This document shows positions 1-62,008 of a stretch of 62,008 nt of DNA, one piece after another. The stretch is from a virus: IMG/VR virus record IMGVR_UViG_3300023184_000001, positions 1 through 62,008 of that record; one strand, given 5' to 3'. Position numbers and translations under genes: made by a program. Each line of letters opens with the position of its first letter. Positions within the stretch are counted from its first letter, which is position 1. The notes under the pieces are model-generated. The model made no database searches. It was not told where the DNA came from and saw only the letters and a list, made by a program, of their open reading frames with translations.

Positions 1-87
1 TGCCACCGTTGGCTACCGGCAAAGTGCCAGTAACACCTGTGGTCAGAGGTAAGCCTGTGGCGTTTGTAAGCGTGCCTGAAGTTGGCG
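1..87. repeat. Terminal direct repeat, left copy
   Basis: Bases 1-87 are identical to 61922-62008. Internal copies of the same fibre-gene repeat (for example from 910) differ from it at several positions, so the exact end-to-end identity is best read as the overlap of a circular assembly rather than as random similarity between repeat units. The length is 29 codons and preserves the fibre reading frame. I do not read it as a physical terminal repeat of the virion DNA. Confidence 0.8.
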
Positions 88-1333
88 TTCCTAAGACGGG
101 AGTAACTAGAGTTGGGCTAGTGGAAAGTACGTTATTCCCAGAACCTGTGCTTGTTGTAACCCCGGTGCCACCGTTGAGTACCGGTAGCGCTGTGCCCGAT
201 AAAGTAATTGCTAGTGTGCCAGTGGTAGTAACGGGGCTTCCCGTTACTGTCAAAAACGTAGGTACAGAAGCTGCAACGCTGGTGACAGTACCAGAACCTT
301 TACCATTAAAAGTAGTCCAATCTGCGGCGCTCAAGGCACCGCGATTAGCTGCAGATGCCGTTGGGACGTTTAGGGTGATTACCGGAGTTGTAGAAGCGGT
401 CGCTACCGTAGAACTTAAATCTGTTCCAGATGTTCCCAGCGTCAAAGCAGCTACAGAGGTAACTGTTCCGCCACCACCACCAGAGCCGTTTGCAGCTGCT
501 GTGATTCGCCCTTGAGCGTCAATAGTTATATTTGCTGCGGTGTATGTGCCCGCCGTCACTGCGGTGTTAGCAAGAGCTATGGTTCCCGTTGTGGTGATTG
601 GCCCACCTGTCAAACCTGTGCTAGTTGCTACGCTTGTAACAGTGCCGCTGCCGCCGCCCCCGGATGCGTTGATTGTTTGATTAGGCCAAGTACCTGAAAC
701 CGTTACGTTTGTGCCAGCAACAATTGCAGGTGTAGTGGTGCCTGTACCACCATTGGCTACCGGCAAAGTGCCAGTAACACCTGTGGTTAAAGGCAAGCCT
801 GTGGCGTTTGTAAGCGTGCCTGAAGTTGGCGTTCCTAGGATGGGAGTAACTAAAGTTGGGCTAGTGGAAAGCACCACTGCGCCTGTGCCTGTGCTTGTTG
901 TGACCCCGGTGCCACCATTGGCTACCGGCAAAATGCCAGTAACACCTGTGGTCAGAGGTAAGCCTGTGGCGTTTGTGAGTGTGCCTGAAGTTGGCGTTCC
1001 TAGGATGGGAGTAACTAAAGTTGGGCTAGTGGAAAGTACCACTGCGCCTGTGCCTGTGCTTGTTGTGACCCCGGTGCCACCGTTGAGTACCGGTAGCGCT
1101 GTGCCCGACAGAGTAATTGCTAGTGTGCCGGTGGTAGTGATAGGACTGCCAGCTACCGATAAAAATGCAGGTACAGAAGCGGCTACAGAAGTAACAGTAC
1201 CGGAACCCGTTGCAAGAGCCGCAATAGCAGCGGTCGTGGTACGCACAGTCGCCCCAGTTTGCACAACGGGGACAATCTCAGTGCCTGTTAGGGCTGCTGA
1301 AGCAGCTAGGTTAGATATCGAGGTATTAGCCAT
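1..1333 (-). CDS. Tail fibre protein, N-terminal part (continues at the right end of the window)
   Basis: This is an open frame from ATG 1331-1333 with an AAGGAT ribosome site. It runs off the left end without a stop. In a circular genome it joins in frame to 61518-61921, giving a protein of 578 residues. The translation is Thr/Gly/Ser/Val-rich with phage-fibre motifs: 'PVANGGTGVTTSTGTG', 'SPTLVTPILGTPTSGTL', 'NITIDAQGRITAA'. It contains 55-residue tandem units. Such sequences form trimeric beta-structured fibres that bind the host surface. It lies in the late operon after small spike-associated genes and before a glycine-rich adhesin. Fibre identity is confident; the receptor is unknown. Confidence 0.8.
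   Translation of the reverse strand, partial: MANTSISNLAASAALTGTEIVPVVQTGATVRTTTAAIAALATGSGTVTSVAASVPAFLSVAGSPITTTGTLAITLSGTALPVLNGGTGVTTSTGTGAVVLSTSPTLVTPILGTPTSGTLTNATGLPLTTGVTGILPVANGGTGVTTSTGTGAVVLSTSPTLVTPILGTPTSGTLTNATGLPLTTGVTGTLPVANGGTGTTTPAIVAGTNVTVSGTWPNQTINASGGGGSGTVTSVATSTGLTGGPITTTGTIALANTAVTAGTYTAANITIDAQGRITAAANGSGGGGGTVTSVAALTLGTSGTDLSSTVATASTTPVITLNVPTASAANRGALSAADWTTFNGKGSGTVTSVAASVPTFLTVTGSPVTTTGTLAITLSGTALPVLNGGTGVTTSTGSGNNVLSTSPTLVTPVLGTPTSGTLTNATGLPLTTGVTGTLPVANGG
750..1079 (-). repeat. Two 165-bp tandem units inside the tail-fibre gene
   Basis: The units 750-914 and 915-1079 are nearly identical. Further related units lie at about 6-170 and across the contig ends. The period is 165 bp, or 55 codons, so unit number can change without breaking the frame. 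Each unit encodes a 'PVANGGTG...TSGTLTNATGLPLTTGVTG' block. The true copy number in the phage may differ from this assembly. Confidence 0.85.
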
Positions 1334-1336
1334 GTC

Positions 1337-1480
1337 TTATCCTTGGAGCAGGTAGTCTCCGTTTTCAAGCATTAAAAAGTCAACCCCATTCGACAGCAAG
1401 ATTCCCGTCGTGACTCCCCCGCCGCCCCCGCCGCTGGGCTTTGTAATAGTGGATAACCCCGTACCAAACCCGAAAGCCAT
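1337..1480 (-). CDS. Small Gly-rich fibre/spike-associated protein (47 aa)
   Basis: The ATG at 1478-1480 lies one base after the stop of the upstream gene (TAAAATG), which suggests translational coupling. The protein has a six-glycine hinge at about residues 18-23 followed by 'GVDFLMLENGDYLLQG'. Leu/Glu-rich 'LLLENGDFLLL' segments of this type occur in phage spike and fibre modules. It sits between a spike-base-like gene and the tail fibre, so a role in spike or fibre attachment is inferred. No enzymatic motif is visible. Confidence 0.6.
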   Translation of the reverse strand: MAFGFGTGLSTITKPSGGGGGGVTTGILLSNGVDFLMLENGDYLLQG

Positions 1481-1481
1481 T

Positions 1482-1739
1482 TTAGTAAATCCGCAACATG
1501 CTGGATGCGGTAGTACCCGTAGCCCAAACACGAATGACTTGCACGGGGATGACTTGCCCAGCAGGGACAGCCACAAACACTGTATCGTCACCTTGAGCGG
1601 TGGTCACTTTAACGTCACCGGTAACACCCACGTAAATAACGCTTGGCGTAGGCAAGTACGCTGTGTTGCTGTTTGTAAACGTGGTAGCCCCGCCCGGAAA
1701 CATCGGGAACGTGGGGCTGTAGTTGGTCTGTTTACCCAT
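1482..1739 (-). CDS. Spike base-like small virion protein
   Basis: The protein is 85 residues long and starts at an ATG behind a clear AGGAG site. The central part, 'IYVGVTGDVKVTT...FVAVPAGQVIPVQVIRVWATGT', matches the pattern I know for the spike base protein family typified by Rhodobacter capsulatus GTA protein RCAP_rcc01079: a beta-rich body and the final 'IPV.V.RV.ATGT' stretch. It would sit at the base of tail spikes or fibres. The neighbours (fibre and Gly-rich linker) agree. The family assignment is by eye only. Confidence 0.55.
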   Translation of the reverse strand: MGKQTNYSPTFPMFPGGATTFTNSNTAYLPTPSVIYVGVTGDVKVTTAQGDDTVFVAVPAGQVIPVQVIRVWATGTTASSMLRIY

Positions 1740-1781
1740 ATCAATCTCCTAAAAATAAGGGGCCGAAGCCCCCGAGATCAA

Positions 1782-2246
1782 TTACTGTTGGCTAGCCGAA
1801 GGGTAAGCTGCGCCGTCAGAGCCTTTGACAGCATACATGATAAACATAGTCGCCGCGCCGGTAGTCAAAGAGGTGCCTGCCATTGTGTACGTCACGATTG
1901 CGTCAGTAGCGCCTACATTAAGCCAGCCACCGGGGGTTGTGGCATTAGCATTCAAGTTAACTCCGCCGACGCTGGTAATAGTGCCCGTGGTCGTGAAATC
2001 TACACCACCAATGCTCAGTTTTAGCGTAGTCGCGGCGCTGAATACGGTCGTGGTAACGATGGTTACGTGGGTCACTTGTGCGCCAGCGGGCAGCACGAAG
2101 GCATTGCCGGTCAGGGTGCCAAAGGCGACGGTTGTGGATTGGTTGACTACGGTGTTGCCCATGTTCTGGATGACGCCAGAAGTGGTGCCGGTAGTGTTTT
2201 TGACAGTGCCAAGCAGCCAAGGGCCGAGGTGAGTTGCGAATCCCAT
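1782..2246 (-). CDS. Putative virion structural protein
   Basis: This 154-residue protein starts at an ATG behind GAAGGAAT. It is rich in Thr, Val, Gly and Ala, lacks cysteine and is predicted to be almost entirely beta: 'THLGPWLLGTVKNTTGTTSG' near the N terminus, 'NVGATDAIVTYTMAG' near the C terminus. It lies between the capsid/HNH region and the spike genes. Composition and place fit a head decoration or tail protein, but I cannot assign a family. Confidence 0.6.
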   Translation of the reverse strand: MGFATHLGPWLLGTVKNTTGTTSGVIQNMGNTVVNQSTTVAFGTLTGNAFVLPAGAQVTHVTIVTTTVFSAATTLKLSIGGVDFTTTGTITSVGGVNLNANATTPGGWLNVGATDAIVTYTMAGTSLTTGAATMFIMYAVKGSDGAAYPSASQQ

Positions 2247-2269
2247 GATGTAATTCCTTCATGCGTTAA

Positions 2270-2316
2270 GGTGTATCAATCTTGCATGTAAGTCAGCCGG
2301 GACTGTTTGATACACC
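2270..2316. repeat. 10-bp inverted repeat in the leader of the 1782-2246 gene
   Basis: GGTGTATCAA at 2270-2279 and its exact complement TTGATACACC at 2307-2316 flank 27 bases. It lies between the HNH gene stop and the next late gene. It could be an mRNA hairpin protecting or regulating the downstream message, or a protein site. Function is not determined. Confidence 0.5.
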
Positions 2317-2342
2317 GGAAAGCCCGGAGTGGCTGCAATATA

Positions 2343-2945
2343 TCACACTTTTTCGGGGGGTGCAAGGAGCTTGTTCGACTTTTTTAAATTTTCTTCTTGG
2401 GTAATTACCCGTAGATTCCACGGCACATGCAGCCCACAAACAGTTTCACCTTGTAGCGGGATGATGTGGTCTACAACGTACTGTTCGCCAGTGGTCTGGG
2501 TCATTGTCATGGCGATTTGGTAAAGCTGCCGTATCTCCGATTTCTGCTTGCGGCTCAGCCACGGCGGGGTGGCGTTTCGGTGTTTGCGTCTGCGAACCTT
2601 GTTGTCTGCCAACACTTGTAGCGGATTGTTTGCTTTCCACGTAGCCCGGTAGAGGCGTTGCTCTTCAACAGGGCGTGCTTGCGCCCGTGCTATGACTAGC
2701 TGCTTGTTTCTTTTGTAGTACTCTTGTTTCGCAGTTAGCCCAGCCTCTGATTGGTTGTAATCAGTAAAGTAGCCTGCACGGGACACCGCGCCTTCTTGCC
2801 ACTCTGCCTTCAGGCACTCAACACACGCGCCTTTGGTTTTGCGGGGGGCTGTGTGCCCGTGCTTGCACGGCTCTCCCGTGAAGTAGTGCTTAGCTCCGGT
2901 GGCTTTGGCTTCGGCGCGTGTTTTAGGTAGTTTGGTAGTGTCCAC
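2343..2945 (-). CDS. HNH homing endonuclease, free-standing, after the capsid gene
   Basis: I chose the GTG at 2943-2945, preceded at five bases by AGGAG, giving 200 residues. An ATG at 2979-2981 is in frame but has no ribosome site, and starts further up would run into the capsid gene. The N-terminal third has paired cysteines ('CKHGHT...CVECL'), likely a zinc finger. The C terminus has the HNH core 'VVDHIIPLQG' and 'GLHVPWNLRVIT' followed by 'ENLKKSNK'. Such phage enzymes cut intron-less or neighbouring alleles and spread themselves. It follows a terminator behind the capsid gene. Confidence 0.8.
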   Translation of the reverse strand: MDTTKLPKTRAEAKATGAKHYFTGEPCKHGHTAPRKTKGACVECLKAEWQEGAVSRAGYFTDYNQSEAGLTAKQEYYKRNKQLVIARAQARPVEEQRLYRATWKANNPLQVLADNKVRRRKHRNATPPWLSRKQKSEIRQLYQIAMTMTQTTGEQYVVDHIIPLQGETVCGLHVPWNLRVITQEENLKKSNKLLAPPEKV

Positions 2946-3002
2946 GGTATCTCCTGTGTTACGACACAGGTAATGTACCATAGTTTTAGCCAAGTTACAA
3001 CA

Positions 3003-3030
3003 GGCAAAGAAAAAGGCCCCGAAGGGCCTT
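3003..3030 (-). terminator. Intrinsic terminator after the major capsid gene
   Basis: On the minus strand the stem AAGGCCC / GGGCCTT (3013-3030, loop of four) is followed by a T-rich tail TTTTTCTTT (3004-3014). It lies just downstream of the capsid stop and upstream of the HNH gene, so it could raise capsid mRNA over the genes that follow. Confidence 0.8.
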
Positions 3031-3054
3031 AAAACTAGGGGTAAACCCTTGGTT

Positions 3055-3972
3055 TTAGGAGGAACCGGGGCTTCCAAAGACTCCAAGTGGGTCAGACCAG
3101 CCAAACGAATAACGCTCGCGGGACTTGTAACGCACGTTGCCTGTATCAAAATCACCGTCCATGGAATTTGCCAGAGGCGAACGGATGAAATGCTTCAGGC
3201 CGTTAGGCACATCAGTGGTCAGATACCAACCATTGGTGTCGGTCAAGAAGTGGTTGATCGAATAGCCTTCCGGGATCGAACCATTGTTCTTTATCGCGTT
3301 GATATCGTTGTCGGTAGTGCCAACACGGAGGCTGGTTTCCAACAAACGGGTAGCAACGAATTGCAGAGCAGGGGGGACGATCATCTTCTTAGGCTTAGCA
3401 GCGATCAGCAGACCACGCTCGTCCGTCCAAGCAGCAATCTGAATGACTGCGGCTTCCAAGGAAGTCTCGTTCAAGTCAGCGCCAACTGTGGGGCGGTTAG
3501 AGTTGGTGCCACCGTTGACCAGCGGGTGAGCCGTGGAGAACAGAGGAACGCCATCACCACCGTAGTACGCAGAAGAGTTGGTGAAGCCGTTGTTGATAAC
3601 GGCAGCGCCTTTGACTTGCTTGGTATACGCCATTGCACGAGCCAGACCCTTGGTGTAACGAGCAGACAGCGAGTCATACAGGTTATCTTCCACGGCCTCT
3701 TCAGTGATGGAGAAGCCCAGAGCGATGGTTTCGTGGTTGTAGCGAGTCGTCCATGCTTCCTGTGCGTTGTCGTAAGCGATGGCAGAGCCCTCGTTCTTGA
3801 CTGGTGCAGCAGAGAAACCGGACAGCTTGGTTTCCTCTTCAAACGAACGCTCAGAAGTTTCCACTTCGTAGAGTTCTTTGTGCTCTTCACCGTAACGAGC
3901 GTACTCGAGACCGAAAAGGGCGTTGAGGCCGGGAAGGAGTTCCTTCAGTAGTTGTGCGCGTGAAATTGCCAT
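3055..3972 (-). CDS. Major capsid protein
   Basis: This 305-residue protein follows scaffold and two head genes in the standard late order and starts at an ATG behind AAGGAG. It has features of an HK97-fold capsid subunit: an amphipathic N-terminal arm ('ELLPGLNALFGLEYARY'), the segment 'EAVEDNLYDSLSARYTKGLARAMAYTKQ' (helical spine) and a C-terminal 'RYSFGWSDPLGVFGSPGSS'. It would form the shell around the portal and scaffold. The terminator right behind it fits a need for high expression. I see no fused protease. Confidence 0.85.
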   Translation of the reverse strand: MAISRAQLLKELLPGLNALFGLEYARYGEEHKELYEVETSERSFEEETKLSGFSAAPVKNEGSAIAYDNAQEAWTTRYNHETIALGFSITEEAVEDNLYDSLSARYTKGLARAMAYTKQVKGAAVINNGFTNSSAYYGGDGVPLFSTAHPLVNGGTNSNRPTVGADLNETSLEAAVIQIAAWTDERGLLIAAKPKKMIVPPALQFVATRLLETSLRVGTTDNDINAIKNNGSIPEGYSINHFLTDTNGWYLTTDVPNGLKHFIRSPLANSMDGDFDTGNVRYKSRERYSFGWSDPLGVFGSPGSS

Positions 3973-3983
3973 GATTTAGCTCC

Positions 3984-4607
3984 TTACAGGCCAACAGCAT
4001 TGCTGTAGCTGTGGTATCCGGGGTTGAACTTCACCAGAATGTCAGTAAATGCGTCACCCACAGTGGAGAAACCAACCATGTTCACAAAACCAACGACGCG
4101 GAAAGCGGCGGTAGTCGTAACAGCGGAGGCACCAGCCACAACGGAAGCGGTAGAGTTACCAGTAGTAGTACTACCAGTAGACACTGCGCCAGTCGAGAAG
4201 AACACGTTTGCACCCAAAGCAGTTTGCGCGACAGTGCCAGCAGACTGAACTTGGAACACAGTGCGGTCATCGTCAACCACAAGAGCTACTGCGTTCAGCG
4301 AACCAGACGGGTAGTATTGTGAGAAAACGGTTTGGCCTTGAGTGTTGACGTACGAACAACCGACGAACACGCCTACAGCACCGGTATTAGCGGTGCCAAT
4401 AGGAAAGCCGTTGGTCGTTGCATCAGCACCTGTGGCACTAACGATTTCAATGTAACCCGTGGCCTTGACGTACACCAAACTGCCGTTGTAGACATTGGCG
4501 GCGTAGCCAGCGGGGTCGAATAAAAATGAGCGGGTGCTACCTGCATATGGTAGGCCACCCAGCGCATTTACGGGTTTAAGCCCGTAGGGGGAAGCGACTG
4601 ATGCCAT
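3984..4607 (-). CDS. Putative head decoration or minor capsid protein
   Basis: The protein has 207 residues and starts behind AAGGAG, immediately before the capsid gene. It begins 'MASVASPYGLKPVNALGGLPY' and continues as Ala/Thr/Ser/Val-rich beta-type sequence with no cysteine cluster except one Cys. 'SPYGLKPVNALGG' openings are common in structural proteins next to capsid genes in podovirus-like phages. A decoration or head-stabilising role is inferred from place and composition only. Confidence 0.6.
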   Translation of the reverse strand: MASVASPYGLKPVNALGGLPYAGSTRSFLFDPAGYAANVYNGSLVYVKATGYIEIVSATGADATTNGFPIGTANTGAVGVFVGCSYVNTQGQTVFSQYYPSGSLNAVALVVDDDRTVFQVQSAGTVAQTALGANVFFSTGAVSTGSTTTGNSTASVVAGASAVTTTAAFRVVGFVNMVGFSTVGDAFTDILVKFNPGYHSYSNAVGL

Positions 4608-4626
4608 TTAAGGACTCCTTGAAAAT

Positions 4627-5094
4627 TTAAGAACCAGAACCAAACGTAACCTTCGACTGTTTGTTAGAGAACAAAGGCATACGAGGGTCACTATCTCGAA
4701 GAAAATTATTGTCTACTGACTCCATCTGAGCCTTATTCTGATTGGCGTAATAAGCAGAACGCTGTGTCAGAAACTCTTCAGGAATGCGGCAAAGCAATAA
4801 TCCGCCCACTTCGACGTTACCTTTAAAACGCCCTTCAGTGGAAGCATGCACCAATAGCTCAGGATAGTCCTCTGCCTTGCAGGGCTCGTATCCCTCGCGT
4901 AACTTAGAAGAGATGTTGCTTGGATCAGATTGACCCATCATGCTAATACGAACCCAGCGATGATCCCAACCCGGACGTTTATCCGGTGATGGCAACGTTT
5001 CTGGAGGACGCCAAGCAGAAGGGCGTGCAAAAGATTCACGACTATCCAGTTCACGAACCAGACGGTTTTGAGTTTTGTCCAAAGTCTTTTCCAT
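4627..5094 (-). CDS. Conserved head-module protein, function unknown
   Basis: I take ATG 5092-5094, preceded by GAGG, rather than the TTG two codons upstream; this gives 155 residues. The protein is charged and Pro/Arg-rich at the N terminus, then has 'WDHRWVRISMMGQSDPSN' and 'GYEPCKAEDYPEL', and ends basic with 'NKQSKVTFGSGS'. It lies two bases behind the scaffold stop. I know similar proteins between scaffold and capsid genes in aquatic phages but no function for them. Confidence 0.65.
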   Translation of the reverse strand: MEKTLDKTQNRLVRELDSRESFARPSAWRPPETLPSPDKRPGWDHRWVRISMMGQSDPSNISSKLREGYEPCKAEDYPELLVHASTEGRFKGNVEVGGLLLCRIPEEFLTQRSAYYANQNKAQMESVDNNFLRDSDPRMPLFSNKQSKVTFGSGS

Positions 5095-5096
5095 GT

Positions 5097-6089
5097 TCAA
5101 CCTCTATTAAGTAAAGCAACCTGTTTCGCGTATTGTTCTGGGGTCACCCCAAGTCGCCGGGCAATGGCTACTTCAGATGCCTTTAACCGAATACGGTTAG
5201 GTGGTGTGCTGCGGGTAGCCGGGGCTACAACCGAAGCTGGTTTTGTTGCACGGGCGGGGACGTAATCCTCTTCCGGTTCAGAAACTTTTTTAGAAGGAGT
5301 TTCATCATCCTCATAGCTCTGAGAATCTGTGAAATTCTCAGGAAAACGCTTTCGCATTGTTTTGTCAATGGTGTCAAAGTAGTCTTTGGAACCAATATAG
5401 TCCGCACCATACTCCCTTTGGAGTTTTCTGTCAAGCCCTGATGCTGCGGCGGTCATTTCTTCGTCTTTACCCCACCAGTCGGCGTTGTTTTCTAACCACT
5501 TAGCAGTACGTGGGTGGGTTTTAGGCGCAGTATCCTCAGGTACAAACTTTTTATCGTTTACCGGAATAGGCGTCATATTTTCCGCCTTATCTAGTTTTAA
5601 CGCAGCCCTAGCAATTTTAGTCTGGGCAGTAGCAATAAGGTCGGGGTCTCCGGCCTCGTAAGCCTCTTTATACCCACGCTCAGCGGCCTCAAGATCACTC
5701 TGCGCGGAGGTTTTACTCTGCGCAATGAATACCTCGCTACCACTAGATAGCTGCTGTTGGAGACGTTTATTGTCCTCAAACACCTGTTTTGCAAAGGTTT
5801 CCGCAGCTTGGCGCTCACGGATAGCTTCTTCTTTTGCTCGGCGCTCGTCATGGTACCCGCGAGTGAATTTCTTGATCCTCGCCTGTACTTTCTCGTCGTA
5901 CGTAGCAAGTTCATCGTCGGTAACTTCCTCAGGTGGCGGTGCAACCTTGCGGTTGCGGTCCTCCGGTGGTGTGTCGTTTTCAATCTCGATTACAAACTCA
6001 CCATCTGCTTCTGTGTCTACGGGTTTACCCTTAGCTTCAGCTTCCTTTTCGTCAGGAAACTTGAAGTCGTCTTGTCCAAATCTAGCCAT
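5097..6089 (-). CDS. Head scaffolding protein
   Basis: This 330-residue protein has an AAGGAG start. It is strongly acidic at the N terminus ('EIENDTPPEDRN'), then has a long Glu/Lys/Arg/Gln-rich helical region from about 70 to 170 likely to form a coiled coil, and a basic C terminus ('RNRIRLKASEVAIARRLGV'-like) suited to contact capsid subunits. Size, charge pattern and place between portal and capsid genes are those of phage scaffold proteins, which shape the procapsid and then leave it. Confidence 0.8.
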   Translation of the reverse strand: MARFGQDDFKFPDEKEAEAKGKPVDTEADGEFVIEIENDTPPEDRNRKVAPPPEEVTDDELATYDEKVQARIKKFTRGYHDERRAKEEAIRERQAAETFAKQVFEDNKRLQQQLSSGSEVFIAQSKTSAQSDLEAAERGYKEAYEAGDPDLIATAQTKIARAALKLDKAENMTPIPVNDKKFVPEDTAPKTHPRTAKWLENNADWWGKDEEMTAAASGLDRKLQREYGADYIGSKDYFDTIDKTMRKRFPENFTDSQSYEDDETPSKKVSEPEEDYVPARATKPASVVAPATRSTPPNRIRLKASEVAIARRLGVTPEQYAKQVALLNRG

Positions 6090-6099
6090 TTCTTACTCC

Positions 6100-6510
6100 T
6101 TATGCAGCACGTGTAATCCCACGGGGGTCTTCAACTATTGCTTCAACCGAGTCATCATTGATGATTCGGAATTCGCGGCCATGAATTTTCAAACGGGTAC
6201 CGGAATTTGGTCGGCAGATAACAAAATCGCCTTCCGCGCACGATGGCCCATTGGGGAAACGAGTTGCGTCTTTGTACGCATCAGGCCCAAGTTTCACCAC
6301 GAATAGCACTGGGGTCAGCACTTCTTCGTAGTGCATAGTCTTCGAGTCCTTAATAATCCCCACAGAACTTTCCGCAAACTCCTCCATAGCCTCTGGGACT
6401 ACGCAAAGAATGTGAAAAGTTTTGGGGTCAGGCAACTGCTTTGCTTTTTCTTCGTTACCCTTATTCAGGATACCGGAAAGGTCCACTGCAGCGATATTAA
6501 ATTCACTCAT
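6100..6510 (-). CDS. GroES-like co-chaperonin (putative)
   Basis: The protein has 136 residues. Its start overlaps the stop of the upstream HNH gene (ATGA). From about residue 65 it reads 'PVLFVVKLGPDAYKDATRF', 'CAEGDFVICRPNSGTRLKI' and 'FRIINDDSVEAIVEDPRG', a beta-barrel pattern resembling GroES-type proteins found in other phages: V-K-x-GP, then EGD-V, then G-x-x-I-x-x-D-x-V-x-A. Phage co-chaperonins such as T4 gp31 fold capsid protein with host GroEL, which suits its place before scaffold and capsid. Similarity is moderate. Confidence 0.6.
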   Translation of the reverse strand: MSEFNIAAVDLSGILNKGNEEKAKQLPDPKTFHILCVVPEAMEEFAESSVGIIKDSKTMHYEEVLTPVLFVVKLGPDAYKDATRFPNGPSCAEGDFVICRPNSGTRLKIHGREFRIINDDSVEAIVEDPRGITRAA

Positions 6511-7037
6511 CTTCGACTTTCTCCATACGTTACGTGCAATAGGCGATTTCCTTTGCTGCGGTTTTCTGACCTAGTTAGAACTTGTAAATTACTAAGTACG
6601 TGCAAGCCACTTACTGTTGCTCCGTTTAACGGAAATACGTGGTCTACCTCAAAGCTCTTAAAAATCCTACAAAAGTCATACATCCCTTGCACTTCAGCTA
6701 GCTCCGGCTGACTCATAATCAGTTCGCTATGCCGAATCCTGCCCGTTCGCCTACGTGTACGGGCTAGTTCTTTTGCTGAGTTACGTGCATAGTTAGCACG
6801 CCTAGCAGCTAAATGTTGCTCTTTGTTTTCTACTTGCCAGCGGTTAATCTTCTTGGCTGCATCTGGGTTTGCTGTGCGGTACGCTCTGATCTTTGCGTTG
6901 TATTCTTCCTTGTTACCGTCACGTTTTTGCTTCCTTGCAGCGCTAATGACTTCTTTATTAGCCGCATAGTACGCGCGTTTCTTTGCTACGATCTCTTCTC
7001 GATGCGCTTCACGGTATTTATTTTGCGCTTCATACAT
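6507..7037 (-). CDS. HNH homing endonuclease inserted between two coupled late genes
   Basis: This 176-residue protein has a long basic helical N-terminal part with repeated 'Y-x-x-N/A' units (possible DNA-binding AP2/NUMOD-like repeats). Its C-terminal HNH core is 'EVDHVFPLNGATVSGLHVL' and 'NLQVLTRSENRSKGNR'. Start and stop overlap the neighbouring genes by eight and four bases, so the gene sits inside a translationally coupled run. Direct repeats of 22 bp lie exactly at its two ends (7035-7056 and 6508-6529), suggesting a recent insertion. Confidence 0.8.
   Translation of the reverse strand: MYEAQNKYREAHREEIVAKKRAYYAANKEVISAARKQKRDGNKEEYNAKIRAYRTANPDAAKKINRWQVENKEQHLAARRANYARNSAKELARTRRRTGRIRHSELIMSQPELAEVQGMYDFCRIFKSFEVDHVFPLNGATVSGLHVLSNLQVLTRSENRSKGNRLLHVTYGESRR
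6508..6529. repeat. 22-bp direct repeat, HNH 3' flank
   Basis: This stretch matches 7035-7056 at 21 of 22 bases. It contains the end of the HNH gene, the ribosome site of the GroES-like gene and its start. Together the two copies bracket the HNH gene. Confidence 0.8.
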
Positions 7038-7230
7038 CTTCGGCTTTCTCCATACGCTGCACTAGGTCGTTAATAATCTGCTCCGCATGGCTCAGACCCC
7101 GTATTACGCCCACTACATGCCGGTATTCAGGGTAGTCCCCTGCTCTCCCAGCGGAAAGAAAACTCGCTTGCTCACTACGCAATTTGTCTATCTCTCGGGC
7201 AATGAACCCGAGCAAGCGATGTTGATCCAT
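7030..7230 (-). CDS. Small helical protein after portal, unknown
   Basis: The protein has 66 residues. Its ATG overlaps the portal stop by one base (TAATG). It is a charged, Leu-rich, mostly helical sequence ('GFIAREIDKLRSEQASF', 'AEQIINDLVQRMEKAEDV') and could form a short coiled coil. Place suggests a head-assembly accessory role. Its last codons lie in the 22-bp repeat duplicated at the far end of the HNH gene, so its original C terminus may have been RMEKAEDE rather than RMEKAEDV. Confidence 0.6.
   Translation of the reverse strand: MDQHRLLGFIAREIDKLRSEQASFLSAGRAGDYPEYRHVVGVIRGLSHAEQIINDLVQRMEKAEDV
7035..7056. repeat. 22-bp direct repeat, HNH 5' flank
   Basis: This is the partner of 6508-6529, with one mismatch and start-to-start distance of 527 bp. 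It covers the 3' end of the 66-residue gene and the start of the HNH gene. Confidence 0.8.
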
Positions 7231-9683
7231 TATTTGACCCTCTCAGTAGGTTTTGGTTGCTGCATCCGCAGCCGTTGCTGTTGCTGCTGGGCTAGCTGTG
7301 ACCGGTGCTTGGCAACATCCACCCCCACGCGATCCCGTGCTGTAGCCGCTGTAGCTTCAATCTGCATCCGAGCAATCTCTTTTTGGGAGTCAATTCGAGC
7401 TTGCTCAATCGTCAACTGTGCTGCCTTGGCATGAGCTTCTGCGTTCTGTTTCTGGGCTTTAAGCTGCAGTTCCTGCTGTTTTAACTGCAGTTCCTGCTGT
7501 TGCATCTGTACAACAGGGTCTTGTTGTTGCTGCTGTGCGGCCTGCTGCTGAGCTTCCTGCTGGTTCTGCTGCAACAGTTTTTGCGATGCCTGTGCTGCCA
7601 GCATTGCAATGCGGTCGGCAAGCTCTGGATTAACCTCTTTGTTCTGGTCTTTGGTCGGCAGCGGCAGACCCATCTCCATCTCAATCTGCTTGCGGTACTC
7701 AAACGCAATGTGCTCGTTCATGTGGGCCATAGCTGCTGCCATGATCGCCTGCGCCTGCGGATTCATCTGCATCAGTTGTTGAATCTTGGGGTCCTGCATT
7801 GCCGCTTGGTGCACTGTAATATGCGCTGGGTGGTTCTGCTCGATGAACGCCTTGACCGGTTTGCCCGTAAGAAGGTCTTGGTTCTCTTGCACGGGGTCCA
7901 CTGGAACTGCATCATCTTCAGTAGGTACAAGCTTTGCTGCGTTCTTAACCCCCAAAATCTCAATCATCTGGCGGTGCAGGAGAGGGAGGTCGTATAGCTG
8001 GGGTGCTGACTGGGCCAACTGCAAAACTGCCTGATACTGCACAACCTTCTGCGCCATCGTGGCGGCGTTGGGATCACTGACCGGGATAACGTCCACCGCG
8101 TCATAGTCGGACTTCTTGATATCCCGACCCCCGCCCTCTGGCTCGTAGCTATATTCCTCTGGTGTGTAGTCAGCAATGATGACCTTCAGCAGTTTGAACT
8201 CCTGCTTCATCGCGTAGTGCAAGCGAGCCTGAACTGCAGACATGACCTTCAATGTGCGCTCAAGCAGGGCTAAAGTTGTACCCACTGGGGCGTTTGCGCT
8301 CATATCACTCACGTTCAGGTCGCCAGATGACGCGAACGCACGGCCTTCAGACACAATATTCTGAAACAGAGCAAACAGAACTTGGCTTGGCTCCTTGTAA
8401 GGCAGGGGGAGAATGTTGTCCCTGATACTGCCACTGGGCACATCCACATCCCTAAACTCGCCCGGAGCGATAGGCGTGTCGTCACCTTTGATCCGCAAAC
8501 CACGAGACTTGAGCCCACCCGGCAAGTTGCTCAACGTGCCCGCATCAACCAACTGGCGGATCAGCATGGTTGACGACTTGGCATAGCCACCAATCAAGTG
8601 GATCAGACCGTAGCCATAAAACCCGAAGCCGGGAATGTACTGGTAATGTACAAAGTGCTGGCGTTTTAGGTGAAGCTTGTCCCCCTCGTACCAATTCCTA
8701 CGCACGGATAATACGTTCGCAGTGCCCTTCTCAATAGTGACTACGTACGGCAATGCTATGCCTGTCATCTCACCGTCTTTGTTCGTGTCCTCATACCCCT
8801 CAAGGTCCAAGTCAACGTGCATCTCTAGCAAACGGAACCGATTATCCTGCGTAGCAGTCAAGCCCATTTCCTCGGCTTTCTGCTTCTCAATGTCGTCTAA
8901 GTCGTTCGACGGCTCACCAAGCTCAACCTCTGAGTAGAACCCAGCGGCCATGAGCTTCTTTAGCTCGTTCGGTGTTTTCCGCATCACGTGGGTTACACGC
9001 TCCGCTGTCTCCAAACTAGACGCACCATACGGCACCACAATATCCTCAGCGGGGATAAACATAGCAACCTGCCGACCTTTGTTCGGGTCGTAGTACACCT
9101 TCTTGAACGCACTACCCGCGAGCGGCAACGACCACAACAGCTTCTCATGCTCTGGCCGATATTCAGCCATTACGTCGGTCAACTGATAATTCATATCGTC
9201 ACGAACACGTGCCGCAGACTCCTCGGCCAACAAGTCAGTCGCCCCGATAATCTGAGTCTTCACCGGACCCATAGCCGGGAATGTCTCCATCATGGCTTCT
9301 GACTGGAACCTTACAACACTCTCGGTCAGCATCGGGTGAAATACACCACAAGCACCCTGCCAAGGTTCTGTGCGCTCTTCGTACTTCAAGCCCAATAGCT
9401 TTAGCCCCTCCACATATGTACGCATCCAGTCCTTGCGGTCCGCTAGGTCTTTATCAACCTCCGACACAAGCTCAGAACCCAGAGAAGCCAGAACTTTGTC
9501 GCTGATGTATTCAGCAAGGTTGTCGTCAAAGCCCTCCTCGTTGTCTTCCCCCGGCTCCAAGTCAATCTCCATACCGTCCGTACCAATGTGCACAGCCTCA
9601 GGGTTTTCGATCTCAACTTCAATGTCGGGCTGCAGTGACTCAAGCCCCTGAGGAGCCGCGTATAAACCTTTGTCCATTGCCAT
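7230..9683 (-). CDS. Portal protein
   Basis: This 817-residue protein starts at an ATG behind AAGGAT, 18 bases after the large terminase stop. The N-terminal half has typical large-portal sequence: 'GLKYEERTEPWQGACGVFHPML', later 'LIHLIGGYAKSSTMLIRQLVDAGTLSNLPGG', and 'GRAFASSGDLNVSDMSANAPVGTTLALLERT'. The last ~130 residues are Gln/Ala-rich coiled coil ('QQEAQQQAAQQQQQDP'), which can extend the barrel into the head. It forms the dodecameric DNA entry ring to which terminase docks. Size matches portals of podovirus-like phages with extended barrels. Confidence 0.85.
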   Translation of the reverse strand: MAMDKGLYAAPQGLESLQPDIEVEIENPEAVHIGTDGMEIDLEPGEDNEEGFDDNLAEYISDKVLASLGSELVSEVDKDLADRKDWMRTYVEGLKLLGLKYEERTEPWQGACGVFHPMLTESVVRFQSEAMMETFPAMGPVKTQIIGATDLLAEESAARVRDDMNYQLTDVMAEYRPEHEKLLWSLPLAGSAFKKVYYDPNKGRQVAMFIPAEDIVVPYGASSLETAERVTHVMRKTPNELKKLMAAGFYSEVELGEPSNDLDDIEKQKAEEMGLTATQDNRFRLLEMHVDLDLEGYEDTNKDGEMTGIALPYVVTIEKGTANVLSVRRNWYEGDKLHLKRQHFVHYQYIPGFGFYGYGLIHLIGGYAKSSTMLIRQLVDAGTLSNLPGGLKSRGLRIKGDDTPIAPGEFRDVDVPSGSIRDNILPLPYKEPSQVLFALFQNIVSEGRAFASSGDLNVSDMSANAPVGTTLALLERTLKVMSAVQARLHYAMKQEFKLLKVIIADYTPEEYSYEPEGGGRDIKKSDYDAVDVIPVSDPNAATMAQKVVQYQAVLQLAQSAPQLYDLPLLHRQMIEILGVKNAAKLVPTEDDAVPVDPVQENQDLLTGKPVKAFIEQNHPAHITVHQAAMQDPKIQQLMQMNPQAQAIMAAAMAHMNEHIAFEYRKQIEMEMGLPLPTKDQNKEVNPELADRIAMLAAQASQKLLQQNQQEAQQQAAQQQQQDPVVQMQQQELQLKQQELQLKAQKQNAEAHAKAAQLTIEQARIDSQKEIARMQIEATAATARDRVGVDVAKHRSQLAQQQQQRLRMQQPKPTERVK

Positions 9684-9701
9684 GATGTATCCTTTGTGCT
9701 C

Positions 9702-11225
9702 TTAAATTGTGTAGAACCGCTCTCGGCGGCTACCTTTGAACCATTTGATCTCGTCGGGCTCGTCTGAGGGCAGGCGAAGAAAACCACCCTGCCTAAACCT
9801 CATTAGGGCTAATGTTGTTGCGTCAACCAAGTCATCGTGCTCCCCGGAAGGAAACGAAGCAACTTCGTCAACTAGCTCCTCGGCCCAACGGGTGCGTGGA
9901 ATCCACACCTTCCCAGACGCAATTATGTCTGATACAGCGTTTAGGCGGGCAATTTTGTCTTGGCCCTTACCCGGCGTGAACTCTTGCACCGGTATGCCCA
10001 TTGCCCGAAGCTCGTAGATCAAGGGTGCACCGCTGGCCTTCTTTTCAATCAACACCCCGTCGGGCTCGTACTCGTTGTACTCCCTGAGCACATCTTTCTT
10101 TAAGTCAGGGTACTCAACCCGTTTCTTATATGTATTGAGCAGTATTATGTTAGGCGCACCGTGGTCTTCATGCAGATTAAATACGCCCCATGTGGTCCCT
10201 GCAGAGTAGTCTGCCCGCTGAGTTTTCTCAAACGCTGTGTCCCATGTCTGCAAAATGTAGTCACAGTGGGGTGGGTCATCTTTCTCCCACCACTTCCACC
10301 AATCGCGCTTGATAATTGCACTCTCATTACCTATGGGGTTCTGTTGGTACTGTGCTTGCCACTTTGAGTTTGGTAGCTCCTCTCGGAGGGCTTGAAGCTC
10401 ATCTAGCGCCCAAAACTCAGGCCAAAGGGAAGAACCGGACGGCAAAATAGCAGGGAACTCAATAACCTCCCACTCCTCGCCCGACCTCTGGGCAGCAGAT
10501 TTCAGCACCTGCCCTGTCAAATCTCGGCTCGCCCATCGAGTCATCACAATAACAATAGCTCCACCCGGCTGCAAACGCTGTCTTGGCCCAGATGTGTACC
10601 ACTCGTACACCTTATCGTAGATTTCTGGGTTACTTGCGGCCATCGCAGCCTCTTGCTCCGAGTGCGGATCGTCGATAATGAGCACATCTGCGCCCTTACC
10701 GGTCACTGTACCGCCCACACCAATGGCAAAGTAGTCACCACCCTTGCTGGTATTCCATCGGCCTGCGGCCTTAGAGTCTGCTTGGAGCGTCAATTCAGGG
10801 AAAATATCGTGGTAAACCTCAGAATCCACTAAATTTCGGACTTTTCGGCCAAAACCTACAGCCAACTCGCCCGTATTTGAGCACTGAATCACTTTTTTGC
10901 CGGGAAACTTGCCCAAAAACCACGCAGGTAGCAGGTAAGAAGCAAATTCCGACTTGGTATGTCGGGGCGGCATGTTAATGATCAGCCGTTTACAGGTTCC
11001 GTCTGCTACTCGCTCAAACGCATCGGCCATCCGCTTGTGGTGCCTACCTGAAATGAAGCTCGGCCACACCGCTTCCACAAACTTGATGAACCTAGTCTGG
11101 CTAAGTTCCCGGTACTTCATCGCCTCCAGCTTATTAAGCTGTGCTTCTAGTACCCGTAAGTCGGATTCGGAGAGTTTTCCCGCACTAATTAGAGTCTCGA
11201 TATCCCTGAGCGAGATGTCACTCAT
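9702..11225 (-). CDS. terL: Terminase large subunit
   Basis: The protein has 507 residues and overlaps the small-subunit stop by eight bases. The ATPase domain shows a Walker A-like 'MPPRHTKSE' (about residue 86), Walker B 'DVLIIDDPHSE' (about 180) and the coupling motif 'IVMTRW'. The C-terminal RNase H-like nuclease has acidic residues in 'QTWDTAFEKTQRADYSAGT' and 'EHDDLVDATTLAL'. It cuts concatemers and pumps DNA through the portal. The deviant P-loop with His in place of Gly is usual in this terminase group. Confidence 0.95.
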   Translation of the reverse strand: MSDISLRDIETLISAGKLSESDLRVLEAQLNKLEAMKYRELSQTRFIKFVEAVWPSFISGRHHKRMADAFERVADGTCKRLIINMPPRHTKSEFASYLLPAWFLGKFPGKKVIQCSNTGELAVGFGRKVRNLVDSEVYHDIFPELTLQADSKAAGRWNTSKGGDYFAIGVGGTVTGKGADVLIIDDPHSEQEAAMAASNPEIYDKVYEWYTSGPRQRLQPGGAIVIVMTRWASRDLTGQVLKSAAQRSGEEWEVIEFPAILPSGSSLWPEFWALDELQALREELPNSKWQAQYQQNPIGNESAIIKRDWWKWWEKDDPPHCDYILQTWDTAFEKTQRADYSAGTTWGVFNLHEDHGAPNIILLNTYKKRVEYPDLKKDVLREYNEYEPDGVLIEKKASGAPLIYELRAMGIPVQEFTPGKGQDKIARLNAVSDIIASGKVWIPRTRWAEELVDEVASFPSGEHDDLVDATTLALMRFRQGGFLRLPSDEPDEIKWFKGSRRERFYTI

Positions 11226-11850
11226 CTTGAGTTTGCTCTAGTTCTTGGGGGTCTAGCTGGCAGAGGTATGGGTCTGATTCTGGCTCCGGCTCGGGCATAG
11301 GTGTGGGTAACCCCAACTGCTCGTCCAGATCATCTATTGGGGTTACGTCCGTAACCGTTGTGTTCAGCAGGCGCTTGATCCGTTCCTTGATGGAGTTCTC
11401 TAGAGACGAAGACGTTGTGTGGTGCACAGTAATCTCGCTGCGCTCAGTGAAGATACCAATGTCGCTGTGCTTGCCAAGAAGCTCCAATGCCTTGAGTTCA
11501 AACCGGGGGTCGCCGCAGTCAGCAAGTTCAATGAGCTTGTTGGTAATAAAGTTACGGGCTTGAATTGCATCTGCAATTGCTTGGTAGTCGTACGCCTTGA
11601 GAATTTGCGCAGCTTTCTTAGCCACGCCGGGGATAGATACAGTTTTTGGTTCCTCACCCTTTGCCTCTCCCTTGATTAACGCACGGGCTCTGGCTTCATC
11701 CTCTTCAGAGAAGTCGATGCTGCCACCGAGTTGATCTATCAGGTCCGCAGTATTTGCAGCAATGGCAATACTGTCTGCGTGCGTCTTGGGTCTGTCAGCA
11801 GACAGATCAAAAGGCAGAGGGTGTTCTGCAGTAGGCGTAATTTCTATCAT
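11218..11850 (-). CDS. terS: Terminase small subunit (putative)
   Basis: I chose ATG 11848-11850 over a GTG two codons upstream; neither has a strong ribosome site. The protein has 210 residues: a Pro/acidic N-terminal region, a central helical part ('IADAIQARNFITNKLIELA', then 'LKALELLGKHSDIGIFTERSE') and an acidic Pro-rich tail. The 'ALELLGKHSDIG.F.ERSEI' segment is typical of small terminases that recognise the packaging site and stimulate TerL. It is the first gene of the late arm and overlaps terL. Confidence 0.75.
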   Translation of the reverse strand: MIEITPTAEHPLPFDLSADRPKTHADSIAIAANTADLIDQLGGSIDFSEEDEARARALIKGEAKGEEPKTVSIPGVAKKAAQILKAYDYQAIADAIQARNFITNKLIELADCGDPRFELKALELLGKHSDIGIFTERSEITVHHTTSSSLENSIKERIKRLLNTTVTDVTPIDDLDEQLGLPTPMPEPEPESDPYLCQLDPQELEQTQDE

Positions 11851-12138
11851 AAGCACCGGGTTAGCGGGAGATGCGCCAAATGTAACACAAAAATATATGG
11901 GGGTGGGGGTGTTCGATTTAGAAAAGTGACGGGGGGTGTTTCTAGGATGGGAAGTAGGAGGAGCAGCTTAGGAAATTTTGTAGGGGGGTGGGGGTGTTTT
12001 GTTTGGTTTGTTGCCGGGGGGGGTGTTTTGTTATGAAAAGTTTAATTTGGGGTGTCGGGTGAGCGGCGCATAGAGTAATGGTACTCGGTACCCGAATCCT
12101 GTATTTTTGGGGTGGTGGGGTCGCTGTCAACGTCAACA

Positions 12139-12153
12139 CCTAACAATGTTAGG
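12139..12153. promoter_or_regulatory. Palindrome copy 1 (candidate operator)
   Basis: CCTAACAATGTTAGG, arms of seven bases around one central base. It lies in the divergent spacer, on the minus strand directly upstream of a TTGACGTTGACA sequence that could be part of a late promoter. Confidence 0.65.
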
Positions 12154-12184
12154 CCATATGGGGTCTATTTATTGTCCATGCTTA

Positions 12185-12214
12185 TTATGGTTTATCGCAT
12201 TACTTTGTTATACA
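12185..12214 (+). promoter_or_regulatory. Weak sigma70-like promoter for 12288-12806
   Basis: TTATGG (12185-12190), 18 bases, then TATACA (12209-12214) within TTGTTATACATTAG, which resembles the -10 region of the other early promoters. The -35 match is poor. Confidence 0.35.
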
Positions 12215-12287
12215 TTAGAGGCATCGGTTGATCGCAACCGTTCGGTTTCCTAGTCTGCTACTAGGTGCATAGTCAAAAGGGTTTATC

Positions 12288-12806
12288 ATGAGTGCATTAG
12301 TTATTACCACGCCCGCATCGTCCGCTATCGCTATCCTGCGTGCTCGGGCCGTAGAATCAGAGTCATCGGTGTATGGTGCTCGTAGGGCTTACGCTCAGGG
12401 CATAAACGGGTTGTCCGATATCGCATGGTATCGTGATGGGGTTACTTTGCCGAAGGCCATCGCCGAAGAAAAATCAGAGTATTACAAGGCCTTGAAGGCC
12501 ATCGGTTATTCGAACCCGTCGAACGCTTGGAAGATGGTCAAACAGTATGCTTTCGAAGCTGCGAAAGCCGAAGGGTTATTCGGCGAAGTCACCGAGACCA
12601 AAGGCGAGACCGAAGGCGAGACCGAAGGCGAGACCCGCGAAGCCCGTTCACTGACTCTGCGCATGGTCGAAGAATTGACCAAACTGCACAAGGCTAGCAT
12701 GAAAACCCGCGACAACAAACCAGAGGAATACACGGACAAAATCCGGGCCGCTCATGGGCACGTTATCTCGGCCTTGAAATCAATGGGTGTCGATATCGGT
12801 ATCTGA
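12288..12806 (+). CDS. First early protein, unknown function
   Basis: The protein has 172 residues and starts at an ATG behind AAAGGGTTT. It is mostly helical: 'AIAILRARAVESESSVYGARRAYAQG', 'EKSEYYKALKAIGYSNPSNAWK', then an acidic linker made of repeated 'GETE' units encoded by a 12-bp repeat around 12600-12635, and a helical C terminus ending 'GHVISALKSMGVDIGI'. It stands alone between its own promoter region and an intrinsic terminator, next to the candidate origin. A regulator or host take-over protein is possible but nothing proves it. Confidence 0.75.
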   Translation: MSALVITTPASSAIAILRARAVESESSVYGARRAYAQGINGLSDIAWYRDGVTLPKAIAEEKSEYYKALKAIGYSNPSNAWKMVKQYAFEAAKAEGLFGEVTETKGETEGETEGETREARSLTLRMVEELTKLHKASMKTRDNKPEEYTDKIRAAHGHVISALKSMGVDIGI

Positions 12807-12813
12807 TCAACCG

Positions 12814-12833
12814 GGGCAGGGTTTACCCTGCCC
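12814..12833 (+). terminator. Strong hairpin after the first early gene
   Basis: GGGCAGGG (12814-12821), loop TTTA, CCCTGCCC (12826-12833). It has no T run of its own, runs directly into palindrome copy 2, and lies just before the terminator at 12850. Confidence 0.6.
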
Positions 12834-12846
12834 TAACAATGTTAGG
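12832..12846. promoter_or_regulatory. Palindrome copy 2
   Basis: CCTAACAATGTTAGG placed between two hairpins of the terminator region after 12288-12806. A bound protein here would act as a roadblock at the end of the transcript. Confidence 0.65.
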
Positions 12847-12849
12847 CTT

Positions 12850-12874
12850 GCCCGGTTTTTACCGGGCTTTTTTT
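12850..12874 (+). terminator. Intrinsic terminator of the first early gene
   Basis: GCCCGGT (12850-12856), loop TTTT, ACCGGGC (12861-12867), then a run of eight T (12867-12874 region). This is a classical rho-independent terminator for plus-strand transcription. Confidence 0.85.
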
Positions 12875-12896
12875 CGTCTGCGTTTTTTGTGCCTAA

Positions 12897-12911
12897 CCTA
12901 ACATTGTTAGG
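12897..12911. promoter_or_regulatory. Palindrome copy 3
   Basis: CCTAACATTGTTAGG in the non-coding segment downstream of the terminator, 51 bp after copy 2. Confidence 0.65.
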
Positions 12912-12923
12912 CTGGCTCTTACC

Positions 12924-13030
12924 AGTTCTCTTGTCCGGGTTCGGGGCTGGCGCTGGATTTGCTGCTGCGGTGGAACCCGCAGGGGCTTGGGCTCTTCACT
13001 GCTAGTTCTCCCGTCCGGGTTCGGGGCTGG
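12924..13030. repeat. Pair of 27-bp direct repeats
   Basis: 12924-12950 and 13004-13030 match at 25 of 27 bases (shared core GTCCGGGTTCGGGGCTGG) and are 80 bp apart. They lie in non-coding DNA beside the iteron array and may belong to the origin or be binding sites. Confidence 0.7.
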
Positions 13031-13031
13031 G

Positions 13032-13064
13032 TGATATGCTGCACGCAGCATATCAGTATTTTTT
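13032..13064 (+). terminator. Perfect 11-bp inverted repeat with T tail
   Basis: TGATATGCTGC (13032-13042) and GCAGCATATCA (13045-13055) are exact complements separated by two bases, followed by GTATTTTTT. It can act as a plus-strand terminator, although no gene immediately precedes it. It could equally be a cruciform or protein site of the origin. Confidence 0.5.
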
Positions 13065-13092
13065 GCGCTTGTCAAGTCTTTTTTGCATTTAC

Positions 13093-13107
13093 CCTAACAT
13101 TGTTAGC
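13093..13107. promoter_or_regulatory. Palindrome copy 4
   Basis: CCTAACATTGTTAGC, six bases upstream of the first iteron-like unit. The outermost pair is broken. Confidence 0.6.
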
Positions 13108-13111
13108 GCGA

Positions 13112-13272
13112 TTGCCTATTTTTTAAGCAGTTGTATATTGTTACGTTCCCCCCAAACTGCCTATTTTTTAAGCAACTGCCTATTTTTTAAGCAACTGCCT
13201 ATTTTTTAAGCAGTTGCCTATTTTTTAAGCAGTTGCCTATTTTTTAAGCAGTTGCCTATTTTTTAAGCAGTT
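13112..13272. other. Iteron-like array, candidate replication origin
   Basis: Six head-to-tail units of exactly 19 bp (starts at 13159, 13178, 13197, 13216, 13235, 13254), consensus GCCTATTTTTTAAGCAGTT, plus one upstream unit at 13114. The first two tandem units end in ...GCAACT, the rest in ...GCAGTT. Each unit holds a TATTTTTTAA tract. Direct repeats of this size beside AT-rich DNA resemble initiator-binding iterons of phage lambda and iteron plasmids. No initiator gene of a known iteron type is recognisable nearby, so the origin role is inferred. Confidence 0.65.
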
Positions 13273-13719
13273 GACGTTATGTTTGGGGCTGTTATGTTAT
13301 GTTTTGGGGGCCTAATGTTATTTTTAGATTGTGAAAAACGGGCTGGAAGCCCTGCGGCACAAGGGTTCCTTGCTATTATGTTTAATGTTATAATGTTACA
13401 CGAGGGGTATGAGAGTCGGAAAAGTACAGAACGCAAGAAAAACGCGCCATGAGCAAATTGTAGCACAGACCGTTTCGGACGCCATACCGTTTTTTTCACG
13501 TAACTATATCACACCAGCACTTACTACTACAATATAATATAAATACTAATAAAATCAAGTTATAGATCAACCACTTACGAATTCACCAAAAAACACCTCC
13601 TGCGTTACAAACCCGAAAACCACTCCTAACTTTATAGCACTTTTATAACTTCACCTTTTTGCCCCCTCTTGCCCCCAAAACCTTTACTCTTGCCCCTTGA
13701 GCAAAGCTCCTGCTTACAC
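13273..13719. other. AT-rich non-coding stretch
   Basis: About 450 bases without a convincing gene. The first part has repeated TGTTATG / AATGTTAT pieces; 13500-13660 is very AT-rich and could serve as a DNA-unwinding element next to the iterons. It ends at the 13720 promoter. Confidence 0.5.
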
Positions 13720-13748
13720 TTGACTACCACATAACAATGTGGTACACT
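13720..13748 (+). promoter_or_regulatory. Early promoter with built-in operator-like repeat
   Basis: TTGACT (13720-13725), 17 bases, TACACT (13743-13748). The spacer holds the inverted repeat CCACAT-AACA-ATGTGG, whose centre TAACAATGT copies the core of the dispersed palindrome. It reads into the small-gene operon from 13838. Confidence 0.75.
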
Positions 13749-13798
13749 ATAGTCTCAAGTGGGAGATCGCCCCTTGAACACGGCAAACAGCCAACCAG

Positions 13799-13813
13799 CC
13801 TAACAATGTTAGG
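13799..13813. promoter_or_regulatory. Palindrome copy 5
   Basis: CCTAACAATGTTAGG about 45 bases downstream of the expected start of the 13720 promoter, in the leader of the first gene. Confidence 0.7.
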
Positions 13814-13837
13814 TCTAACAGCAAAGGAAGACACAAG

Positions 13838-14074
13838 ATGGGCCAAGTAAAGGCACTCCTCCACACCTGCACAGAGTGCGGGGACGACATAGACCCTCGG
13901 CGAGTTGCTTTGGGGTACAGGCTCTGCCTGTGGTGCGGCGAAGAAGCCGCAACGACCGAACGGAGGGGATGGACTGTGGTGCAGGAATACACCAAAGGCA
14001 ACTATCAGTTCATTACCCCTACCGCAGTAGTAGTAACCTTAAAGCAAACTAATCCGAAGGAGATACGGACATGA
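13838..14074 (+). CDS. DksA/TraR-type zinc-finger protein
   Basis: The protein has 78 residues and starts behind AAAGGAAG. Cysteines at 11, 14, 30 and 33 in 'CTECGDDIDPRRVALGY..CLWCG' form the C4 zinc finger of the DksA/TraR family, proteins that enter the RNA polymerase secondary channel or bind DNA. The usual long coiled-coil is missing, so this is only the finger plus a short beta-rich tail. It is first in an operon of tiny overlapping genes behind a strong promoter, which suits an early modifier of host transcription. Confidence 0.75.
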   Translation: MGQVKALLHTCTECGDDIDPRRVALGYRLCLWCGEEAATTERRGWTVVQEYTKGNYQFITPTAVVVTLKQTNPKEIRT

Positions 14075-14307
14075 AGCGCCCCTACATCACCCAATACTTT
14101 GAAACCCCCAACGCATCGGGGAAAAAGCCAGCATCTACTGGCTACGCTGCAACCCTGCGCGGTGCACGCAGGAACATGGCCGTGCGCATAGTCCTCGGCC
14201 AATACGGGTTGGCTATAGTGGCCGAGCGGGAGAAGGCAACGACTGTGCCCCTGTGCACCATGCGCAGGACAACTGCGGGTCTATCCATTAAGGAGATGCA
14301 GACATGA
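14071..14307 (+). CDS. Small basic early protein, unknown
   Basis: The protein has 78 residues and its ATG overlaps the previous stop (ATGA). It is basic, with 'TLRGARRNMAVRIVLGQYGLAIVAE' in the middle. No motif is recognised. Coupling to the zinc-finger gene and to the next gene suggests one early operon. Confidence 0.6.
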   Translation: MKRPYITQYFETPNASGKKPASTGYAATLRGARRNMAVRIVLGQYGLAIVAEREKATTVPLCTMRRTTAGLSIKEMQT

Positions 14308-14474
14308 TATTTGAAGTCGAACTAAAACGGGAGTCCTATGTGGTGCTCGCCATCGAAGCAAACAACCCTGACGAAGCCGAGGCCAAAGCATGGGAAGAGA
14401 TAGCTCGCACCAACCCCCGCGAAGAAGGGTACTGGAGCATCGAGTCTATTGAAGATGCAGGAGGAGGAGCATGA
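14304..14474 (+). CDS. Small acidic early protein (56 aa)
   Basis: Starts at ATG 14304 overlapping the preceding stop and ends in ATGA with the next gene. Translation begins 'MIFEVELKRESYVVLAIEA' and has 'NPDEAEAKAWEEIART', an alpha/beta pattern common in small phage proteins. Acidic; function unknown. Confidence 0.65.
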   Translation: MIFEVELKRESYVVLAIEANNPDEAEAKAWEEIARTNPREEGYWSIESIEDAGGGA

Positions 14475-14569
14475 AACGCTTTTTATGGGAACTTATCCAA
14501 GCCAGCATAGTTGCTGCCCTGCTCGGTGGGCCGCTGTTTTATTACCTTTTAGTGGAGATGAAACCATGA
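14471..14569 (+). CDS. Single-pass membrane peptide (32 aa)
   Basis: ATG 14471 to TGA 14569 overlaps both neighbours by four bases. A hydrophobic helix ('ASIVAALLGGPLFYYLLV') follows a short positive N terminus. It may insert in the inner membrane as an early host-directed peptide. Evidence is the coupled start and stop and the clear membrane segment. Confidence 0.5.
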   Translation: MKRFLWELIQASIVAALLGGPLFYYLLVEMKP

Positions 14570-14775
14570 ACGGAAAACCAATGCTATATCTAGACCAGTA
14601 CGGGAGCCGCTTCTGGGCTAACACTGTTAGGGAGTTGCGCAAGCAGATCGGCATGGGCGGCTCCAAGGTATCGAAGATGTACGTAGATAAGAAGGATGGC
14701 AGCACGGTGCACACTGGCTACGTAGTCGGCCAACACTGGCTAACAGCATATACACAAGTGGAGATGAAACCATGA
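14566..14775 (+). CDS. Small early protein, conserved in aquatic phages
   Basis: I chose ATG 14566, which overlaps the previous TGA, over an upstream in-frame ATG that would read through two other small genes; this gives 69 residues. It has 'LYLDQYGSRFWANTVRELRKQ' and 'VSKMYVDKKDGSTVHTGYVVG'. I recall similar small proteins in other phages but no function. The codons for ANTVR contain palindrome copy 6. Confidence 0.65.
   Translation: MNGKPMLYLDQYGSRFWANTVRELRKQIGMGGSKVSKMYVDKKDGSTVHTGYVVGQHWLTAYTQVEMKP
14618..14630. promoter_or_regulatory. Palindrome copy 6 (centre C)
   Basis: CTAACACTGTTAG inside the coding sequence of 14566-14775. The central base is C instead of A/T; both arms are intact. 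Confidence 0.5.
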
Positions 14776-14957
14776 ACGACGAATTAAAAGACCTGCTCAG
14801 GCGGGTGCGGCATGCCAAAGAGATTCTTGGCATGGGTGGTTACGACCATGCTTATAGGGCAAACAAAGTGTTAGAAGTGGTCGCAGACAAACTGCGCTAC
14901 CTGTGCAAAATCACCGAGGATGAATTTGAACCAACACACAAAGGAGAAACGAAATGA
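14772..14957 (+). CDS. Small helical early protein (61 aa)
   Basis: ATGA overlap at both ends. Charged, largely helical ('LLRRVRHAKEILGMGGYDHAYRAN', 'VVADKLRYLCKITEDEFE'). No known motif. Confidence 0.6.
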   Translation: MNDELKDLLRRVRHAKEILGMGGYDHAYRANKVLEVVADKLRYLCKITEDEFEPTHKGETK

Positions 14958-15163
14958 TCACCAACACATTCACCACAGAGGGCAACAAATACCATGTTGA
15001 GTCCCTCGGCAACGGGTGGGCGTACTCAGTCACCTGCCAGCGTACGGGTAAGAACTTCTTTGTGCAGGACAGCGATGCCGACACTCTGCAAAAGGAGACG
15101 GATGACTTCCAGTGCATCGGCGCACTGGACAACTATATGGAGGCCCTTGGGGGAGAAGCATGA
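14954..15163 (+). CDS. Small early protein (69 aa)
   Basis: ATGA overlaps on both sides. The sequence has beta-type segments 'KYHVESLGNGWAYSVTC' and 'KNFFVQDSDAD' and an acidic helical end. It resembles a small OB- or SH3-like barrel by pattern only. Function unknown. Confidence 0.6.
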   Translation: MITNTFTTEGNKYHVESLGNGWAYSVTCQRTGKNFFVQDSDADTLQKETDDFQCIGALDNYMEALGGEA

Positions 15164-15312
15164 CTAGGTTCTTTGTGTCTGGCTGGAGCACTAGGTTCAG
15201 CGTGTGGCACTCCGAGGTCATCGAGGCCAAGAGCAAGAGTGCGGCCAAGGAGCGGTTCGCTGCCCTGCGGCCTACGCTGAAGCACATCAAGGTGCTGGTG
15301 CTGGGGAATTAG
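15160..15312 (+). CDS. Small early protein (50 aa)
   Basis: ATG 15160 overlaps the preceding TGA. The sequence 'FFVSGWSTRFSVWHSEVIEAKSKSAAKERFAAL' has a strand-strand-helix pattern like other phage small proteins that carry 'EAKSKSAAKERF'. Function unknown; last gene of the coupled chain from 13838. Confidence 0.6.
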   Translation: MTRFFVSGWSTRFSVWHSEVIEAKSKSAAKERFAALRPTLKHIKVLVLGN

Positions 15313-15345
15313 TGGTTTTAGTTTAGTTTTACTTTAGGAGCTAGC

Positions 15346-16281
15346 ATGTACGGCAATTCAGGTATGAAAGAGATCAAGCGCATAGTGACGTATGCGGAGG
15401 CGAAGCTGCGGTACGAGCAGATCAAGCCCATCCGTGGCAGGGCTGGGGATGTGCGCCCACTGGGTAATCGGAAGAATGACAGCTACCGTATAGCTAAGCG
15501 GGTTAACCCGCTCAATGACACTACGTCCTATCAGTGCATCCTGTACCGCACCCCGATGGTTGAGTTCAAACCAGATGGTGATGTGGAGATCAACATGGGC
15601 GGGTGGGTCTCGACTGCAAACCGGACGTTTATCGAGCGCCTGCTGCACCTTAGCTGTTACTCAAAGAACGGTAGTAGTGTGCTGTGCCTTGGCAATAACG
15701 CCGAGGTTGTGCTGCACAAAACCAAGACCACAGTGATTCGTCGGCTGGAGGACTATCCATTCACGTGGGAACTAATGGTGAGTGAGCCGGTGTATGAAAC
15801 GCAGCTAAATAAGAAAAAAGCCAACGCTGTCCGGGCGCAATACAGCGAGTTTGAGAAGTACCTGAAAGGCATGGTGAACCTGCGGACAGAACAACGGGAA
15901 GCTAAAAATCACATGGGGGGCAGATACGAGTTGCCCCCAAGCATAAGGTTTGACAAAACCGAGTTTGCCGACATGGAGGTAGTGGCTTTCCGTGGTGATG
16001 TACGCACCGAGAACTTCCCGATGGAGTTAATGGCAAACGACCAACCGGAAGAGAGCAAGCACAGCAACTTCTACAGGGCTGCGCTTGAGATCGTTATGGC
16101 TATACGAAGGGGAAATCTTCCCGGAAATTCTGGCGTACACGTGCAAGCGGATTCACTGCTGCCCGAGTTCCGCGAGATTGTGTACAGGCACCACAGCGAC
16201 GAGGTATTTGAGAAGGTGCTGCTACCCGTGGGTAAGGCAGCAAGTAAGAAGTACGACAGTTGGGTCAAGCGGAAAGAGTAA
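15346..16281 (+). CDS. Early protein of 311 aa, unknown
   Basis: ATG 15346 follows TAGGAG. The protein starts basic ('MKEIKRIVTYAEAKLRYEQIKPI'), has a beta-rich centre ('DGDVEINMGGWVSTANRTFIERLL', 'NNAEVVLHKTKTTVIRRLEDYP') and a helical end. I cannot place it in a family. It closes the first early block just before the 16297 promoter, so it is probably expressed very early. Confidence 0.7.
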   Translation: MYGNSGMKEIKRIVTYAEAKLRYEQIKPIRGRAGDVRPLGNRKNDSYRIAKRVNPLNDTTSYQCILYRTPMVEFKPDGDVEINMGGWVSTANRTFIERLLHLSCYSKNGSSVLCLGNNAEVVLHKTKTTVIRRLEDYPFTWELMVSEPVYETQLNKKKANAVRAQYSEFEKYLKGMVNLRTEQREAKNHMGGRYELPPSIRFDKTEFADMEVVAFRGDVRTENFPMELMANDQPEESKHSNFYRAALEIVMAIRRGNLPGNSGVHVQADSLLPEFREIVYRHHSDEVFEKVLLPVGKAASKKYDSWVKRKE

Positions 16282-16296
16282 AGGTTGCGCTTACGC

Positions 16297-16325
16297 TTGA
16301 CATAGGTACTATATTGTGTTACAAT
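16297..16325 (+). promoter_or_regulatory. Consensus sigma70 promoter for the AAA+/VWA module
   Basis: TTGACA (16297-16302), 17 bases, TACAAT (16320-16325), with TTGTGT immediately before the -10 as in the other early promoters. Confidence 0.85.
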
Positions 16326-16361
16326 GTAGCTTGATTAGGGGCAATACCGCCCGGTTAGTGG

Positions 16362-16376
16362 CCTAACAATGTTAGG
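16362..16376. promoter_or_regulatory. Palindrome copy 7
   Basis: CCTAACAATGTTAGG about 30 bases after the expected start of the 16297 promoter and 18 bases before the ATPase start codon: the same arrangement as copy 5. Confidence 0.7.
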
Positions 16377-16394
16377 TATTTTGTGGAGTTAGAA

Positions 16395-17462
16395 ATGGCT
16401 GAAGTTTCATTTGGTAAGAGCATCACGCTCAAGCAGGCTGCGAATCTGATTTGCAGCAATCCCGAGACACGGTTCCTCTTGCAGGGCGAGCCGGGTATTG
16501 GCAAGTCCTCTCTGCTGGAGATGATTGCCTCCCGTATGGGCTATGCCCACGCATACATAGACGTACCAAACATGGACCTTGGGGACATTGCGATGCCTGT
16601 CATCGACCATGACACCAAGACAACCCGGTATTACCCAAACGCTAGGTTCAAGGTGCACACTGGTGAACCTGTGGTGGTGATGCTCGACGAGTTCACCAAG
16701 GGTGCCGAGCCAGTGAAGAACATGCTGCATCCTATGCTGGAGAAAGCCAATCCACGCTTGGGTGATATCAGTCTCAACAAGGACTTGTTCATTGTGTTCC
16801 TGACGGGCAACCTGAGCACGGATGGGGTGGGCGACAACCTGAAAGCACATAGCCGTAACCGCTTGGTGCCCGTGACCATCAGTAAACCCGATGCCGACCA
16901 ATGGATCGAGTGGGCTATCGGCAAGGGCATCGAGGCCGAGGTGATTGCATGGGTGAGTCGGTTCCCGCAGGTGCTGGCGTCCTACACGGACGGGGGGCAG
17001 AACGACAACCCGTACATCTACAACCCCAAGAGGAATCAAAACGCCTTTGTCTCTCCCCGGTCATTGGAGACTGCATCTAACATTGTTAGGACTAGAAAAC
17101 AAAACGACCCCGATGCAGTGATCGCTGCGCTTACCGGTGCTATCGGTGAGTCCGGTGCTAGGGATATGCAGGCATACATTGAGTTTGCCGACCAGCTACC
17201 AACGTGGGAGGCTACGGTGACTAAGCCCGACACAGCGCCTGTGCCTACTAGCCCCGGTGCATGTGCCATCGTGGTGTTTGGTGCTATCTCCCGTGTGACC
17301 AAGGAGACCATGACACCGTTCATGCAGTACCTTGAGCGGTTCGCACCTGAGTGGCAAGCAGTGTTCGCAGTCAACATTGCCAAGACCCCGGCCAAGCAGT
17401 CCATTGCGTTCAGTTGCAAGGCGTTCGCCGACTGGTGTGCGAAAAACAACGACCTACTTTGA
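16395..17462 (+). CDS. MoxR/CobS-like AAA+ ATPase
   Basis: The ATG at 16395 has a GTGGAG ribosome site, giving 355 residues. Walker A is 'GEPGIGKSS' (31-39), Walker B 'VVVMLDEF' (Asp98, Glu99), and sensor region 'FLTGNLS'. MoxR-type ATPases remodel partner proteins together with VWA-domain proteins, and the next gene encodes such a partner. Related pairs act in metal insertion (CobS/CobT, ChlI/ChlD). Their target in phages is unknown. Palindrome copy 8 lies in the gene. Confidence 0.85.
   Translation: MAEVSFGKSITLKQAANLICSNPETRFLLQGEPGIGKSSLLEMIASRMGYAHAYIDVPNMDLGDIAMPVIDHDTKTTRYYPNARFKVHTGEPVVVMLDEFTKGAEPVKNMLHPMLEKANPRLGDISLNKDLFIVFLTGNLSTDGVGDNLKAHSRNRLVPVTISKPDADQWIEWAIGKGIEAEVIAWVSRFPQVLASYTDGGQNDNPYIYNPKRNQNAFVSPRSLETASNIVRTRKQNDPDAVIAALTGAIGESGARDMQAYIEFADQLPTWEATVTKPDTAPVPTSPGACAIVVFGAISRVTKETMTPFMQYLERFAPEWQAVFAVNIAKTPAKQSIAFSCKAFADWCAKNNDLL
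17077..17090. promoter_or_regulatory. Palindrome copy 8
   Basis: CTAACATTGTTAGG within the AAA+ gene, encoding part of S-N-I-V-R. Confidence 0.5.
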
Positions 17463-17472
17463 GGAGATAAAC

Positions 17473-18675
17473 ATGCAAGCAGAACGTAAATTGCAGAAGG
17501 CGAAGATTGCCTTGATGCGCAACAAGAACTTTGCCCTGTTGCAAGGTGTGATGATGATCGGCAAGACGAGCGTGGACGACAAGACGCCGACTGCCCGTAC
17601 TAACGGACGGGATGAGATTTACGGGCGCGAGTTCGTGACCAAGCTGCGTGACCAAGAGCTTTGCTTTGTGATTGCCCACGAGGCAGGGCACAAGATGTAT
17701 CGGCACCTGACCACATGGCGCAAGCTGCACGACGAGGATCACCAGCTAGCCAACATCGCCTGTGACCACGTGATCAACCTGATGCTCAGGGAGTTGGACC
17801 CCAGCGGGACGGTGATCTCCATGCCTGTGTACACAGACGGTCCGCACAAGGGCAAGCAGATGGGCATGTGCGACACACGGTTCAAGAACATGAACTCCAA
17901 GCAGGTGTTCGACATACTCAAGGAGGAGAAAGAGGAGGGTGGTCCCGGGGGTTCCGGTGATGGTGGTATTGACGAGCACGATTGGGGCGGTGCTAACGAC
18001 ATGACCGACGAGGAGAAGCGCGAGTTGGTGCGGGACATTGACCAAGCTATACGGCAGGGGTTGATGGCGCACAACAAGCAGGTGGGCGAGGGTGCGGGTG
18101 GACTAGACCGTGAGTTGCAGGAGTTGCTTACGCCCAAGGTCAACTGGCGGGAGGTGCTGCGTGACTACGTGAAGTCCATGTGTCACAGCAAGGACGCGAG
18201 TAGCTGGCGCAGGGTTAACCGTAGGTTCCTATCCACAGGTGTTTACATGCCCTCGATGATCGGTGAGAAGGTAGGTCATCTGGTGGTTGCGATAGACACA
18301 TCAGGCTCTATCGGGCAGGCTGAGTTGTCCGAGTTTCTGTCTGAGGTCAAGGGTATCGCCGAGGAGGTTAGCCCCGAGCTTGTGGACTTGATCTATTGGG
18401 ACAGCAAGGTGGCTGCACATGAGACGTACACGGAGTCCGAGGTGCCTAACATTGTTAGCTCTACCAAGCCACGAGGGGGTGGGGGTACTAGCCCAAGCTG
18501 CGTGTCGGACTACCTGAAGAAGGAGCAGATCGTGCCTCAGTGCGTGATCGTCCTGACTGATGGGTACGTGGGTGGCGACTGGGGTAACGACTGGACTGCG
18601 CCTGTTATGTGGGCCATCGTAGGAGGTAACGATGTGGTGGCACCGAACGGCAAGACGATTCATATCAAAGACTAA
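17473..18675 (+). CDS. VWA-domain protein with metallopeptidase-like N-terminal domain
   Basis: I chose ATG 17473 behind GAGGAG, giving 400 residues. The N-terminal region has 'IAHEAGHKMYRH' (HExxH at 69-73), the putative metallopeptidase domain seen in DUF2201 proteins. A Gly/acidic linker follows at about 155-185. The C-terminal VWA domain has the MIDAS start 'DTSGS' (Asp275, Ser277, Ser279), a Gly-rich loop 'GGGGTS' and 'VLTDGYVGG'. It pairs with the upstream AAA+ protein. Whether the HExxH site is active is not known. Palindrome copy 9 lies in the gene. Confidence 0.85.
   Translation: MQAERKLQKAKIALMRNKNFALLQGVMMIGKTSVDDKTPTARTNGRDEIYGREFVTKLRDQELCFVIAHEAGHKMYRHLTTWRKLHDEDHQLANIACDHVINLMLRELDPSGTVISMPVYTDGPHKGKQMGMCDTRFKNMNSKQVFDILKEEKEEGGPGGSGDGGIDEHDWGGANDMTDEEKRELVRDIDQAIRQGLMAHNKQVGEGAGGLDRELQELLTPKVNWREVLRDYVKSMCHSKDASSWRRVNRRFLSTGVYMPSMIGEKVGHLVVAIDTSGSIGQAELSEFLSEVKGIAEEVSPELVDLIYWDSKVAAHETYTESEVPNIVSSTKPRGGGGTSPSCVSDYLKKEQIVPQCVIVLTDGYVGGDWGNDWTAPVMWAIVGGNDVVAPNGKTIHIKD
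18445..18459. promoter_or_regulatory. Palindrome copy 9
   Basis: CCTAACATTGTTAGC inside the VWA gene, encoding P-N-I-V-S. Confidence 0.5.
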
Positions 18676-18685
18676 GGAGAACGAC

Positions 18686-18922
18686 ATGATGGTTATGGAG
18701 CTTGGATACAACAGCATAGTGCTACCGGTCAAGGATGCCTTGGTAGTAGCTGAGATCATGCAACGTGCGGAGAAGTACGAGAAGAAATACAACCGTGGGG
18801 ACGATGGCAATAACAACTACACCTACCACGTGTGGGTTAACCCCGATGAGGTGGTGATGAAGCTCATCAGCGATGACATCTACCGTGTGGCGAAGCTAGC
18901 GGGTAAACCGGAAAAGAATTGA
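18686..18922 (+). CDS. Small protein after the VWA gene (78 aa)
   Basis: ATG 18686 follows AAGGAG. It begins 'MMVMELGYNSIVLPVKDALVVAEIM' and has a charged helix 'RAEKYEKKYNRGDDG', then 'YTYHVWVNPDEVVMKLISDD'. No known family. Co-transcription with the AAA+/VWA genes suggests a shared job. Confidence 0.65.
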   Translation: MMVMELGYNSIVLPVKDALVVAEIMQRAEKYEKKYNRGDDGNNNYTYHVWVNPDEVVMKLISDDIYRVAKLAGKPEKN

Positions 18923-18946
18923 GTAACCAACCAAAGGAGAAATGAA

Positions 18947-19798
18947 ATGAGTATTAGTGCATCAGCAGTGTTAGTGGAACTGAATATTAGTGTGTGGCCT
19001 GCGTCGAAGATCGACCGGGAGACAACTGAACTAACCAATACAAACGCAGGGGCAGTGCGTGACGCATCGCAGACCAAGAAGAACCTGTTCGCAGGCACCA
19101 GCATCCGCAAGGACATTGAGAAGTTCGCGGCTCGGGCTCGGCTGTACCACAACCTGCACACGTTGCCGTGGGCAGACAAGGGTGAGCGCATGTTGCCGAC
19201 CAAGTTGTTCATGGAGTACAAGCAGACGATGAATGGGTTTGAGAAGACGTTCAGCATGATGTGCAACAACTTCTTCATCGAGTACCCGCGTCTGGTGATA
19301 GAAGCACCTACCAACCTAGGTGCAATGTACAAGGCGGGTGATTACCCTGATATCGAAGAAGTCAAGCAAAAGTTTGGGTTCCGTCGATCAGTCAACCCTA
19401 TGCCCGACTCCGGCGACTTTCGCTTGGACATACCAGCAGAGGACTTGGATGATGTGCGAGCAGAGTTCCGCGACAAGTTCGACGAGCGGCTGAAGGAAGC
19501 TATGCGTGCGCCGTGGGACAAGCTGCACTCAGTGCTGCTAGGTGTATCTGAAAAGCTGAAGGAAGGTAACGATGGAGACAAGAAGCGGTACCACGACTCG
19601 CTGCTGACCAACCCGCTGGAGTTGTGTGCCCTGCTGACTAAGCTCAACGTGACCAACGACCCCATGCTGGAAGAGGCACGCAGACAGGTGGAGCTAACAA
19701 TGTTAGGGGCTAACTTGGAAAGCATCAAGGAAGACGCTGGCTCGCGTGGCGACCTGAAGTCCAAGGTTGACTCCATCCTCGGCAAATTCAACTGGTAG
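18947..19798 (+). CDS. DUF3150-like partner of the AAA+/VWA module (putative)
   Basis: The protein has 283 residues and starts behind AAAGGAGAAA. It is mostly helical: 'VLVELNISVWPASKIDRE' at the N terminus, 'TSIRKDIEKFAARARLYHNLHTLPW', and a long charged C-terminal half ('DDVRAEFRDKFDERLKEAM'). Proteins of this shape accompany MoxR/VWA pairs in phages and plasmids, and I think of DUF3150, but the match is from memory. It may be the substrate or adaptor of the ATPase. Palindrome copy 10 lies in the gene. Confidence 0.65.
   Translation: MSISASAVLVELNISVWPASKIDRETTELTNTNAGAVRDASQTKKNLFAGTSIRKDIEKFAARARLYHNLHTLPWADKGERMLPTKLFMEYKQTMNGFEKTFSMMCNNFFIEYPRLVIEAPTNLGAMYKAGDYPDIEEVKQKFGFRRSVNPMPDSGDFRLDIPAEDLDDVRAEFRDKFDERLKEAMRAPWDKLHSVLLGVSEKLKEGNDGDKKRYHDSLLTNPLELCALLTKLNVTNDPMLEEARRQVELTMLGANLESIKEDAGSRGDLKSKVDSILGKFNW
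19694..19707. promoter_or_regulatory. Palindrome copy 10
   Basis: CTAACAATGTTAGG in the DUF3150-like gene, encoding L-T-M-L-G in a different reading phase from the other coding copies. Confidence 0.5.
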
Positions 19799-19808
19799 GG
19801 AGAAACAC

Positions 19809-20669
19809 ATGAACGCAATGGAATTACCTAACGTACACCCAACGGAGGACGAGTCTGCCGAGTGGGTGGTAATTAGCGTACTGGCTCCGGTCATATGGGA
19901 ACTGGCAAGCAAAAACCCGCTGTGGGTTTTCAAGGCAACAAAGTACCGCATGAATGCAGGCCAGTACTTAGCAACCCACTTCTCAGTGCACTACAACTAC
20001 GAATTGCTGGGCACAATCGTTGGGGGTTACATAAGCCACAGATTTGGGAACGGAATTATTATATCCAACGAACGAATAGTAGAGGGCATGAAACGGTCTT
20101 CAGAGGGGTACAAAACTATTAACCCTACCAAAGCCATAGCAAAAGTTAAGTCAATGTTCAAGCCCAAGTCTAGTTCAGAAATTGTGGCTAAAGCGTATGA
20201 ACTAGCAACCCAAATTGGGAACACAGAACATCGCGCTAAAAATCGGGAGGTTGAAACGCTAAAGCTCAAACACAGGGACGCAGTTATAGCCTTTGCAATG
20301 TCCCCAGCAGGGCAAGAGTTGTTCCTAGATTACGTAAAGCAAAACAACATACCGGATGTCGTACGCAACATGCACATGGCGGAAACTAAGGGGGTAGAAC
20401 TGTCTACTATCGAAGACATTAGAACAGCCATAGGGACGGACAGAAGCGCCCTAGTCATCGTAGATGCGGGTAAGTACCTAGTCAAAACAGGTGACAATGT
20501 GCAACTTTATGACGACAATACGCTCCCGGCTTTCATACGAAGCAAGCTGGGGCTACTCAAGTTGGTGAACCCAAAACAGTTCGTTACCGACATTGGGTGC
20601 AGGGCGAGCAATGAGATTTTTGTAATCAAGCTAGACAAAACCACTAAAACCGAAGGAGAAAACGAGTGA
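19809..20669 (+). CDS. Early protein of 286 aa, unknown
   Basis: ATG 19809 follows GGGAGAAA, eleven bases after the preceding stop. The N-terminal part has 'EWVVISVLAPVIWELA' and 'VHYNYELLGTIVGGYISHRFG' (hydrophobic but not clearly membrane-spanning), the middle is lysine-rich, and the C terminus is alpha/beta ('DRSALVIVDAGKYLVKTGDNV'). I do not recognise it. It is the last larger gene of the AAA+ block. Confidence 0.7.
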   Translation: MNAMELPNVHPTEDESAEWVVISVLAPVIWELASKNPLWVFKATKYRMNAGQYLATHFSVHYNYELLGTIVGGYISHRFGNGIIISNERIVEGMKRSSEGYKTINPTKAIAKVKSMFKPKSSSEIVAKAYELATQIGNTEHRAKNREVETLKLKHRDAVIAFAMSPAGQELFLDYVKQNNIPDVVRNMHMAETKGVELSTIEDIRTAIGTDRSALVIVDAGKYLVKTGDNVQLYDDNTLPAFIRSKLGLLKLVNPKQFVTDIGCRASNEIFVIKLDKTTKTEGENE

Positions 20670-20860
20670 TCGCACTTATCAAGAACTATTTACGCAAACC
20701 CACGCCGCTGGAGATGGTTGCTAGGGAGTTGGCTGTCGCACACTTGTGCAAGCTAGAGGCAGAGACAGCGGTGGACTACGCCGTGAGTGTCGTGCGCTAC
20801 AACGACACACGCATCAAGAGGCTGGAGCAACACATCAACAACCACAAGGAGCAGGTATGA
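20666..20860 (+). CDS. Small helical protein (64 aa), GTG start
   Basis: Starts at GTG 20666 overlapping the preceding TGA (GTGA), behind GAAGGAGAA. Helical, basic ends: 'LEMVARELAVAHLCKLEAETAV'. Typical of small phage proteins with a 'ARELAxAxLxxLEAxTA' helix. Function unknown. Confidence 0.6.
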   Translation: MIALIKNYLRKPTPLEMVARELAVAHLCKLEAETAVDYAVSVVRYNDTRIKRLEQHINNHKEQV

Positions 20861-21093
20861 GTGACACCAAGGAGATGGTATTGCTGGTCAGCAATCTGCT
20901 GGTGCAGCAAGCGATTGAGTCACGGGCTAGAAAGCCTGAGTCAGTGTGGCTCCCTCATTCGTTTGAGGAGGCCGAGGCCAATGCGAACTTGTTCGCAAAG
21001 ACACAACTACCTATGACAGACCCCGAACGCAAGCGTAACTTGATACGTGCGTACGACCGAGTAAAACAATCAAGGGAGACATACCATGTATGA
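20857..21093 (+). CDS. Small early protein (78 aa)
   Basis: ATGA overlap with the previous gene. Helical and charged: 'VLLVSNLLVQQAIESRARKPES', 'SFEEAEANANLFAKTQLP', 'RKRNLIRAYDRVKQSRE'. No known motif. Confidence 0.6.
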   Translation: MSDTKEMVLLVSNLLVQQAIESRARKPESVWLPHSFEEAEANANLFAKTQLPMTDPERKRNLIRAYDRVKQSRETYHV

Positions 21094-21214
21094 CGATGGA
21101 GACTATGGTGGCATCGACGAGTTCATGTACTGGGTGACGCTTGTCATTCTTTTTCTGATGACGACTGTCTTTCTGGGCGCGGTGGCTGGACTTATGTATT
21201 GGACATTGATATGA
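21086..21214 (+). CDS. Single-pass membrane protein (42 aa)
   Basis: ATG 21086 overlaps the preceding gene by eight bases; TGA overlaps the next ATG. An acidic N terminus ('MYDDGDYGGIDEF') precedes a strongly hydrophobic helix ('VTLVILFLMTTVFLGAVAGLM'). An inner-membrane peptide of early infection; function unknown. Confidence 0.55.
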   Translation: MYDDGDYGGIDEFMYWVTLVILFLMTTVFLGAVAGLMYWTLI

Positions 21215-21507
21215 AACACACACCAGCACCTTGGGTTAGCAGGGGGGCGTCAATACGCCCAGCAAAAGGCCCCGGCAGTACAGGAGGGTACAGACCTTTG
21301 GCATCGGCGCAGCACGACAAGCGCCTGCCTGACAACCGCCTTGAAAACGCAAGGATGATTGCTGCTGCCCCCGAACTATATGAAGCTCTTGCATGGCTGA
21401 TGCGACAAGTACCAGAGCCAAGCCTCAAGGGTGAGTACACAACGGGCTACCTTGCTTGCAAAGTTGTATTGCACAAAGCTATAAACGGAGAAGGGGTAGG
21501 AGCATGA
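21211..21507 (+). CDS. HTPAPW-type small phage protein
   Basis: The protein has 98 residues. It starts 'MKHTPAPWVSRG' and contains 'ENARMIAAAPELYEALAWL'. The combination of an HTPAPW opening with 'DARLIAAAPELLEAL' is frequent in small proteins of phages of Gram-negative bacteria, with no assigned function. Overlaps both neighbours by four bases. Confidence 0.7.
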   Translation: MKHTPAPWVSRGASIRPAKGPGSTGGYRPLASAQHDKRLPDNRLENARMIAAAPELYEALAWLMRQVPEPSLKGEYTTGYLACKVVLHKAINGEGVGA

Positions 21508-21722
21508 ACACCGAAGAAGATGAGTTTCGAAGGATCGAACGTGAGGCTTTGCGCCGAGCAGCGAGGGACGAGGATGATGACACACAGGTTTACAAGAAGC
21601 CGTGGGTAGGGCTGACGGAGGAGGAAATTCAAGAACTTAGGCTTAGGACTTTTGATGCAATTGCAACAAACTACGAAATTTACCGAGCCATTGAAGCCAA
21701 GCTGAAGGAGCGCAACACATGA
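21504..21722 (+). CDS. Modular small protein with PWVGLTEEEI tail
   Basis: ATG 21504 (ATGA overlap), 72 residues. Acidic/basic helical N terminus, then 'KPWVGLTEEEIQELRL' and the ending 'YRAIEAKLKERNT'. The same C-terminal module occurs in 21973-22506 and 23505-23852. Function unknown. Confidence 0.65.
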   Translation: MNTEEDEFRRIEREALRRAARDEDDDTQVYKKPWVGLTEEEIQELRLRTFDAIATNYEIYRAIEAKLKERNT

Positions 21723-21976
21723 CTAAAGATGAAATCATCCTCATGGCAGACGCCTCCGGGTTGTCTTATTACGGCATGGGTAAAGACAGGGATAAATTTC
21801 TGCACTACCTTGAAGCCTTTGCCGATCTTGTCGCTGCTGCTGAGCGTGAGGCGTGTGCAAAGTTGCGTGACACGCTTCATCCATTTGATTTACATAGCCG
21901 ATCTGAGATGCTTGGCGTTATGAACCAAGGTCTTGATGACTACCAAAATTTAATCCGAGCAAGGGGAAACACATGA
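21719..21976 (+). CDS. Small early protein with EREACAK module
   Basis: The protein has 85 residues and ATGA overlaps on both sides. It contains 'FADLVAAAEREACAKLRD' and ends 'NLIRARGNT'. The same 'AEREACAK...IRARG' ending appears in 23209-23508, so this is a mobile C-terminal module. Function unknown. Confidence 0.65.
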   Translation: MTKDEIILMADASGLSYYGMGKDRDKFLHYLEAFADLVAAAEREACAKLRDTLHPFDLHSRSEMLGVMNQGLDDYQNLIRARGNT

Positions 21977-22506
21977 CTGACTTAAGACAAGCCGCGCAGC
22001 AGGCGCTGGAGGCGCTAGAGAATATTGACAGAGCAATGCCATTTCCTGTGGCTAAGTTGGCTCAATCCGCCATTAAAGAAGCCTTGGCACAGCCAGAGCA
22101 GGAGCCAGATCGCCGATCTTTGCAAGCCGCAGGAACCCACCCAGCACCCTGCGCTCGTCACTGCGAAAGTAAGGCATATGAAATTGAGATTCGTTCGCTG
22201 AAATCTGCGCTAAAGCAGCAGCAGCAAGCCGAGCCAGAGCAGGAGCCTGTGGCGTGGGGAGTGTTTGAGGGCAATCTGCACGATATGTTTTTTACGCAAG
22301 AGGAAGCGCAGGAAATGGCTGCTTTAAAAGGAACTCATGCCAAAGTGCGGCCCCTCTACACCGCACCAACACAGCGCCCGTGGCAGGGTCTGACGGATGA
22401 TGAGATAAAAGAAATCGTTGGGCCGTGGGGCGACACACCCATCAAGGGGTACACCCGCAAAATGTTTGACAAAATTGAAGTTAAGTTACGGGAGAAAAAT
22501 CAATGA
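21973..22506 (+). CDS. Modular early protein (177 aa)
   Basis: Three recognisable segments: 'LRQAAQQALEALENIDRA' at the start, a middle 'EPVAWGVFEGNLHDMFFTQEEA' ending 'VRPLYTAPTQ', and the C-terminal 'RPWQGLTDDEIKEIV...IEVKLREKNQ'. Each is found in different combinations in this gene cluster ('PLYTAP' also in 22786-23079). The linker is Gln/Glu-rich. No enzymatic motif; function unknown. Confidence 0.7.
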   Translation: MTDLRQAAQQALEALENIDRAMPFPVAKLAQSAIKEALAQPEQEPDRRSLQAAGTHPAPCARHCESKAYEIEIRSLKSALKQQQQAEPEQEPVAWGVFEGNLHDMFFTQEEAQEMAALKGTHAKVRPLYTAPTQRPWQGLTDDEIKEIVGPWGDTPIKGYTRKMFDKIEVKLREKNQ

Positions 22507-22655
22507 ACAAAGAAACCCAAAGAATCATGGAAGCACTGATGCTGATATACGGCAGTGACTTGCAAGCCGCAACAATCACTGTGCTACTCAAAGATGGCGA
22601 CACTGCTGTGCGTTTTATTACATTAACCATTCCACAGAAGGAGACAGAGAAATGA
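22503..22655 (+). CDS. Small early protein (50 aa)
   Basis: ATG 22503 overlaps the previous TGA and its own TGA overlaps the next ATG. 'RIMEALMLIYGSDLQAATITVLL' then 'RFITLTIPQKETEK': helix followed by strands. Unknown. Confidence 0.55.
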   Translation: MNKETQRIMEALMLIYGSDLQAATITVLLKDGDTAVRFITLTIPQKETEK

Positions 22656-22789
22656 TTTACACAAGATTTCACGCAGACGTATGGTTTCTACTACCAACAG
22701 TTGCTATTGGCCGTGGCGATAAGCTATGGGCTGAACTGGCTTGGTTTGGTGTGGCTGTCGGGATAAAGAAAGGTGGGTGGCGTAAATGA
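22652..22789 (+). CDS. Small early protein (45 aa)
   Basis: Coupled ATGA overlaps at both ends, preceded by AAGGAG. Trp-rich, hydrophobic and basic: 'ADVWFLLPTVAIGRGDKLW', 'WFGVAVGIKKGGWRK'. Could be membrane-associated. Unknown. Confidence 0.5.
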   Translation: MIYTRFHADVWFLLPTVAIGRGDKLWAELAWFGVAVGIKKGGWRK

Positions 22790-23079
22790 CTGAACGAGTA
22801 TTGACAGACAACAACGGCAGCAAGTACATCACGACTGAGCCACTCTACACCGCCCCACCACCATGCCCAACGTGCGAAGCATTGGCGCGAACCGTGATGC
22901 TTGACCAGACATCGCACGACAACTTCAAACCAGACTGGGATGCAATGGCAGTCATGGTTGAGGAGCAGCAGCGCATGGCAAAGCGCATTGAAGACTTAGA
23001 AACAATGCTGGAGCGACAAACAGCCCGCATCGTTGACTTGCAAGAACACATTGAAAACTTTGATGGAGAAGACAGATGA
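22786..23079 (+). CDS. Coiled-coil early protein (97 aa)
   Basis: N-terminal 'ITTEPLYTAPPPCPTCEALA' carries the PLYTAP module and a CxxC; residues 50-97 form a probable coiled coil ('VEEQQRMAKRIEDLETMLERQ'). ATGA overlaps on both sides. Function unknown. Confidence 0.65.
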   Translation: MTERVLTDNNGSKYITTEPLYTAPPPCPTCEALARTVMLDQTSHDNFKPDWDAMAVMVEEQQRMAKRIEDLETMLERQTARIVDLQEHIENFDGEDR

Positions 23080-23222
23080 ACGATTTATTTAAGCCGCATC
23101 AATGCCCACGATGCTTTGGTCTATTTAAGGTGGGAGATAGGTTTTGGAATGACTCAGGAACTGTTTATCACTGGATTTGCTGGGTAAATAAATCAAAGGA
23201 GAAAACCAATGACACTAACTGA
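23076..23222 (+). CDS. Small putative zinc-finger protein (48 aa)
   Basis: ATG 23076 overlaps the previous stop; TGA at 23222 overlaps the next gene by 14 bases. 'CPRCFGLFKVGDRFWNDSG' followed by 'HWICW' gives a C-x2-C...H-x2-C arrangement suited to bind one zinc ion. Possible DNA- or RNA polymerase-binding peptide; role inferred only from the motif. Confidence 0.55.
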   Translation: MNDLFKPHQCPRCFGLFKVGDRFWNDSGTVYHWICWVNKSKEKTNDTN

Positions 23223-23508
23223 AGAACAAATTTGGAAGTGCAACCAAACCATCAACTATGAAAATGGCGAAGTTGTAGACGGTGTTCACATTTGCGTTGC
23301 CCATCAAAACGTGGTGGACTTTGCACGTTCAATTGAGCGAGAGATTGGGTTTGACAGGGCTGAGCTTTGGATCAAGCGCATCAATGATGCTGTGCTTGCC
23401 GAGCGAGAAGCCTGCGCTAAAGTGTGTGAAGATGCCTCGGGAACAGGAAAAGTAATTAGCTGTATGAGCGCAGCCGCCGCCATTCGAGCAAGGGGAGAAA
23501 AATCATGA
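23209..23508 (+). CDS. Early protein with EREACAK module (99 aa)
   Basis: Starts behind AAAGGAG. Body 'TEEQIWKCNQTINYENGEV', then 'NDAVLAEREACAKVCED' and the end 'AAAAIRARGEKS'. Shares the C-terminal module of 21719-21976. Function unknown. Confidence 0.65.
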   Translation: MTLTEEQIWKCNQTINYENGEVVDGVHICVAHQNVVDFARSIEREIGFDRAELWIKRINDAVLAEREACAKVCEDASGTGKVISCMSAAAAIRARGEKS

Positions 23509-23852
23509 CTGATGATGACTACGACGCCTTGAGTCAAAGACATTTGGCATCAATTAAACGCGATATGCGGATAAGCCTTGAAGACGCAGCGGTTCGCGCT
23601 ACGCACAAAGTGATGGCTGAATTAGAGACAGAGCAAGACTGCGTAGGTTGGTTTGGCTACGACACAGGGTTGCGTCTTTGGTTTGAAACAAACAAAGGTG
23701 ACGATGGTGCTATCCCGCTGTACAAAAACTCACCACAGCGCCCGTGGGTAGGGCTGACGGATGAGGAACTGTTCGAGTTGAGCGCTTCGGGCTTGGCCTT
23801 GTGGGCCTTGTGGCGCGGCATCGAAGCCAAACTCAAGGAGCGCAACACATGA
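23505..23852 (+). CDS. Modular early protein with PWVGLTDEEL tail (115 aa)
   Basis: ATGA overlap with the preceding gene. N-terminal helical region, middle 'CVGWFGYDTGLRLWFE', 'AIPLYKNSPQ', then 'RPWVGLTDEELFELS' and 'RGIEAKLKERNT'. The last 13 residues match 21504-21722 almost exactly, and both genes end with a CAAGGAGCGCAACACATGA-like junction, so the junction DNA itself is duplicated. Confidence 0.65.
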   Translation: MTDDDYDALSQRHLASIKRDMRISLEDAAVRATHKVMAELETEQDCVGWFGYDTGLRLWFETNKGDDGAIPLYKNSPQRPWVGLTDEELFELSASGLALWALWRGIEAKLKERNT

Positions 23853-24028
23853 CCCAACCAAATAAACAGCACATACACGAACGCCTTGGCATGTCCGTGG
23901 AGGAGGCACTCAACCGTTTAATTTCGTTTGGGCAGCTTAACCACAAGTACAAGCAAGAACACGGCGAGAGCATTAACCCGCAGCACCTTGATGCTGTGCT
24001 TAACGCTACCAAGGAGAAGAACGCTTGA
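23849..24028 (+). CDS. Small early protein (59 aa)
   Basis: ATG 23849 overlaps the preceding TGA. 'IHERLGMSVEEALNRLISFGQLNHKY' forms helices. Acidic/basic, no motif recognised. Confidence 0.55.
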   Translation: MTQPNKQHIHERLGMSVEEALNRLISFGQLNHKYKQEHGESINPQHLDAVLNATKEKNA

Positions 24029-24234
24029 GATGCCCCATCTGCAATGCACAGACTGATGTAAAAGACTCACGAACACGAAAGGAAACCAACAGTGTTATCA
24101 GAAAACGTAAATGCTTCAATGACCACACCTTCCAAACGGAAGAAAAAGCCAATCAACTTCTACGACCCATTCCAAAGGGTAGACCCGAAACTGCTGGAGC
24201 AGATGTACCGAGCAGCACAAAAGGAAAAGCGTAA
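24025..24234 (+). CDS. NrdR-like zinc-ribbon protein, TTG start
   Basis: Starts at TTG 24025 overlapping TGA of the previous gene, behind AAGGAGAAG; 69 residues. The first 42 residues, 'MRCPICNAQTDVKDSRTR' then 'VIRKRKCFNDHTFQTEE', follow the zinc ribbon of NrdR (CPxC, then a third Cys; the fourth position is His). The ATP-cone domain is absent. NrdR represses ribonucleotide reductase genes; a stand-alone ribbon could be a DNA-binding regulator. The 3' half overlaps another credible frame (24092-24259), so the C terminus is uncertain. Confidence 0.6.
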   Translation: MRCPICNAQTDVKDSRTRKETNSVIRKRKCFNDHTFQTEEKANQLLRPIPKGRPETAGADVPSSTKGKA

Positions 24235-24259
24235 AGAGCTACCAGAGGCACTACTATGA
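24092..24259 (+). CDS. Overlapping small basic protein in another frame (possible)
   Basis: GTG 24092, preceded by AAGGAAA, opens a 55-residue frame ending in an ATGA overlap with the next gene. It reads '...TTPSKRKKKPINFYDPFQRVDPKLL' and 'AAQKEKRKELPEALL', a plausible basic protein. Its stop is perfectly coupled to 24256, which the zinc-ribbon frame is not. Either one or both frames may be used. Confidence 0.45.
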   Translation: MLSENVNASMTTPSKRKKKPINFYDPFQRVDPKLLEQMYRAAQKEKRKELPEALL

Positions 24260-24462
24260 CAACCGGAATTGAATTCTTAAAGCTACCAAAAAAACGCACG
24301 GGGCGAGGCCCCAACAAGAAGCCTACCTTGGTCAGTGTCAGCTTGCGTATTCCTCATGAGGTGCTGGACTATTTCACGACGCAGTACCCGTACACAAAGC
24401 AGGCGAAGATACGTGAAGCCCTTGTTGCGTTCGTCAAAAAAGAGAAAGGAAAAGACAAATGA
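24256..24462 (+). CDS. Ribbon-helix-helix DNA-binding protein (putative)
   Basis: The protein has 68 residues with a basic N-terminal arm ('PKKRTGRGPNKKP'), then 'TLVSVSLRIPHEVLDYF' (strand and first helix) and 'TKQAKIREALVAFVKKEK' (second helix). This is the strand-helix-helix pattern of Arc/CopG/BrnA-type dimers, which bind short palindromes. It is a candidate to bind the CTAACA-N-TGTTAG sites spread over this arm, one of which lies just downstream. Repressor role is inferred. Confidence 0.65.
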   Translation: MTTGIEFLKLPKKRTGRGPNKKPTLVSVSLRIPHEVLDYFTTQYPYTKQAKIREALVAFVKKEKGKDK

Positions 24463-24674
24463 GCGATCCAGTAAATCACCCCGACCACTACAAGGTGGGG
24501 GGCATCGAGACCATTGACTTCATTGAGGCTAAGCAACTGACGTACAACATTGGCAACGTGGTCAAGTACATCACTCGTGCCGACCACAAAGGCAATCAGT
24601 TGCAGGACTTGCAGAAGGCGCAGTGGTATCTGGCCCGAGAGATACAGCGCATCGAAAAGACCGCAGCAGCCTAA
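24459..24674 (+). CDS. DUF3310 protein (SaV-like)
   Basis: The 71-residue sequence 'VNHPDHYKVGGIETIDFIEAK', 'GNVVKYITRADHKG' and 'DLQKAQWYLAREI' is the classic DUF3310 pattern, small phage proteins sometimes called nucleotide kinase-like (SaV) though activity is not established for the short form. Last gene of the small-gene operon, followed by palindrome copy 11 and a terminator. Confidence 0.85.
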   Translation: MSDPVNHPDHYKVGGIETIDFIEAKQLTYNIGNVVKYITRADHKGNQLQDLQKAQWYLAREIQRIEKTAAA

Positions 24675-24684
24675 CATTGTTAGG
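24670..24684. promoter_or_regulatory. Palindrome copy 11
   Basis: CCTAACATTGTTAGG overlapping the stop codon of the DUF3310 gene (TAA at 24672-24674) and ten bases before a terminator stem. Confidence 0.65.
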
Positions 24685-24693
24685 GTAAACACC

Positions 24694-24716
24694 AACCCGT
24701 TTCGACGGGTTTTTTT
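24694..24716 (+). terminator. Intrinsic terminator ending the small-gene operon
   Basis: AACCCGT (24694-24700), loop TTCG, ACGGGTT (24705-24711), followed by T residues to 24716. A UUCG tetraloop makes the hairpin very stable. Confidence 0.9.
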
Positions 24717-24726
24717 ACGTCTGTGC

Positions 24727-24755
24727 TTGTACAAAGTCAAATGTTGTGGTACATT
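24727..24755 (+). promoter_or_regulatory. Early promoter for the replication genes
   Basis: TTGTAC (24727-24732), 17 bases, TACATT (24750-24755), with TTGTGG before the -10 as in the 13720 promoter. It reads into VRR-NUC and the split polymerase. Confidence 0.7.
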
Positions 24756-24782
24756 AGGCTCCATAAACGACTGGAGTGTTAG

Positions 24783-25079
24783 ATGGCAACAACCCCCGAG
24801 ACCAAGGTCAAGGCAAAGATCAAGGGCATCCTCAAAGCCCACAATGTTTACTACGCTATGCCAATAGGCACCGGCTACGGTAACTCAGGCGTCCCCGATT
24901 TCCTCTGCTGCGTTAACGGCCACTTCCTAGGCATCGAAGCCAAGGCAGGCAAAGGCACGACGACTGCACTGCAGGATAAGAACATCCAGCAGATCAAGGA
25001 TGCCGGGGGCACAGCAACGGTAGTCAACGAAGACACGCTTGCCTACCTAGAACAACTAATACAAATGATGAAAACATGA
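24783..25079 (+). CDS. VRR-NUC domain nuclease
   Basis: The 98-residue sequence has the single-domain VRR-NUC fold of phages: 'GYGNSGVPDFLCCVNGHFLGIEAKAG' contains the PD-(D/E)xK residues (Asp in PDF, Glu and Lys in EAK), and 'TALQDKNIQQIKDAGGTA' follows. Such enzymes are structure-specific or replication-associated nucleases related to FAN1. It overlaps the polymerase N-terminal gene by four bases, pointing to joint use in replication or repair. Confidence 0.9.
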   Translation: MATTPETKVKAKIKGILKAHNVYYAMPIGTGYGNSGVPDFLCCVNGHFLGIEAKAGKGTTTALQDKNIQQIKDAGGTATVVNEDTLAYLEQLIQMMKT

Positions 25080-26365
25080 AAATTCTCGCTTTGGATTTCG
25101 AATCCTATTACTCACAAGAGTTCAGCCTCACCAAGATGACCAATGAGGAGTACGTGCGCTCCTTTGATTTTGAGGTCATTGGTGTGTCGGTGCAGGTAGA
25201 TGACGGCGAGCCCGAGTGGTTTACCGGGGACATGATACAGACCGCTGTATTCCTGCGCAAGTTCGATTGGGAGAATAGCCTAGCCCTAGCTCACAATGCT
25301 GCGTTCGATGCGTCTATCCTTACGTGGATATTCGGTATCAAGCCGAAGGGCTGGTTGGACACGTTGTCGATGGGGCGTGCGCTGCACGGCACTGAGGTCG
25401 GTGGTAGCTTGGCTGTACTTGCAAAGCACTACGGGGTGGGCACTAAGGGCACTGAGGTAGTCACGGCGAAGGGGCTACGCCGTAAGGACTTTCCTAAGGA
25501 GCAGCTAGCAGAGTACGGCAAGTATTGCTGCAACGACACGGCCATAACCTATGCCCTGTTCCAAAAAATGGCCGAGAATTTCCCGCCGAGTGAGTTGCGA
25601 TTGATTGACCTGACCATACGCATGTTCTCGGAGCCCGTGCTGCAGTTGGACGAGGGGATTCTGACCGTGCACTTGGGTGAGGTTAGGCGCAAGAAGCAGG
25701 AGTTGCTGAGCAGGATGCTGATCGACAAGGATCAGTTGATGAGCAACAAACAGCTTGCGAAGGTGCTTGAGGGCTTTGGTGTGGTTGCGCCCATGAAGAT
25801 TAGCCCAGCTAACGGCAAACAGACCTACGCATTTTCTAAAACCGATGAGGAGTTTAAGGCGTTACTTGAGCATGACAACGTGACCGTGCAGGCCATCGTC
25901 GCTGCGCGGCTTGGGGTCAAGTCAACCATCGAGGAGACACGGACTGAGAGGTTTATTGGGATCGCCAAACGCGGTTCTATGCCAGTTCCCCTCCGCTACT
26001 ACGCTGCACACACAGGCCGATGGGGCGGTTGCTTAGTGGCCGACACTGAGGTAACGGTGTACAATACGGAAAACGAGGTAGAAGTTAAGCGCATCGTAGA
26101 TGTTTTGCTTGATGACCTAGTTTGGGACGGAGAAGAGTTTGTGCCCCACGAAGGTGTGGTGTTCAGCGGGTTCTCTGAAGTTATTAGCTGGGACGGTGTA
26201 ACAGGAACGGAAGATCATGTCGTATTCACAGACGCTGGGGAGATTAGCCTACGAAGCGCGATGCAGGGAGGCCACAAAATCGCGGTTGCGGGAAGCCCTA
26301 CCCAAAACAATGTGGACGCCGCTAGGAAGTCTGTACGTAACTACCAAGCAGAAAGTTTTGTGTGA
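25076..26365 (+). CDS. polA-N: DNA polymerase A, N-terminal half, fused to N-intein
   Basis: The protein has 429 residues. Residues 1-318 are extein: a 3'-5' exonuclease with Exo I 'LDFES', Exo II 'AHNAAFDASIL', Exo III 'YCCNDTAIT', then the start of the polymerase domain up to 'YYAAHTGRWGG'. At Cys319 an intein begins: block A 'CLVADTEVTVYN', block B 'TGTEDHVVFT' (Thr378, His381). The frame stops 111 residues into the intein. The product must be joined with 26965-27915 by protein trans-splicing to give a 608-residue PolA. Confidence 0.9.
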   Translation: MKILALDFESYYSQEFSLTKMTNEEYVRSFDFEVIGVSVQVDDGEPEWFTGDMIQTAVFLRKFDWENSLALAHNAAFDASILTWIFGIKPKGWLDTLSMGRALHGTEVGGSLAVLAKHYGVGTKGTEVVTAKGLRRKDFPKEQLAEYGKYCCNDTAITYALFQKMAENFPPSELRLIDLTIRMFSEPVLQLDEGILTVHLGEVRRKKQELLSRMLIDKDQLMSNKQLAKVLEGFGVVAPMKISPANGKQTYAFSKTDEEFKALLEHDNVTVQAIVAARLGVKSTIEETRTERFIGIAKRGSMPVPLRYYAAHTGRWGGCLVADTEVTVYNTENEVEVKRIVDVLLDDLVWDGEEFVPHEGVVFSGFSEVISWDGVTGTEDHVVFTDAGEISLRSAMQGGHKIAVAGSPTQNNVDAARKSVRNYQAESFV

Positions 26366-26984
26366 GTGTTGCTGCGGCAAGCAGTACGAGGTACGGGCGC
26401 GGGAGTTACTAGACGGCAAATCCATGAGTTGCCGTTCGTGTTCTTCCAAACTAAAAATGCTAAACCGCCCGATGGACGAACGAGTACGGATAGCCAAACT
26501 TGCGTCTGACGCGGCGCTCGCCGCTTTAACCACCAAGGCACATCCATACAGGGACAAATACGGAGTTGAGGAATATAGCGTAGTTAAAAGAACTATGGCA
26601 GGGGCCAAACAGCGGTGTTCCAACCCAAACTGTATAGGGTATTCGAACTACGGAGGTAGGGGTGTAGAGTTTAAGTTCCCCGCGCTAAAGCCCGCTATTG
26701 AATGGGTACTGGACAACTTAGGCGTAAGGCCAAGCCTGCTTCATTCCATAGATCGTATAGATAATAACCGAGGATACGAAGCGGGGAACTTACGGTGGGC
26801 TACTCGCGTGGAGCAAGCGCGAAATAAGCGAGTGTATAGGCGTACACAAAACGGCGAACGTATACGTGGGCTGAAAAAACAGCGCCCAGACCTTACCTAC
26901 GAGACCTTGCGGCTATGGATTACTCAAGGCGTCACTGATGATGAAATTTTAAACCGGAGGAAGTATGCTCGTACCAGTGTATGA
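26310..26984 (+). CDS. HNH endonuclease between the split-intein halves
   Basis: The frame is open from 26217. I take ATG 26310 (224 residues), because the part upstream only mirrors the intein frame; the ATG at 26217 has the better ribosome site, so the start is uncertain. The N terminus has cysteine pairs ('CECCCGKQYE' and 'CRSCSS'), likely a zinc finger. The nuclease core is 'LHSIDRIDNNRGYEAGNLRW' followed by 'VEQARNKR', the HNH form common in phages. It overlaps both polymerase genes and uses a third reading frame, so it is a free-standing homing endonuclease, not an intein domain. Confidence 0.8.
   Translation: MWTPLGSLYVTTKQKVLCECCCGKQYEVRARELLDGKSMSCRSCSSKLKMLNRPMDERVRIAKLASDAALAALTTKAHPYRDKYGVEEYSVVKRTMAGAKQRCSNPNCIGYSNYGGRGVEFKFPALKPAIEWVLDNLGVRPSLLHSIDRIDNNRGYEAGNLRWATRVEQARNKRVYRRTQNGERIRGLKKQRPDLTYETLRLWITQGVTDDEILNRRKYARTSV
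26956..26960 (+). promoter_or_regulatory. Strong ribosome site for the C-intein/PolA-C gene
   Basis: GGAGG four bases before ATG 26965. It lies in the end of the HNH gene and shows that the C-terminal polymerase half is translated independently. Confidence 0.85.
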
Positions 26985-27915
26985 CATTAAGAATTGTGGC
27001 CCGCGACACCGATTTTCTGCCAACGGAAAATTAGCGCATAACTCAGATAACGTAAACCTGCAGAACCTGCCACGCAAATCCCCGCTGAAGTATTCCATCA
27101 TTGCCCCCGATGGGTATGTTGTGTTGGACTCAGACTCATCCCAGATCGAAGCCCGTACGCTGGCATGGCTAGCTGGGCAGAATGACTTGGTTGAAGCATT
27201 CGATAAGGGCGAGGATGTGTACTGCATCATGGCGTCAGCCATCTACGGACGCCAGATTACCAAGGCTGACGAGCGTGAACGCTTTGTAGGTAAAACGACG
27301 ATTTTGGGTAGCGGCTACGCCATGGGTGCACCGAAGTTCAAGCTGCAACTGAAAAACTTTGGCGTTGACGTTGAGCTAGACGAGGCCAAGCGAATCATTG
27401 CTACCTACCGGGCTACCTACCCTAACATTGTTAGGCTGTGGGCAGAAGCTGGTGACATGCTCAGGGCCATGCTACGGAACGCACAAACAACACTGGGGCG
27501 TAACGGGCTGCTGGAAGTCGATGGAGCCAACGGCATCAAGCTACCCAATGGGCTATACCTGCGCTACCCAAACTTGCGCCTACGCGAGGACGAGAAGACA
27601 GGCAAGGTCGAAGTTGTGTACGACACCAAGAAGGGCAAAACAGTTATTCCCAACCGCATATACGGTGGTAAGGTGATAGAGAACGTGTGTCAGGCGCTAG
27701 CCCGCATCGTCATAGGTGAGCAGATGCTCATGGTGGCGAAGAAGTATCGGGTAGTCATGACCGTGCACGATGCGATTGCTGTCGTAGCCCCTAAAGCCGA
27801 GGCTGAAACAGCCAAGGAGTACGTTGAGTTGTGTATGCGACTCAGACCCAAATGGGCGCTGGAACTACCCCTCAACTGTGAATCTGGATATGGAGATAGC
27901 TATGGCGACTGCTAG
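26965..27915 (+). CDS. polA-C: C-intein fused to DNA polymerase A, C-terminal half
   Basis: The protein has 316 residues. Residues 1-26 are the C-intein: block F 'VPVYDIKNCGPRHRFS', block G 'ANGKLAHN' ending in the required His-Asn; the next residue, Ser27, is the +1 nucleophile. The extein continues 'SDNVNLQNLPR', motif A 'DSSQIEAR' (Asp57), motif B 'KTTILGSGYAMG', motif C 'VHDA' (Asp269; the usual Glu is Ala). N- and C-intein total 137 residues, the size of a complete mini-intein. Palindrome copy 12 lies in the gene. Confidence 0.9.
   Translation: MLVPVYDIKNCGPRHRFSANGKLAHNSDNVNLQNLPRKSPLKYSIIAPDGYVVLDSDSSQIEARTLAWLAGQNDLVEAFDKGEDVYCIMASAIYGRQITKADERERFVGKTTILGSGYAMGAPKFKLQLKNFGVDVELDEAKRIIATYRATYPNIVRLWAEAGDMLRAMLRNAQTTLGRNGLLEVDGANGIKLPNGLYLRYPNLRLREDEKTGKVEVVYDTKKGKTVIPNRIYGGKVIENVCQALARIVIGEQMLMVAKKYRVVMTVHDAIAVVAPKAEAETAKEYVELCMRLRPKWALELPLNCESGYGDSYGDC
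27421..27435. promoter_or_regulatory. Palindrome copy 12
   Basis: CCTAACATTGTTAGG in the polymerase C-terminal gene, encoding P-N-I-V-R. It is the last copy; none is seen further right. Confidence 0.5.
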
Positions 27916-28228
27916 AAGACCATTTCATGTACGGCAAATTGAATTTGACAGGTGGAATACAGAAAATCCAATGGTGTGGAAATACTTTGAGAAGTATTCA
28001 TTCGAAGCCGTACACCACGGCAGGGAAAAAATTAGCCATTGGTTAATCATCAACCGCATACGTTGGGAAGTCTATATAGTTACCACTGGCAAAGACTTTA
28101 AGATCAGCAACGACCTTATTGCTTTCTACGCTCGATTCTGGCGTAAAACATATCCACAGCACAAACACCTGTTCAACATCAAGCGCATGTCTGGTGAAAT
28201 TTGGGAGCAAGAATCCGATGAACCCTAA
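27902..28228 (+). CDS. Conserved phage protein after PolA, unknown
   Basis: ATG 27902 behind GGAG overlaps the polymerase end by 14 bases; 108 residues. 'FDRWNTENPMVWKYFEKYSFEAV', 'NRIRWEVYIVTTG' and 'FKISNDLIAFYARFW' form a pattern I know from many phage hypothetical proteins in replication clusters. No catalytic motif visible. Context suggests DNA metabolism. Confidence 0.75.
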   Translation: MATARRPFHVRQIEFDRWNTENPMVWKYFEKYSFEAVHHGREKISHWLIINRIRWEVYIVTTGKDFKISNDLIAFYARFWRKTYPQHKHLFNIKRMSGEIWEQESDEP

Positions 28229-28892
28229 ACCAATCGTCTGGTCATTCAGTTCGCTGAAGACCTTTCAGCAGTGCCCACGCAAGTACTACCACGCTAAGGT
28301 TGCCCCGGACGCTGTACGTGACCCGGACACAACGGCTACGCTGTACGGTAAGGCTGCACACACTGTAGCCGAGGACTACATCAGCAAGGGCACACCGGTA
28401 CCGCCGCAGTTTGAGTACATGCAAGAGGTGCTGGATATCCTTAAAGCAATCCCCGGCGAGAAGCTAGTCGAGGTGAAGCTGGGCCTAACCAAAGACTTGA
28501 AGGCGTGTGACTTCAGCGCACCTGATGTGTGGTGGCACGGCATTGCCGACTTGGTGGTTATCAATCGAACGACAGGGGTAGCCCACTCCGTGGACTACAA
28601 GACAAGTAAGAACGCAAGATACGCAGACAAAAAGCAGCTTGACCTTGTAGCCTGTGGCCTGTTTGCCAAGTTCCCGGAGATCAAGAAGGTCAAGTCTGCC
28701 TTGATTTTTGTAGTGTCCAAAGAGTTCGTCAAGGCTGAGCAGCTAGTTGAGTTCAAGGACACCTACATGGACAAGTCAGCAGTTGATGTTGCGCGTATTG
28801 AAGCAGCAATAAAGAGCGGGGTGTGGAACCCCGTTAGTGGGCCGCTGTGCAAATTCTGCGCGGTGAAAGACTGCGAGTACAACAGGAGCTAA
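28218..28892 (+). CDS. PD-(D/E)xK nuclease, Cas4/RecB-like
   Basis: ATG 28218 overlaps the previous gene by eleven bases; 224 residues. Motifs: 'LKTFQQCPRKYYH' at the N terminus, 'WHGIADLVVIN' with the first acidic residue, 'HSVDYKTSK' (D-x-K core), 'KQLDLVACGLF' helix, and C-terminal 'CKFCAVKDCEY'. The four cysteines (one N-terminal, three C-terminal) suit an iron-sulfur cluster as in Cas4 and AddB. Such enzymes process DNA ends in recombination. No CRISPR genes are near. Confidence 0.85.
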   Translation: MNPKPIVWSFSSLKTFQQCPRKYYHAKVAPDAVRDPDTTATLYGKAAHTVAEDYISKGTPVPPQFEYMQEVLDILKAIPGEKLVEVKLGLTKDLKACDFSAPDVWWHGIADLVVINRTTGVAHSVDYKTSKNARYADKKQLDLVACGLFAKFPEIKKVKSALIFVVSKEFVKAEQLVEFKDTYMDKSAVDVARIEAAIKSGVWNPVSGPLCKFCAVKDCEYNRS

Positions 28893-28894
28893 AC

Positions 28895-29152
28895 ATGAAT
28901 CAGATGACCAACCAAGAAACTGATACCGCTCTCATCCTTGAGGGTGAGCTAAAGCGCCGAGTGAAAGAAGTTGTCGAACGTGTAGTAGTGAACATGGTGG
29001 GTAAGATCATCCACGAGGAACTGAACAAGTACAAATCTGAAATGATGCTAGAGGTTGCCTTAACAGTCGGTAAGATGCTGCGGGTGGTTGAGCAGGAGGG
29101 CCGCAAGCCGCTATGGGAAAATGATGCAGTATCAGCAATCACAAAGGACTAA
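28895..29152 (+). CDS. Small helical protein (85 aa)
   Basis: ATG 28895 behind AGGAG. Helical throughout, with 'LKRRVKEVVERVVVNMVGKIIHEELN' and 'LEVALTVGKMLRVVEQEGR'. Similar small helical genes occur between nuclease and helicase genes of phages. Function unknown. Confidence 0.65.
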   Translation: MNQMTNQETDTALILEGELKRRVKEVVERVVVNMVGKIIHEELNKYKSEMMLEVALTVGKMLRVVEQEGRKPLWENDAVSAITKD

Positions 29153-29154
29153 TC

Positions 29155-29433
29155 ATGCCTTACGTAAACAAACCCCGCCCGTACAAAAAAGAGTACGCCC
29201 AGCAAGTTGAGCGAGGCGAAGCCCCTACCCGTGCGGTGCGACAGAAAGCCCGTGACGAGATGGATGCTAAGGGTATCGACCGTACCGGCAAAGACATTGA
29301 CCACTCAACCCCCCTGAGCAAAGGCGGCACCAATGCACCGAGCAACTTGAAGCTCAAGTCGCCGAGTGCCAACCGTTCTTTTACCCGCAACTCCGACCAC
29401 ACAGTCAAGGTCAACAAACCAAAGAAAAAATGA
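29155..29433 (+). CDS. Small HNH-like basic protein
   Basis: The protein has 92 residues. Basic helical N terminus ('RPYKKEYAQQVERGE'), then 'GKDIDHSTPLSKGGTNAPSN' and 'KLKSPSANRSF'. The D-H...L-S-x-G-G-x-N-x-x-x-N spacing is that of HNH nucleases (DH, N, and N/H), but the protein is short and the third ligand is unclear. It may be an active nuclease or a DNA-binding relic. Overlaps the helicase start by four bases. Confidence 0.65.
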   Translation: MPYVNKPRPYKKEYAQQVERGEAPTRAVRQKARDEMDAKGIDRTGKDIDHSTPLSKGGTNAPSNLKLKSPSANRSFTRNSDHTVKVNKPKKK

Positions 29434-30809
29434 ATTTATCAGAATATGGGTGGCCCCGACCACATGGGTTTGAGCCATTCGACCATCAAAAGGTCACATC
29501 AGAATTTTTGATTTCCAACCGCAAGGCGTTCTGCTTCAACGAGCAAGGCACCGGCAAGACTGCATCAGTGATCTGGGCAGTCGATTACTTGATGAGCATC
29601 AGGGCGGTGAAGCGTGTGTTAGTGGTATGCCCTTTGTCCATCATGAAGGCCGCTTGGCAGGCTGACTTGTTCAAGTTTGCAATTCATCGAACTGTTGCTA
29701 TTGCTTACGGTAGCGCAGCCAAGCGAAAGGAGATCGTCAAAAGCGGTGCCGAGTTCGTTGTAATAAATTACGATGGGGTTGCGGTTGTCAAGGAGGAACT
29801 ACTTGCTGGTGGGTTCGACTTGATCGTAGTCGATGAGGCGTCAGCGTACAAGAACGCGCAGACAGACAGGTGGAAGGCACTGCGAGACCTCAACAAGGTG
29901 ATCAAGGGCCTGTGGATGCTTACTGGTACGCCAGCAGCGCAGTCTCCCGCCGATGCTTACGGGCTGGCAAAGCTCGTCAACCCCACTTCAGTGTCGCCGT
30001 TCTTTGGGCAGTTCAAGGATACGGTAATGAACAAAGTGAGCTTGTATCGGTGGGTGCCCAAACCTAGCGCACAGGCTACTGTGCACAAGATACTTCAGCC
30101 AGCAATTCGGTTTGAGAAAGCCCAGTGCCTTGATCTGCCACCAATTACTTTCGTAGACCGTGACGCACCACTTACCCCGCAGCAACAAAAGTTTTATGGC
30201 ATCCTGAAAAAGCAGATGCTCATCGAGGCCGCAGGGGAGGAGATTACCGCAGTCAACGCCGCCGTGCAGGTGAGCAAGCTGCTGCAGATTTCATGCGGGT
30301 CGGTGTACACAGACAACCGCGAGGTGATTGAGTTTGATGTTAGCAACCGGCTAAACGTGGTGCAGGAGATCATCGACGAGTCAAGCCACAAGGTGCTTGT
30401 GTTCGTTCCGTTTACACATACCATCGACCTGTTAAAGAAGCACCTCGAAAAGCAACACATCACGTGCGCGGTCATCAACGGTGCTGTCAGCCTCAACCAA
30501 CGTAGTGACATCGTTAAGAGCTTCCAAGAGCAGCCGACCATCAAGGTGCTCATCATCCAGCCACAAGCCGCAGCGCACGGGTTAACCCTAACCGCCGCCG
30601 ACACTATCATCTGGTACGCTCCCTGCACCAGCGTAGAGACATACCTGCAAGCCAATGCACGCATTGACCGCCCCGGCCAGAAAAACAACATGACCATCGT
30701 GCACATATCAGGGAGTCCGGTAGAAGCCAAGGTCTACTCCCTCCTGCGCAACAACATAGGCAACCACCAAAAAATCATTGATCTGTACCATCAAGAAATT
30801 TCTTTATAA
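29430..30809 (+). CDS. SNF2/DEAD-like helicase
   Basis: The protein has 459 residues. Motif I 'NEQGTGKTAS' (about 36-45), motif II 'VVDEASAYKN', motif III 'MLTGTPA', motif V 'IIQPQAAAHGLTLTAAD', motif VI 'YLQANARIDRPGQKN'. This is the two-RecA-domain arrangement of phage SNF2-type helicases, which translocate on dsDNA and help replication or recombination. Ordinary length. It ends the block started by the 24727 promoter. Confidence 0.9.
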   Translation: MNLSEYGWPRPHGFEPFDHQKVTSEFLISNRKAFCFNEQGTGKTASVIWAVDYLMSIRAVKRVLVVCPLSIMKAAWQADLFKFAIHRTVAIAYGSAAKRKEIVKSGAEFVVINYDGVAVVKEELLAGGFDLIVVDEASAYKNAQTDRWKALRDLNKVIKGLWMLTGTPAAQSPADAYGLAKLVNPTSVSPFFGQFKDTVMNKVSLYRWVPKPSAQATVHKILQPAIRFEKAQCLDLPPITFVDRDAPLTPQQQKFYGILKKQMLIEAAGEEITAVNAAVQVSKLLQISCGSVYTDNREVIEFDVSNRLNVVQEIIDESSHKVLVFVPFTHTIDLLKKHLEKQHITCAVINGAVSLNQRSDIVKSFQEQPTIKVLIIQPQAAAHGLTLTAADTIIWYAPCTSVETYLQANARIDRPGQKNNMTIVHISGSPVEAKVYSLLRNNIGNHQKIIDLYHQEISL

Positions 30810-30814
30810 ATCGT

Positions 30815-30842
30815 TTGACAATGTACAATCTTGTGTTATAGT
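30815..30842 (+). promoter_or_regulatory. Early promoter for the SSB/primase genes
   Basis: TTGACA (30815-30820), 16 bases, TATAGT (30837-30842), with TTGTGT before the -10. It reads into 30894 and the primase-helicase operon. Confidence 0.8.
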
Positions 30843-30893
30843 CAGTTCCGTAGGCAGGTAGCCTACATTCCCACCAACCATTAGGAGTATTAG

Positions 30894-31313
30894 ATGACTG
30901 AAGAAATTTCAGAGGATAAGAGCCCCCCAAACTTGGCCGCGCTAGCTAACGTCTACCTCAAGATTCGTGACGCTCGGGCTGTGCTAAAAACGGAGTTCGC
31001 TACGAATGACTCTGTTCTGCAAGAGCAGATGGACCTGCTGGAAACCAACATGCTTGACGCATGTAAAGAGTTGAACGCAAGTAGCATCAAGACCCCATAC
31101 GGCACAATCATTCGCTCAATTAAGTCACGGTATTGGACGAACGATTGGGATTCGATGTACACCTTTATTAGAGAGCAAGGTGCATTTGGCCTGTTAGAGA
31201 AACGACTTCATCAAACAAACATGAAGGAATTTCTTGTTGAGAATCCTGACCTTCTGCCTATGGGTCTGAATGTCGAGAGTGAGTACACCGTGGTAGTCCG
31301 TAAAGCAAAATGA
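30894..31313 (+). CDS. Conserved replication-region protein (Gam-like?)
   Basis: ATG 30894 follows TAGGAG; 139 residues. A helical first half ('YLKIRDARAVLKTEFATND', 'EQMDLLETNMLDACKEL') and a second half 'TPYGTIIRSIKSRYWTNDW' ending 'GLNVESEYTVVVRK'. The layout (coiled coil, then beta region acting on an immunity-like target) recalls Mu Gam-type host-nuclease inhibitors, but the sequence match is weak. It directly precedes the ssDNA-binding-like gene. Confidence 0.65.
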   Translation: MTEEISEDKSPPNLAALANVYLKIRDARAVLKTEFATNDSVLQEQMDLLETNMLDACKELNASSIKTPYGTIIRSIKSRYWTNDWDSMYTFIREQGAFGLLEKRLHQTNMKEFLVENPDLLPMGLNVESEYTVVVRKAK

Positions 31314-31332
31314 AATTAACGAAAGAAACCAA

Positions 31333-32238
31333 ATGAGCAACATTACAGTTATCGACCAAGACCTCCCCGACTTCCTGCAATCCAGCGGGGTCAGCGAGCT
31401 TACCAAGTCCCTTATGGGCAACACGGGCATCAAGCGTATCGTGCCCAAGAACGGCATCTTCCGCAAGGAAGTCGGCGGCAAGGAGATGGGCAAAATCAAG
31501 GGTGACCTGAACGTCATCATTGTCAACTCGTCCCCCAAAGTTGGGCGCGTCTTTTACACATCGCAGTGGACTCCTGATGCTAAGCCGGTATCCCCCGATT
31601 GTTTCTCCAACGATGGCAACGTCCCCGACGTTGGGTCTGAGAATAGGCAAGCTGACCGCTGCGACTCCTGCCCTCAGAACATCAAGGGCTCAGGCCAAGG
31701 CAACTCTAAGGCTTGCCGCTACACCCGCCGCATTGCCGTGCTGCTTGAAGACGACTTTGACACCGCGCTTGAGGGCTCGGTCTATCAGATGAACTTGGCA
31801 TCCAAGTCTTTGTTTGGTGACAGCCCAACCCCCACTGCTCATATGTTTGAGGGCTATGTCAAGTATCTGGGCAACAACGGCAAGAGCCTTGACTGGTACA
31901 TCACCAAGCTGAGCTTCAACGAAAACAACGACAACCAGTCGATCCTGTTTTCTGCTGTGGAGCACATCAAGCGCCACCAATACGATGTGATTACCAAGGT
32001 TGGCGACACCCCCGAGGTGCACAAGATGATTACCATGACTTCGTTTCAAGCGCGGACAGACGGGTTTGCTAAGTTGGGAGCACCAAAGCCTGTAGCGCCA
32101 GCCCCTAAGGTTGCGAAAGTGGAAACCGAGGAGGTCGCCGAGCCCACCAAACGCGAAAGCAAAAAGGTTGAGCCCCCCACGCCTACGGCCAAGCGTGACT
32201 TGGGTTCTGTGCTCGCCGCATGGAGCGACGAGGAGTAA
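31333..32238 (+). CDS. Putative ssDNA-binding protein
   Basis: The protein has 301 residues. A central region with cysteines ('CFSNDGNVP', 'CDSCPQNIKG', 'KACRYTRRIAVLL') could bind zinc as in T4 gp32. Then comes a beta-rich part ('MFEGYVKYLGNNGKSLDWYI'), a Pro/Lys/Glu linker and the tail 'DLGSVLAAWSDEE'. An acidic tail with a final aromatic-acid cluster is typical of SSBs, which recruit partners with it. Place before the primase-helicase agrees. OB fold not proven by eye. Confidence 0.65.
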   Translation: MSNITVIDQDLPDFLQSSGVSELTKSLMGNTGIKRIVPKNGIFRKEVGGKEMGKIKGDLNVIIVNSSPKVGRVFYTSQWTPDAKPVSPDCFSNDGNVPDVGSENRQADRCDSCPQNIKGSGQGNSKACRYTRRIAVLLEDDFDTALEGSVYQMNLASKSLFGDSPTPTAHMFEGYVKYLGNNGKSLDWYITKLSFNENNDNQSILFSAVEHIKRHQYDVITKVGDTPEVHKMITMTSFQARTDGFAKLGAPKPVAPAPKVAKVETEEVAEPTKRESKKVEPPTPTAKRDLGSVLAAWSDEE

Positions 32239-32241
32239 GCT

Positions 32242-32490
32242 ATGAGCTACGGATACAGCCAGCGGCTAGTTGACGCAAACACCAATGCAGACGATGGCTC
32301 GATTGGCGTGTATCTGGGCAGTCGTTGCATCGCACTTGGTATATCTGTCAAAGACGTAGCGAATAGGCTTGGCGTAAGTCGGGCCACCGTCTACAACTGG
32401 TTCTGGGGGTCAGTGACCCCCAGCGCTAGTCACTCTGACAAAATTAACAAGTACCTGCACGCACTCAAAAACCGCAAACACCATGCCTGA
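32242..32490 (+). CDS. HTH DNA-binding protein
   Basis: The protein has 82 residues. 'GISVKDVANRLGVSRATVYNWF' is a clear helix-turn-helix of the XRE/Cro type, followed by 'GSVTPSASHSDKINKYLHAL'. It is a likely transcription regulator of the phage, and a second candidate to bind the dispersed palindromes. It overlaps the primase-helicase by eight bases. Confidence 0.8.
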   Translation: MSYGYSQRLVDANTNADDGSIGVYLGSRCIALGISVKDVANRLGVSRATVYNWFWGSVTPSASHSDKINKYLHALKNRKHHA

Positions 32491-35329
32491 CTTTGACCTA
32501 CTTGACGCTGTACTGCCTACAGAAGGGCGGTACTGCGTGATGGGGATTGGACGGTACCCAGATCAGAAGTTTGTAGATACTAGGGAAGAGCTTAACGCGA
32601 TAGCCGAGCGGTTTGTAGCCAACGGTGTAGATACGTATTTTGGTTGCGCCAAGTACGGCCCCCTGAACAATCGCACGCACGCCAACGCCACGTACTTTCG
32701 TGCGCTATGGATGGACATTGACTGCGGCCCCACGAAGGCAGCACCAGATGAGAAGGGCGTTATCAAGGGCTACATAGACCAAGCAACAGGGCTTAGCGAG
32801 TTCCAGAAGTTTTGTGTAGCTGTTAGCCTACCTCGACCCATCTTGGTGAGTTCTGGCTACGGGATTCATGCCTACTGGCTGCTTGCTGAGACAGTCTCCC
32901 GCGCAGAGTGGGAGCCACTCGCCGAACGACTCCGAGAGCTTTGCACAGAGCAAGGCTTCATAGTGGACCCATCGGTGTTTGAGGCATCGCGCATCCTCCG
33001 CATACCCGGTACTTTTAACTTCAAGCAGTCCGACCCCCAACCCGTCACTGTGCTTAACGAGCGCAGTGCCCGCATACCTTATGCAAAACTAAAAGAACTA
33101 TTAGGAGCAGCAGAACCCAAGGAAGAGAAGCCTGACTTTATCCCCCGCGCCATGAGCCCAATGATGGAAGCGTTGCTGGGCAACAAGATCAAGCGGTTTA
33201 AGACCATCATGCTGAAGTCAGCAAACGGAGTCGGCTGTGCACAGTTGCTCCATTGCTTTGAGAACCAAGCAGATATAGACGAGCCGTTGTGGAGGTCGGC
33301 GTTATCCATCGCCGCATTTTGCATCGACAAGGACAAGGCAGCACACAAGCTATCGAGTAACCATCCGGGCTACGACCCTGACGAGGTAGAGCGCAAGGTA
33401 GAGCAGATCGTGAAGCACGGGGGTCCACACCGCTGCACCACGTTTGAAAAGTTAAACCCATCAGGGTGCACCGACTGTCAGCACAAGGGGAAGATCAAGT
33501 CCCCCATCGTGCTTGGTGTCGAGATAGAGGAGGCTAATGACGCCGACAACGAAGTGACCGTAGAGACCAAGGAGGGGGTGGAGACTGTAACCATACCTGA
33601 GTACCCATTCCCATTTTTTCGGGGTAAGAACGGTGGTGTCTACAGGAAGCCGATGGAGGATGAAGCAGACCCTGAGATGGTCTATGAGCACGACTTGTAC
33701 GTAGTAAAACGCATGAGAGACCCCGGGGTAGGAGAAGTCATTTTGTTTCGCCTGCACCTACCGCATGACGGCGTTAGAGAGTTTGCGATATCGACAGCAG
33801 CTATATCGTCCAAGGATGAGTTGCGTAAGGCACTAGCCCAACAAGGTGTAGTGGCACACCACAAGCAGTATGAACACTTGGCCGTGTACGTGGTCACGTT
33901 CATCAAGAACCTACAGTATTCAAAGAAAGCAGACATTATGAGAACACAATTCGGATGGGTAGAGGGTGACAGCAAGTTCATCATGGGTGACCGAGAGATC
34001 ACTAAGGACGGGGTGTTCTACAGCCCGCCGACAACAGCTACAGAATTCTTTGCGGAGAAAATTCATCCTAAGGGCACCTTCGACAAGTGGAAAGAAGTGT
34101 TTAACCTATACGCTCGGCCCGGTATGGAGCCCCATGCGTTTGCAGCGCTTACAGCATTTGGCTCACCACTCATGCCGTTCACTGGTTTGGATGGGGCAAT
34201 CATCAACGTGATCTACGAAGAGGCTGGCTCTGGTAAGTCCACCATCTTGCGTATGTGCAATAGCGTCTACGGCCAACCCAAGGAGTTGATGGCGATTGAG
34301 AAGGACACGCTCAACGCAAAGATGCAGCAGCTAGGGGTGATGAACAACCTACCCAACACCATCGACGAGATCACCAACATGCGCCCCCTAGACTTTTCGG
34401 ACTTGGCGTACGGCATCAGTCATGGTCGAGGTAAGAACCGTATGACGGGCTCAACCAACGCACTGCGCCTCAACAACACCTCATGGAAAAACATGACATT
34501 AGCGTCGGCCAACGCCAGCTTTCACGAGAAGCTGTCGATGCTCAAGAACACGCCCGATGGTGAGTCCGTGCGCTTGATGGAGTACAAGATCGAGCCCAAC
34601 AACGTGATTGGTGTGGCTGTGGGTAAGGAGATGTTTGACCATCAACTCAATGAGAACTACGGCCATGCAGGTGAGATATACATAAGCTGGCTGGTCAACA
34701 ACTTGGAGGAGGCCAAGGAGCTAGTCAAGAAGGTTCAGGCCCGCATTGACAAGGAAGTGCAGTTCACTAGCCGAGAGCGTTTCTGGTCGGCACAGGCAGC
34801 GTGCAACATTGCTGGCGGTTTGATCGCAAGAAACCTTGGCCTACACGACTACGATATGGCCGCTGTGTACGCATGGCTCAAGGGCATGTTGTCTGAGATG
34901 CGCCACGATGTTAAGCCCCCGGTGTCCAACCCAGCATCTGCGCTTGGCGAGTTCATCAACGCGCACATCCTCAATACGCTGGTGGTCAACGGAGAAGTAG
35001 ACGCCCGAAGTAACTTGGTTTCCATGCCAAGCCTAGAGCCACGGGGGGAGTTGCTAGTACGCTTTGAACCGGATACCAAGCACCTGTACGTTTCCGCCAA
35101 GAAGTTTAAGGACTTCTGCGTAGAGCGGCAGGTGAACTACAAGAGCCTGTTAGCCAACCTGACTAAGAACGAGGTGTTCATGGAAGCCACAAACAAGCGT
35201 ATGGCTAAAGGCATGAAGGTTGACTCCCCTGCAGTGCGCGTGCTCAAATTTAATACGTCTAAATCTGAGTTCTTGCAAGTAGACGTATTGCTGGCAAATG
35301 AAGATCGAGACAGTCTCGTATCAAATTAA
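32483..35329 (+). CDS. Primase-helicase (AEP primase plus DUF927-like ATPase)
   Basis: The protein has 948 residues. The N-terminal archaeo-eukaryotic primase-like domain has 'ALWMDIDCG' (D-x-D), 'VSSGYGIHAYWLL' (His) and 'ASRILRIPGTFNFK'. The middle holds a Cys/His cluster ('HRCTTFEKLNPSGCTDCQH'). The C-terminal half is a DUF927-type helicase with Walker A 'EEAGSGKST' (about 583-591) and Walker B-like 'NTIDEIT'. It would prime and unwind phage DNA, working with the PolA. No separate DnaB or DnaG is seen. Confidence 0.85.
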   Translation: MPDFDLLDAVLPTEGRYCVMGIGRYPDQKFVDTREELNAIAERFVANGVDTYFGCAKYGPLNNRTHANATYFRALWMDIDCGPTKAAPDEKGVIKGYIDQATGLSEFQKFCVAVSLPRPILVSSGYGIHAYWLLAETVSRAEWEPLAERLRELCTEQGFIVDPSVFEASRILRIPGTFNFKQSDPQPVTVLNERSARIPYAKLKELLGAAEPKEEKPDFIPRAMSPMMEALLGNKIKRFKTIMLKSANGVGCAQLLHCFENQADIDEPLWRSALSIAAFCIDKDKAAHKLSSNHPGYDPDEVERKVEQIVKHGGPHRCTTFEKLNPSGCTDCQHKGKIKSPIVLGVEIEEANDADNEVTVETKEGVETVTIPEYPFPFFRGKNGGVYRKPMEDEADPEMVYEHDLYVVKRMRDPGVGEVILFRLHLPHDGVREFAISTAAISSKDELRKALAQQGVVAHHKQYEHLAVYVVTFIKNLQYSKKADIMRTQFGWVEGDSKFIMGDREITKDGVFYSPPTTATEFFAEKIHPKGTFDKWKEVFNLYARPGMEPHAFAALTAFGSPLMPFTGLDGAIINVIYEEAGSGKSTILRMCNSVYGQPKELMAIEKDTLNAKMQQLGVMNNLPNTIDEITNMRPLDFSDLAYGISHGRGKNRMTGSTNALRLNNTSWKNMTLASANASFHEKLSMLKNTPDGESVRLMEYKIEPNNVIGVAVGKEMFDHQLNENYGHAGEIYISWLVNNLEEAKELVKKVQARIDKEVQFTSRERFWSAQAACNIAGGLIARNLGLHDYDMAAVYAWLKGMLSEMRHDVKPPVSNPASALGEFINAHILNTLVVNGEVDARSNLVSMPSLEPRGELLVRFEPDTKHLYVSAKKFKDFCVERQVNYKSLLANLTKNEVFMEATNKRMAKGMKVDSPAVRVLKFNTSKSEFLQVDVLLANEDRDSLVSN

Positions 35330-35492
35330 GTGGTCAAAGTTTCACAAAGGGTGTTCGTTCTTTGTGCCCTGCATTGACCACCGAGCAGCCAAGAAATCGG
35401 TACTGACTGTAGCTGAACGACTGAAGATGGATGTCGTCATCAAAGTAGTGATTGAAGATGGCATAAAGGGGTTGCGCATCTGGAGAGTTTGA
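35298..35492 (+). CDS. Small basic protein at the end of the early arm (64 aa)
   Basis: ATG 35298 overlaps the primase-helicase end by 32 bases. 'YQIKWSKFHKGCSFFVPCIDHRAAKKSVLTVAERL' and 'DVVIKVVIEDGIKGLRIWRV': an alpha/beta pattern with two cysteines, as in small early phage proteins that contain 'KGxSFFVPxxDxxxxK'. Function unknown. Confidence 0.65.
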   Translation: MKIETVSYQIKWSKFHKGCSFFVPCIDHRAAKKSVLTVAERLKMDVVIKVVIEDGIKGLRIWRV

Positions 35493-35497
35493 TGTAC

Positions 35498-35517
35498 ACT
35501 AGCTTCTTTGCTAGTGC
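35498..35517. terminator. Hairpin between convergent arms
   Basis: CACTAGC (35498-35504), six-base loop, GCTAGTG (35511-35517). It has no T tail in either direction. It may add to termination of both arms. Confidence 0.5.
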
Positions 35518-35543
35518 CTCTCCTTGACGGTAACCCCGTCTTA

Positions 35544-35569
35544 CCCCCGGTCTTCACCGGGGGTTTTTT
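35544..35569 (+). terminator. Intrinsic terminator of the early arm
   Basis: CCCCCGGT (35544-35551), loop of four, ACCGGGGG (35556-35563), TTTTTT (35564-35569). It overlaps the stop of the giant late gene on the other strand. On the minus strand the same hairpin lacks a T run. Confidence 0.9.
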
Positions 35570-38500
35570 ATGGTTCTTTTTTGTCGTAGGACTCTAGAGC
35601 CTCGATAGCCTTATCCACAGTATCCCCAAGCAACCTTGCATTTTTTGGTGTGATATTTACCCCGGCGTTTACCCCGAGGTTAGCTTTAAGCTTAGCATCG
35701 GAAAGAATTAACTTAAACACCGCATCACTTGCAAATGCCTTCTCTGGGTGCTTGCCGTTAAACTCTTGTAGCTTGCCGAGGGTCTCCTCAAACTTAGCCT
35801 CAAAGCGTTGCTGGTAATCCGCTGGCTTATCCAAATCTATAGACTTGCGGAAGTTGTCTTTAATATCGTTAGCAATTTTGTTCTTTTCTTCATCAACGGC
35901 TTTCTCCGCAGCGAAGGCTTTGAACCCACGCTCTTGCGCCTCGACAACTTTAGCTGGGCGGAATCCAATAGCCTGACCTGCAATGGCAGAAGCGGGGAGC
36001 TTGCCTTTTTCAAGCAGTTTGACCCCCCGCGTGTCCTCCACACCTTCAGTAGCATACCGATGCGCAATCAACAGTTTGCTTACAGAGGCAGGGGAAATTT
36101 TTTCTAGGGCAAGTTCGTACTCGCCATTGATACCTAGCTGGATACCTTTGGCGATATCTAGCGCAGTGCTAGCCCCAGCACCGGCCAATACCCAACCCAA
36201 GTTCATAGCAGTCTCAGTAAGATTTTTGCTGTGTGGTAGCTCACGGAAAAACATGTCGTTGAGGGATAAACGATTAGCAACATCCGAACCAGTCATCTTG
36301 TTAATTAGTCCAGTTTTAAGTATGTCGGCGATATGCGTGCTACCGAATACCTTATCCATGTAGACGCTCTTCCACCAAGTCGGGTAGTCAATATCTTTCA
36401 TTTCGGCTGGAGCATCTGGGTCCCTACCCCACTTAGCCCATGCAGCACCTAATATACCCATAACAACATTAAACAACGGCAGGGCAGTGAGGCCACCGGC
36501 AAGTAAGTGAGTACCCATAATGCCGAAAAACTTAGTTGCTGCAGCAACTTTGCCCTCCTTGTTCATAAGGGGCAACATACGGAAAAAGTTGCCGACTAGC
36601 AACCTAGTTGTAGTCAACGGGAAAAATTTGTACATGGTGACGAACTTGCCACCAGCACCGCGCATAATCATCGGTTTGCCGGAAGCTGAATTATTGCCTA
36701 AGGCTTCTGTCACTTCCTGCACCGCGCTATGCACAGCTTCCGCACGGGGTAAACCTTCACTTCGGTATAGATCGTACGAAGTGAGAAACAATACCTCTCG
36801 GGACAAGCGCTCACCGTGGTGCATGAGCCCGCCCATGATGAGAGTATTTGCTGCATCTTTGCTGTTCTCTACCCACTTGCTATCCAGCTTGCTACCTGTT
36901 TTTCTGGCTTGGGAAAATACTTCGTTAGCTAGCGTATCGGTAGTGACACCGTACATGGCGTTCATGTCCCGCACAGCTTTGCGCTGATCAGGTGTAAGCC
37001 CACGAGCAAACTCAATGCTTGGTGCACGCCATGTAGTAGTGCCGTCGGCGTTCTTCTGCACGACACCGTACTGATTCCATATTTTCATCCGTTGCGAAAG
37101 CGCTGCAAGAGCCTTTGGACCGTGGTTGCCAGCAAGCACTGGAATGCCTTTTAACACAATGTCAGCAGGTTGCAACATGGCCGAGGACCAGCTAGTAAGA
37201 TTCCGAACAAACGATACCTTAGTTACCATGTCCGTAAACTGTTCAGCACCTTGGGCAATTCCAGTTTTTGCTTTAGGTTCTAAATACTCGGCGACCATCT
37301 CCTTCGCACGGGTAACAAGCGGTCGGTATTTTTCTTCCGGGCCGACTAACCCACGCTCCGCCGCTGCCAATGCTTGCCGAACAGGGGTACCGAACTTGAG
37401 TTTGCTGTACGCTTTAGAAGCTTTTAAACCGTAAGAGTTTAAGTTCCGCAGCACATCAGAGCTAAAGCCCGCAGTACCCTCTCGGTGAATAAACATCTTG
37501 CGAATACTACCTTCTGGCATAGAGGTTAGGTATGCTTGATACAAGTTGTCTTTCATAGCCGCACGCACGGGTGTAGGATCAATAGCGTAGCCAATCGGTG
37601 CTGCATCAATAGCAGCATATCCAGCTTTTAAAAGTTCACTGCTAGATTCAATTGACCTACGCAACTCCACGCCACCAATATCCGCGCTCTTAACAATATA
37701 CCCGTCTTGCTCTAGCTCTTTTACATCTCTACCCTGACTATCTGCGTAGTTTTGCGCAGCGCGTTCACGCTCAGCCTTGGTATCAAAACGCATTGACAAA
37801 TAGTTTGCGCTACCCCGCTTGCCTATCTTTAGGATAAAGTCCCCATGCCGCATAAGCGGGAAGTACGGCTCAATCAAGTTTTCTTTTTGGTAGATTTCAC
37901 GAATACCGGCGATCAACTTTTTGCGGTCAGCGTCAGGGATGTCTAATTGGTCAAGATTTTCAGTGATGATGTGAAGCTGAAGCTCATTCATCTCCTTGTA
38001 GTAATCGCGTGTATCGCGATACAGTTGTTGCCCCGTTTTAGGCAACGCTGCGAATGCAGTATCAAGAGGTTCGTTTGATCTTGTATCCCCAACTTTGGCG
38101 GGGTCGTATTTAGCAAGAGTAGACACATGCGTTAAGTCTTCAAACGCAACCCGTGCATCGGGGTGAGCACGATAGAAACGTTTTGTTTGTTCTGTTATTT
38201 TGGAAGTGCTGCGCAAAATGTTCTGCGTCATGCCTGACATCTGTTGCATGAGCTTAGCTACTTCTTTTAGCGCAGGTATACGTTCGCCGGGTCCACGGGC
38301 AATGGTATCTATGTCAAAGAAGTTAGATATTTTGCTGCGGGCGCTATCGGTCATCCCGTCCCAAGCACCACTCAACGCTCTCCATATCTTGATTGGGTCA
38401 CGCACTGCCGCCTGAATAGATACCGCCTTGCCTAGCTCTTCACCAGCGCGGCTATCGGCAGTAGTCTTTGCTGCTTTAGAGGCATCCCTATCTAGCTGTT

Positions 38501-41500
38501 CAGCTTCTTCCTCGGGGGTCAGTGCAGCCTTGGAAGTTTTGGGCTCGGCGAGAGAGCGTTGAGCAAGTGCTTTGTTGCCAGCCTCAAGCATCCGCATGAT
38601 CCCAGATTTCTGACCGTTAAGGAGTTTGTCAGTAGCCAGAACCAAGTCCATCATGGCGTTGTTTTCATTCTCGCCGATGTTGAAGGCTTTGCGAACAGCG
38701 CCCACAAAACGATTGAAGAACGATGAACCACCTTCGGAACCTTTGGCACCAAGCAGAAAAGTCTGCATAGCCTCGTCACTCATGCCATAAGCAAGGAATT
38801 CTTGCGGGCTAGTAAAGATGGAACCGTACTTTTTGAGACTCCTGATCTCGGGAGGCAATTCTCCCGCAGCCGCAAGCTGATTGAACCGGGCTTCGGCGCT
38901 CTCCATAATGCGCTGAATGTCACCTGCTGCCTGAGTTATCGCGCTAGTTGTGGAGAATCCGCGCTCTAGTGCTTTGAGGCCCAAGTACAGTTTCTGATTC
39001 GTAGCTGCGTGCAACAGTTCGTGCAATACAACTACGTTGCTAACCCCATGACCTGAACCAAAACTAGCACCGCGCAGGTAGACAGTTCTCTCGCCCGTTG
39101 CATCATTCTGTACGTACATACCACGGGCCTTGGCCCACTCTGCCGCCGCACGCGGGGTCTTCAGCCGGTCAGGTACTGGGCTGTCCTTTTCCAGCACGAC
39201 GAAATTCACATTGCCAACAAAGCTCCTGATCCGCTGGGCGACTAACCTTTGGAACAGGGTGCCAGTCTTAATGATGTGCGTGATTGCCTGCACACCATTT
39301 GTGAACTTGGAAAACTTAGGGTCAGCTTTAGCTATAGACGCTGCACCCTCTATGCTCGGCAGAGTCTTGACACCTGCCTCGGCAGCAACTTCACGTTTGA
39401 GAGTTTCAAGTTCTGCGGGAGTAAACCGATTGCTGTATTTCTCAAGCGTGGCCTTGACGGCTTTGCGTACAGTGTCAGTACCAGTACCCGAAGACCGCAG
39501 CGTGAGGAGTTCCTTGTATGCAGCACGGCGCTTTGTCTGGTTACCGGTATTGATTGCGGATTCAAGCGCGGTGGTTTGTTTCTCCGCTGCACGCCTAGTT
39601 CGTTCGTTAGCAGCGTTGCTAACCTTGCGTCCCGTTGCCTTGCTAGCCTCTTGCTCAGGCGTCAGTACAAGAGAAGGCCGACCCCTAGGCTTCTTGATCT
39701 CAGCGAGCGCAGCCTTAGCCTGCTCAACCACTTCGTTTGCAGGTGGGTTTACTACCGGGGCTTCGGCTGGGGCTACCGGGGCTTCGGCTGTTGGGGTTTC
39801 GGCTATGGCTTCAGTAGGGGCTTTGGCTGTGGCTTCGGCTGTTGGGGTTTCGGCTATGGCTTCAGTAGGGGCTTTGGCTGTGGCTTCGGCTGGGGCTTCA
39901 GTAGGGGCTTTGGCTGGGGCTTCAGTAGGGGCAACCGTTGGCGCACTATCTACGCGAGCCACAGCCTCCCGTACTCTAGCAATAGTATCTTCAGGCGCGG
40001 CTTTCTTCGATACCTCTAACCCAAGCCCACGCGCAATTGAGTTGATTTTTAACGTGCTGGTCGGCGTGCCTCCGCTGTCTATGGCAGTAATTAGGTTACG
40101 TGCGGCCACTATCTCAGGGGCCGGGGCTTCGGCTGTGGCTACTGGGGTTGGGGTTGGGGTTGGGGTTGGGGTTGGGGTTGGGGCTGTGGCTACTGGGGCG
40201 TTAGTTTTGGTAGCCTCTGTAGTCAATGCACCGGGCTTAGTGCTTTCTCCCACTGCAGGCCCCGCAGTAGTAGCTCCAGTTGAAACCACTCCTCCGGGTT
40301 CAGACTCAGTAGGTCCTTTGGCTGCGGTAGCTCCTGCGGGTTGTTCAGCCACAGTAGCGCTTGTTCTATCTGATTCACCGACAGACTTTGTAGGGACAGT
40401 GGCTGGGGCATTTTCAGCTTCCTCTTTCTCAACTCGTTGCGTTGCAATCTTGATTGCGTCTTCTTCCGTAGCCCCAGTAATATCCTCTATTTTTGATGCT
40501 AGTTCCTTGATCCGCGTTTCCCGTTCTGCGGAAACTACAGGGACTTCGGTTTTGGTTGTTGGCGCTGGGGTAGCAGCACTTACCTTATTTAGACCAATAT
40601 CCGCAAGGCTAAATTCTGTACCGGGGGCGGCACTCCTTATCGCACCTGATTGCTCCGGGGGCGCACTTTTTATAGCGGATGAAGTTTTTTGCAACATTTG
40701 AAGACCGGCAGAATGTCCGCCAGCCATAGCAATACCGGTTATCAGCCCTTGGGCCGCAGCTTTGTCTACGCCTTCATCCCAAGGTTTACCCGTTGCAAGG
40801 TTTGTAAAAATCTGTTCTTGAGCGGACTGGGGCATCTCTTCAAGAAAGCCTTCTTTGGCAACCTCCTTAAGAAATTTAGTGAGGAACGGACCTTCCCCTA
40901 CGCCCACGTTTTTAACCCCAGCAGATCGAGCGGCAATGTTTGTTTCCGCATCGCCGATGCCAAATTTCTGCGCCACTTTGCCAGACACAGCACTAATGGC
41001 TGCAGTCCCAAACCCCGCAGCTAAAGCGGGTAGCACGTACTCGTTCCAATCTTTGCCCGACTGCCTACCAGCTTCCGCAATAGAACCAGCCGACTGGACC
41101 CCTTCAGCGCCCCCGGCAACAGATGCAATTTTAAAAGCCTGCTCTTTAACCTTGTCGGCAATAAATTTTTCCGCACTTGCGCCACTCAAACCTAAACTAG
41201 ATGCCTCTGCTGTGGCTTTACCCACTAGAAAACGTACAAACCTGCCACCTACAACGCCAGCAGCTACTGTACCGGGCAGGGATTCTGCAATGCCACCAAC
41301 AAGGGCTGTAGGGTTAACTACCATCTCTTTCAGAGTATTCAAAAAGCCTACTGCTTCTTCTACGTTTTTGTCAGCGTTTTTGCGGGTTAATGACTGAAAC
41401 CCAGTCAAAAACTCATTTGTACTTTTAGGATCGTATCCAGCTTTGGCGAACACACGCCCCGCTGCGCCACCGGAAGTTAGATCGAGTAAGCCTACGTAGC

Positions 41501-42092
41501 TTTCACCAAAGCCAACAATTCCTTTAGCTACATCAAGCCCAGTGTCTTTTGCAAAGTCAGTAATGCCGTAATTTTCATTTTTAGCCCCGGTACGAAGCGT
41601 ATCTCTAGCTGCTTTTGCAACAGCTTCTTTTTTGGCCCCAATAGCAACTAGCCTATTAGCTTCTTCCGCAGCCTTACGATTTGCTGCGGTATCTGGGAGT
41701 TGTGGTATCTGCTTGCCCTCAAGCACAGACCCTTTGCGATCCCCACCCCCAACAGGTACGCCAGTAGCCCAATCCCGAACAAAATTCATGCCCGTGCCGA
41801 GGCTGTCAAAAAACCCTTTGGGGGCGGGGGTTTGGGCTACTGCGGGTTTGGCTAAGGCTTCTTCTAGAGTGAACTCTTGCGGCGCAGAGTCCGGGTCTTG
41901 CACTGCCATAGTTGGGGCTTGCTTGCGGGCCTTCATTGCCGCATCGTAGTCCCCACCGGGATTAATCTCCTCCCACGCTGCGCGAGAGGGTAGCTTATCA
42001 GAGGCAGGGGCCTCGTCAAATGTGTCAAAGAAGTTTTTTCCCGCAGCTACGGAAGCCTTTGGGCTATCAAAGGTGTCAAAAAAGTTTGCCAT
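35568..42092 (-). CDS. Giant internal virion / polyvalent protein (2174 aa)
   Basis: I chose ATG 42090-42092 one base after the preceding stop, behind AAGGACAG. N-terminal repeats 'FFDTFD' (twice); Ala/Val/Gly-rich segments (about 230-330); a low-complexity Pro/Thr/Ala/Glu region (about 600-790); 'VVLHELLHAATN' (HExxH at 1024-1028, putative zinc peptidase); a region resembling the PLxRFG domain ('YFPLMRHGDF', about 1410); and a helical C terminus. Giant last genes of podovirus late operons encode ejected internal proteins (T7 gp16 analogue). A transglycosylase motif is not visible; the metallopeptidase might open host barriers instead. Confidence 0.75.
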   Translation of the reverse strand: MANFFDTFDSPKASVAAGKNFFDTFDEAPASDKLPSRAAWEEINPGGDYDAAMKARKQAPTMAVQDPDSAPQEFTLEEALAKPAVAQTPAPKGFFDSLGTGMNFVRDWATGVPVGGGDRKGSVLEGKQIPQLPDTAANRKAAEEANRLVAIGAKKEAVAKAARDTLRTGAKNENYGITDFAKDTGLDVAKGIVGFGESYVGLLDLTSGGAAGRVFAKAGYDPKSTNEFLTGFQSLTRKNADKNVEEAVGFLNTLKEMVVNPTALVGGIAESLPGTVAAGVVGGRFVRFLVGKATAEASSLGLSGASAEKFIADKVKEQAFKIASVAGGAEGVQSAGSIAEAGRQSGKDWNEYVLPALAAGFGTAAISAVSGKVAQKFGIGDAETNIAARSAGVKNVGVGEGPFLTKFLKEVAKEGFLEEMPQSAQEQIFTNLATGKPWDEGVDKAAAQGLITGIAMAGGHSAGLQMLQKTSSAIKSAPPEQSGAIRSAAPGTEFSLADIGLNKVSAATPAPTTKTEVPVVSAERETRIKELASKIEDITGATEEDAIKIATQRVEKEEAENAPATVPTKSVGESDRTSATVAEQPAGATAAKGPTESEPGGVVSTGATTAGPAVGESTKPGALTTEATKTNAPVATAPTPTPTPTPTPTPVATAEAPAPEIVAARNLITAIDSGGTPTSTLKINSIARGLGLEVSKKAAPEDTIARVREAVARVDSAPTVAPTEAPAKAPTEAPAEATAKAPTEAIAETPTAEATAKAPTEAIAETPTAEAPVAPAEAPVVNPPANEVVEQAKAALAEIKKPRGRPSLVLTPEQEASKATGRKVSNAANERTRRAAEKQTTALESAINTGNQTKRRAAYKELLTLRSSGTGTDTVRKAVKATLEKYSNRFTPAELETLKREVAAEAGVKTLPSIEGAASIAKADPKFSKFTNGVQAITHIIKTGTLFQRLVAQRIRSFVGNVNFVVLEKDSPVPDRLKTPRAAAEWAKARGMYVQNDATGERTVYLRGASFGSGHGVSNVVVLHELLHAATNQKLYLGLKALERGFSTTSAITQAAGDIQRIMESAEARFNQLAAAGELPPEIRSLKKYGSIFTSPQEFLAYGMSDEAMQTFLLGAKGSEGGSSFFNRFVGAVRKAFNIGENENNAMMDLVLATDKLLNGQKSGIMRMLEAGNKALAQRSLAEPKTSKAALTPEEEAEQLDRDASKAAKTTADSRAGEELGKAVSIQAAVRDPIKIWRALSGAWDGMTDSARSKISNFFDIDTIARGPGERIPALKEVAKLMQQMSGMTQNILRSTSKITEQTKRFYRAHPDARVAFEDLTHVSTLAKYDPAKVGDTRSNEPLDTAFAALPKTGQQLYRDTRDYYKEMNELQLHIITENLDQLDIPDADRKKLIAGIREIYQKENLIEPYFPLMRHGDFILKIGKRGSANYLSMRFDTKAERERAAQNYADSQGRDVKELEQDGYIVKSADIGGVELRRSIESSSELLKAGYAAIDAAPIGYAIDPTPVRAAMKDNLYQAYLTSMPEGSIRKMFIHREGTAGFSSDVLRNLNSYGLKASKAYSKLKFGTPVRQALAAAERGLVGPEEKYRPLVTRAKEMVAEYLEPKAKTGIAQGAEQFTDMVTKVSFVRNLTSWSSAMLQPADIVLKGIPVLAGNHGPKALAALSQRMKIWNQYGVVQKNADGTTTWRAPSIEFARGLTPDQRKAVRDMNAMYGVTTDTLANEVFSQARKTGSKLDSKWVENSKDAANTLIMGGLMHHGERLSREVLFLTSYDLYRSEGLPRAEAVHSAVQEVTEALGNNSASGKPMIMRGAGGKFVTMYKFFPLTTTRLLVGNFFRMLPLMNKEGKVAAATKFFGIMGTHLLAGGLTALPLFNVVMGILGAAWAKWGRDPDAPAEMKDIDYPTWWKSVYMDKVFGSTHIADILKTGLINKMTGSDVANRLSLNDMFFRELPHSKNLTETAMNLGWVLAGAGASTALDIAKGIQLGINGEYELALEKISPASVSKLLIAHRYATEGVEDTRGVKLLEKGKLPASAIAGQAIGFRPAKVVEAQERGFKAFAAEKAVDEEKNKIANDIKDNFRKSIDLDKPADYQQRFEAKFEETLGKLQEFNGKHPEKAFASDAVFKLILSDAKLKANLGVNAGVNITPKNARLLGDTVDKAIEALESYDKKEP
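39757..39935 (-). repeat. Low-complexity repeat in the giant gene
   Basis: Imperfect tandem copies of GGGGCTTCGGCT / GGGGCTTTGGCT-type units encode 'APTEA', 'AKAPTEA' and 'IAETPTAEA' repeats on the minus strand. One block of about 63 bp ('AETPTAEATAKAPTEAI') occurs twice. This is a flexible linker likely to vary in length. Confidence 0.8.
40144..40183 (+). repeat. (GGGGTT)6GGGG microsatellite
   Basis: Seven G4 runs spaced by TT, the same unit as the ciliate telomere repeat TTGGGG. On the coding (minus) strand it gives a Thr-Pro run. It has strong potential to form G-quadruplexes on the plus strand. Confidence 0.95.
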
Positions 42093-42093
42093 G

Positions 42094-44439
42094 TTACTGT
42101 CCTTGCAGTATCTTGGCTGCAGCGCCTCTTCCAAATTTTAGGTCAAACTCAGCAGCCCTATTGGGGTTAGCCTTTAGGGCTTGTATGTGTGCAGCGGTTG
42201 GCGTAGCGGCAGGGGCAGGGGCAGGGGCAGGGGCAGCTTGGGGGGCAGGGTTAGCCAAAGAGCCAGCTAGGGCATTGGCTTCTTTTACCCTAGCTTCCAC
42301 TCTACGCTTTATTTCCGCCGCATGTGCTACAGGGTCTGTCTTTTCTAGTCTACGCATTACGGGGTCTGCAAATGCTTGTTCATTTACAGACTTGAGCGCA
42401 GCGGCAACTGCTGCCTCACGTCTAAGTTGGGCAGCTTGGGCAAGTTTTGCTTTTTCAGCGGCGTCAACTTGCGCAAGTCTTGTTTTTTCATTTTCGTCTC
42501 TAGGGCCACCTGCCGGGATGTCGCTCTGGCTTGAACTCATTCTCTGCTGTTTCAAACCCTGAATTTGCAAAGATAATTCATAGGCAATACGATTCCTTTG
42601 CTGACCTACAGTTTCCCCCGGTTTTGGTTGTTCACTGCCCATCCTGTGGGCAACACCAGCTTCAAGGGTTCTGTTGTCAAAGTTAACATTAAGTTCTTTC
42701 TCGGGCTTCGTGGCCGCAAGAATACCCTGCAGCAGCGTGCGCTGACGGTAGTTCGCGTCTTGTCTAGCTAAGTGAGCAGCACGCCGATTCTGTTCGGCAG
42801 CGGCAACTAGCCCCTGAGCCTCACGGTGCAGGCCCATCTTTTCCTTGCGTTCGGCGTCGGCCAAATTGATACGCATAGCTTCGAGCGCTCGGTTTTCTAC
42901 CTGTGACGCCTGATTAGTCGCACCGTAAGCCTGCCCGAACGCTACAGCACCTGCACCTAAACCACGAGCTAAGTCGTTGCCTTGCAACATAGCTCCAGCA
43001 GCTTGTAGCGCCGCTAGCCCCCTACCTTGTTTCCGATTAGTGGCATTTTCTTCTTGCATGCGCTTGATGTTCTCACGCTCTTCGTTGTACTGACTCGGCC
43101 CAGCCGAATCTATAAGCTCTTTCCTAGCTGCCATTACTGCTGCTAAACGCTGCTCGGGGGTCTGCTCCGTGTATACAGGGGCTGGAGTCCGGTAATCTTT
43201 GAACATTTCTCTAAGCAACCCCCTACGCATATCTTCTTCGCTTAGTTCTGGTTCTAGTTTCTCTACGTCGGCATAACCCCCACCACCGGCAGGTGCGGCT
43301 GCTCCTTCCCCATAACCAAGCCCAAATTCATCTAGGCCCATACCCCCACCAGCAAAAGCAACAATACCACCACGAGCCATGCTTTCTTTCGTCGGCAGCA
43401 TCTTGTTCATGTCTACGGGTAAGGAAGCAAGGCCATTTTTCATAGATGCACGGGCAGCTTTCTCCATGCTCACAATCTGGAGTTGCTCTTGATCCCCACG
43501 GGCTTTCGCCGCTTCTTCAGCTTGGTCTAGTTGCTCATCGGATAACCCACGCACAATGCTCTCAATGTTCTGCTGGCTATCTACGCTACCGCCGTCGGCA
43601 AAGAATTGTTTCAAGCCGTAAGCAGCAGAAATACCAGAACCCAACAACTGGCCGAATGACGGTGAGCCTGTAGTACCGGTCTGGTATTGAGTGCCGGAAC
43701 TACCAATTGGAAGGCCCCGTATCATGTTAGCCATGTTGCTCAATTTTTGTTGGGGGTCTGCTTTTTGGTCTAGGAAGTCTTGGTACGATAGGTCCAACCC
43801 CCGCTGCCCCATAGCCTGCTCTTGTGCGCCGTAGGCCGACTGCAGCCGGTTGACATCCATACCCTGCGTGATGCCTGAGCGAAACTGATTGGACGCTTGG
43901 TCAAAGTTTGCCTGATCCCCACGAGCTTGGATGTCGCCCATTTGTTGCCCGAGGTTGCGCTCGCGTTCAGCCCGCATAATCGCATCACGTGAACCACCAA
44001 AAGCCCCTGCCTGAGCAGCCTGCGCCTGTTGCATCGTCCCCATAATGCCCGACTGCCGACCCGCTTCGCGCTTCTGAATATCCGTTACTTGCTGCTGATA
44101 CGGCGACATGTAGGCACCAATGCCCTTACTGAATCCTTCCGGCCCAGCGTTCATGTTTGCAGCGTTTTGTTTTGCCTGCTCCTGCATTGGGGTAAACCCT
44201 TGGATGCGGTTAGCTCCATAGGCTTCGTACGGACGATCAGATAACGCTGATTGTTTGGCTAGCGTGTCTTGTGCATAGCCTTTAGCCCATTCGGGTAAAC
44301 CCGTATCCGTTGTGGTAGTTGTGGAGGGGGCGGAACCGCCACCTTGGGGGATGATGCCCCCATCAGCTTTACGAATAAACGCACGGGGAGGGAGGTCTGG
44401 TATGCCCAGCATAGCCATTGCGTGGTTATTAAATTTCAT
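42094..44439 (-). CDS. Internal virion protein, Gln/Ala-rich (781 aa)
   Basis: I chose ATG 44437-44439, which overlaps the previous TGA. Features: 'LPPRAFIRKADGG' near the start, 'LPEWAKGYAQDTLAKQSAL', the glutamine/alanine-rich helical region 100-240 with 'AGAFGGSRDAIMRAER', 'FFADGGSVDSQQNIESIV', 'MARGGIVAFAGGG' about residue 350, a coiled-coil 420-700 and an Ala/Pro tail. Such proteins upstream of the giant last gene match T7 gp14/gp15-type core proteins that are ejected into the host. Assignment by place and composition. Confidence 0.65.
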   Translation of the reverse strand: MKFNNHAMAMLGIPDLPPRAFIRKADGGIIPQGGGSAPSTTTTTDTGLPEWAKGYAQDTLAKQSALSDRPYEAYGANRIQGFTPMQEQAKQNAANMNAGPEGFSKGIGAYMSPYQQQVTDIQKREAGRQSGIMGTMQQAQAAQAGAFGGSRDAIMRAERERNLGQQMGDIQARGDQANFDQASNQFRSGITQGMDVNRLQSAYGAQEQAMGQRGLDLSYQDFLDQKADPQQKLSNMANMIRGLPIGSSGTQYQTGTTGSPSFGQLLGSGISAAYGLKQFFADGGSVDSQQNIESIVRGLSDEQLDQAEEAAKARGDQEQLQIVSMEKAARASMKNGLASLPVDMNKMLPTKESMARGGIVAFAGGGMGLDEFGLGYGEGAAAPAGGGGYADVEKLEPELSEEDMRRGLLREMFKDYRTPAPVYTEQTPEQRLAAVMAARKELIDSAGPSQYNEERENIKRMQEENATNRKQGRGLAALQAAGAMLQGNDLARGLGAGAVAFGQAYGATNQASQVENRALEAMRINLADAERKEKMGLHREAQGLVAAAEQNRRAAHLARQDANYRQRTLLQGILAATKPEKELNVNFDNRTLEAGVAHRMGSEQPKPGETVGQQRNRIAYELSLQIQGLKQQRMSSSQSDIPAGGPRDENEKTRLAQVDAAEKAKLAQAAQLRREAAVAAALKSVNEQAFADPVMRRLEKTDPVAHAAEIKRRVEARVKEANALAGSLANPAPQAAPAPAPAPAATPTAAHIQALKANPNRAAEFDLKFGRGAAAKILQGQ

Positions 44440-44843
44440 AGCTTTACCCCAACAATACGGTATTTTTCTTTGAAGCCGTAGCGTTGCCACAGCCTAGCAA
44501 TTGATTCCCTAGCAGCACCTTCAATAGCCGTAGCACCCATAGACCTTGCATAGGCCCGTAGCTGCTCAAACGTATCTCCACTGCTTACTAGCCTGCCGCC
44601 TATAGCGGTAATAAACGCAACCCGATCATCAGGGCGATTGAAAAACTCAACTGTCGCGGCACCGTGGATAACACCAGAATCATCAACTGCAACAATCAGT
44701 GCCCACTTACCTTGGGTTACAAATACCTTAGCATGCGTTACTGTGTAGTCCCCATTGGAGTGCTCCAGCGCATCAGCTATAAACCCCTCAACCTTGTCCC
44801 AAGTATAGTTCACCCACTCTGAGGCGACATACTGTATTTTCAT
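44436..44843 (-). CDS. GNAT-fold protein of the internal-virion cluster (putative)
   Basis: The protein has 135 residues; ATGA overlaps on both sides. 'GKWALIVAVDDSGVIHGAATVEFF' is a GNAT-like strand pattern, 'ITAIGGRLVSSGDTFEQLRAYARSMG' the following strand-helix, and 'ARLWQRYGFKEKYRIVGVKL' the typical GNAT end (W-x-R-x-G-F). The acetyl-CoA P-loop R/Q-x-x-G-x-G/A is not visible, so it may be an inactive relative like T7 gp13, which helps assemble the internal core. Confidence 0.65.
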   Translation of the reverse strand: MKIQYVASEWVNYTWDKVEGFIADALEHSNGDYTVTHAKVFVTQGKWALIVAVDDSGVIHGAATVEFFNRPDDRVAFITAIGGRLVSSGDTFEQLRAYARSMGATAIEGAARESIARLWQRYGFKEKYRIVGVKL

Positions 44844-45787
44844 GCTGGTAGATGCTTATCCATGCGCGAATTGACAGCCACCTTGTTTGTACCAATAGAC
44901 TTTTTACGGCCTGCTTGAATACGAGCAAGCATGGCATACAGCTTACGCGCACCAGCTTCAGTTGAGCCGTTGCCCAACTCTGACACAATTCTCGATGGCA
45001 CTACGAACTCACCGTCCGCGAGCCGTGCAGGTTGCTTTGCTTTGCCAATAGTTGCCGGGATCGAGTCTGAAACACCGTCTCCGGGGCCGCGCAGGAGCCT
45101 GCCACCGTCTGAGTAACCACCGAGGGAGCCTAGACCACCTAGGGCGTAGCTGCTTATCATGCCGCCTTTGGCGTTATCTCCTGATGGTGCGTTGCCTACA
45201 CCATAGCCACCAGCAGGGGCAGTAGGGTCAACACCACCACTCATTTCATTTCCTTGCCAACTTTCGCCGGTGCTTCCACCACCTTGTGCTGCATTTTTAC
45301 CGCCTAGCCCGTTCGTACCCGAAACATCATCTCGGCTACTTTCTTGAGGATCGGTAGGCGTTTCTTGTTGCGCTGAACGGCCTTCCCGTGCTGCTTGCGA
45401 TAGATACCCACCTATAGAAGTTAAACCTTTATCTGTTAAAAATGCGCCTAAATTAGCAGCGGGACTCCAATTTGGTGTTGATGGTGATGTAATGCCATCA
45501 TTCCCACCCCTATCACTACCAGCATTGACACCCGTACCGGCGTTTCCGCCTAAATTTGATGCTACGGTTCCAGCGGGGACCCATGTGTACTGGCCCGTTG
45601 CTGGGTTGTACGTGTACTTCCCACTGCTGTATGTTTTTTCTCCCGCCGCTGCGTTTGCAGCCTCGATAGCTGCAGACCTAGGCAAGTAGTCGTAGTACAG
45701 TTGCTCTCTGCCAAAGCTGCTACCGTAGTTGCCATTATTAGGCACATCTGGCTGGGGAAAATAATTGGGGTCGTCTCTGAGGTTCAT
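44840..45787 (-). CDS. Virion protein with conserved Gly-rich C-terminal domain (315 aa)
   Basis: N-terminal half is Gly/Asn/Ser-rich and probably disordered ('YTYNPATGQYTWVPAGTVAS'). The C-terminal 110 residues, 'GYSDGGRLLRGPGDGVSDSI', 'PARLADGEFVVPSRIVSELG' and 'STEAGARKLYAMLARIQAGR', form a conserved block that I know from many phage internal-virion proteins. Lies between tail and ejection protein genes. Function not known; ejection or tail assembly is likely. Confidence 0.7.
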   Translation of the reverse strand: MNLRDDPNYFPQPDVPNNGNYGSSFGREQLYYDYLPRSAAIEAANAAAGEKTYSSGKYTYNPATGQYTWVPAGTVASNLGGNAGTGVNAGSDRGGNDGITSPSTPNWSPAANLGAFLTDKGLTSIGGYLSQAAREGRSAQQETPTDPQESSRDDVSGTNGLGGKNAAQGGGSTGESWQGNEMSGGVDPTAPAGGYGVGNAPSGDNAKGGMISSYALGGLGSLGGYSDGGRLLRGPGDGVSDSIPATIGKAKQPARLADGEFVVPSRIVSELGNGSTEAGARKLYAMLARIQAGRKKSIGTNKVAVNSRMDKHLPA

Positions 45788-46080
45788 GTTTTTACTTTCA
45801 GTACGTTGCTTGCCGAAGTATCATAGTAGATATCCCCAACGCGCAGATTAGCAAGGTTGGCTTGGGTTGGCAAGCTAGGGGATGTGCCAGACGTAGGGAA
45901 AAAACTCAAGCCAGAAACAACTTCCGTGCCGTTAAACTGAGACGATGCCGAGATAGGCCCAGCGTTGTCCAATTGGGTAAAATACAGGCGGAGCACGTTA
46001 AGCAACTGACTTAGCATTGCAAAATCGTATTCCGGTGTAACCGCCGGTAGCCGTGGAGCAGTTACGTTTTTTTGTGCCAT
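45784..46080 (-). CDS. Small tail-associated protein (98 aa)
   Basis: TAATG overlap with the nozzle-like gene and ATGA overlap with the next. 'APRLPAVTPEYDFAMLSQLLNVLRLYFTQLDN' (helix) followed by 'VGDIYYDTSASNVLKVKT'. A helix plus 'GDIYYDTSxNVLKVK' end is usual for small proteins of podovirus tails. Exact role unknown. Confidence 0.7.
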   Translation of the reverse strand: MAQKNVTAPRLPAVTPEYDFAMLSQLLNVLRLYFTQLDNAGPISASSQFNGTEVVSGLSFFPTSGTSPSLPTQANLANLRVGDIYYDTSASNVLKVKT

Positions 46081-48272
46081 TACCCACCTCGCCTTCCATC
46101 AGGTCGAATATCTATTCTTGGGGCTCCCATTTGCCATTGGGTCCCCAACTGCGTTGATGCTAGTTTCATAGACATCTGCCGACCTCGAATCCGAACATCT
46201 AGTTGCCCATTGTAGGTATCCAAATCAATAGGGTATGTCTGCGTTGCGGTAACAGTTTGCGTTGCGTCGGAGTTGGTGCCTCCGATTGACTTAGGTACGT
46301 TGTAACCAGAACCTGAGTTCTGTAGCGGTAAGAGTTGGATAGTCATTGCTGGTGTGGTTCCGTCCGTCGATCCTAAAAATGTTAAATCCGGCAACAATCG
46401 CCATACAAATGCAAAGTTGTGCCCGTCACCAATATCAAACTGCGAAGTTGTAATAGACGCTTCAATAGCCACAGTAACATCCCCTGCCCCATCGTCTACA
46501 CCGTACTCGTGATAAACAATGTTTCCTGTGTTTGTTATAGGATCAAATGTTGCTGCTAAAGGATAGTTTATAAGCCCCGTATCCAACCACGCAGGGCGCG
46601 ACATACTGCCGTAGTACCAGACGTTTTCAAGGTAGTTGTAAACAACGTAACGATCAATGGTTGTAGCGTACTCCGTGCAGTAAAAGAACCAAACTTCGTT
46701 GAAACCTTCGTTTGTGCTGGCAAAAATCTGATCAAACTGATTGCGGTTGATGTTGTTGTAAATAAACTTTTGAAGATCGCAGTTCTGTGTTTGCACGCGC
46801 CCGTCGTATTTGTAGAACTTGTCTACACCCATCCAATAAGTTACCCCAGACGCCAGTGCAGCGGCGTTTGGCCCTGCAATTGACACGTTATCCCCAAGCA
46901 GCGTTGTGCCCCACACATACGGAGGGCCAAGGTACTGCATCGAGTAGAGCGTGGAGTCGGTCCACACCAAGATTTCTTGCCGACTTTGGAGGGCGGTAAT
47001 GATCCTTGAGCCGTGCGATAGCCGAATACTTCCTGCTTGGTTTGTGACCGCAGGCGTCCACTGTGTAACAGACTCTTGATCCGACCACCGGATAAGCATG
47101 GGGTCAAAAGTTGTGGAAAGATAGTCGTTGGTTCCAAAGCAAATTACAAACCGGCTAGTGTCTGAAATCAGGAAGTACGTTTGGCTCAAAGGCGTATCTG
47201 AAGCCCCGTATAAGGTTGAAATTGGGACGCCCCGAGGGGAAATACTATGCACACCAGATTCCGTTCCGGATATTTCTATTAGTGCGCCAGTAGGTGTGGC
47301 TGACAGATTAAAAGTGGTCGAAGTCAAATACCGCGTATAGTAAATTGTGCCGGGGAGCAATCCAACTGGCAGTACGCCCGTAGTTTGAAATGTAATAGGT
47401 GTAAGGTTATAAAGCGTTAACGTAGATGAAACAACGCAGTACGGAATTGTTGTTGTAGAACCCCAATCTGCGTAATTCCAAGGGTCTGTGCCCCAACCAC
47501 TAGCAACCGATGTAAAAGTTGCTACGGTGGGAGTGACTCCAATCGTTGCATTCCAGTAGTACAAAGCCCCGCCACGAGGGCCGTAAATAAGGTCTTGCCC
47601 AAAATTGTTTTGGTTCCAGATAGCCAGCGGTACTGTAGAAGTTGTGCCAACACCCCAGTAACCAAAACCCCACATAGAGGCCCCCCACCCGAATAGCGGT
47701 ACAACTGCAGCAGGTCCTGCGGCGAGTTGATATACAGCGTAAACAGTGCCCGCGCTAGTTCCCGCCGATGGGGTTGACGCAACTGCAATGGTATAGCTGC
47801 CAGAGCCAACACTTGTAATTTGGTATTCCCCGCTAATCGTAACCCCACCAACAACAAGAGCCCCAGCAGTAGCTCCATTAAATGTCACAAAACTGTTGAC
47901 TGTGTACCCACCAAGCCCGTCAGTGACTGTAACGGCAGGAGATAGTCCGTAGGCAGTAAAAGGATTAGTCAGTGTATGGACGGCGCTAATTGGGGTGATA
48001 TCGTGATAAATGCCTTCACCCTGCCGCTCAATGTAAAACTTCAGGTTGGTCCCCACACCTAGTAAGTTTTGTGACGTTAGTGTTATCCAGTTCCACAGAG
48101 AACGGCAAACACCCATAAAAGTGTTGGTAGAGATGCGCATCCAACCGCCTATTTTTTCGGGCGTGCCTTGGCGAAACCGTACTTTTTCGGACTCGTAGTA
48201 GCCGCCCTCGTTGGTGTATCTCGTATTTTCCCTGTTTACACCGGGAGTCAATTTGATTTTTTGTAAACTCAT
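46080..48272 (-). CDS. Nozzle-like tail tubular protein (730 aa)
   Basis: ATG 48270-48272 follows CGGAG. The start 'LTPGVNRENTRYTNEGGYY' and 'EKVRFRQGTPEKIGGW' are the hallmark of a tail protein family of podovirus-like phages, and 'GVCRSLWNWITLTSQNLLGVGTN' follows; the rest is beta-propeller-like with Trp/Tyr/Gly-rich repeats and 'WMGVDKFYKYDGRVQ'. T7 gp12 and related nozzles have such propeller builds. Its 5' end overlaps a plus-strand promoter for the GIY-YIG gene. Confidence 0.7.
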   Translation of the reverse strand: MSLQKIKLTPGVNRENTRYTNEGGYYESEKVRFRQGTPEKIGGWMRISTNTFMGVCRSLWNWITLTSQNLLGVGTNLKFYIERQGEGIYHDITPISAVHTLTNPFTAYGLSPAVTVTDGLGGYTVNSFVTFNGATAGALVVGGVTISGEYQITSVGSGSYTIAVASTPSAGTSAGTVYAVYQLAAGPAAVVPLFGWGASMWGFGYWGVGTTSTVPLAIWNQNNFGQDLIYGPRGGALYYWNATIGVTPTVATFTSVASGWGTDPWNYADWGSTTTIPYCVVSSTLTLYNLTPITFQTTGVLPVGLLPGTIYYTRYLTSTTFNLSATPTGALIEISGTESGVHSISPRGVPISTLYGASDTPLSQTYFLISDTSRFVICFGTNDYLSTTFDPMLIRWSDQESVTQWTPAVTNQAGSIRLSHGSRIITALQSRQEILVWTDSTLYSMQYLGPPYVWGTTLLGDNVSIAGPNAAALASGVTYWMGVDKFYKYDGRVQTQNCDLQKFIYNNINRNQFDQIFASTNEGFNEVWFFYCTEYATTIDRYVVYNYLENVWYYGSMSRPAWLDTGLINYPLAATFDPITNTGNIVYHEYGVDDGAGDVTVAIEASITTSQFDIGDGHNFAFVWRLLPDLTFLGSTDGTTPAMTIQLLPLQNSGSGYNVPKSIGGTNSDATQTVTATQTYPIDLDTYNGQLDVRIRGRQMSMKLASTQLGTQWQMGAPRIDIRPDGRRGG

Positions 48273-48280
48273 GGTACAAT
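48253..48280 (+). promoter_or_regulatory. Promoter of the counter-oriented GIY-YIG gene
   Basis: TTGATT (48253-48258), 16 bases, TACAAT (48275-48280), with ATGG directly before the -10, as in the early promoters. It fires against the late operon and would give antisense RNA only if transcription continues past 49159. Confidence 0.65.
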
Positions 48281-48310
48281 CTCCGAATCGTCATTTATTT
48301 GGAGAACATT

Positions 48311-49159
48311 GTGTATATTTACATTTGGAAAGATGCTTTCAGCGTCCCATTTTACGTTGGCTTTACCAGAAACAAGCGGCGCACTAACCCTAGAAACAAC
48401 GGGGGACGCAACTGGCTGTGTAAACAAAAGTTGACCGCGATTGGAGTGGAGCGCGTTATTGTTGAATTGCGTCCTGTTTTTTCCGTAGAAGAAGGTATTG
48501 CGCTGGAACGCAGCCTCATTGCAGAATACGGACGGATTCAAACTGCAAACGGCCCTCTTACTAATTTGACTTCTGGTGGGGAGGGTAGTCATTCTTTATC
48601 CCCAGAACACAAAGAAAAGTTGCGAGAAATAATGCTTGACCCATTGCATCCCATACGCAGTCTTGCGTCCCGTGCAAAAGCAAAAAAACGCATGAACGAT
48701 CCTGATGTTAAAGCCAAGTTTTTAGGTGATAACAATCCAGCAAAGAAGCTAGAAGTTCGTGCCAAAATTAAAACTGCATGGGAAAACCCTGAATTCCGCG
48801 CTGCACGGAGCAAAGAACGATTGGGAGTCTCTAAAAACTTTTCGGAAGAAGACTTAAAAAGAAGGGCCACAGCATTAAAAGAAAACCCAAACATGAAAAA
48901 GTGGAGTGAACGCAATGGAAAAGATGCTGACTTTGACGCCAAACGGATTAAAGGTATCCGCGCTGCACAGCCTAAAAGAGCAGAGAAAATGCGTGACCCT
49001 GTTGCTCTTGCCCAGCGTAAAGCAAGGCTTAGTGCAACACTCAACTCACCCGAACACAAAGCCCGTAGAGCCGCCCAGAACACGCCAGAGTATCGCGCCG
49101 CTGCATCTGCGCGGAAAAAAGAATACTGGGCAAAGAAGAAAATTGACATTTCATCCTAA
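48311..49159 (+). CDS. GIY-YIG homing endonuclease with NUMOD-like repeats
   Basis: I chose GTG 48311, six bases after GGAG; a TTG at 48299 is also in frame. 282 residues. The N terminus 'VYIYIWKDAFSVPFYVGFT' gives the GIY-YIG pair (YIY...YVG), followed by an Arg in 'NKRRT' and Glu in 'EEGIALERSLIAEYG' as expected for the catalytic core. From about 95 onward, 'SGGEGSHSLSPEHKEKLRE', 'NPEFRAARSKE' and 'SPEHKARRAAQ' are NUMOD3-type DNA-binding repeats. It is the only gene on the plus strand in the late arm. Confidence 0.85.
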   Translation: MYIYIWKDAFSVPFYVGFTRNKRRTNPRNNGGRNWLCKQKLTAIGVERVIVELRPVFSVEEGIALERSLIAEYGRIQTANGPLTNLTSGGEGSHSLSPEHKEKLREIMLDPLHPIRSLASRAKAKKRMNDPDVKAKFLGDNNPAKKLEVRAKIKTAWENPEFRAARSKERLGVSKNFSEEDLKRRATALKENPNMKKWSERNGKDADFDAKRIKGIRAAQPKRAEKMRDPVALAQRKARLSATLNSPEHKARRAAQNTPEYRAAASARKKEYWAKKKIDISS

Positions 49160-49632
49160 GACAGGAACAGGGCACGTTCGTCATTGCGGCGCTTGACTAG
49201 CCCCGGAAGGATTTTACCCCCGCCCCTCGTAAACTTCAAGAACTCGTCGGCGGCTTCTTGCGTCTCGCCCCGAAGCATCTTCTGACGGAGGGTGCTTCGC
49301 TGTACGCCCCCCAAACCCAGATTGAAGCTAAAGCTGACAAGAGCATCATTCTGACCTGCGGTAAGCACCATAGGAAAAAGTCGGGTGATCCCAACCTCAA
49401 ATCGCTGGAGATCAGCACTAAGGAGTCCATCTACTTCGTCGCTCGAAAAAGTACGGTTGTCATTCGGTTCCAGCGAGTAAGCGTCTCTCTGATCCAAAGG
49501 AAGACGACCTTGCGCGGGGTATAGAACATGGCCTACTCCTACAGTCCATAATTTTGCTGGGCAACGGTACGGCTTTAGCCTAACGCCTTCGTGGTGTTTT
49601 ATCATCTCCTTGCAGCGGTCGGAGACTTTCAA
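49156..49632 (-). CDS. Endolysin, T4-type lysozyme (GH24)
   Basis: Starts at TTG 49630-49632 in a TTGA overlap with the holin-like gene; 158 residues. Catalytic region 'HHEGVRLKPYRCPAKLWTVG' has Glu15, Cys24 and Thr30, an E-8aa-C-5aa-T triad in which the usual Asp is Cys. 'NDALVSFSFNLGLGGVQRSTL' and 'FLKFTRGGGKILPGLVKRR' are typical GH24 motifs. It cleaves peptidoglycan. No signal or SAR helix is visible, so release should need the holin. Its 3' end overlaps the GIY-YIG stop by four bases. Confidence 0.95.
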   Translation of the reverse strand: MKVSDRCKEMIKHHEGVRLKPYRCPAKLWTVGVGHVLYPAQGRLPLDQRDAYSLEPNDNRTFSSDEVDGLLSADLQRFEVGITRLFPMVLTAGQNDALVSFSFNLGLGGVQRSTLRQKMLRGETQEAADEFLKFTRGGGKILPGLVKRRNDERALFLS

Positions 49633-50120
49633 TCCTTGCCACCTTTAAACGCTCTGCCGCCGAAATGGAAGCTGATGATGCTGGCAAAGATGATCTGGGT
49701 ATCAGCGTCCCACAGCTTCAGGATTAGCACATCAAAATCCACACCGTGATGCCAAGCGTAGGCAAAGCCACCAACTTCAACAAATGCAAACAACAGGAAG
49801 AAGCCGTAGGTCAGTATCGGGCGCACACCAGAGCGCAGGTTGATCATCCACTGTGATGCACCCTGACCTATCGCTATGTCGTGGGCATACAGCGCTGCGC
49901 GTTCTGATGCCTCTGCTTCTATTGCTTGGCCCTCAACCTTTATCTCTTCAACTCGTTGCTGGGCCTCAAACCCGGCTTTGCGTAGCTCAAGCTCACGCTC
50001 AATCTGGAGTTGAGCCATCGCCATCTCGTGCTTCTTGTCAGCACGGTCTTGGAAAAACCCAAGCAACTTGGGCAGGCCACCAGCAAGGAAAGAGATCAGG
50101 GTTGAGAGTAGGGTTAGCAT
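49629..50120 (-). CDS. 3TM holin-like protein
   Basis: The protein has 163 residues. N-terminal hydrophobic segment 'LSTLISFLAGGLPKLLGFF', a long charged helix (30-85, 'ADKKHEMAMAQLQIEREL'), then two hydrophobic segments 'PILTYGFFLLFAFVEVGGFAY' and 'TQIIFASIISFHFGG'. The 'SGVRPILTYGFFLLF...SFHFGGRAF' end matches the pattern of GTA/phage 3TM-type holins. It overlaps the endolysin gene, the usual holin-endolysin order. It would form membrane lesions that release lysozyme. Confidence 0.75.
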   Translation of the reverse strand: MLTLLSTLISFLAGGLPKLLGFFQDRADKKHEMAMAQLQIERELELRKAGFEAQQRVEEIKVEGQAIEAEASERAALYAHDIAIGQGASQWMINLRSGVRPILTYGFFLLFAFVEVGGFAYAWHHGVDFDVLILKLWDADTQIIFASIISFHFGGRAFKGGKD

Positions 50121-50338
50121 TTTTTTTCTTCCTCATGCGATAGCTTGACGCCAGCCAACAAGCCAATGAAGCCCCCAACAATAGTCTGAAACGCAGGCCC
50201 GACCAACTCAAAAATCTTGTTGTTGTCCACGAGTGGGTCAAACAGTCCAAGCAACATGACACTCGACATTGTTAAGACAACGATACACAAGGTCATGCTA
50301 ACCATCAGGGTTACGGCAAAAGTAAGTTTTGCTTTCAT
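50114..50338 (-). CDS. Small two-TM membrane protein of the lysis region
   Basis: ATG 50336-50338 is in an ATGA overlap with the upstream gene; 74 residues. Two hydrophobic segments, 'FAVTLMVSMTLCIVVLTMSSV' region and 'AFQTIVGGFIGLLAGVKL', separated by a charged loop. Short C-terminal Glu/Lys tail. It may be a second holin or antiholin. Function inferred from membrane topology and position. Confidence 0.65.
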   Translation of the reverse strand: MKAKLTFAVTLMVSMTLCIVVLTMSSVMLLGLFDPLVDNNKIFELVGPAFQTIVGGFIGLLAGVKLSHEEEKKC

Positions 50339-50811
50339 CTTCCATCTCCGACAATTTGCCATGTCAACCAAGCCACCAGCCCGACTATAGATGACACCAG
50401 CGCAGTCCATAAACCAAAGTTCACAATGTCGCTAATCTCTTCTGCTCTCACCGCCTTCGCGTGAGCTGCTTCAGCTTCCGCTTTCTTTCGTTCGCTGACA
50501 ATTCGATTACGCTCCAGCATCAAAGCGTTCCACACATCGTCATTGCCACTCCAAATCAGCATCTGCTTTAACTCTGCCTCTGCATCTTGCAACTGCTTGA
50601 GCTGCATAACGACTTCAAACGCTACCGCCGTATCTGATTGAGCAAACCCTTTGGGTTTCTTTTTGGCCGCCTCTTTTGCTACTACATCCTTGGCCTCGAA
50701 AAACTTCATCAGGTCGCCAGAGATGGCGTTGATGTCCTTGCCCATCTTGATGGCGGCTTGCACTCCTTTAATTGCTCCTTGAGCAACTGCAAATGCGGTT
50801 AGCGGGTCCAT
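50335..50811 (-). CDS. Helical protein with C-terminal membrane anchor (158 aa)
   Basis: Residues 1-130 are helical and charged ('DLMKFFEAKDVVAKEAAKKKPKG', 'LQDAEAELKQMLIWSGNDDVW', 'ERNRIVSERKKAEAEAAHAK'), and 'FGLWTALVSSIVGLVAWLTW' is a C-terminal membrane segment. I know close patterns from marine and freshwater phages, always near lysis genes, but no function. A spanin-like or tail-membrane role is possible. Confidence 0.65.
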   Translation of the reverse strand: MDPLTAFAVAQGAIKGVQAAIKMGKDINAISGDLMKFFEAKDVVAKEAAKKKPKGFAQSDTAVAFEVVMQLKQLQDAEAELKQMLIWSGNDDVWNALMLERNRIVSERKKAEAEAAHAKAVRAEEISDIVNFGLWTALVSSIVGLVAWLTWQIVGDGR

Positions 50812-51060
50812 TCATTTGCTGCCACGTTCGATCAGCCTATCCAGCTTGGCATCCATGCGCTCAAGCTGCGCCCGTTGCAATACCGTTGCATCCCGCTGGG
50901 CCAGCATTTGCGTCTCGACGATTGTCAGCCGCTGCTCAATCTTGCTGACGTAAGCCAGCACCGCACCGATCACTACTATGGTGCTGATGACATGGGTTAG
51001 CTGGATTTCCTTTTTCAAGTGCCAGCGTTCAGCGCGGCGCTCGGCGAGTGGCTCGGTCAT
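50812..51060 (-). CDS. Small membrane protein with coiled coil (82 aa)
   Basis: ATG 51058-51060; its stop abuts the next start (TGAATG). One membrane segment 'VISTIVVIGAVLAYVS' follows a basic N terminus, then a coiled coil 'ETQMLAQRDATVLQRAQLERMDAKLDRL'. Such N-anchored coiled coils occur as i-spanin-like or holin-accessory proteins. Assignment is tentative. Confidence 0.6.
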   Translation of the reverse strand: MTEPLAERRAERWHLKKEIQLTHVISTIVVIGAVLAYVSKIEQRLTIVETQMLAQRDATVLQRAQLERMDAKLDRLIERGSK

Positions 51061-51098
51061 GCTAGTTGCTCCAAGACGGGTTTAGGTGCTGGCTTCAT
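51057..51098 (-). CDS. Possible 13-residue leader peptide
   Basis: ATG 51096-51098 to TGA 51057-51059 reads 'MKPAPKPVLEQLA', with ATGA overlaps on both sides. It may only be a coupling device that carries ribosomes to the next gene and its GGAG site. Its reality is uncertain. Confidence 0.3.
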   Translation of the reverse strand: MKPAPKPVLEQLA

Positions 51099-51262
51099 TG
51101 CAGTTTCCTGCCTTGTTCGTAACTCTCACGCTCGTCCATTGCATGGTGCAAAACCAACTCATCAAACTCCTCGTCTGGTGTTGGGTGACACCAGCAAGCC
51201 CGATTCATTTCGTGTTCTCGGAGATCGTCGAGTGGGTAGGTGTGGATGTCAGGTTGCTTCAT
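51095..51262 (-). CDS. Small acidic late protein (55 aa)
   Basis: ATG 51260-51262 to TGA 51095-51097, coupled on both sides. 'YPLDDLREHEMNRACWCHPTPDEEF' and 'HHAMDERESYEQG' are typical of a small phage protein family found next to lysis genes (L-x-D-L-x-x-H, CWCxPTPD). His/Cys-rich; possible metal binding. Function unknown. Confidence 0.7.
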   Translation of the reverse strand: MKQPDIHTYPLDDLREHEMNRACWCHPTPDEEFDELVLHHAMDERESYEQGRKLQ

Positions 51263-51393
51263 TGGGCTTCCGCAAATATGTTTACAAACACCGTGTCATC
51301 TTCTAACGCTTCAATTTCATGCCATTCGTTTGCAACAAGCTCGATGGGTTGTGTGTACTTATCAATCACAAGTTCTCGTTTAGCTTTTCGCAC
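51259..51393 (-). CDS. Small protein (44 aa), GTG start
   Basis: Starts at GTG 51391-51393 directly behind the stop of the upstream gene and ends in an ATGA overlap. 'KRELVIDKYTQPIELVANEWHEIEALEDDTVFVNIFAE' looks like a short piece of a cupin-like barrel. May be a truncated relic or a genuine small protein. Confidence 0.5.
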   Translation of the reverse strand: MRKAKRELVIDKYTQPIELVANEWHEIEALEDDTVFVNIFAEAQ

Positions 51394-51395
51394 GA

Positions 51396-51623
51396 TTACA
51401 AATTATCTACAATTAATTTTAGTTCTGACACATCACCAGCAGCGTCAATGTTTGACTGGATTGCAGCGTACTTCTCACGCACAGCTTTTCGAGCAATTTC
51501 TGCAGCAATGGCTTCGCTTGGGATGTTGGCTTTGATGTCTAGTGGCGCAAATTCCAGCGCACGTTTGCCGCGACGAATGTCGTGGGAAATAATTTTTGCT
51601 TTATCAATGTTAATAGTAATCAT
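51396..51623 (-). CDS. Tail-fibre accessory protein (75 aa, putative)
   Basis: ATG 51621-51623 overlaps the previous TGA. 'MITINIDKAKIISHDIRRGKRALEFAPLD' and 'REKYAAIQSNIDAAGDVSELKLIV' recur in small genes downstream of tail fibres in many phages, where the pair resembles tail-fibre assembly proteins. Chaperone role inferred. Confidence 0.65.
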   Translation of the reverse strand: MITINIDKAKIISHDIRRGKRALEFAPLDIKANIPSEAIAAEIARKAVREKYAAIQSNIDAAGDVSELKLIVDNL

Positions 51624-51793
51624 GCGTACTCCCATGCGTTACGAAATGTGTGATCAGTTGGGATGTCAGCAACGTCCACGATTTTAAAAGGTTTGCCCTC
51701 CGGAATGTCTTTCATTGCTGCTTCAACTGATTCAGCTGGAATAATGACAGCTACACCGCCATTATCAGTTGGGTAAATAATTCGTTTGTCCAT
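51620..51793 (-). CDS. Tail-fibre accessory protein (57 aa, putative)
   Basis: ATG 51791-51793; TGA overlaps the next ATG. 'DKRIIYPTDNGGVAVIIPA' and 'FKIVDVADIPTDHTFRNAWEY' match a short protein family placed behind phage tail fibres ('VDxxDIPTDxTFRNAW'). Together with the next gene it may help fibre folding or attachment. Confidence 0.75.
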   Translation of the reverse strand: MDKRIIYPTDNGGVAVIIPAESVEAAMKDIPEGKPFKIVDVADIPTDHTFRNAWEYA

Positions 51794-51802
51794 AATATTC
51801 TT

Positions 51803-52882
51803 TCAGCGGAAAATGGAGATAAAATTGTTCACACCGTCAACCACAGTAGAGAAAAGTCGATCACCTACCGCAACTCTAATCGCCGATGTAGTTTGTGAAA
51901 CTACCTGCATTTGTCCTGCGCTAGTGTTTCCATCTGAATATAGCGAAGCAGCATAATTTGCATCAGCCATAGCGGTAGTAAAGTTTACTGTGTAGTTGCC
52001 TGTGCTGTTATATGTAACACTTGACACATTCCCGCTGGCACGAATAGTTATACTGCTTGTGCCATTAAAGTTTATCCAAGCGCGGGCAGCATAAAGAGGT
52101 GCAGTTCCACTTACAGTAGCAAACTGTGCAGAATTAATATTAGGGGTGACTAGCGTAGGGCTGTTGGACAGTACGACATTTGTCGTTCCTGTGGATGTTG
52201 TAACGCCCGTACCCCCATTTGCAACTGCTAGCGTGCCAGCAAGCGTTACAGCACCAGCAGTACCAGTAGATGGTGTAAACCCCGTAGTCCCAGCACTAAA
52301 CGTTGTTACTCCCCCGCTTCCGCCACCGGATGAATTAATTGTTTGATTGGGCCATGTGCCGGAAACCGTTACGTTTGTACCAGCAACAATTGCAGGTGTG
52401 GTAGTGCCTGTACCCCCATTTGCAACCGCCAATACGCCAGTAAAAGCAGTTACTGAAGAAACTATTTTTACATAGTCTGAACCGTTCCAAGCAACAATGG
52501 CTTTCTCGCCGTCAACTAGCGTTACGCCCGCAGTGGGGGTCACGCCACGGACAGTTAACAGGAAACCGCCTGTACCCGCGTTGTTGATGGTGTATTCCCT
52601 ACTTGAGGCGGGCAAATTTAGGTTTCGCGCTGCTGTTTTAGCCCCTGATATGTTCAAAATAGCGTATTGCGCCGTAGTTGAAATAATGCCCGTTGCCGCA
52701 CTCGTACCCGCAGTGTTAGCTAGCGTAACATCCGCAGTAGTAATTACGACGGATAACCCGCCTGCAATCGCTATATCCAAATAGGACGTAAGGCCGTTAT
52801 CAACAACATCGCCCCAAGTGCCAGACTCAGTGCCTGTTGTAATAATTGGTAAACTCAGTAGAGCAGTAGGTGTAATCGTCAT
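51803..52882 (-). CDS. Second tail fibre (359 aa)
   Basis: ATG behind AGGAGCAAC. N-terminal 'LPIITTGTESGTWGDVVDNGLTSYLDIAIAG' is an attachment-type domain seen in phage fibres. Middle repeats 'LAVANGGTGTTTPAIVAGTN' and 'GTWPNQTINSSGGGSGG' are shared with the large fibre at 1-1333. The C-terminal domain 'AARAWINFNGTSSITIRASG', 'VNFTTAMADANYAASLYSDG' is a common receptor-binding or knob region. It may be the variable adhesin, with the two accessory genes behind it. Confidence 0.8.
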   Translation of the reverse strand: MTITPTALLSLPIITTGTESGTWGDVVDNGLTSYLDIAIAGGLSVVITTADVTLANTAGTSAATGIISTTAQYAILNISGAKTAARNLNLPASSREYTINNAGTGGFLLTVRGVTPTAGVTLVDGEKAIVAWNGSDYVKIVSSVTAFTGVLAVANGGTGTTTPAIVAGTNVTVSGTWPNQTINSSGGGSGGVTTFSAGTTGFTPSTGTAGAVTLAGTLAVANGGTGVTTSTGTTNVVLSNSPTLVTPNINSAQFATVSGTAPLYAARAWINFNGTSSITIRASGNVSSVTYNSTGNYTVNFTTAMADANYAASLYSDGNTSAGQMQVVSQTTSAIRVAVGDRLFSTVVDGVNNFISIFR

Positions 52883-52894
52883 GTGTTGCTCCTA

Positions 52895-53317
52895 TTACGG
52901 TAAACGAATCAATGAGGTGGTAGCTGAGTTGGTTGGCATGACAACTGTAAAGAGGGATGTAGTGGTTTTGTCAGCGCCAAAGTCCAATACTGCCACCGAT
53001 TTGTTGCTCTTAGATGAATTGTAAATCAGCGCACCCCGTGCTGTAAACGCACCTGTAGTCCAGACGACATTGCTAAAGTTTACAAAGGCCGTGGTGTCTG
53101 TGACACTGACCGAGATGCCTGTCATCACCTGACCCCCTGCGGCGTAGCCCGACCCAGTAGCTACCTGCCCTGCTAACGACACGTTGTATTCCGTGGTAGC
53201 CGCCCCTATATCGGCATTGGCTGTGTACAGCGCCATATAGAAGGTGTCTGTGGAGAAATCATGCACCCCCTGAAGCAGTTGCTGCTTGAAGGATGTAGTT
53301 AGGGTTTGGGCAATCAT
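52895..53317 (-). CDS. Tail or virion structural protein (140 aa)
   Basis: ATGA overlap with the upstream gene. 'MIAQTLTTSFKQQLLQGVHDF' then 'TFYMALYTANADIGAATTEY', 'GQVATGSGYAAGGQVMTG' and 'FTARGALIYNSSKSNKSVAVLDFG': the pattern of a widespread beta-rich phage structural protein. Position between adaptor and fibre genes agrees. Exact place in the virion unknown. Confidence 0.75.
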   Translation of the reverse strand: MIAQTLTTSFKQQLLQGVHDFSTDTFYMALYTANADIGAATTEYNVSLAGQVATGSGYAAGGQVMTGISVSVTDTTAFVNFSNVVWTTGAFTARGALIYNSSKSNKSVAVLDFGADKTTTSLFTVVMPTNSATTSLIRLP

Positions 53318-53973
53318 GTTACTGGAACCCTAGTTTGCCCGCTACGGTATACGTCTTGTCTGTCAAGCCCATCTATTAACCGTTTGGCAAGGGTTAGCGC
53401 TTCTTTATATTTGCCATCGTACAGCGCAATAATATCCGTTTCGCCTTTCATGTAGGTGTAGGCTTCTACCAGTGTGCCGTACAGGAGAACCGAGTCAAAG
53501 TTGTCTCCCAACCATGTGGTCGAGGCAGTGACAATGGACTCCGGGTAGTAAAAATAGTTTAACTCCGCAGACAATGCAGCGCTGGGTGTTGGGCCTAGGA
53601 TAAACCGCAGTTCTGTAGTTGGGGTCGCACCCGATACTTGTGGGCCAAAAATAGCATAGTATTTTGGGGTCCCAGTTGCCGCAACCGTTGGGTACGCCTC
53701 ACGAATAAAGTTTGCATCTTTGTTCAACAAGAAATCGTAAACCCCGGCGCTGCTAATAACAGCTAATGACCGCGCCGACAAGAAATCATCAGGGCAGTTT
53801 AGGTACGGGCTACCATTAACAAACGTCAGCGTTGTGCTTTTTTGCGCCACAGGAAACTGCATCGAGTTAAATATACGTTGCTCTGCCTGTGTAATAAACA
53901 CATTCATGTTCACCGTAGGAAAAGTGTTCTCCGTATACGATGAAACAGCGGCAACCAACGCAGCGTAATTCAT
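53314..53973 (-). CDS. Tail/neck adaptor protein (219 aa)
   Basis: ATGA overlaps on both sides. 'MNYAALVAAVSSYTENTFP' and 'FITQAEQRIFNSMQFPVAQK' at the N terminus, 'PYLNCPDDFLSARSLAVI', 'LNKDANFIREAYP', 'FYYPESIVTASTTWLGDNFDSVLLYGTLVEAY' and a C-terminal 'RLIDGLDRQDVYRSG' are a conserved head-tail or tail-tube protein pattern in phages of aquatic bacteria. Likely forms part of the neck. Confidence 0.75.
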   Translation of the reverse strand: MNYAALVAAVSSYTENTFPTVNMNVFITQAEQRIFNSMQFPVAQKSTTLTFVNGSPYLNCPDDFLSARSLAVISSAGVYDFLLNKDANFIREAYPTVAATGTPKYYAIFGPQVSGATPTTELRFILGPTPSAALSAELNYFYYPESIVTASTTWLGDNFDSVLLYGTLVEAYTYMKGETDIIALYDGKYKEALTLAKRLIDGLDRQDVYRSGQTRVPVT

Positions 53974-54233
53974 GCCATCGGACCCCGAGCCATTGTGCCT
54001 TTAGTAGCCGCGCCGTTACCGCGAGTTACAATGCCAGTGGTTTTTGTGGCTGGTTGCTCGCAGTTAGAAAGGCTTCCAATCGAAGCACGAACATTGCTTA
54101 ACATGCTCATATCCTCACCTTTGCCGGGATTTTCTTCCACGGTTACATTTTTACCTGTCATGGTGTGGGGTTTGGCATAAACGGCAGCATTGCCAACTTC
54201 TTTACCGCCTTGTTTTTGACTAAATGTAGCCAT
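53970..54233 (-). CDS. Small late protein ending TRGNGAATKG-type (87 aa)
   Basis: ATG two bases behind the preceding stop. 'KPHTMTGKNVTVEENPGKGEDMSMLSNVRASIGSL' then 'GIVTRGNGAATKGTMARGPMA'. The Gly/Lys-rich end with a repeated T-K/R-G is related in style to the tags of the neighbouring proteins. Conserved in similar phages; function unknown. Confidence 0.65.
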   Translation of the reverse strand: MATFSQKQGGKEVGNAAVYAKPHTMTGKNVTVEENPGKGEDMSMLSNVRASIGSLSNCEQPATKTTGIVTRGNGAATKGTMARGPMA

Positions 54234-54235
54234 GA

Positions 54236-54424
54236 TTAACCTCCACGACCAGATTTCTGGTTCATCACTTTAGCCATACCGCGACCGTATTTCATCATGT
54301 CTTCGCCGGTCTTGCCACCTTTGGCAAACTTAGTCATGGGTTTGCCGGGATGATCGTGCTTCTCATGTTTGTTAATCATAGAAGCCACCATCTTCTTGTC
54401 CTGCTTTAAATCTGCCTTGTCCAT
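54236..54424 (-). CDS. Small basic late protein (62 aa)
   Basis: ATG behind TTAGGAG. 'KADLKQDKKMVASMINKHEKHDHPGKPMTKFAKGGKTGEDM' and a Gly/Arg end. Lys/His/Gly-rich with 'AKGGKT'. Probably a virion or DNA-binding protein; no known fold. Confidence 0.65.
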   Translation of the reverse strand: MDKADLKQDKKMVASMINKHEKHDHPGKPMTKFAKGGKTGEDMMKYGRGMAKVMNQKSGRGG

Positions 54425-54432
54425 ATCGACTC

Positions 54433-54816
54433 CTAAGTTACTGTAACTGAACCAAGTTCCAATGCTGCCACCAAATAGTTGGGTGTCAATACGTCATCAA
54501 AAAGCTGAGAACCACCCACTGGATTCCAACCCCATTGTATATCTCGTGACCCGCCAGAAGGGTTCCCCGCGCTATTAGGGCCAGAAACAAGGTAGGTCTG
54601 GTCGTGCCGTGGGTTGCGTACTGCTTGCGGGTCATCTACCGGGTACATCCCCAACTGCAACTGCGGATGATCTGGGTCCCAGCATTCGGGACAAACTAAG
54701 AGGTTAAAAGTCTTTAGCTTGATGATCTCTTTTTTCAGTTGCTTTAGCTTGTACCTCTGCCCACAGCGGTCACACTCCGCGATACTACTCTTACCAGAAG
54801 CAAACCTATTCCCCAT
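54433..54816 (-). CDS. Zinc-ribbon late protein (127 aa)
   Basis: Cysteines 15, 18, 42 and 45 ('CDRCGQRYKLKQL', 'LLVCPECW') form a zinc ribbon; then 'DPDHPQLQLGMYPVDDPQAVRNPR', and 'RDIQWGWNPVGG'. The combination is conserved in tail/neck clusters of aquatic phages. Possibly a structural zinc protein of the neck. Confidence 0.75.
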   Translation of the reverse strand: MGNRFASGKSSIAECDRCGQRYKLKQLKKEIIKLKTFNLLVCPECWDPDHPQLQLGMYPVDDPQAVRNPRHDQTYLVSGPNSAGNPSGGSRDIQWGWNPVGGSQLFDDVLTPNYLVAALELGSVTVT

Positions 54817-54819
54817 GCT

Positions 54820-55512
54820 CTACCCAATGAATTGCTGGCGCGGCACAAAGCGCACCGCTGCCTTCTCACGGTCCTCTTCAGAAGCTATAGCCCATGCCTC
54901 GTCGTACTGTTGCTTCAGCATTGGCAGACGTTCAACACCAGTCGGCACCTTCATGGCAAGATGGTAGGCCAAACCTGCAACCATGCAGGGGATGAACCGA
55001 AACGGGACATCCATTGTGTTAACACCAGTTCCTGCGTCATCAATGCGCTTCAGCCGCCAGTAAACCAACGTGTAGGTCTGCGTGTTGTCAGGAATTGGCC
55101 ACACAGTAACCTGCGGGATAGACGTTCTGCGGTCAATGTAAATCTGGATTGGACGAGCCTGTTGCAGCTTGTTGGGTATCGTAGCGTATGTAGACACACT
55201 GATACGTGTAATGGTCAAGTCAGCTTGTGTTGCGGCACTGCCTGCACCCGTACGTATAACGTGCTCAAGAAGATCAACTGTGCTTGCAGGTAGGTCGTAC
55301 GTAGCGGTTCCGGCAACCAGCGTGATTGACCCCTGCTCAAACGTCCACATATTTAGGCCGCGATTGGCCCAGTCGGCAAACATCAAGTTCAGGCTGCGCC
55401 GTGCGGTCTTTAGGTCATAGCCCGTGCGCAACTCAGCACCACAGCGTTCAAACGCCTCTTCAACTAGCTCAACTAGGTCGAGATTGAATACCGTGGTGCC
55501 AGAAGTTGCCAT
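54820..55512 (-). CDS. Head-tail adaptor (gp4/gp11-like, 230 aa)
   Basis: ATG at 55510-55512 (TAATG overlap). 'DLVELVEEAFERCGAELRTGYDLKTARRSLNLMFADWANRG' is the helical adaptor core, 'NMWTFEQGSITLVAGTATYDLP' the beta insert, and 'GLAYHLAMKVPTGVERLPMLKQQYDEAWAIASEEDRE' the C-terminal helices. This is the build of P22 gp4/T7 gp11-type adaptors below the portal. Assignment by pattern. Confidence 0.75.
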   Translation of the reverse strand: MATSGTTVFNLDLVELVEEAFERCGAELRTGYDLKTARRSLNLMFADWANRGLNMWTFEQGSITLVAGTATYDLPASTVDLLEHVIRTGAGSAATQADLTITRISVSTYATIPNKLQQARPIQIYIDRRTSIPQVTVWPIPDNTQTYTLVYWRLKRIDDAGTGVNTMDVPFRFIPCMVAGLAYHLAMKVPTGVERLPMLKQQYDEAWAIASEEDREKAAVRFVPRQQFIG

Positions 55513-55745
55513 TATCGAAATCCTGCTGTTTTCTTTGCGATTGCTTTGGGTTGCGCTACGAATTGTTTCCCACTGGCTTTACCAGCACGCTTGGCCTTTG
55601 TGGTTGCGGCGTACTCAGCAGGGCTGAGACTTTTGATCGCAGCTTCAGGCAAGTACCGCTCTCCCGTCTTACTCGACGGCTTACCAGACTTGGTGCGCCA
55701 TTTTTGGTCACCCCAATCTTTCAGGGACTGCTGCGGAGCTTTCAA
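55512..55745 (-). CDS. Small basic late protein (77 aa), TTG start
   Basis: Starts at TTG 55743-55745 overlapping the preceding TGA. 'APQQSLKDWGDQKWRTKSGKPSSKTGERYLPEAAIKSLSPAEYAATTKAKRAGKA' is a conserved, basic sequence of many aquatic phages. Could bind DNA. Function unknown. Confidence 0.7.
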   Translation of the reverse strand: MKAPQQSLKDWGDQKWRTKSGKPSSKTGERYLPEAAIKSLSPAEYAATTKAKRAGKASGKQFVAQPKAIAKKTAGFR

Positions 55746-56029
55746 TCTCTGTACCCGCCGCCAGCTTTTTTATAACGCTGCGCTACCATCTGTGCTTTTC
55801 TCGCGCTCCAAAGTCCTGCACCTGTGCCAGCGGTGGCCTCTGCCTTTACGGCATTAAAAATCCGTTTGCGAAGACTGGGTTTGGTGTAGTTGCCAGCTTC
55901 GTTGACCTTTGACTTCACCTCCCCACCCTCTTTGTACTGAGTGAAATCAGTATCATCCCGGCGTGCCATTTTCTTAGCCTTTGGCATCTTGCTGGGGTCA
56001 ATGGCCCCCATGCCACGTGAGGCTCTCAT
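55742..56029 (-). CDS. Small basic late protein (95 aa)
   Basis: ATG follows the preceding stop directly (TAAATG). 'MRASRGMGAIDPSKMPKAKKMARRDD' and C-terminal 'SLRKRIFNAVKAEATAGTGAGLWSARKAQMVAQRYKKAGGGY'. Arg/Lys-rich; conserved in related phages in the same place. Function unknown. Confidence 0.7.
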   Translation of the reverse strand: MRASRGMGAIDPSKMPKAKKMARRDDTDFTQYKEGGEVKSKVNEAGNYTKPSLRKRIFNAVKAEATAGTGAGLWSARKAQMVAQRYKKAGGGYRD

Positions 56030-57040
56030 TTAGCACATCTTTCCACGGGTCTTACCCCGTTGAGCTATGCCATCACCCCGGCTGGATGCTGAGACTGAAC
56101 CGCCAGATGCGTAACCTTTGACTGCACCACCACGTTTCATCATTGTAAAATTTTGCAAGCCAGAACGCCGTGCGTTTTCTTTTAGCATTTCTGCCTGCCG
56201 CCCCTCGGCACGCCCGCTACGCTCTGCGGCTTTAGCACCGGCTTTATCAAAGCCAAGCCTTGGTGTTGGTTTTGGAAGCGCCAATTGTTTTTCAGGCCCT
56301 GTGAGTAACCGGGGTACTTCTTTAATAGTTTCTACTTCTCTAAAGGTTGGCTCTACCCGTTTTGCAACTTCTTTAACACCGCCGCGATTGGCTAAATTTT
56401 TAGCTAGGCCAGCAATACTTTTAATACCAAAACCTGCTCCACCTAAAAGAGCCTGTTCAGGGTACACATTTTCTAGCGCCTGCGACTTTTCCATTGCGGC
56501 TCTTTTGGCTTTCCCTGCCGCAGATTGCGCTTCTTCTTCCGCTTTTTTGAACTCGGCTTCTTTCGACGCCTGCGCTTCTTTTAACGCCTGCGCTTTTTCT
56601 ACAGTTGGCCCACGCCCACTATCAGACTCGCTGGGGGTAATAGGCGGGGGAGCGTTTTTACGTTTCAGCCCCTGTTGCGCGTTCATGTAGTCTGTCAAAT
56701 CTTTGTCAGCACCGTACTTTGCTTTAAACGCATCTAATTGTTTCAGGGTGACTATTGCAGGTTTAGCTTTTGGCTCTGCTGCTGCCGTTTTTTCCGAAGC
56801 CATAGAACGCGATGTGGAGGCTGCTGGGGTTTCTGCTGCTGCCGTTTTTTCCGAAGCCATAGAACGCGATGTGGAGGCTGCTGGGGTTTCTGGTGCGTTT
56901 GCATTTTCCCCCCTCGCCAGTCGCGCCATACGTTCCGTCTGATCTTGACGGAATTGGTCATTAGCATCGTCCGCTAGAGACGACGCTGTGCCTTCTACGT
57001 ATGAATCGTCTTCGCCATTAAACCTGCGTACTTTTTTCAT
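56030..57040 (-). CDS. Low-complexity late protein with C-terminal tag (336 aa)
   Basis: ATGA overlap with the upstream gene. An N-terminal acidic part, a 19-residue unit ('ETPAASTSRSMASEKTAAA') repeated twice in tandem (57-bp DNA repeat near 56776-56890), a Lys/Ala/Glu helix (150-200), a small hydrophobic segment ('LLGGAGFGIKSIAGLAKNL'), and the C-terminal tag 'GYASGGSVSASSRGDGIAQR' followed by GKTRGKMC. The tag recurs in neighbouring proteins. Function unknown. Confidence 0.65.
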   Translation of the reverse strand: MKKVRRFNGEDDSYVEGTASSLADDANDQFRQDQTERMARLARGENANAPETPAASTSRSMASEKTAAAETPAASTSRSMASEKTAAAEPKAKPAIVTLKQLDAFKAKYGADKDLTDYMNAQQGLKRKNAPPPITPSESDSGRGPTVEKAQALKEAQASKEAEFKKAEEEAQSAAGKAKRAAMEKSQALENVYPEQALLGGAGFGIKSIAGLAKNLANRGGVKEVAKRVEPTFREVETIKEVPRLLTGPEKQLALPKPTPRLGFDKAGAKAAERSGRAEGRQAEMLKENARRSGLQNFTMMKRGGAVKGYASGGSVSASSRGDGIAQRGKTRGKMC

Positions 57041-57261
57041 GCTAATCTACCTTTAGTTTTGCCACGTTGTTCGATGCCGCCGCCGCGAGGGTACTTGGTG
57101 ATCATGCCGCCCTGTTTCTTAGCGACTTCTGGGTCCATCGGAGGCTGACCCATTTCAGCGGTATAGATACCTGCGTTTTGTTTGCGCTCGTAGTCAGCAA
57201 GTTGTTTGGCCGTTGGGCCACCTTGCTTACCGCGTCCCGCACCCGCCGTTTGTGTCGCCAT
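57037..57261 (-). CDS. Small tagged late protein (74 aa)
   Basis: ATG behind AGGAG. 'GGPTAKQLADYERKQNAGIYTAEMG' then 'KKQGGMITKYPRGGGIEQRG' and KTKGRLA. The end is a short form of the shared C-terminal tag. Conserved small virion-region protein; function unknown. Confidence 0.65.
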   Translation of the reverse strand: MATQTAGAGRGKQGGPTAKQLADYERKQNAGIYTAEMGQPPMDPEVAKKQGGMITKYPRGGGIEQRGKTKGRLA

Positions 57262-57270
57262 GTTGTGCTC

Positions 57271-57849
57271 CTAGCAAGCCCTGCCGCCCTTGTTCATTCT
57301 AATCTGTGTGCCTTTAGTTTTGCCTTTGGAAGCAACACCGTCAGCAGCGCGAGTAAAACCACCTGATGCCATCTTCTTCATGGCAGAGTCTTTCATCATC
57401 TTGCCATCAGGCATCTTGTGCATACCGCCGTGATTCATGCCCATCATTTGTCTTTTGTCCATTGCCATGTCCGCTTTAGAGCCTTCTTTCATGCCCTTTT
57501 TCTCTACATCTTTACCAGACGTTTCAAAGTTAGCCATCCCTTCGCGTTTCATGCCCATAGGAGACATACTTTTTTTCTTAGCCATCATTGCCATGAAACC
57601 GGGATTCATTTTCGTAGCCATAGTATCACCACCTTTGCTAAAAAGTTCGTTGCGACCTTGATTGGTCTTGGGATTGTTTACTGTCTGCAGATCGGCTCGA
57701 TTGCGCGTGCTAGTAGGCAATTTTAGTGCTTTATCAGCCGCCGTGAAGTCTTTACCTACACTCATGGGAACACCAGCTTTCTTGGCAAAAGCAGGGCTAT
57801 TTGCAATAGCTGCCATAAAATTGTGCTGAGCTTTTGATGATGAAGGCAT
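57271..57849 (-). CDS. Met-rich tagged late protein (192 aa), probable fusion
   Basis: N-terminal module 'MPSSSKAQHNFMAAIANSPAF' with 'VPMSVGKDFTAADKAL' is a known small phage protein type (DUF3008-like). From residue 77, 'MATKMNPGFMAMMAKKKSM', a second module starts, with a ribosome-site-like AAAGGTGG ten bases upstream, so an internal start at that Met is possible. The Met/Lys/Gly-rich part ends in 'FTRAADGVASKGKTKGTQIR', a variant of the shared tag. Looks like two genes fused. Confidence 0.65.
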   Translation of the reverse strand: MPSSSKAQHNFMAAIANSPAFAKKAGVPMSVGKDFTAADKALKLPTSTRNRADLQTVNNPKTNQGRNELFSKGGDTMATKMNPGFMAMMAKKKSMSPMGMKREGMANFETSGKDVEKKGMKEGSKADMAMDKRQMMGMNHGGMHKMPDGKMMKDSAMKKMASGGFTRAADGVASKGKTKGTQIRMNKGGRAC

Positions 57850-58413
57850 TTAGCACATCCTACCTTTGGTCTTACCACGTTGAGCTATGCCATCTGCGCG
57901 GCGGGAAGCTGATACTGAACCGCCGTTGGCGTATTTTTTGACCGAGCCGCCATGTTTCATGCCTTCTTTCTCTGCATCTACTTCACGCATTGCTTGGTCA
58001 TTTTCCATATCCGCAATGCGGTTCCTAGAATCTTCGGACAACTTTACTCTGTTGCTACTCCCCATCTTATCGGCAATAGATTTAAGTATTTCAGAACCTT
58101 CAACCATCTTTTTGCCTGCGCCAGTGCGCTCATCAATCTCGCGGCCCAAGCCATACCCAACTTCTCCAGCTAACCCAGCAAGTCCAGCACGACCTGCGGA
58201 ACGCACAGTAGCACGACCTCCTGCCTCTTGCACCTGCTTTTGATTTTGTGAGCGGGTCTCAGCAGTATTTAACCCGCGACGAATACGTTCTGCATCTGCA
58301 TTCTGGGACTCAAGCACATCCTCACGCAAGTTTGGCATGAGGTCTCTAGCATTAGTCTGCCCCGGAGAACGATACCTGTATCCGGGGATTTCAGGTTTAT
58401 TAAGTCTGCCCAT
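57850..58413 (-). CDS. Tagged late protein (187 aa)
   Basis: ATG behind AGGAG. Arg/Gln/Ala-rich helical part ('LESQNADAERIRRGLNTAETRSQNQKQ'), Gly/Ala segment ('AGRAGLAGLAGEVGYGLGRE') and acid helix, ending in 'KKYANGGSVSASRRADGIAQ' and RGKTKGRMC. The last 25 residues nearly equal those of 56030-57040. Function unknown. Confidence 0.65.
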   Translation of the reverse strand: MGRLNKPEIPGYRYRSPGQTNARDLMPNLREDVLESQNADAERIRRGLNTAETRSQNQKQVQEAGGRATVRSAGRAGLAGLAGEVGYGLGREIDERTGAGKKMVEGSEILKSIADKMGSSNRVKLSEDSRNRIADMENDQAMREVDAEKEGMKHGGSVKKYANGGSVSASRRADGIAQRGKTKGRMC

Positions 58414-58422
58414 AATATTCTC

Positions 58423-58680
58423 CTAGCATTTCCATCTTGCAAGGGCCGCTGCTTTGCGGGTTGGTTTACCTTTTTCGTCTTTCATCGGCCCCGGCATACC
58501 TGACATCCGCGCACAGAATGAGTCTTTGCGGGGGCCACCTTGGGGCTGTGGAGCCTTGAGGTTGCTGCCAGTTGCTGCGTTGTACTTGGCCCTGCCCTTG
58601 GCAGTCAGGCCAGCCCCCTGAGAGATCGGGAGCTTCTCGCCCCGACCCACAGAGAGAACCGGGCCTTTTTTCTTAGCCAT
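58423..58680 (-). CDS. Small basic late protein (85 aa)
   Basis: 'MAKKKGPVLSVGRGEKLPISQGAGLTAKGRAKYNAATGSNLKAP' and 'DSFCARMSGMPGPMKDEKGKPTRKAAALARWKC'. A conserved pair of segments in many aquatic phages; both end with a Cys. The 'SFCARMSGMPGPM' segment is strongly diagnostic of the family, which has no known function. Confidence 0.75.
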   Translation of the reverse strand: MAKKKGPVLSVGRGEKLPISQGAGLTAKGRAKYNAATGSNLKAPQPQGGPRKDSFCARMSGMPGPMKDEKGKPTRKAAALARWKC

Positions 58681-58681
58681 G

Positions 58682-59020
58682 CTATGTTAATTGAGAAGTT
58701 GTAAGGGAAGTTGTGGGGGATGTTGTGGGGGATGTTGTAAGGGAAGGTTGCTCGTCTAACACCCACAAACAAGTGGCCTCGTCGAGTGTACATGCTACAT
58801 CGGGTTTCGGGGGGATAAAAGCATCCCGAACGGGATCATAGGTATACCCAATACCAGCGTAGTTTTTACGTAGAGGGCGACCCTCTGGGTGTACCCCGCC
58901 ATGCGTGTTATAGCTAGTCTGAACCCATCCGGTGCCAAATAGGCCGGAGTCAATAACATCTTGCTCGGCCACGATGCCTCGAACAACAATGCCGTCTTGG
59001 ACTTGTACAAAAGATGCCAT
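58682..59020 (-). CDS. Fibre-associated conserved protein (112 aa)
   Basis: ATG two bases behind the adhesin stop. 'VQVQDGIVVRGIVAEQDVID', 'WVQTSYNTHGGVHPEGRPLRKNYAGIGYTYDPVRDAFIPPKP' and 'CLWVLDEQPS' follow a family common in phages of aquatic bacteria, usually beside fibre genes. The end carries a short minisatellite that encodes TTSPTTSPTTS-like repeats (58690-58740). Possibly a fibre-tip or attachment protein. Confidence 0.75.
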   Translation of the reverse strand: MASFVQVQDGIVVRGIVAEQDVIDSGLFGTGWVQTSYNTHGGVHPEGRPLRKNYAGIGYTYDPVRDAFIPPKPDVACTLDEATCLWVLDEQPSLTTSPTTSPTTSLTTSQLT

Positions 59021-59022
59021 AG

Positions 59023-61518
59023 TTAGAAAGTAATTGAGCCGGAGCTAGTCCACTTATAAACTCTGTATCCGCCTGCTGTTGTAACCGTCGGGCTACCGGT
59101 TGTCGATGTTGCTGCTGGATAGGTATCTGCGTAACGAATGATTACTATGCCTGAACCACCTGAAGCACCTACACCTGCAAGTGTAGCGCCACCACCACCA
59201 CCACCAGTATTAATAGTGCCATCAACAGGCGAACTACCTGTCCCGTAGTTTGAACCCGCCCCACCACCACCTGTTCCGCCTGCGGAAGTTCCATTTCTGT
59301 TCCAGCCACCGCCACCGCCAGCGTACGCAGTAGATGCGCCTGAAATTGACGACGACGAACCTGCGCCACCTGTACCTGTAGTGCCACTACCGCCCGATCC
59401 AACAGCACTTGCACCGCCACCGCCACCAGCAATATTATTGGCAGGATCGCCTGAACCACCAGCGTATCCTTGCACTGGGCTAGTTACAGGAGACGATATA
59501 CCTCCAGCGGTTGATCCAAAAGTGCCGTCACCATAGTAACCGCCACCACCACCTGAACCACCATTGCCCCCAGTCATGTCCCCACCGCCGTAACCTGTTC
59601 CCCCAGCGCCACCGCCAGTGGCTGTAATAGTGCTAAAAACTGAATTATTACCTACGGTACCTTTAACATTAGTAGCCCCACCTGTTCCACCGAGGCCAAC
59701 TGTTACTGTAATCGCCACAGCCGGTGTTACTGCAAACCCCGTTGCGGTTCTATATCCACCACCACCAGCACCACCACCAGCACTACCACCAGCACCACCA
59801 CCGCCAGCAACCACTAGATATTCAACCGTTGGAGTAGCAGATGACGGTGCTGAAAAAGTTACTGTGCCGGTACCAGCAGTTGCTTTGTAGACTTTGTACC
59901 CAGTTACAGCAGTCGACATTGTTTGGGTTATCCCAGAAAACGTAGCTGTGTAAGTGTCTGGGATTTTGAGAAGAACAACACCTGAGCCGCCAGCACCGCC
60001 ATTATAGGCGCTAGTACCGCCGCCTCCGCCACCACCAAAATTAGCTGTTCCAGCAGTACCGCTTTGAGTACCTGCACCGCCTGCACCGCCACCGCCTGCA
60101 CCGCCCGCTGCCGGTGTTCCAGTACCAGTATATCTGCCAGCACCGCCACCGCCTGCATAATATGTTAGTGAACCGGACTCGTTGGTGTATATAATCCCAA
60201 CGCCGCCAGCAGTCGCAGGCGTAGTCGCCACACTGGTAGGCGTAGCAGCAGCAGCGCCCGCTCCGCCACCCCCACCTACCCCGTATGGGGAGCTAGTAAG
60301 ACCACCATTACCACCCCCAGCATACCCTTGCCCTGATGTACCACTACCGCCCGCTGCTGTTGTTGTACTACTTTTACCACCGCCGCCACCTGATCCTCCT
60401 GCAAGGCCGTCAATAGTCACGGCTGATCCACCGCCACCGCCGCCAATTGCAGTTAGTGCATCAAATACTGAGTTGTTACCAGACCCACCTCTAGCACCAT
60501 CGCATACCCCTGCAGTGCCCCCAGTCCCAACTGTTAGTGTGAGGGCTGATGCAGTAGCTGATGAAACGCTACCTGTTAGCGCACCGCCTGCACCGCCACC
60601 GCCTGAAGCTCCACCGCCACCGCCTGCAACTACTAGGTATTCAACAGTTACCGCAGACACTACTGAAAAAGTTACTGTGCCGGTACCAGCAGTTGCTGTG
60701 TATATGTTGTATCCAGCTGTAGCAGTTGATGTTGTAGCAGTTACTCCAGAAAACGTAGCTCCGTAAGTGTTTGGGATTTTAAGTATGACAATGCCCGAAC
60801 CGCCTGCGCCACCAGTTGGGTTTATTGTCTGGCAACCCCCACCACCACTGCCAGTATTTACAGTACCGGCTGTAGGTGCACCTGAAGATTGACCACCGCC
60901 AGTGCCACCACCACCGTTGCCACCGGCACTACCAACGCCGTTTATACCCCCACTACCGCCACCCGCTATCCATCGCGTTCCCGAAATATCTACACCTGCG
61001 TTAGCGGCAGTCAATAAGGCAGAATACGCTGATGTACCGTTGCCCCCAGTGACACCAGATGCATCAGCGCCTGCACCACCACCACCACCCGCTGCATAAG
61101 GAGAACTACTTGCAGCACCTGCAGCCCCGTTGTTACCTTGTACAGGAGATGCTGTTCGTGTACCTGCTACACCACCTCCATATCCCCCACCTCCGCTTGA
61201 GCCGCCATTACCGCCTGTACCTCCTACAGTATCTCCACCAGCTCCGCCACCTGTTGCAGTAATAGTACTGAATACTGAGTTATTACCATTAGCACCAGTA
61301 ACAGAGGTTGCTGTACCTCCTGCGCCAACTGTTAATGTAATTGGGGTACCTGTTGTTGCTGCAAACCCTGATGCTGATAGCAATCCACCAGCACCACCAC
61401 CGCCCCCGTTATTAGTACTACCCCCGCTACCGCCGCCAGCAACTACTAGGTATTCAACAGTTAACGGAGCCGCCGCGCTAGTAGACAGCGTTAAGAAATT
61501 GTTCCGGGCAGCAAACAT
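59023..61518 (-). CDS. Glycine-rich tail adhesin (831 aa)
   Basis: TAATG overlap with the tail fibre. Three long repeats each open with 'VEYLVVAGGG' (about residues 21, 290, 565) and continue with glycine-rich blocks ('GGGGGAGG', 'GNNSVFSTITATGGGAGG', 'GGGGTSAYNGGAGGSGVVLLKI') ending in 'T.TFSG.T'. Runs of polyglycine suggest packed polyglycine-II helices as in the adhesins of T-even-like phage S16 (gp38). Placed right behind the fibre, it likely is the receptor-binding tip. DNA is correspondingly C/G repetitive. Confidence 0.8.
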   Translation of the reverse strand: MFAARNNFLTLSTSAAAPLTVEYLVVAGGGSGGSTNNGGGGGAGGLLSASGFAATTGTPITLTVGAGGTATSVTGANGNNSVFSTITATGGGAGGDTVGGTGGNGGSSGGGGYGGGVAGTRTASPVQGNNGAAGAASSSPYAAGGGGGAGADASGVTGGNGTSAYSALLTAANAGVDISGTRWIAGGGSGGINGVGSAGGNGGGGTGGGQSSGAPTAGTVNTGSGGGGCQTINPTGGAGGSGIVILKIPNTYGATFSGVTATTSTATAGYNIYTATAGTGTVTFSVVSAVTVEYLVVAGGGGGASGGGGAGGALTGSVSSATASALTLTVGTGGTAGVCDGARGGSGNNSVFDALTAIGGGGGGSAVTIDGLAGGSGGGGGKSSTTTAAGGSGTSGQGYAGGGNGGLTSSPYGVGGGGGAGAAAATPTSVATTPATAGGVGIIYTNESGSLTYYAGGGGAGRYTGTGTPAAGGAGGGGAGGAGTQSGTAGTANFGGGGGGGTSAYNGGAGGSGVVLLKIPDTYTATFSGITQTMSTAVTGYKVYKATAGTGTVTFSAPSSATPTVEYLVVAGGGGAGGSAGGGAGGGGYRTATGFAVTPAVAITVTVGLGGTGGATNVKGTVGNNSVFSTITATGGGAGGTGYGGGDMTGGNGGSGGGGGYYGDGTFGSTAGGISSPVTSPVQGYAGGSGDPANNIAGGGGGASAVGSGGSGTTGTGGAGSSSSISGASTAYAGGGGGWNRNGTSAGGTGGGGAGSNYGTGSSPVDGTINTGGGGGGATLAGVGASGGSGIVIIRYADTYPAATSTTGSPTVTTAGGYRVYKWTSSGSITF

Positions 61519-62008
61519 TACGGTGTGTATCCAGCGGTAACTGATCCGTACCAGTTGGTGCCGTCAGCAACAAACGAAAGAATGTCCATCTTACCCGCAG
61601 TCGCTGTAATTGTTGGTGCGCCTGCGGTACCCCACTTAACGCTTGTAAATGTTGCGGTACCATTGCCAGTGGCTGCTGCTTGTTTAAGCAGAAGAATAAA
61701 CGATTTGCCCGCCGTAGCAGTAGGCATCGTGAATGTGGTAGCAGTAGAGGCCGTCAACGTAGCCGTTTGGACTGTGCCGTTAGTTAACGCAATGGTATTT
61801 GTTGCCCCAACCGTGCCAATAGCTACAACGCTTTCCGTGTAGTTGGTAATCGTCGGGTTATTTAGTGTCGGGCTTGTCCCCAGCACCACTGCGCCTGTGC
61901 CTGTGCTTGTTGTGACCCCGGTGCCACCGTTGGCTACCGGCAAAGTGCCAGTAACACCTGTGGTCAGAGGTAAGCCTGTGGCGTTTGTAAGCGTGCCTGA
62001 AGTTGGCG
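61518..62008 (-). CDS. Tail fibre protein, C-terminal part
   Basis: Open from the right window end to TAA 61518-61520. It continues 1-1333 in frame across the 87-bp overlap. After the repeat unit it reads 'NNPTITNYTESVVAIGTVGATNTIALTNGTV', 'SFILLLKQAAATGNGTATF' and 'DILSFVADGTNWYGSVTAGYTP', a C-terminal knob-like domain ending 'DGTNWYGSVTAGYTP' as in many phage fibres. The stop overlaps the adhesin start (TAATG). Confidence 0.85.
   Translation of the reverse strand, partial: PTSGTLTNATGLPLTTGVTGTLPVANGGTGVTTSTGTGAVVLGTSPTLNNPTITNYTESVVAIGTVGATNTIALTNGTVQTATLTASTATTFTMPTATAGKSFILLLKQAAATGNGTATFTSVKWGTAGAPTITATAGKMDILSFVADGTNWYGSVTAGYTP
61922..62008. repeat. Terminal direct repeat, right copy
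   Basis: Identical to bases 1-87. It lies inside the fibre gene; see the left copy. Confidence 0.8.

Follow-up and report, generated by a model that had tools for sequence, protein, structure and literature searches.

Organization of the polA Locus

The window, i.e., the whole stretch of DNA analyzed here, is a viral record of 62,008 bases (IMGVR_UViG_3300023184_000001). Its family-A DNA polymerase gene (polA) is present as two separately started open reading frames (ORFs), which are broken inside an intein (Table 1). The sequence-only reading had described PolA as two genes carrying an N-intein, a C-intein followed by Ser, and a GGAGG site ahead of the second gene, and every one of these pieces was found where it had been placed; the ends of the two exteins agree with the insertion point proposed between HTGRWGG and SDNVN. 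The N-half contains an exonuclease domain (Pfam DNA_pol_A_exo1, 9e-9), and the N-extein presents up to 97% identity to the closest intein-free alleles. All motifs of a class 1 intein are present in the window (Cys1, block B TxxH, His-Asn, and Ser+1). The C-intein of classical natural split inteins comprises approximately 35–40 residues, as compared to 26 at this locus. An HNH endonuclease gene has its own ORF in a third frame, as the sequence-only reading had stated; however, it is not a free-standing gene between the two halves, but overlaps both parts of the intein.

Table 1. Features of the polA locus in the window, and related inteins with a nested HNH gene.
Feature	Position	Strand	Description
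PolA N-half ORF	25076-26365	+	429 aa; ends in the N-intein
N-extein (PolA 3'-5' exonuclease and N-terminal part)	25076..26029	+	318 residues; C-terminal end HTGRWGG
N-intein	26030..26362	+	111 residues; Cys1 at 26030; block B T-E-D-H; stop codon at 26363-26365
HNH endonuclease gene (most likely start)	26217..26984	+	+1 frame; 255 aa; four-Cys zinc ribbon and HNH core
Shine-Dalgarno site of the C-half, CGGAGGAAGT	26955..26964	+	GGAGG directly 5' of the ATG
C-half ORF	26965-27915	+	316 aa; N-terminal C-intein; separate Shine-Dalgarno site
C-intein, MLVPVYDIKNCGPRHRFSANGKLAHN	26965..27042	+	26 residues including its own Met; C-terminal His-Asn, then Ser
C-extein (PolA palm and fingers)	27043..27915	+	begins at Ser+1; Pfam DNA_pol_A, 6.6e-31
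Probable co-conversion tract	27043..27054	+	7 differences in 12 nt from the closest empty alleles; near identity beyond
Nested-HNH contiguous inteins (PolA, terminase-like, helicase-like)			L230, L231, L234, L236-L243, L190, L192, L226-L228, L232

Recurrence of the Insert at the Same PolA Site

To collect loci, viral contigs were scanned using the two halves of the gene as well as N- and C-intein alignments, and duplicates were removed. A total of 28 distinct inserts, all in metagenome-derived records, were found to occupy the same PolA site; counts of inserts take related inserts as separate units. The break, the frame phase, and the start of the C-half recur in this set, and the N-intein is kept throughout (102–111 residues). 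The insert length equals 2 mod 3 in each of the 28 inserts (407 nt in L035 and 989–1031 nt in the others), the position of the C-intein ATG is shared by 27 inserts, a Shine-Dalgarno-like motif precedes this ATG in 26, and the HNH stop codon lies 20 nt into the C-half in nearly all. At the DNA level, the locus had no match among phage records, a search of phage records with the N-intein retrieved distant inteins only, and a scan of genome contigs found no occurrence.

Frame breaks usually signal an error, and the sequence-only reading had asked for a check of the locus for frameshift errors. This check was made through the relatives, and a frameshift error was excluded because the 27 other inserts, from separate metagenome records, show the identical three-frame layout. 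In addition, all three coding parts are under purifying selection (pN/pS = 0.25 for N-intein codons 1–62, 0.25 for the HNH gene outside the overlap, and 0.11 for the C-intein), and we give next to no weight to a sequencing or assembly error, or to a decaying intein, as the source of this layout.

The HNH Gene and Its Overlap with the Intein Code

The HNH protein matches HNH families in PHROG (down to 3e-27), and no HNH match above cut-off was obtained with Pfam. Four Cys residues and a D-R-x-D-N / N-x-R-W-A core are invariant in 27 HNH proteins. The predicted structure of the HNH protein presented a pLDDT of 88.1; a Foldseek search of this model against the PDB gave no significant fold match, and a PDB sequence search with the HNH protein gave nothing credible. 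A small ORF elsewhere in the window (29155-29433), adjoining a helicase gene, also showed weak matches to HNH families.

The HNH gene overlaps the N-intein ORF at 26217-26365 (49 N-intein codons) and the C-half ORF at 26965-26984 (20 nt). To assess silent-site constraint, codon identity among inserts sharing an amino acid was compared with that expected from the codon usage of flanking PolA. Codons 1–62 of the N-intein were near expectation (codon identity of 0.37–0.46, as compared to 0.38–0.40 expected), whereas identity from codon 63 onward was far above it (0.68–0.77, as compared to 0.36–0.38 expected); codon 63 was the best change point, and none of 2000 permutations produced one as strong. 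This codon encodes the catalytic His of block B and is CAT in 26 of the 28 inserts, so that CAT followed by G yields an ATG, located at 26217 in the window; in the remaining two inserts (L222 and L223), no ATG is formed at this codon. None of the 28 inserts has a stop codon in the +1 frame along the overlap, whereas synonymous shuffles leave this frame open in 34% of cases on average, and the helix encoded by the overlap (HNH residues 7–30) is modelled at a pLDDT of 94–97. Because the constraint sets in at the ATG-forming codon, the +1 frame is open, and the overlap-coded helix is confident, position 26217 is the most likely start of the HNH gene. A nearer ATG, at 26313, was rejected as the start; this codon is not ATG in other inserts (e.g., L095), and the silent-site constraint begins 32 codons before it.

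An alternative that concerns the HNH start, and not the split intein, would attribute the constraint to a conserved RNA element or to local gene conversion, with the HNH gene beginning further downstream. The early start is drawn only from the silent-site constraint and the open frame, and not every insert shows an obvious, good Shine-Dalgarno site ahead of this gene; however, the onset of constraint falls exactly on the ATG-making codon, the frame is open in every insert, and the overlap-coded part forms a confidently modelled helix, which together make a downstream start unlikely.

Sequence and Fold Evidence for Probable Protein Splicing

Among the 28 occupied alleles, 25 carry Ser and three carry Cys at +1, whereas this position is Asp in 87 of the 88 distinct empty junctions and Ala in the remaining one; one further Ser among the listed empty junctions belonged to L035, which is itself occupied and was left out of the 88. 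This contrast between occupied and empty alleles implies, at the sequence level, that the inserts splice. Cys1 and the terminal His-Asn are invariant in 28/28 inserts, and block B is recognizable. The inserts with Cys rather than Ser at +1 are the fractured inserts L172, L216, and L223.

A contiguous sibling mini-intein of 114 residues (L224) was modelled with family rows and gave one good model among five (pLDDT = 87.8, pTM = 0.77); the 36 best PDB fold matches of this model were all inteins or related Hint domains, and the modelled fold is shared with the gp41-1, Npu DnaE, and Ssp DnaB inteins. The HINT fold was thus obtained for a contiguous sibling and not for the joined halves of the window; a PDB sequence search with the joined halves gave nothing credible.

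Three alternatives to trans-splicing were weighed against these data. In the first, polA would be a gene in pieces, with the two halves assembling unligated and the intein remnants being inert. There is a precedent for such an arrangement in a phage ribonucleotide reductase whose gene is interrupted by an inserted endonuclease and which still functions as two chains (as cited in PMC10448857). The retention of Cys1, His-Asn, and Ser/Cys+1 in all 28 inserts, the Asp or Ala at position +1 of the empty alleles, and the strong purifying selection on the C-intein argue against inert remnants, and we consider this arrangement very unlikely. In the second, programmed ribosomal frameshifting, +1 twice, would yield a single uninterrupted polypeptide that contains HNH as an in-frame domain. 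This is consistent with each successive frame being +1 of the previous one and with the constant phase; however, the C-half carries its own ATG and a Shine-Dalgarno-like site in nearly all inserts, and L035, an insert without HNH, has a TAG stop codon at the end of its N-half, followed by an AGGA-type site and an ATG. Frameshifting therefore appears exceedingly unlikely. In the third, a self-splicing intron would carry the HNH gene, as phage introns commonly do. No Rfam match was found across 24000-29000 at E <= 1, i.e., no catalytic RNA of a group I or II intron, and the ends of the insert encode conserved intein motifs under selection, leaving an intron with almost no probability. Both in the window and in at least 27 further inserts related to it, the two PolA proteins are most likely rejoined by the split intein.

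The insert in L035 has kept the split intein while the HNH gene is absent. It has a remnant frame of 53 codons that begins at the same ATG as the HNH gene and ends in NRKKYACTSV, resembling the end of the HNH protein in the window (NRRKYARTSV). We read L035 as the product of a deletion that left the split intein in place; the reverse order, with the form seen in L035 preceding the HNH-bearing form, may also apply.

Empty Alleles and Mobility

Intein-free alleles in relatives, which the sequence-only reading had proposed to look for, are common, with >100 loci being uninterrupted at the exact PolA site. In a PolA tree, the window falls inside a clade of empty alleles (support of 95, quick method). 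Compared with the empty allele L010, the window presented no difference in the 120 nt upstream of the insert; downstream, seven differences lie within 12 nt of the insert, and the rest of the 120 nt adds a single one. This pattern is probably that of a recent acquisition with a short co-conversion tract; near the site, the closest empty alleles differ by the insert and these seven changes, as expected of co-conversion during homing. The site thus has both occupied and empty alleles, with an apparent acquisition into a near-identical empty background. Identity between inteins was higher than that between hosts in 300/300 pairs (mean of 0.70 for the intein, 0.49 for the host, and 0.56 for HNH). 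Higher conservation of the intein than of the host is expected of mobility, although slower evolution could be an alternative cause.

Contiguous Relatives with Nested HNH Genes

The wider family includes contiguous inteins at other PolA sites, in a terminase-like protein (L192), and in helicase-like proteins (L233, L240, and L241). In these contiguous inteins, the intein ORF is unbroken, and the HNH gene nested within it uses the +1 frame; an in-frame HNH domain, considered for them initially, was found to be wrong. The intein frame is open over 182–240 HNH codons in 17/17 contiguous relatives tested, and synonymous shuffles of the nested HNH gene left it open in 0–3.5% of cases, mostly in no more than 0.1%. 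By contrast, both other frames are interrupted across the HNH gene in all 27 members of the fractured set. Two phages carry an out-of-frame HNH gene inside the intein of an annotated DNA polymerase gene, namely Caulobacter phage RW (L247, 3390-4049) and Gardnerella phage vB_Gva_AB1 (L002).

Three loci (L162, L163, and L173) presented two PolA inteins, one fractured and one contiguous (at TTILG^CGYG or similar), each with an HNH gene; the HNH gene of the contiguous intein, which is located in the C-half, lies in the +2 frame, and this frame contains one stop codon in L173. A Moraxella phage protein (L001, 2629-3561; L244-L246) has a contiguous intein at the same site, HTGRYGG, flanked by apparent ThyX and PolA fragments, with a DUF3310-like tail in L001, L244, and L245; these proteins look like chimeras or remnants.

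Proposed Mechanism and Relation to Known Systems

We consider it highly probable that a mobile class-1-like intein, split by nature, resides in this phage family-A DNA polymerase, that its HNH homing endonuclease is encoded in an overlapping frame, and that the element acts by trans-splicing and homing; splicing, cleavage by the HNH protein, and translation of HNH from 26217 are the steps that we infer. One stretch of DNA would give rise to three proteins, i.e., the N-terminal part of PolA with the N-intein, the HNH protein, initiated at an ATG within the sequence that encodes the N-intein, and the C-terminal part of PolA preceded by the C-intein, for which a separate ribosome-binding site would be used. 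The two parts of the intein would associate and splice in trans through Cys1, the block-B His, the terminal His-Asn, and Ser+1, joining PolA at GRWGG-SDNVN. In phages infecting the same cell, the HNH protein would cut intein-free polA close to the insertion site, and the element would spread when the break is repaired with the occupied copy as template.

Fractured genes with split inteins were reportedly described by Dassa et al. in 2009, with a Vsr-like endonuclease said to be present at half of the loci. The locus described here resembles them in that a split intein divides a conserved phage enzyme in two and an endonuclease gene is located at the point of division, but it has an HNH gene that overlaps both intein halves in place of the Vsr-like gene of those loci. 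In the Pseudomonas jumbo phage MIJ3, PolB has been described as being split, with both a split intein and an HNH gene (PMC6892783); the host protein there is PolB, the intein motifs are different, with a first block that begins with Ser, and, in the accessible part of that report, overlap coding and family-wide conservation are not mentioned. Because of this published case, the combination of split polymerase, split intein, and HNH gene, which the sequence-only reading had thought might be new, is less new as a kind; the dual-coding overlap is the newer part. The ShiLan element in a phage methylase is a mobile insertion that conceals an HNH gene in another reading frame, with an open host frame and no splicing domains found (PMC11855218), whereas the host frame of the PolA locus is broken and an intein is present; the contiguous relatives nest the HNH gene as in ShiLan, but keep the intein motifs. 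In a search of mostly openly accessible literature, no paper was found on a PolA split intein or on an HNH gene nested out of frame in an intein; on a provisional basis, the PolA host, the dual coding, and the nesting in the relatives appear to be novel.

Implications

With a C-intein of only 26 residues, Cys1/Ser+1 chemistry, and 28 natural variants, these inteins may be of use for protein ligation. The overlap ties the endonuclease and the intein together because many changes in it touch both proteins. With regard to the origin of split inteins, this family offers a graded set of empty sites, contiguous inteins, inteins with a nested out-of-frame HNH gene, split inteins with an overlapping HNH gene, and a split intein without HNH; the nested form can be tested in the cultured Caulobacter and Gardnerella phages. 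We see about even chances for a broader interpretation, in which HNH genes of phage inteins would often lie out of frame atop the intein code, with the intein frame either open or broken into separately started halves; nesting would then be a general route to split inteins, and, in the PolA family, the codon of the catalytic His would double as the HNH start codon.
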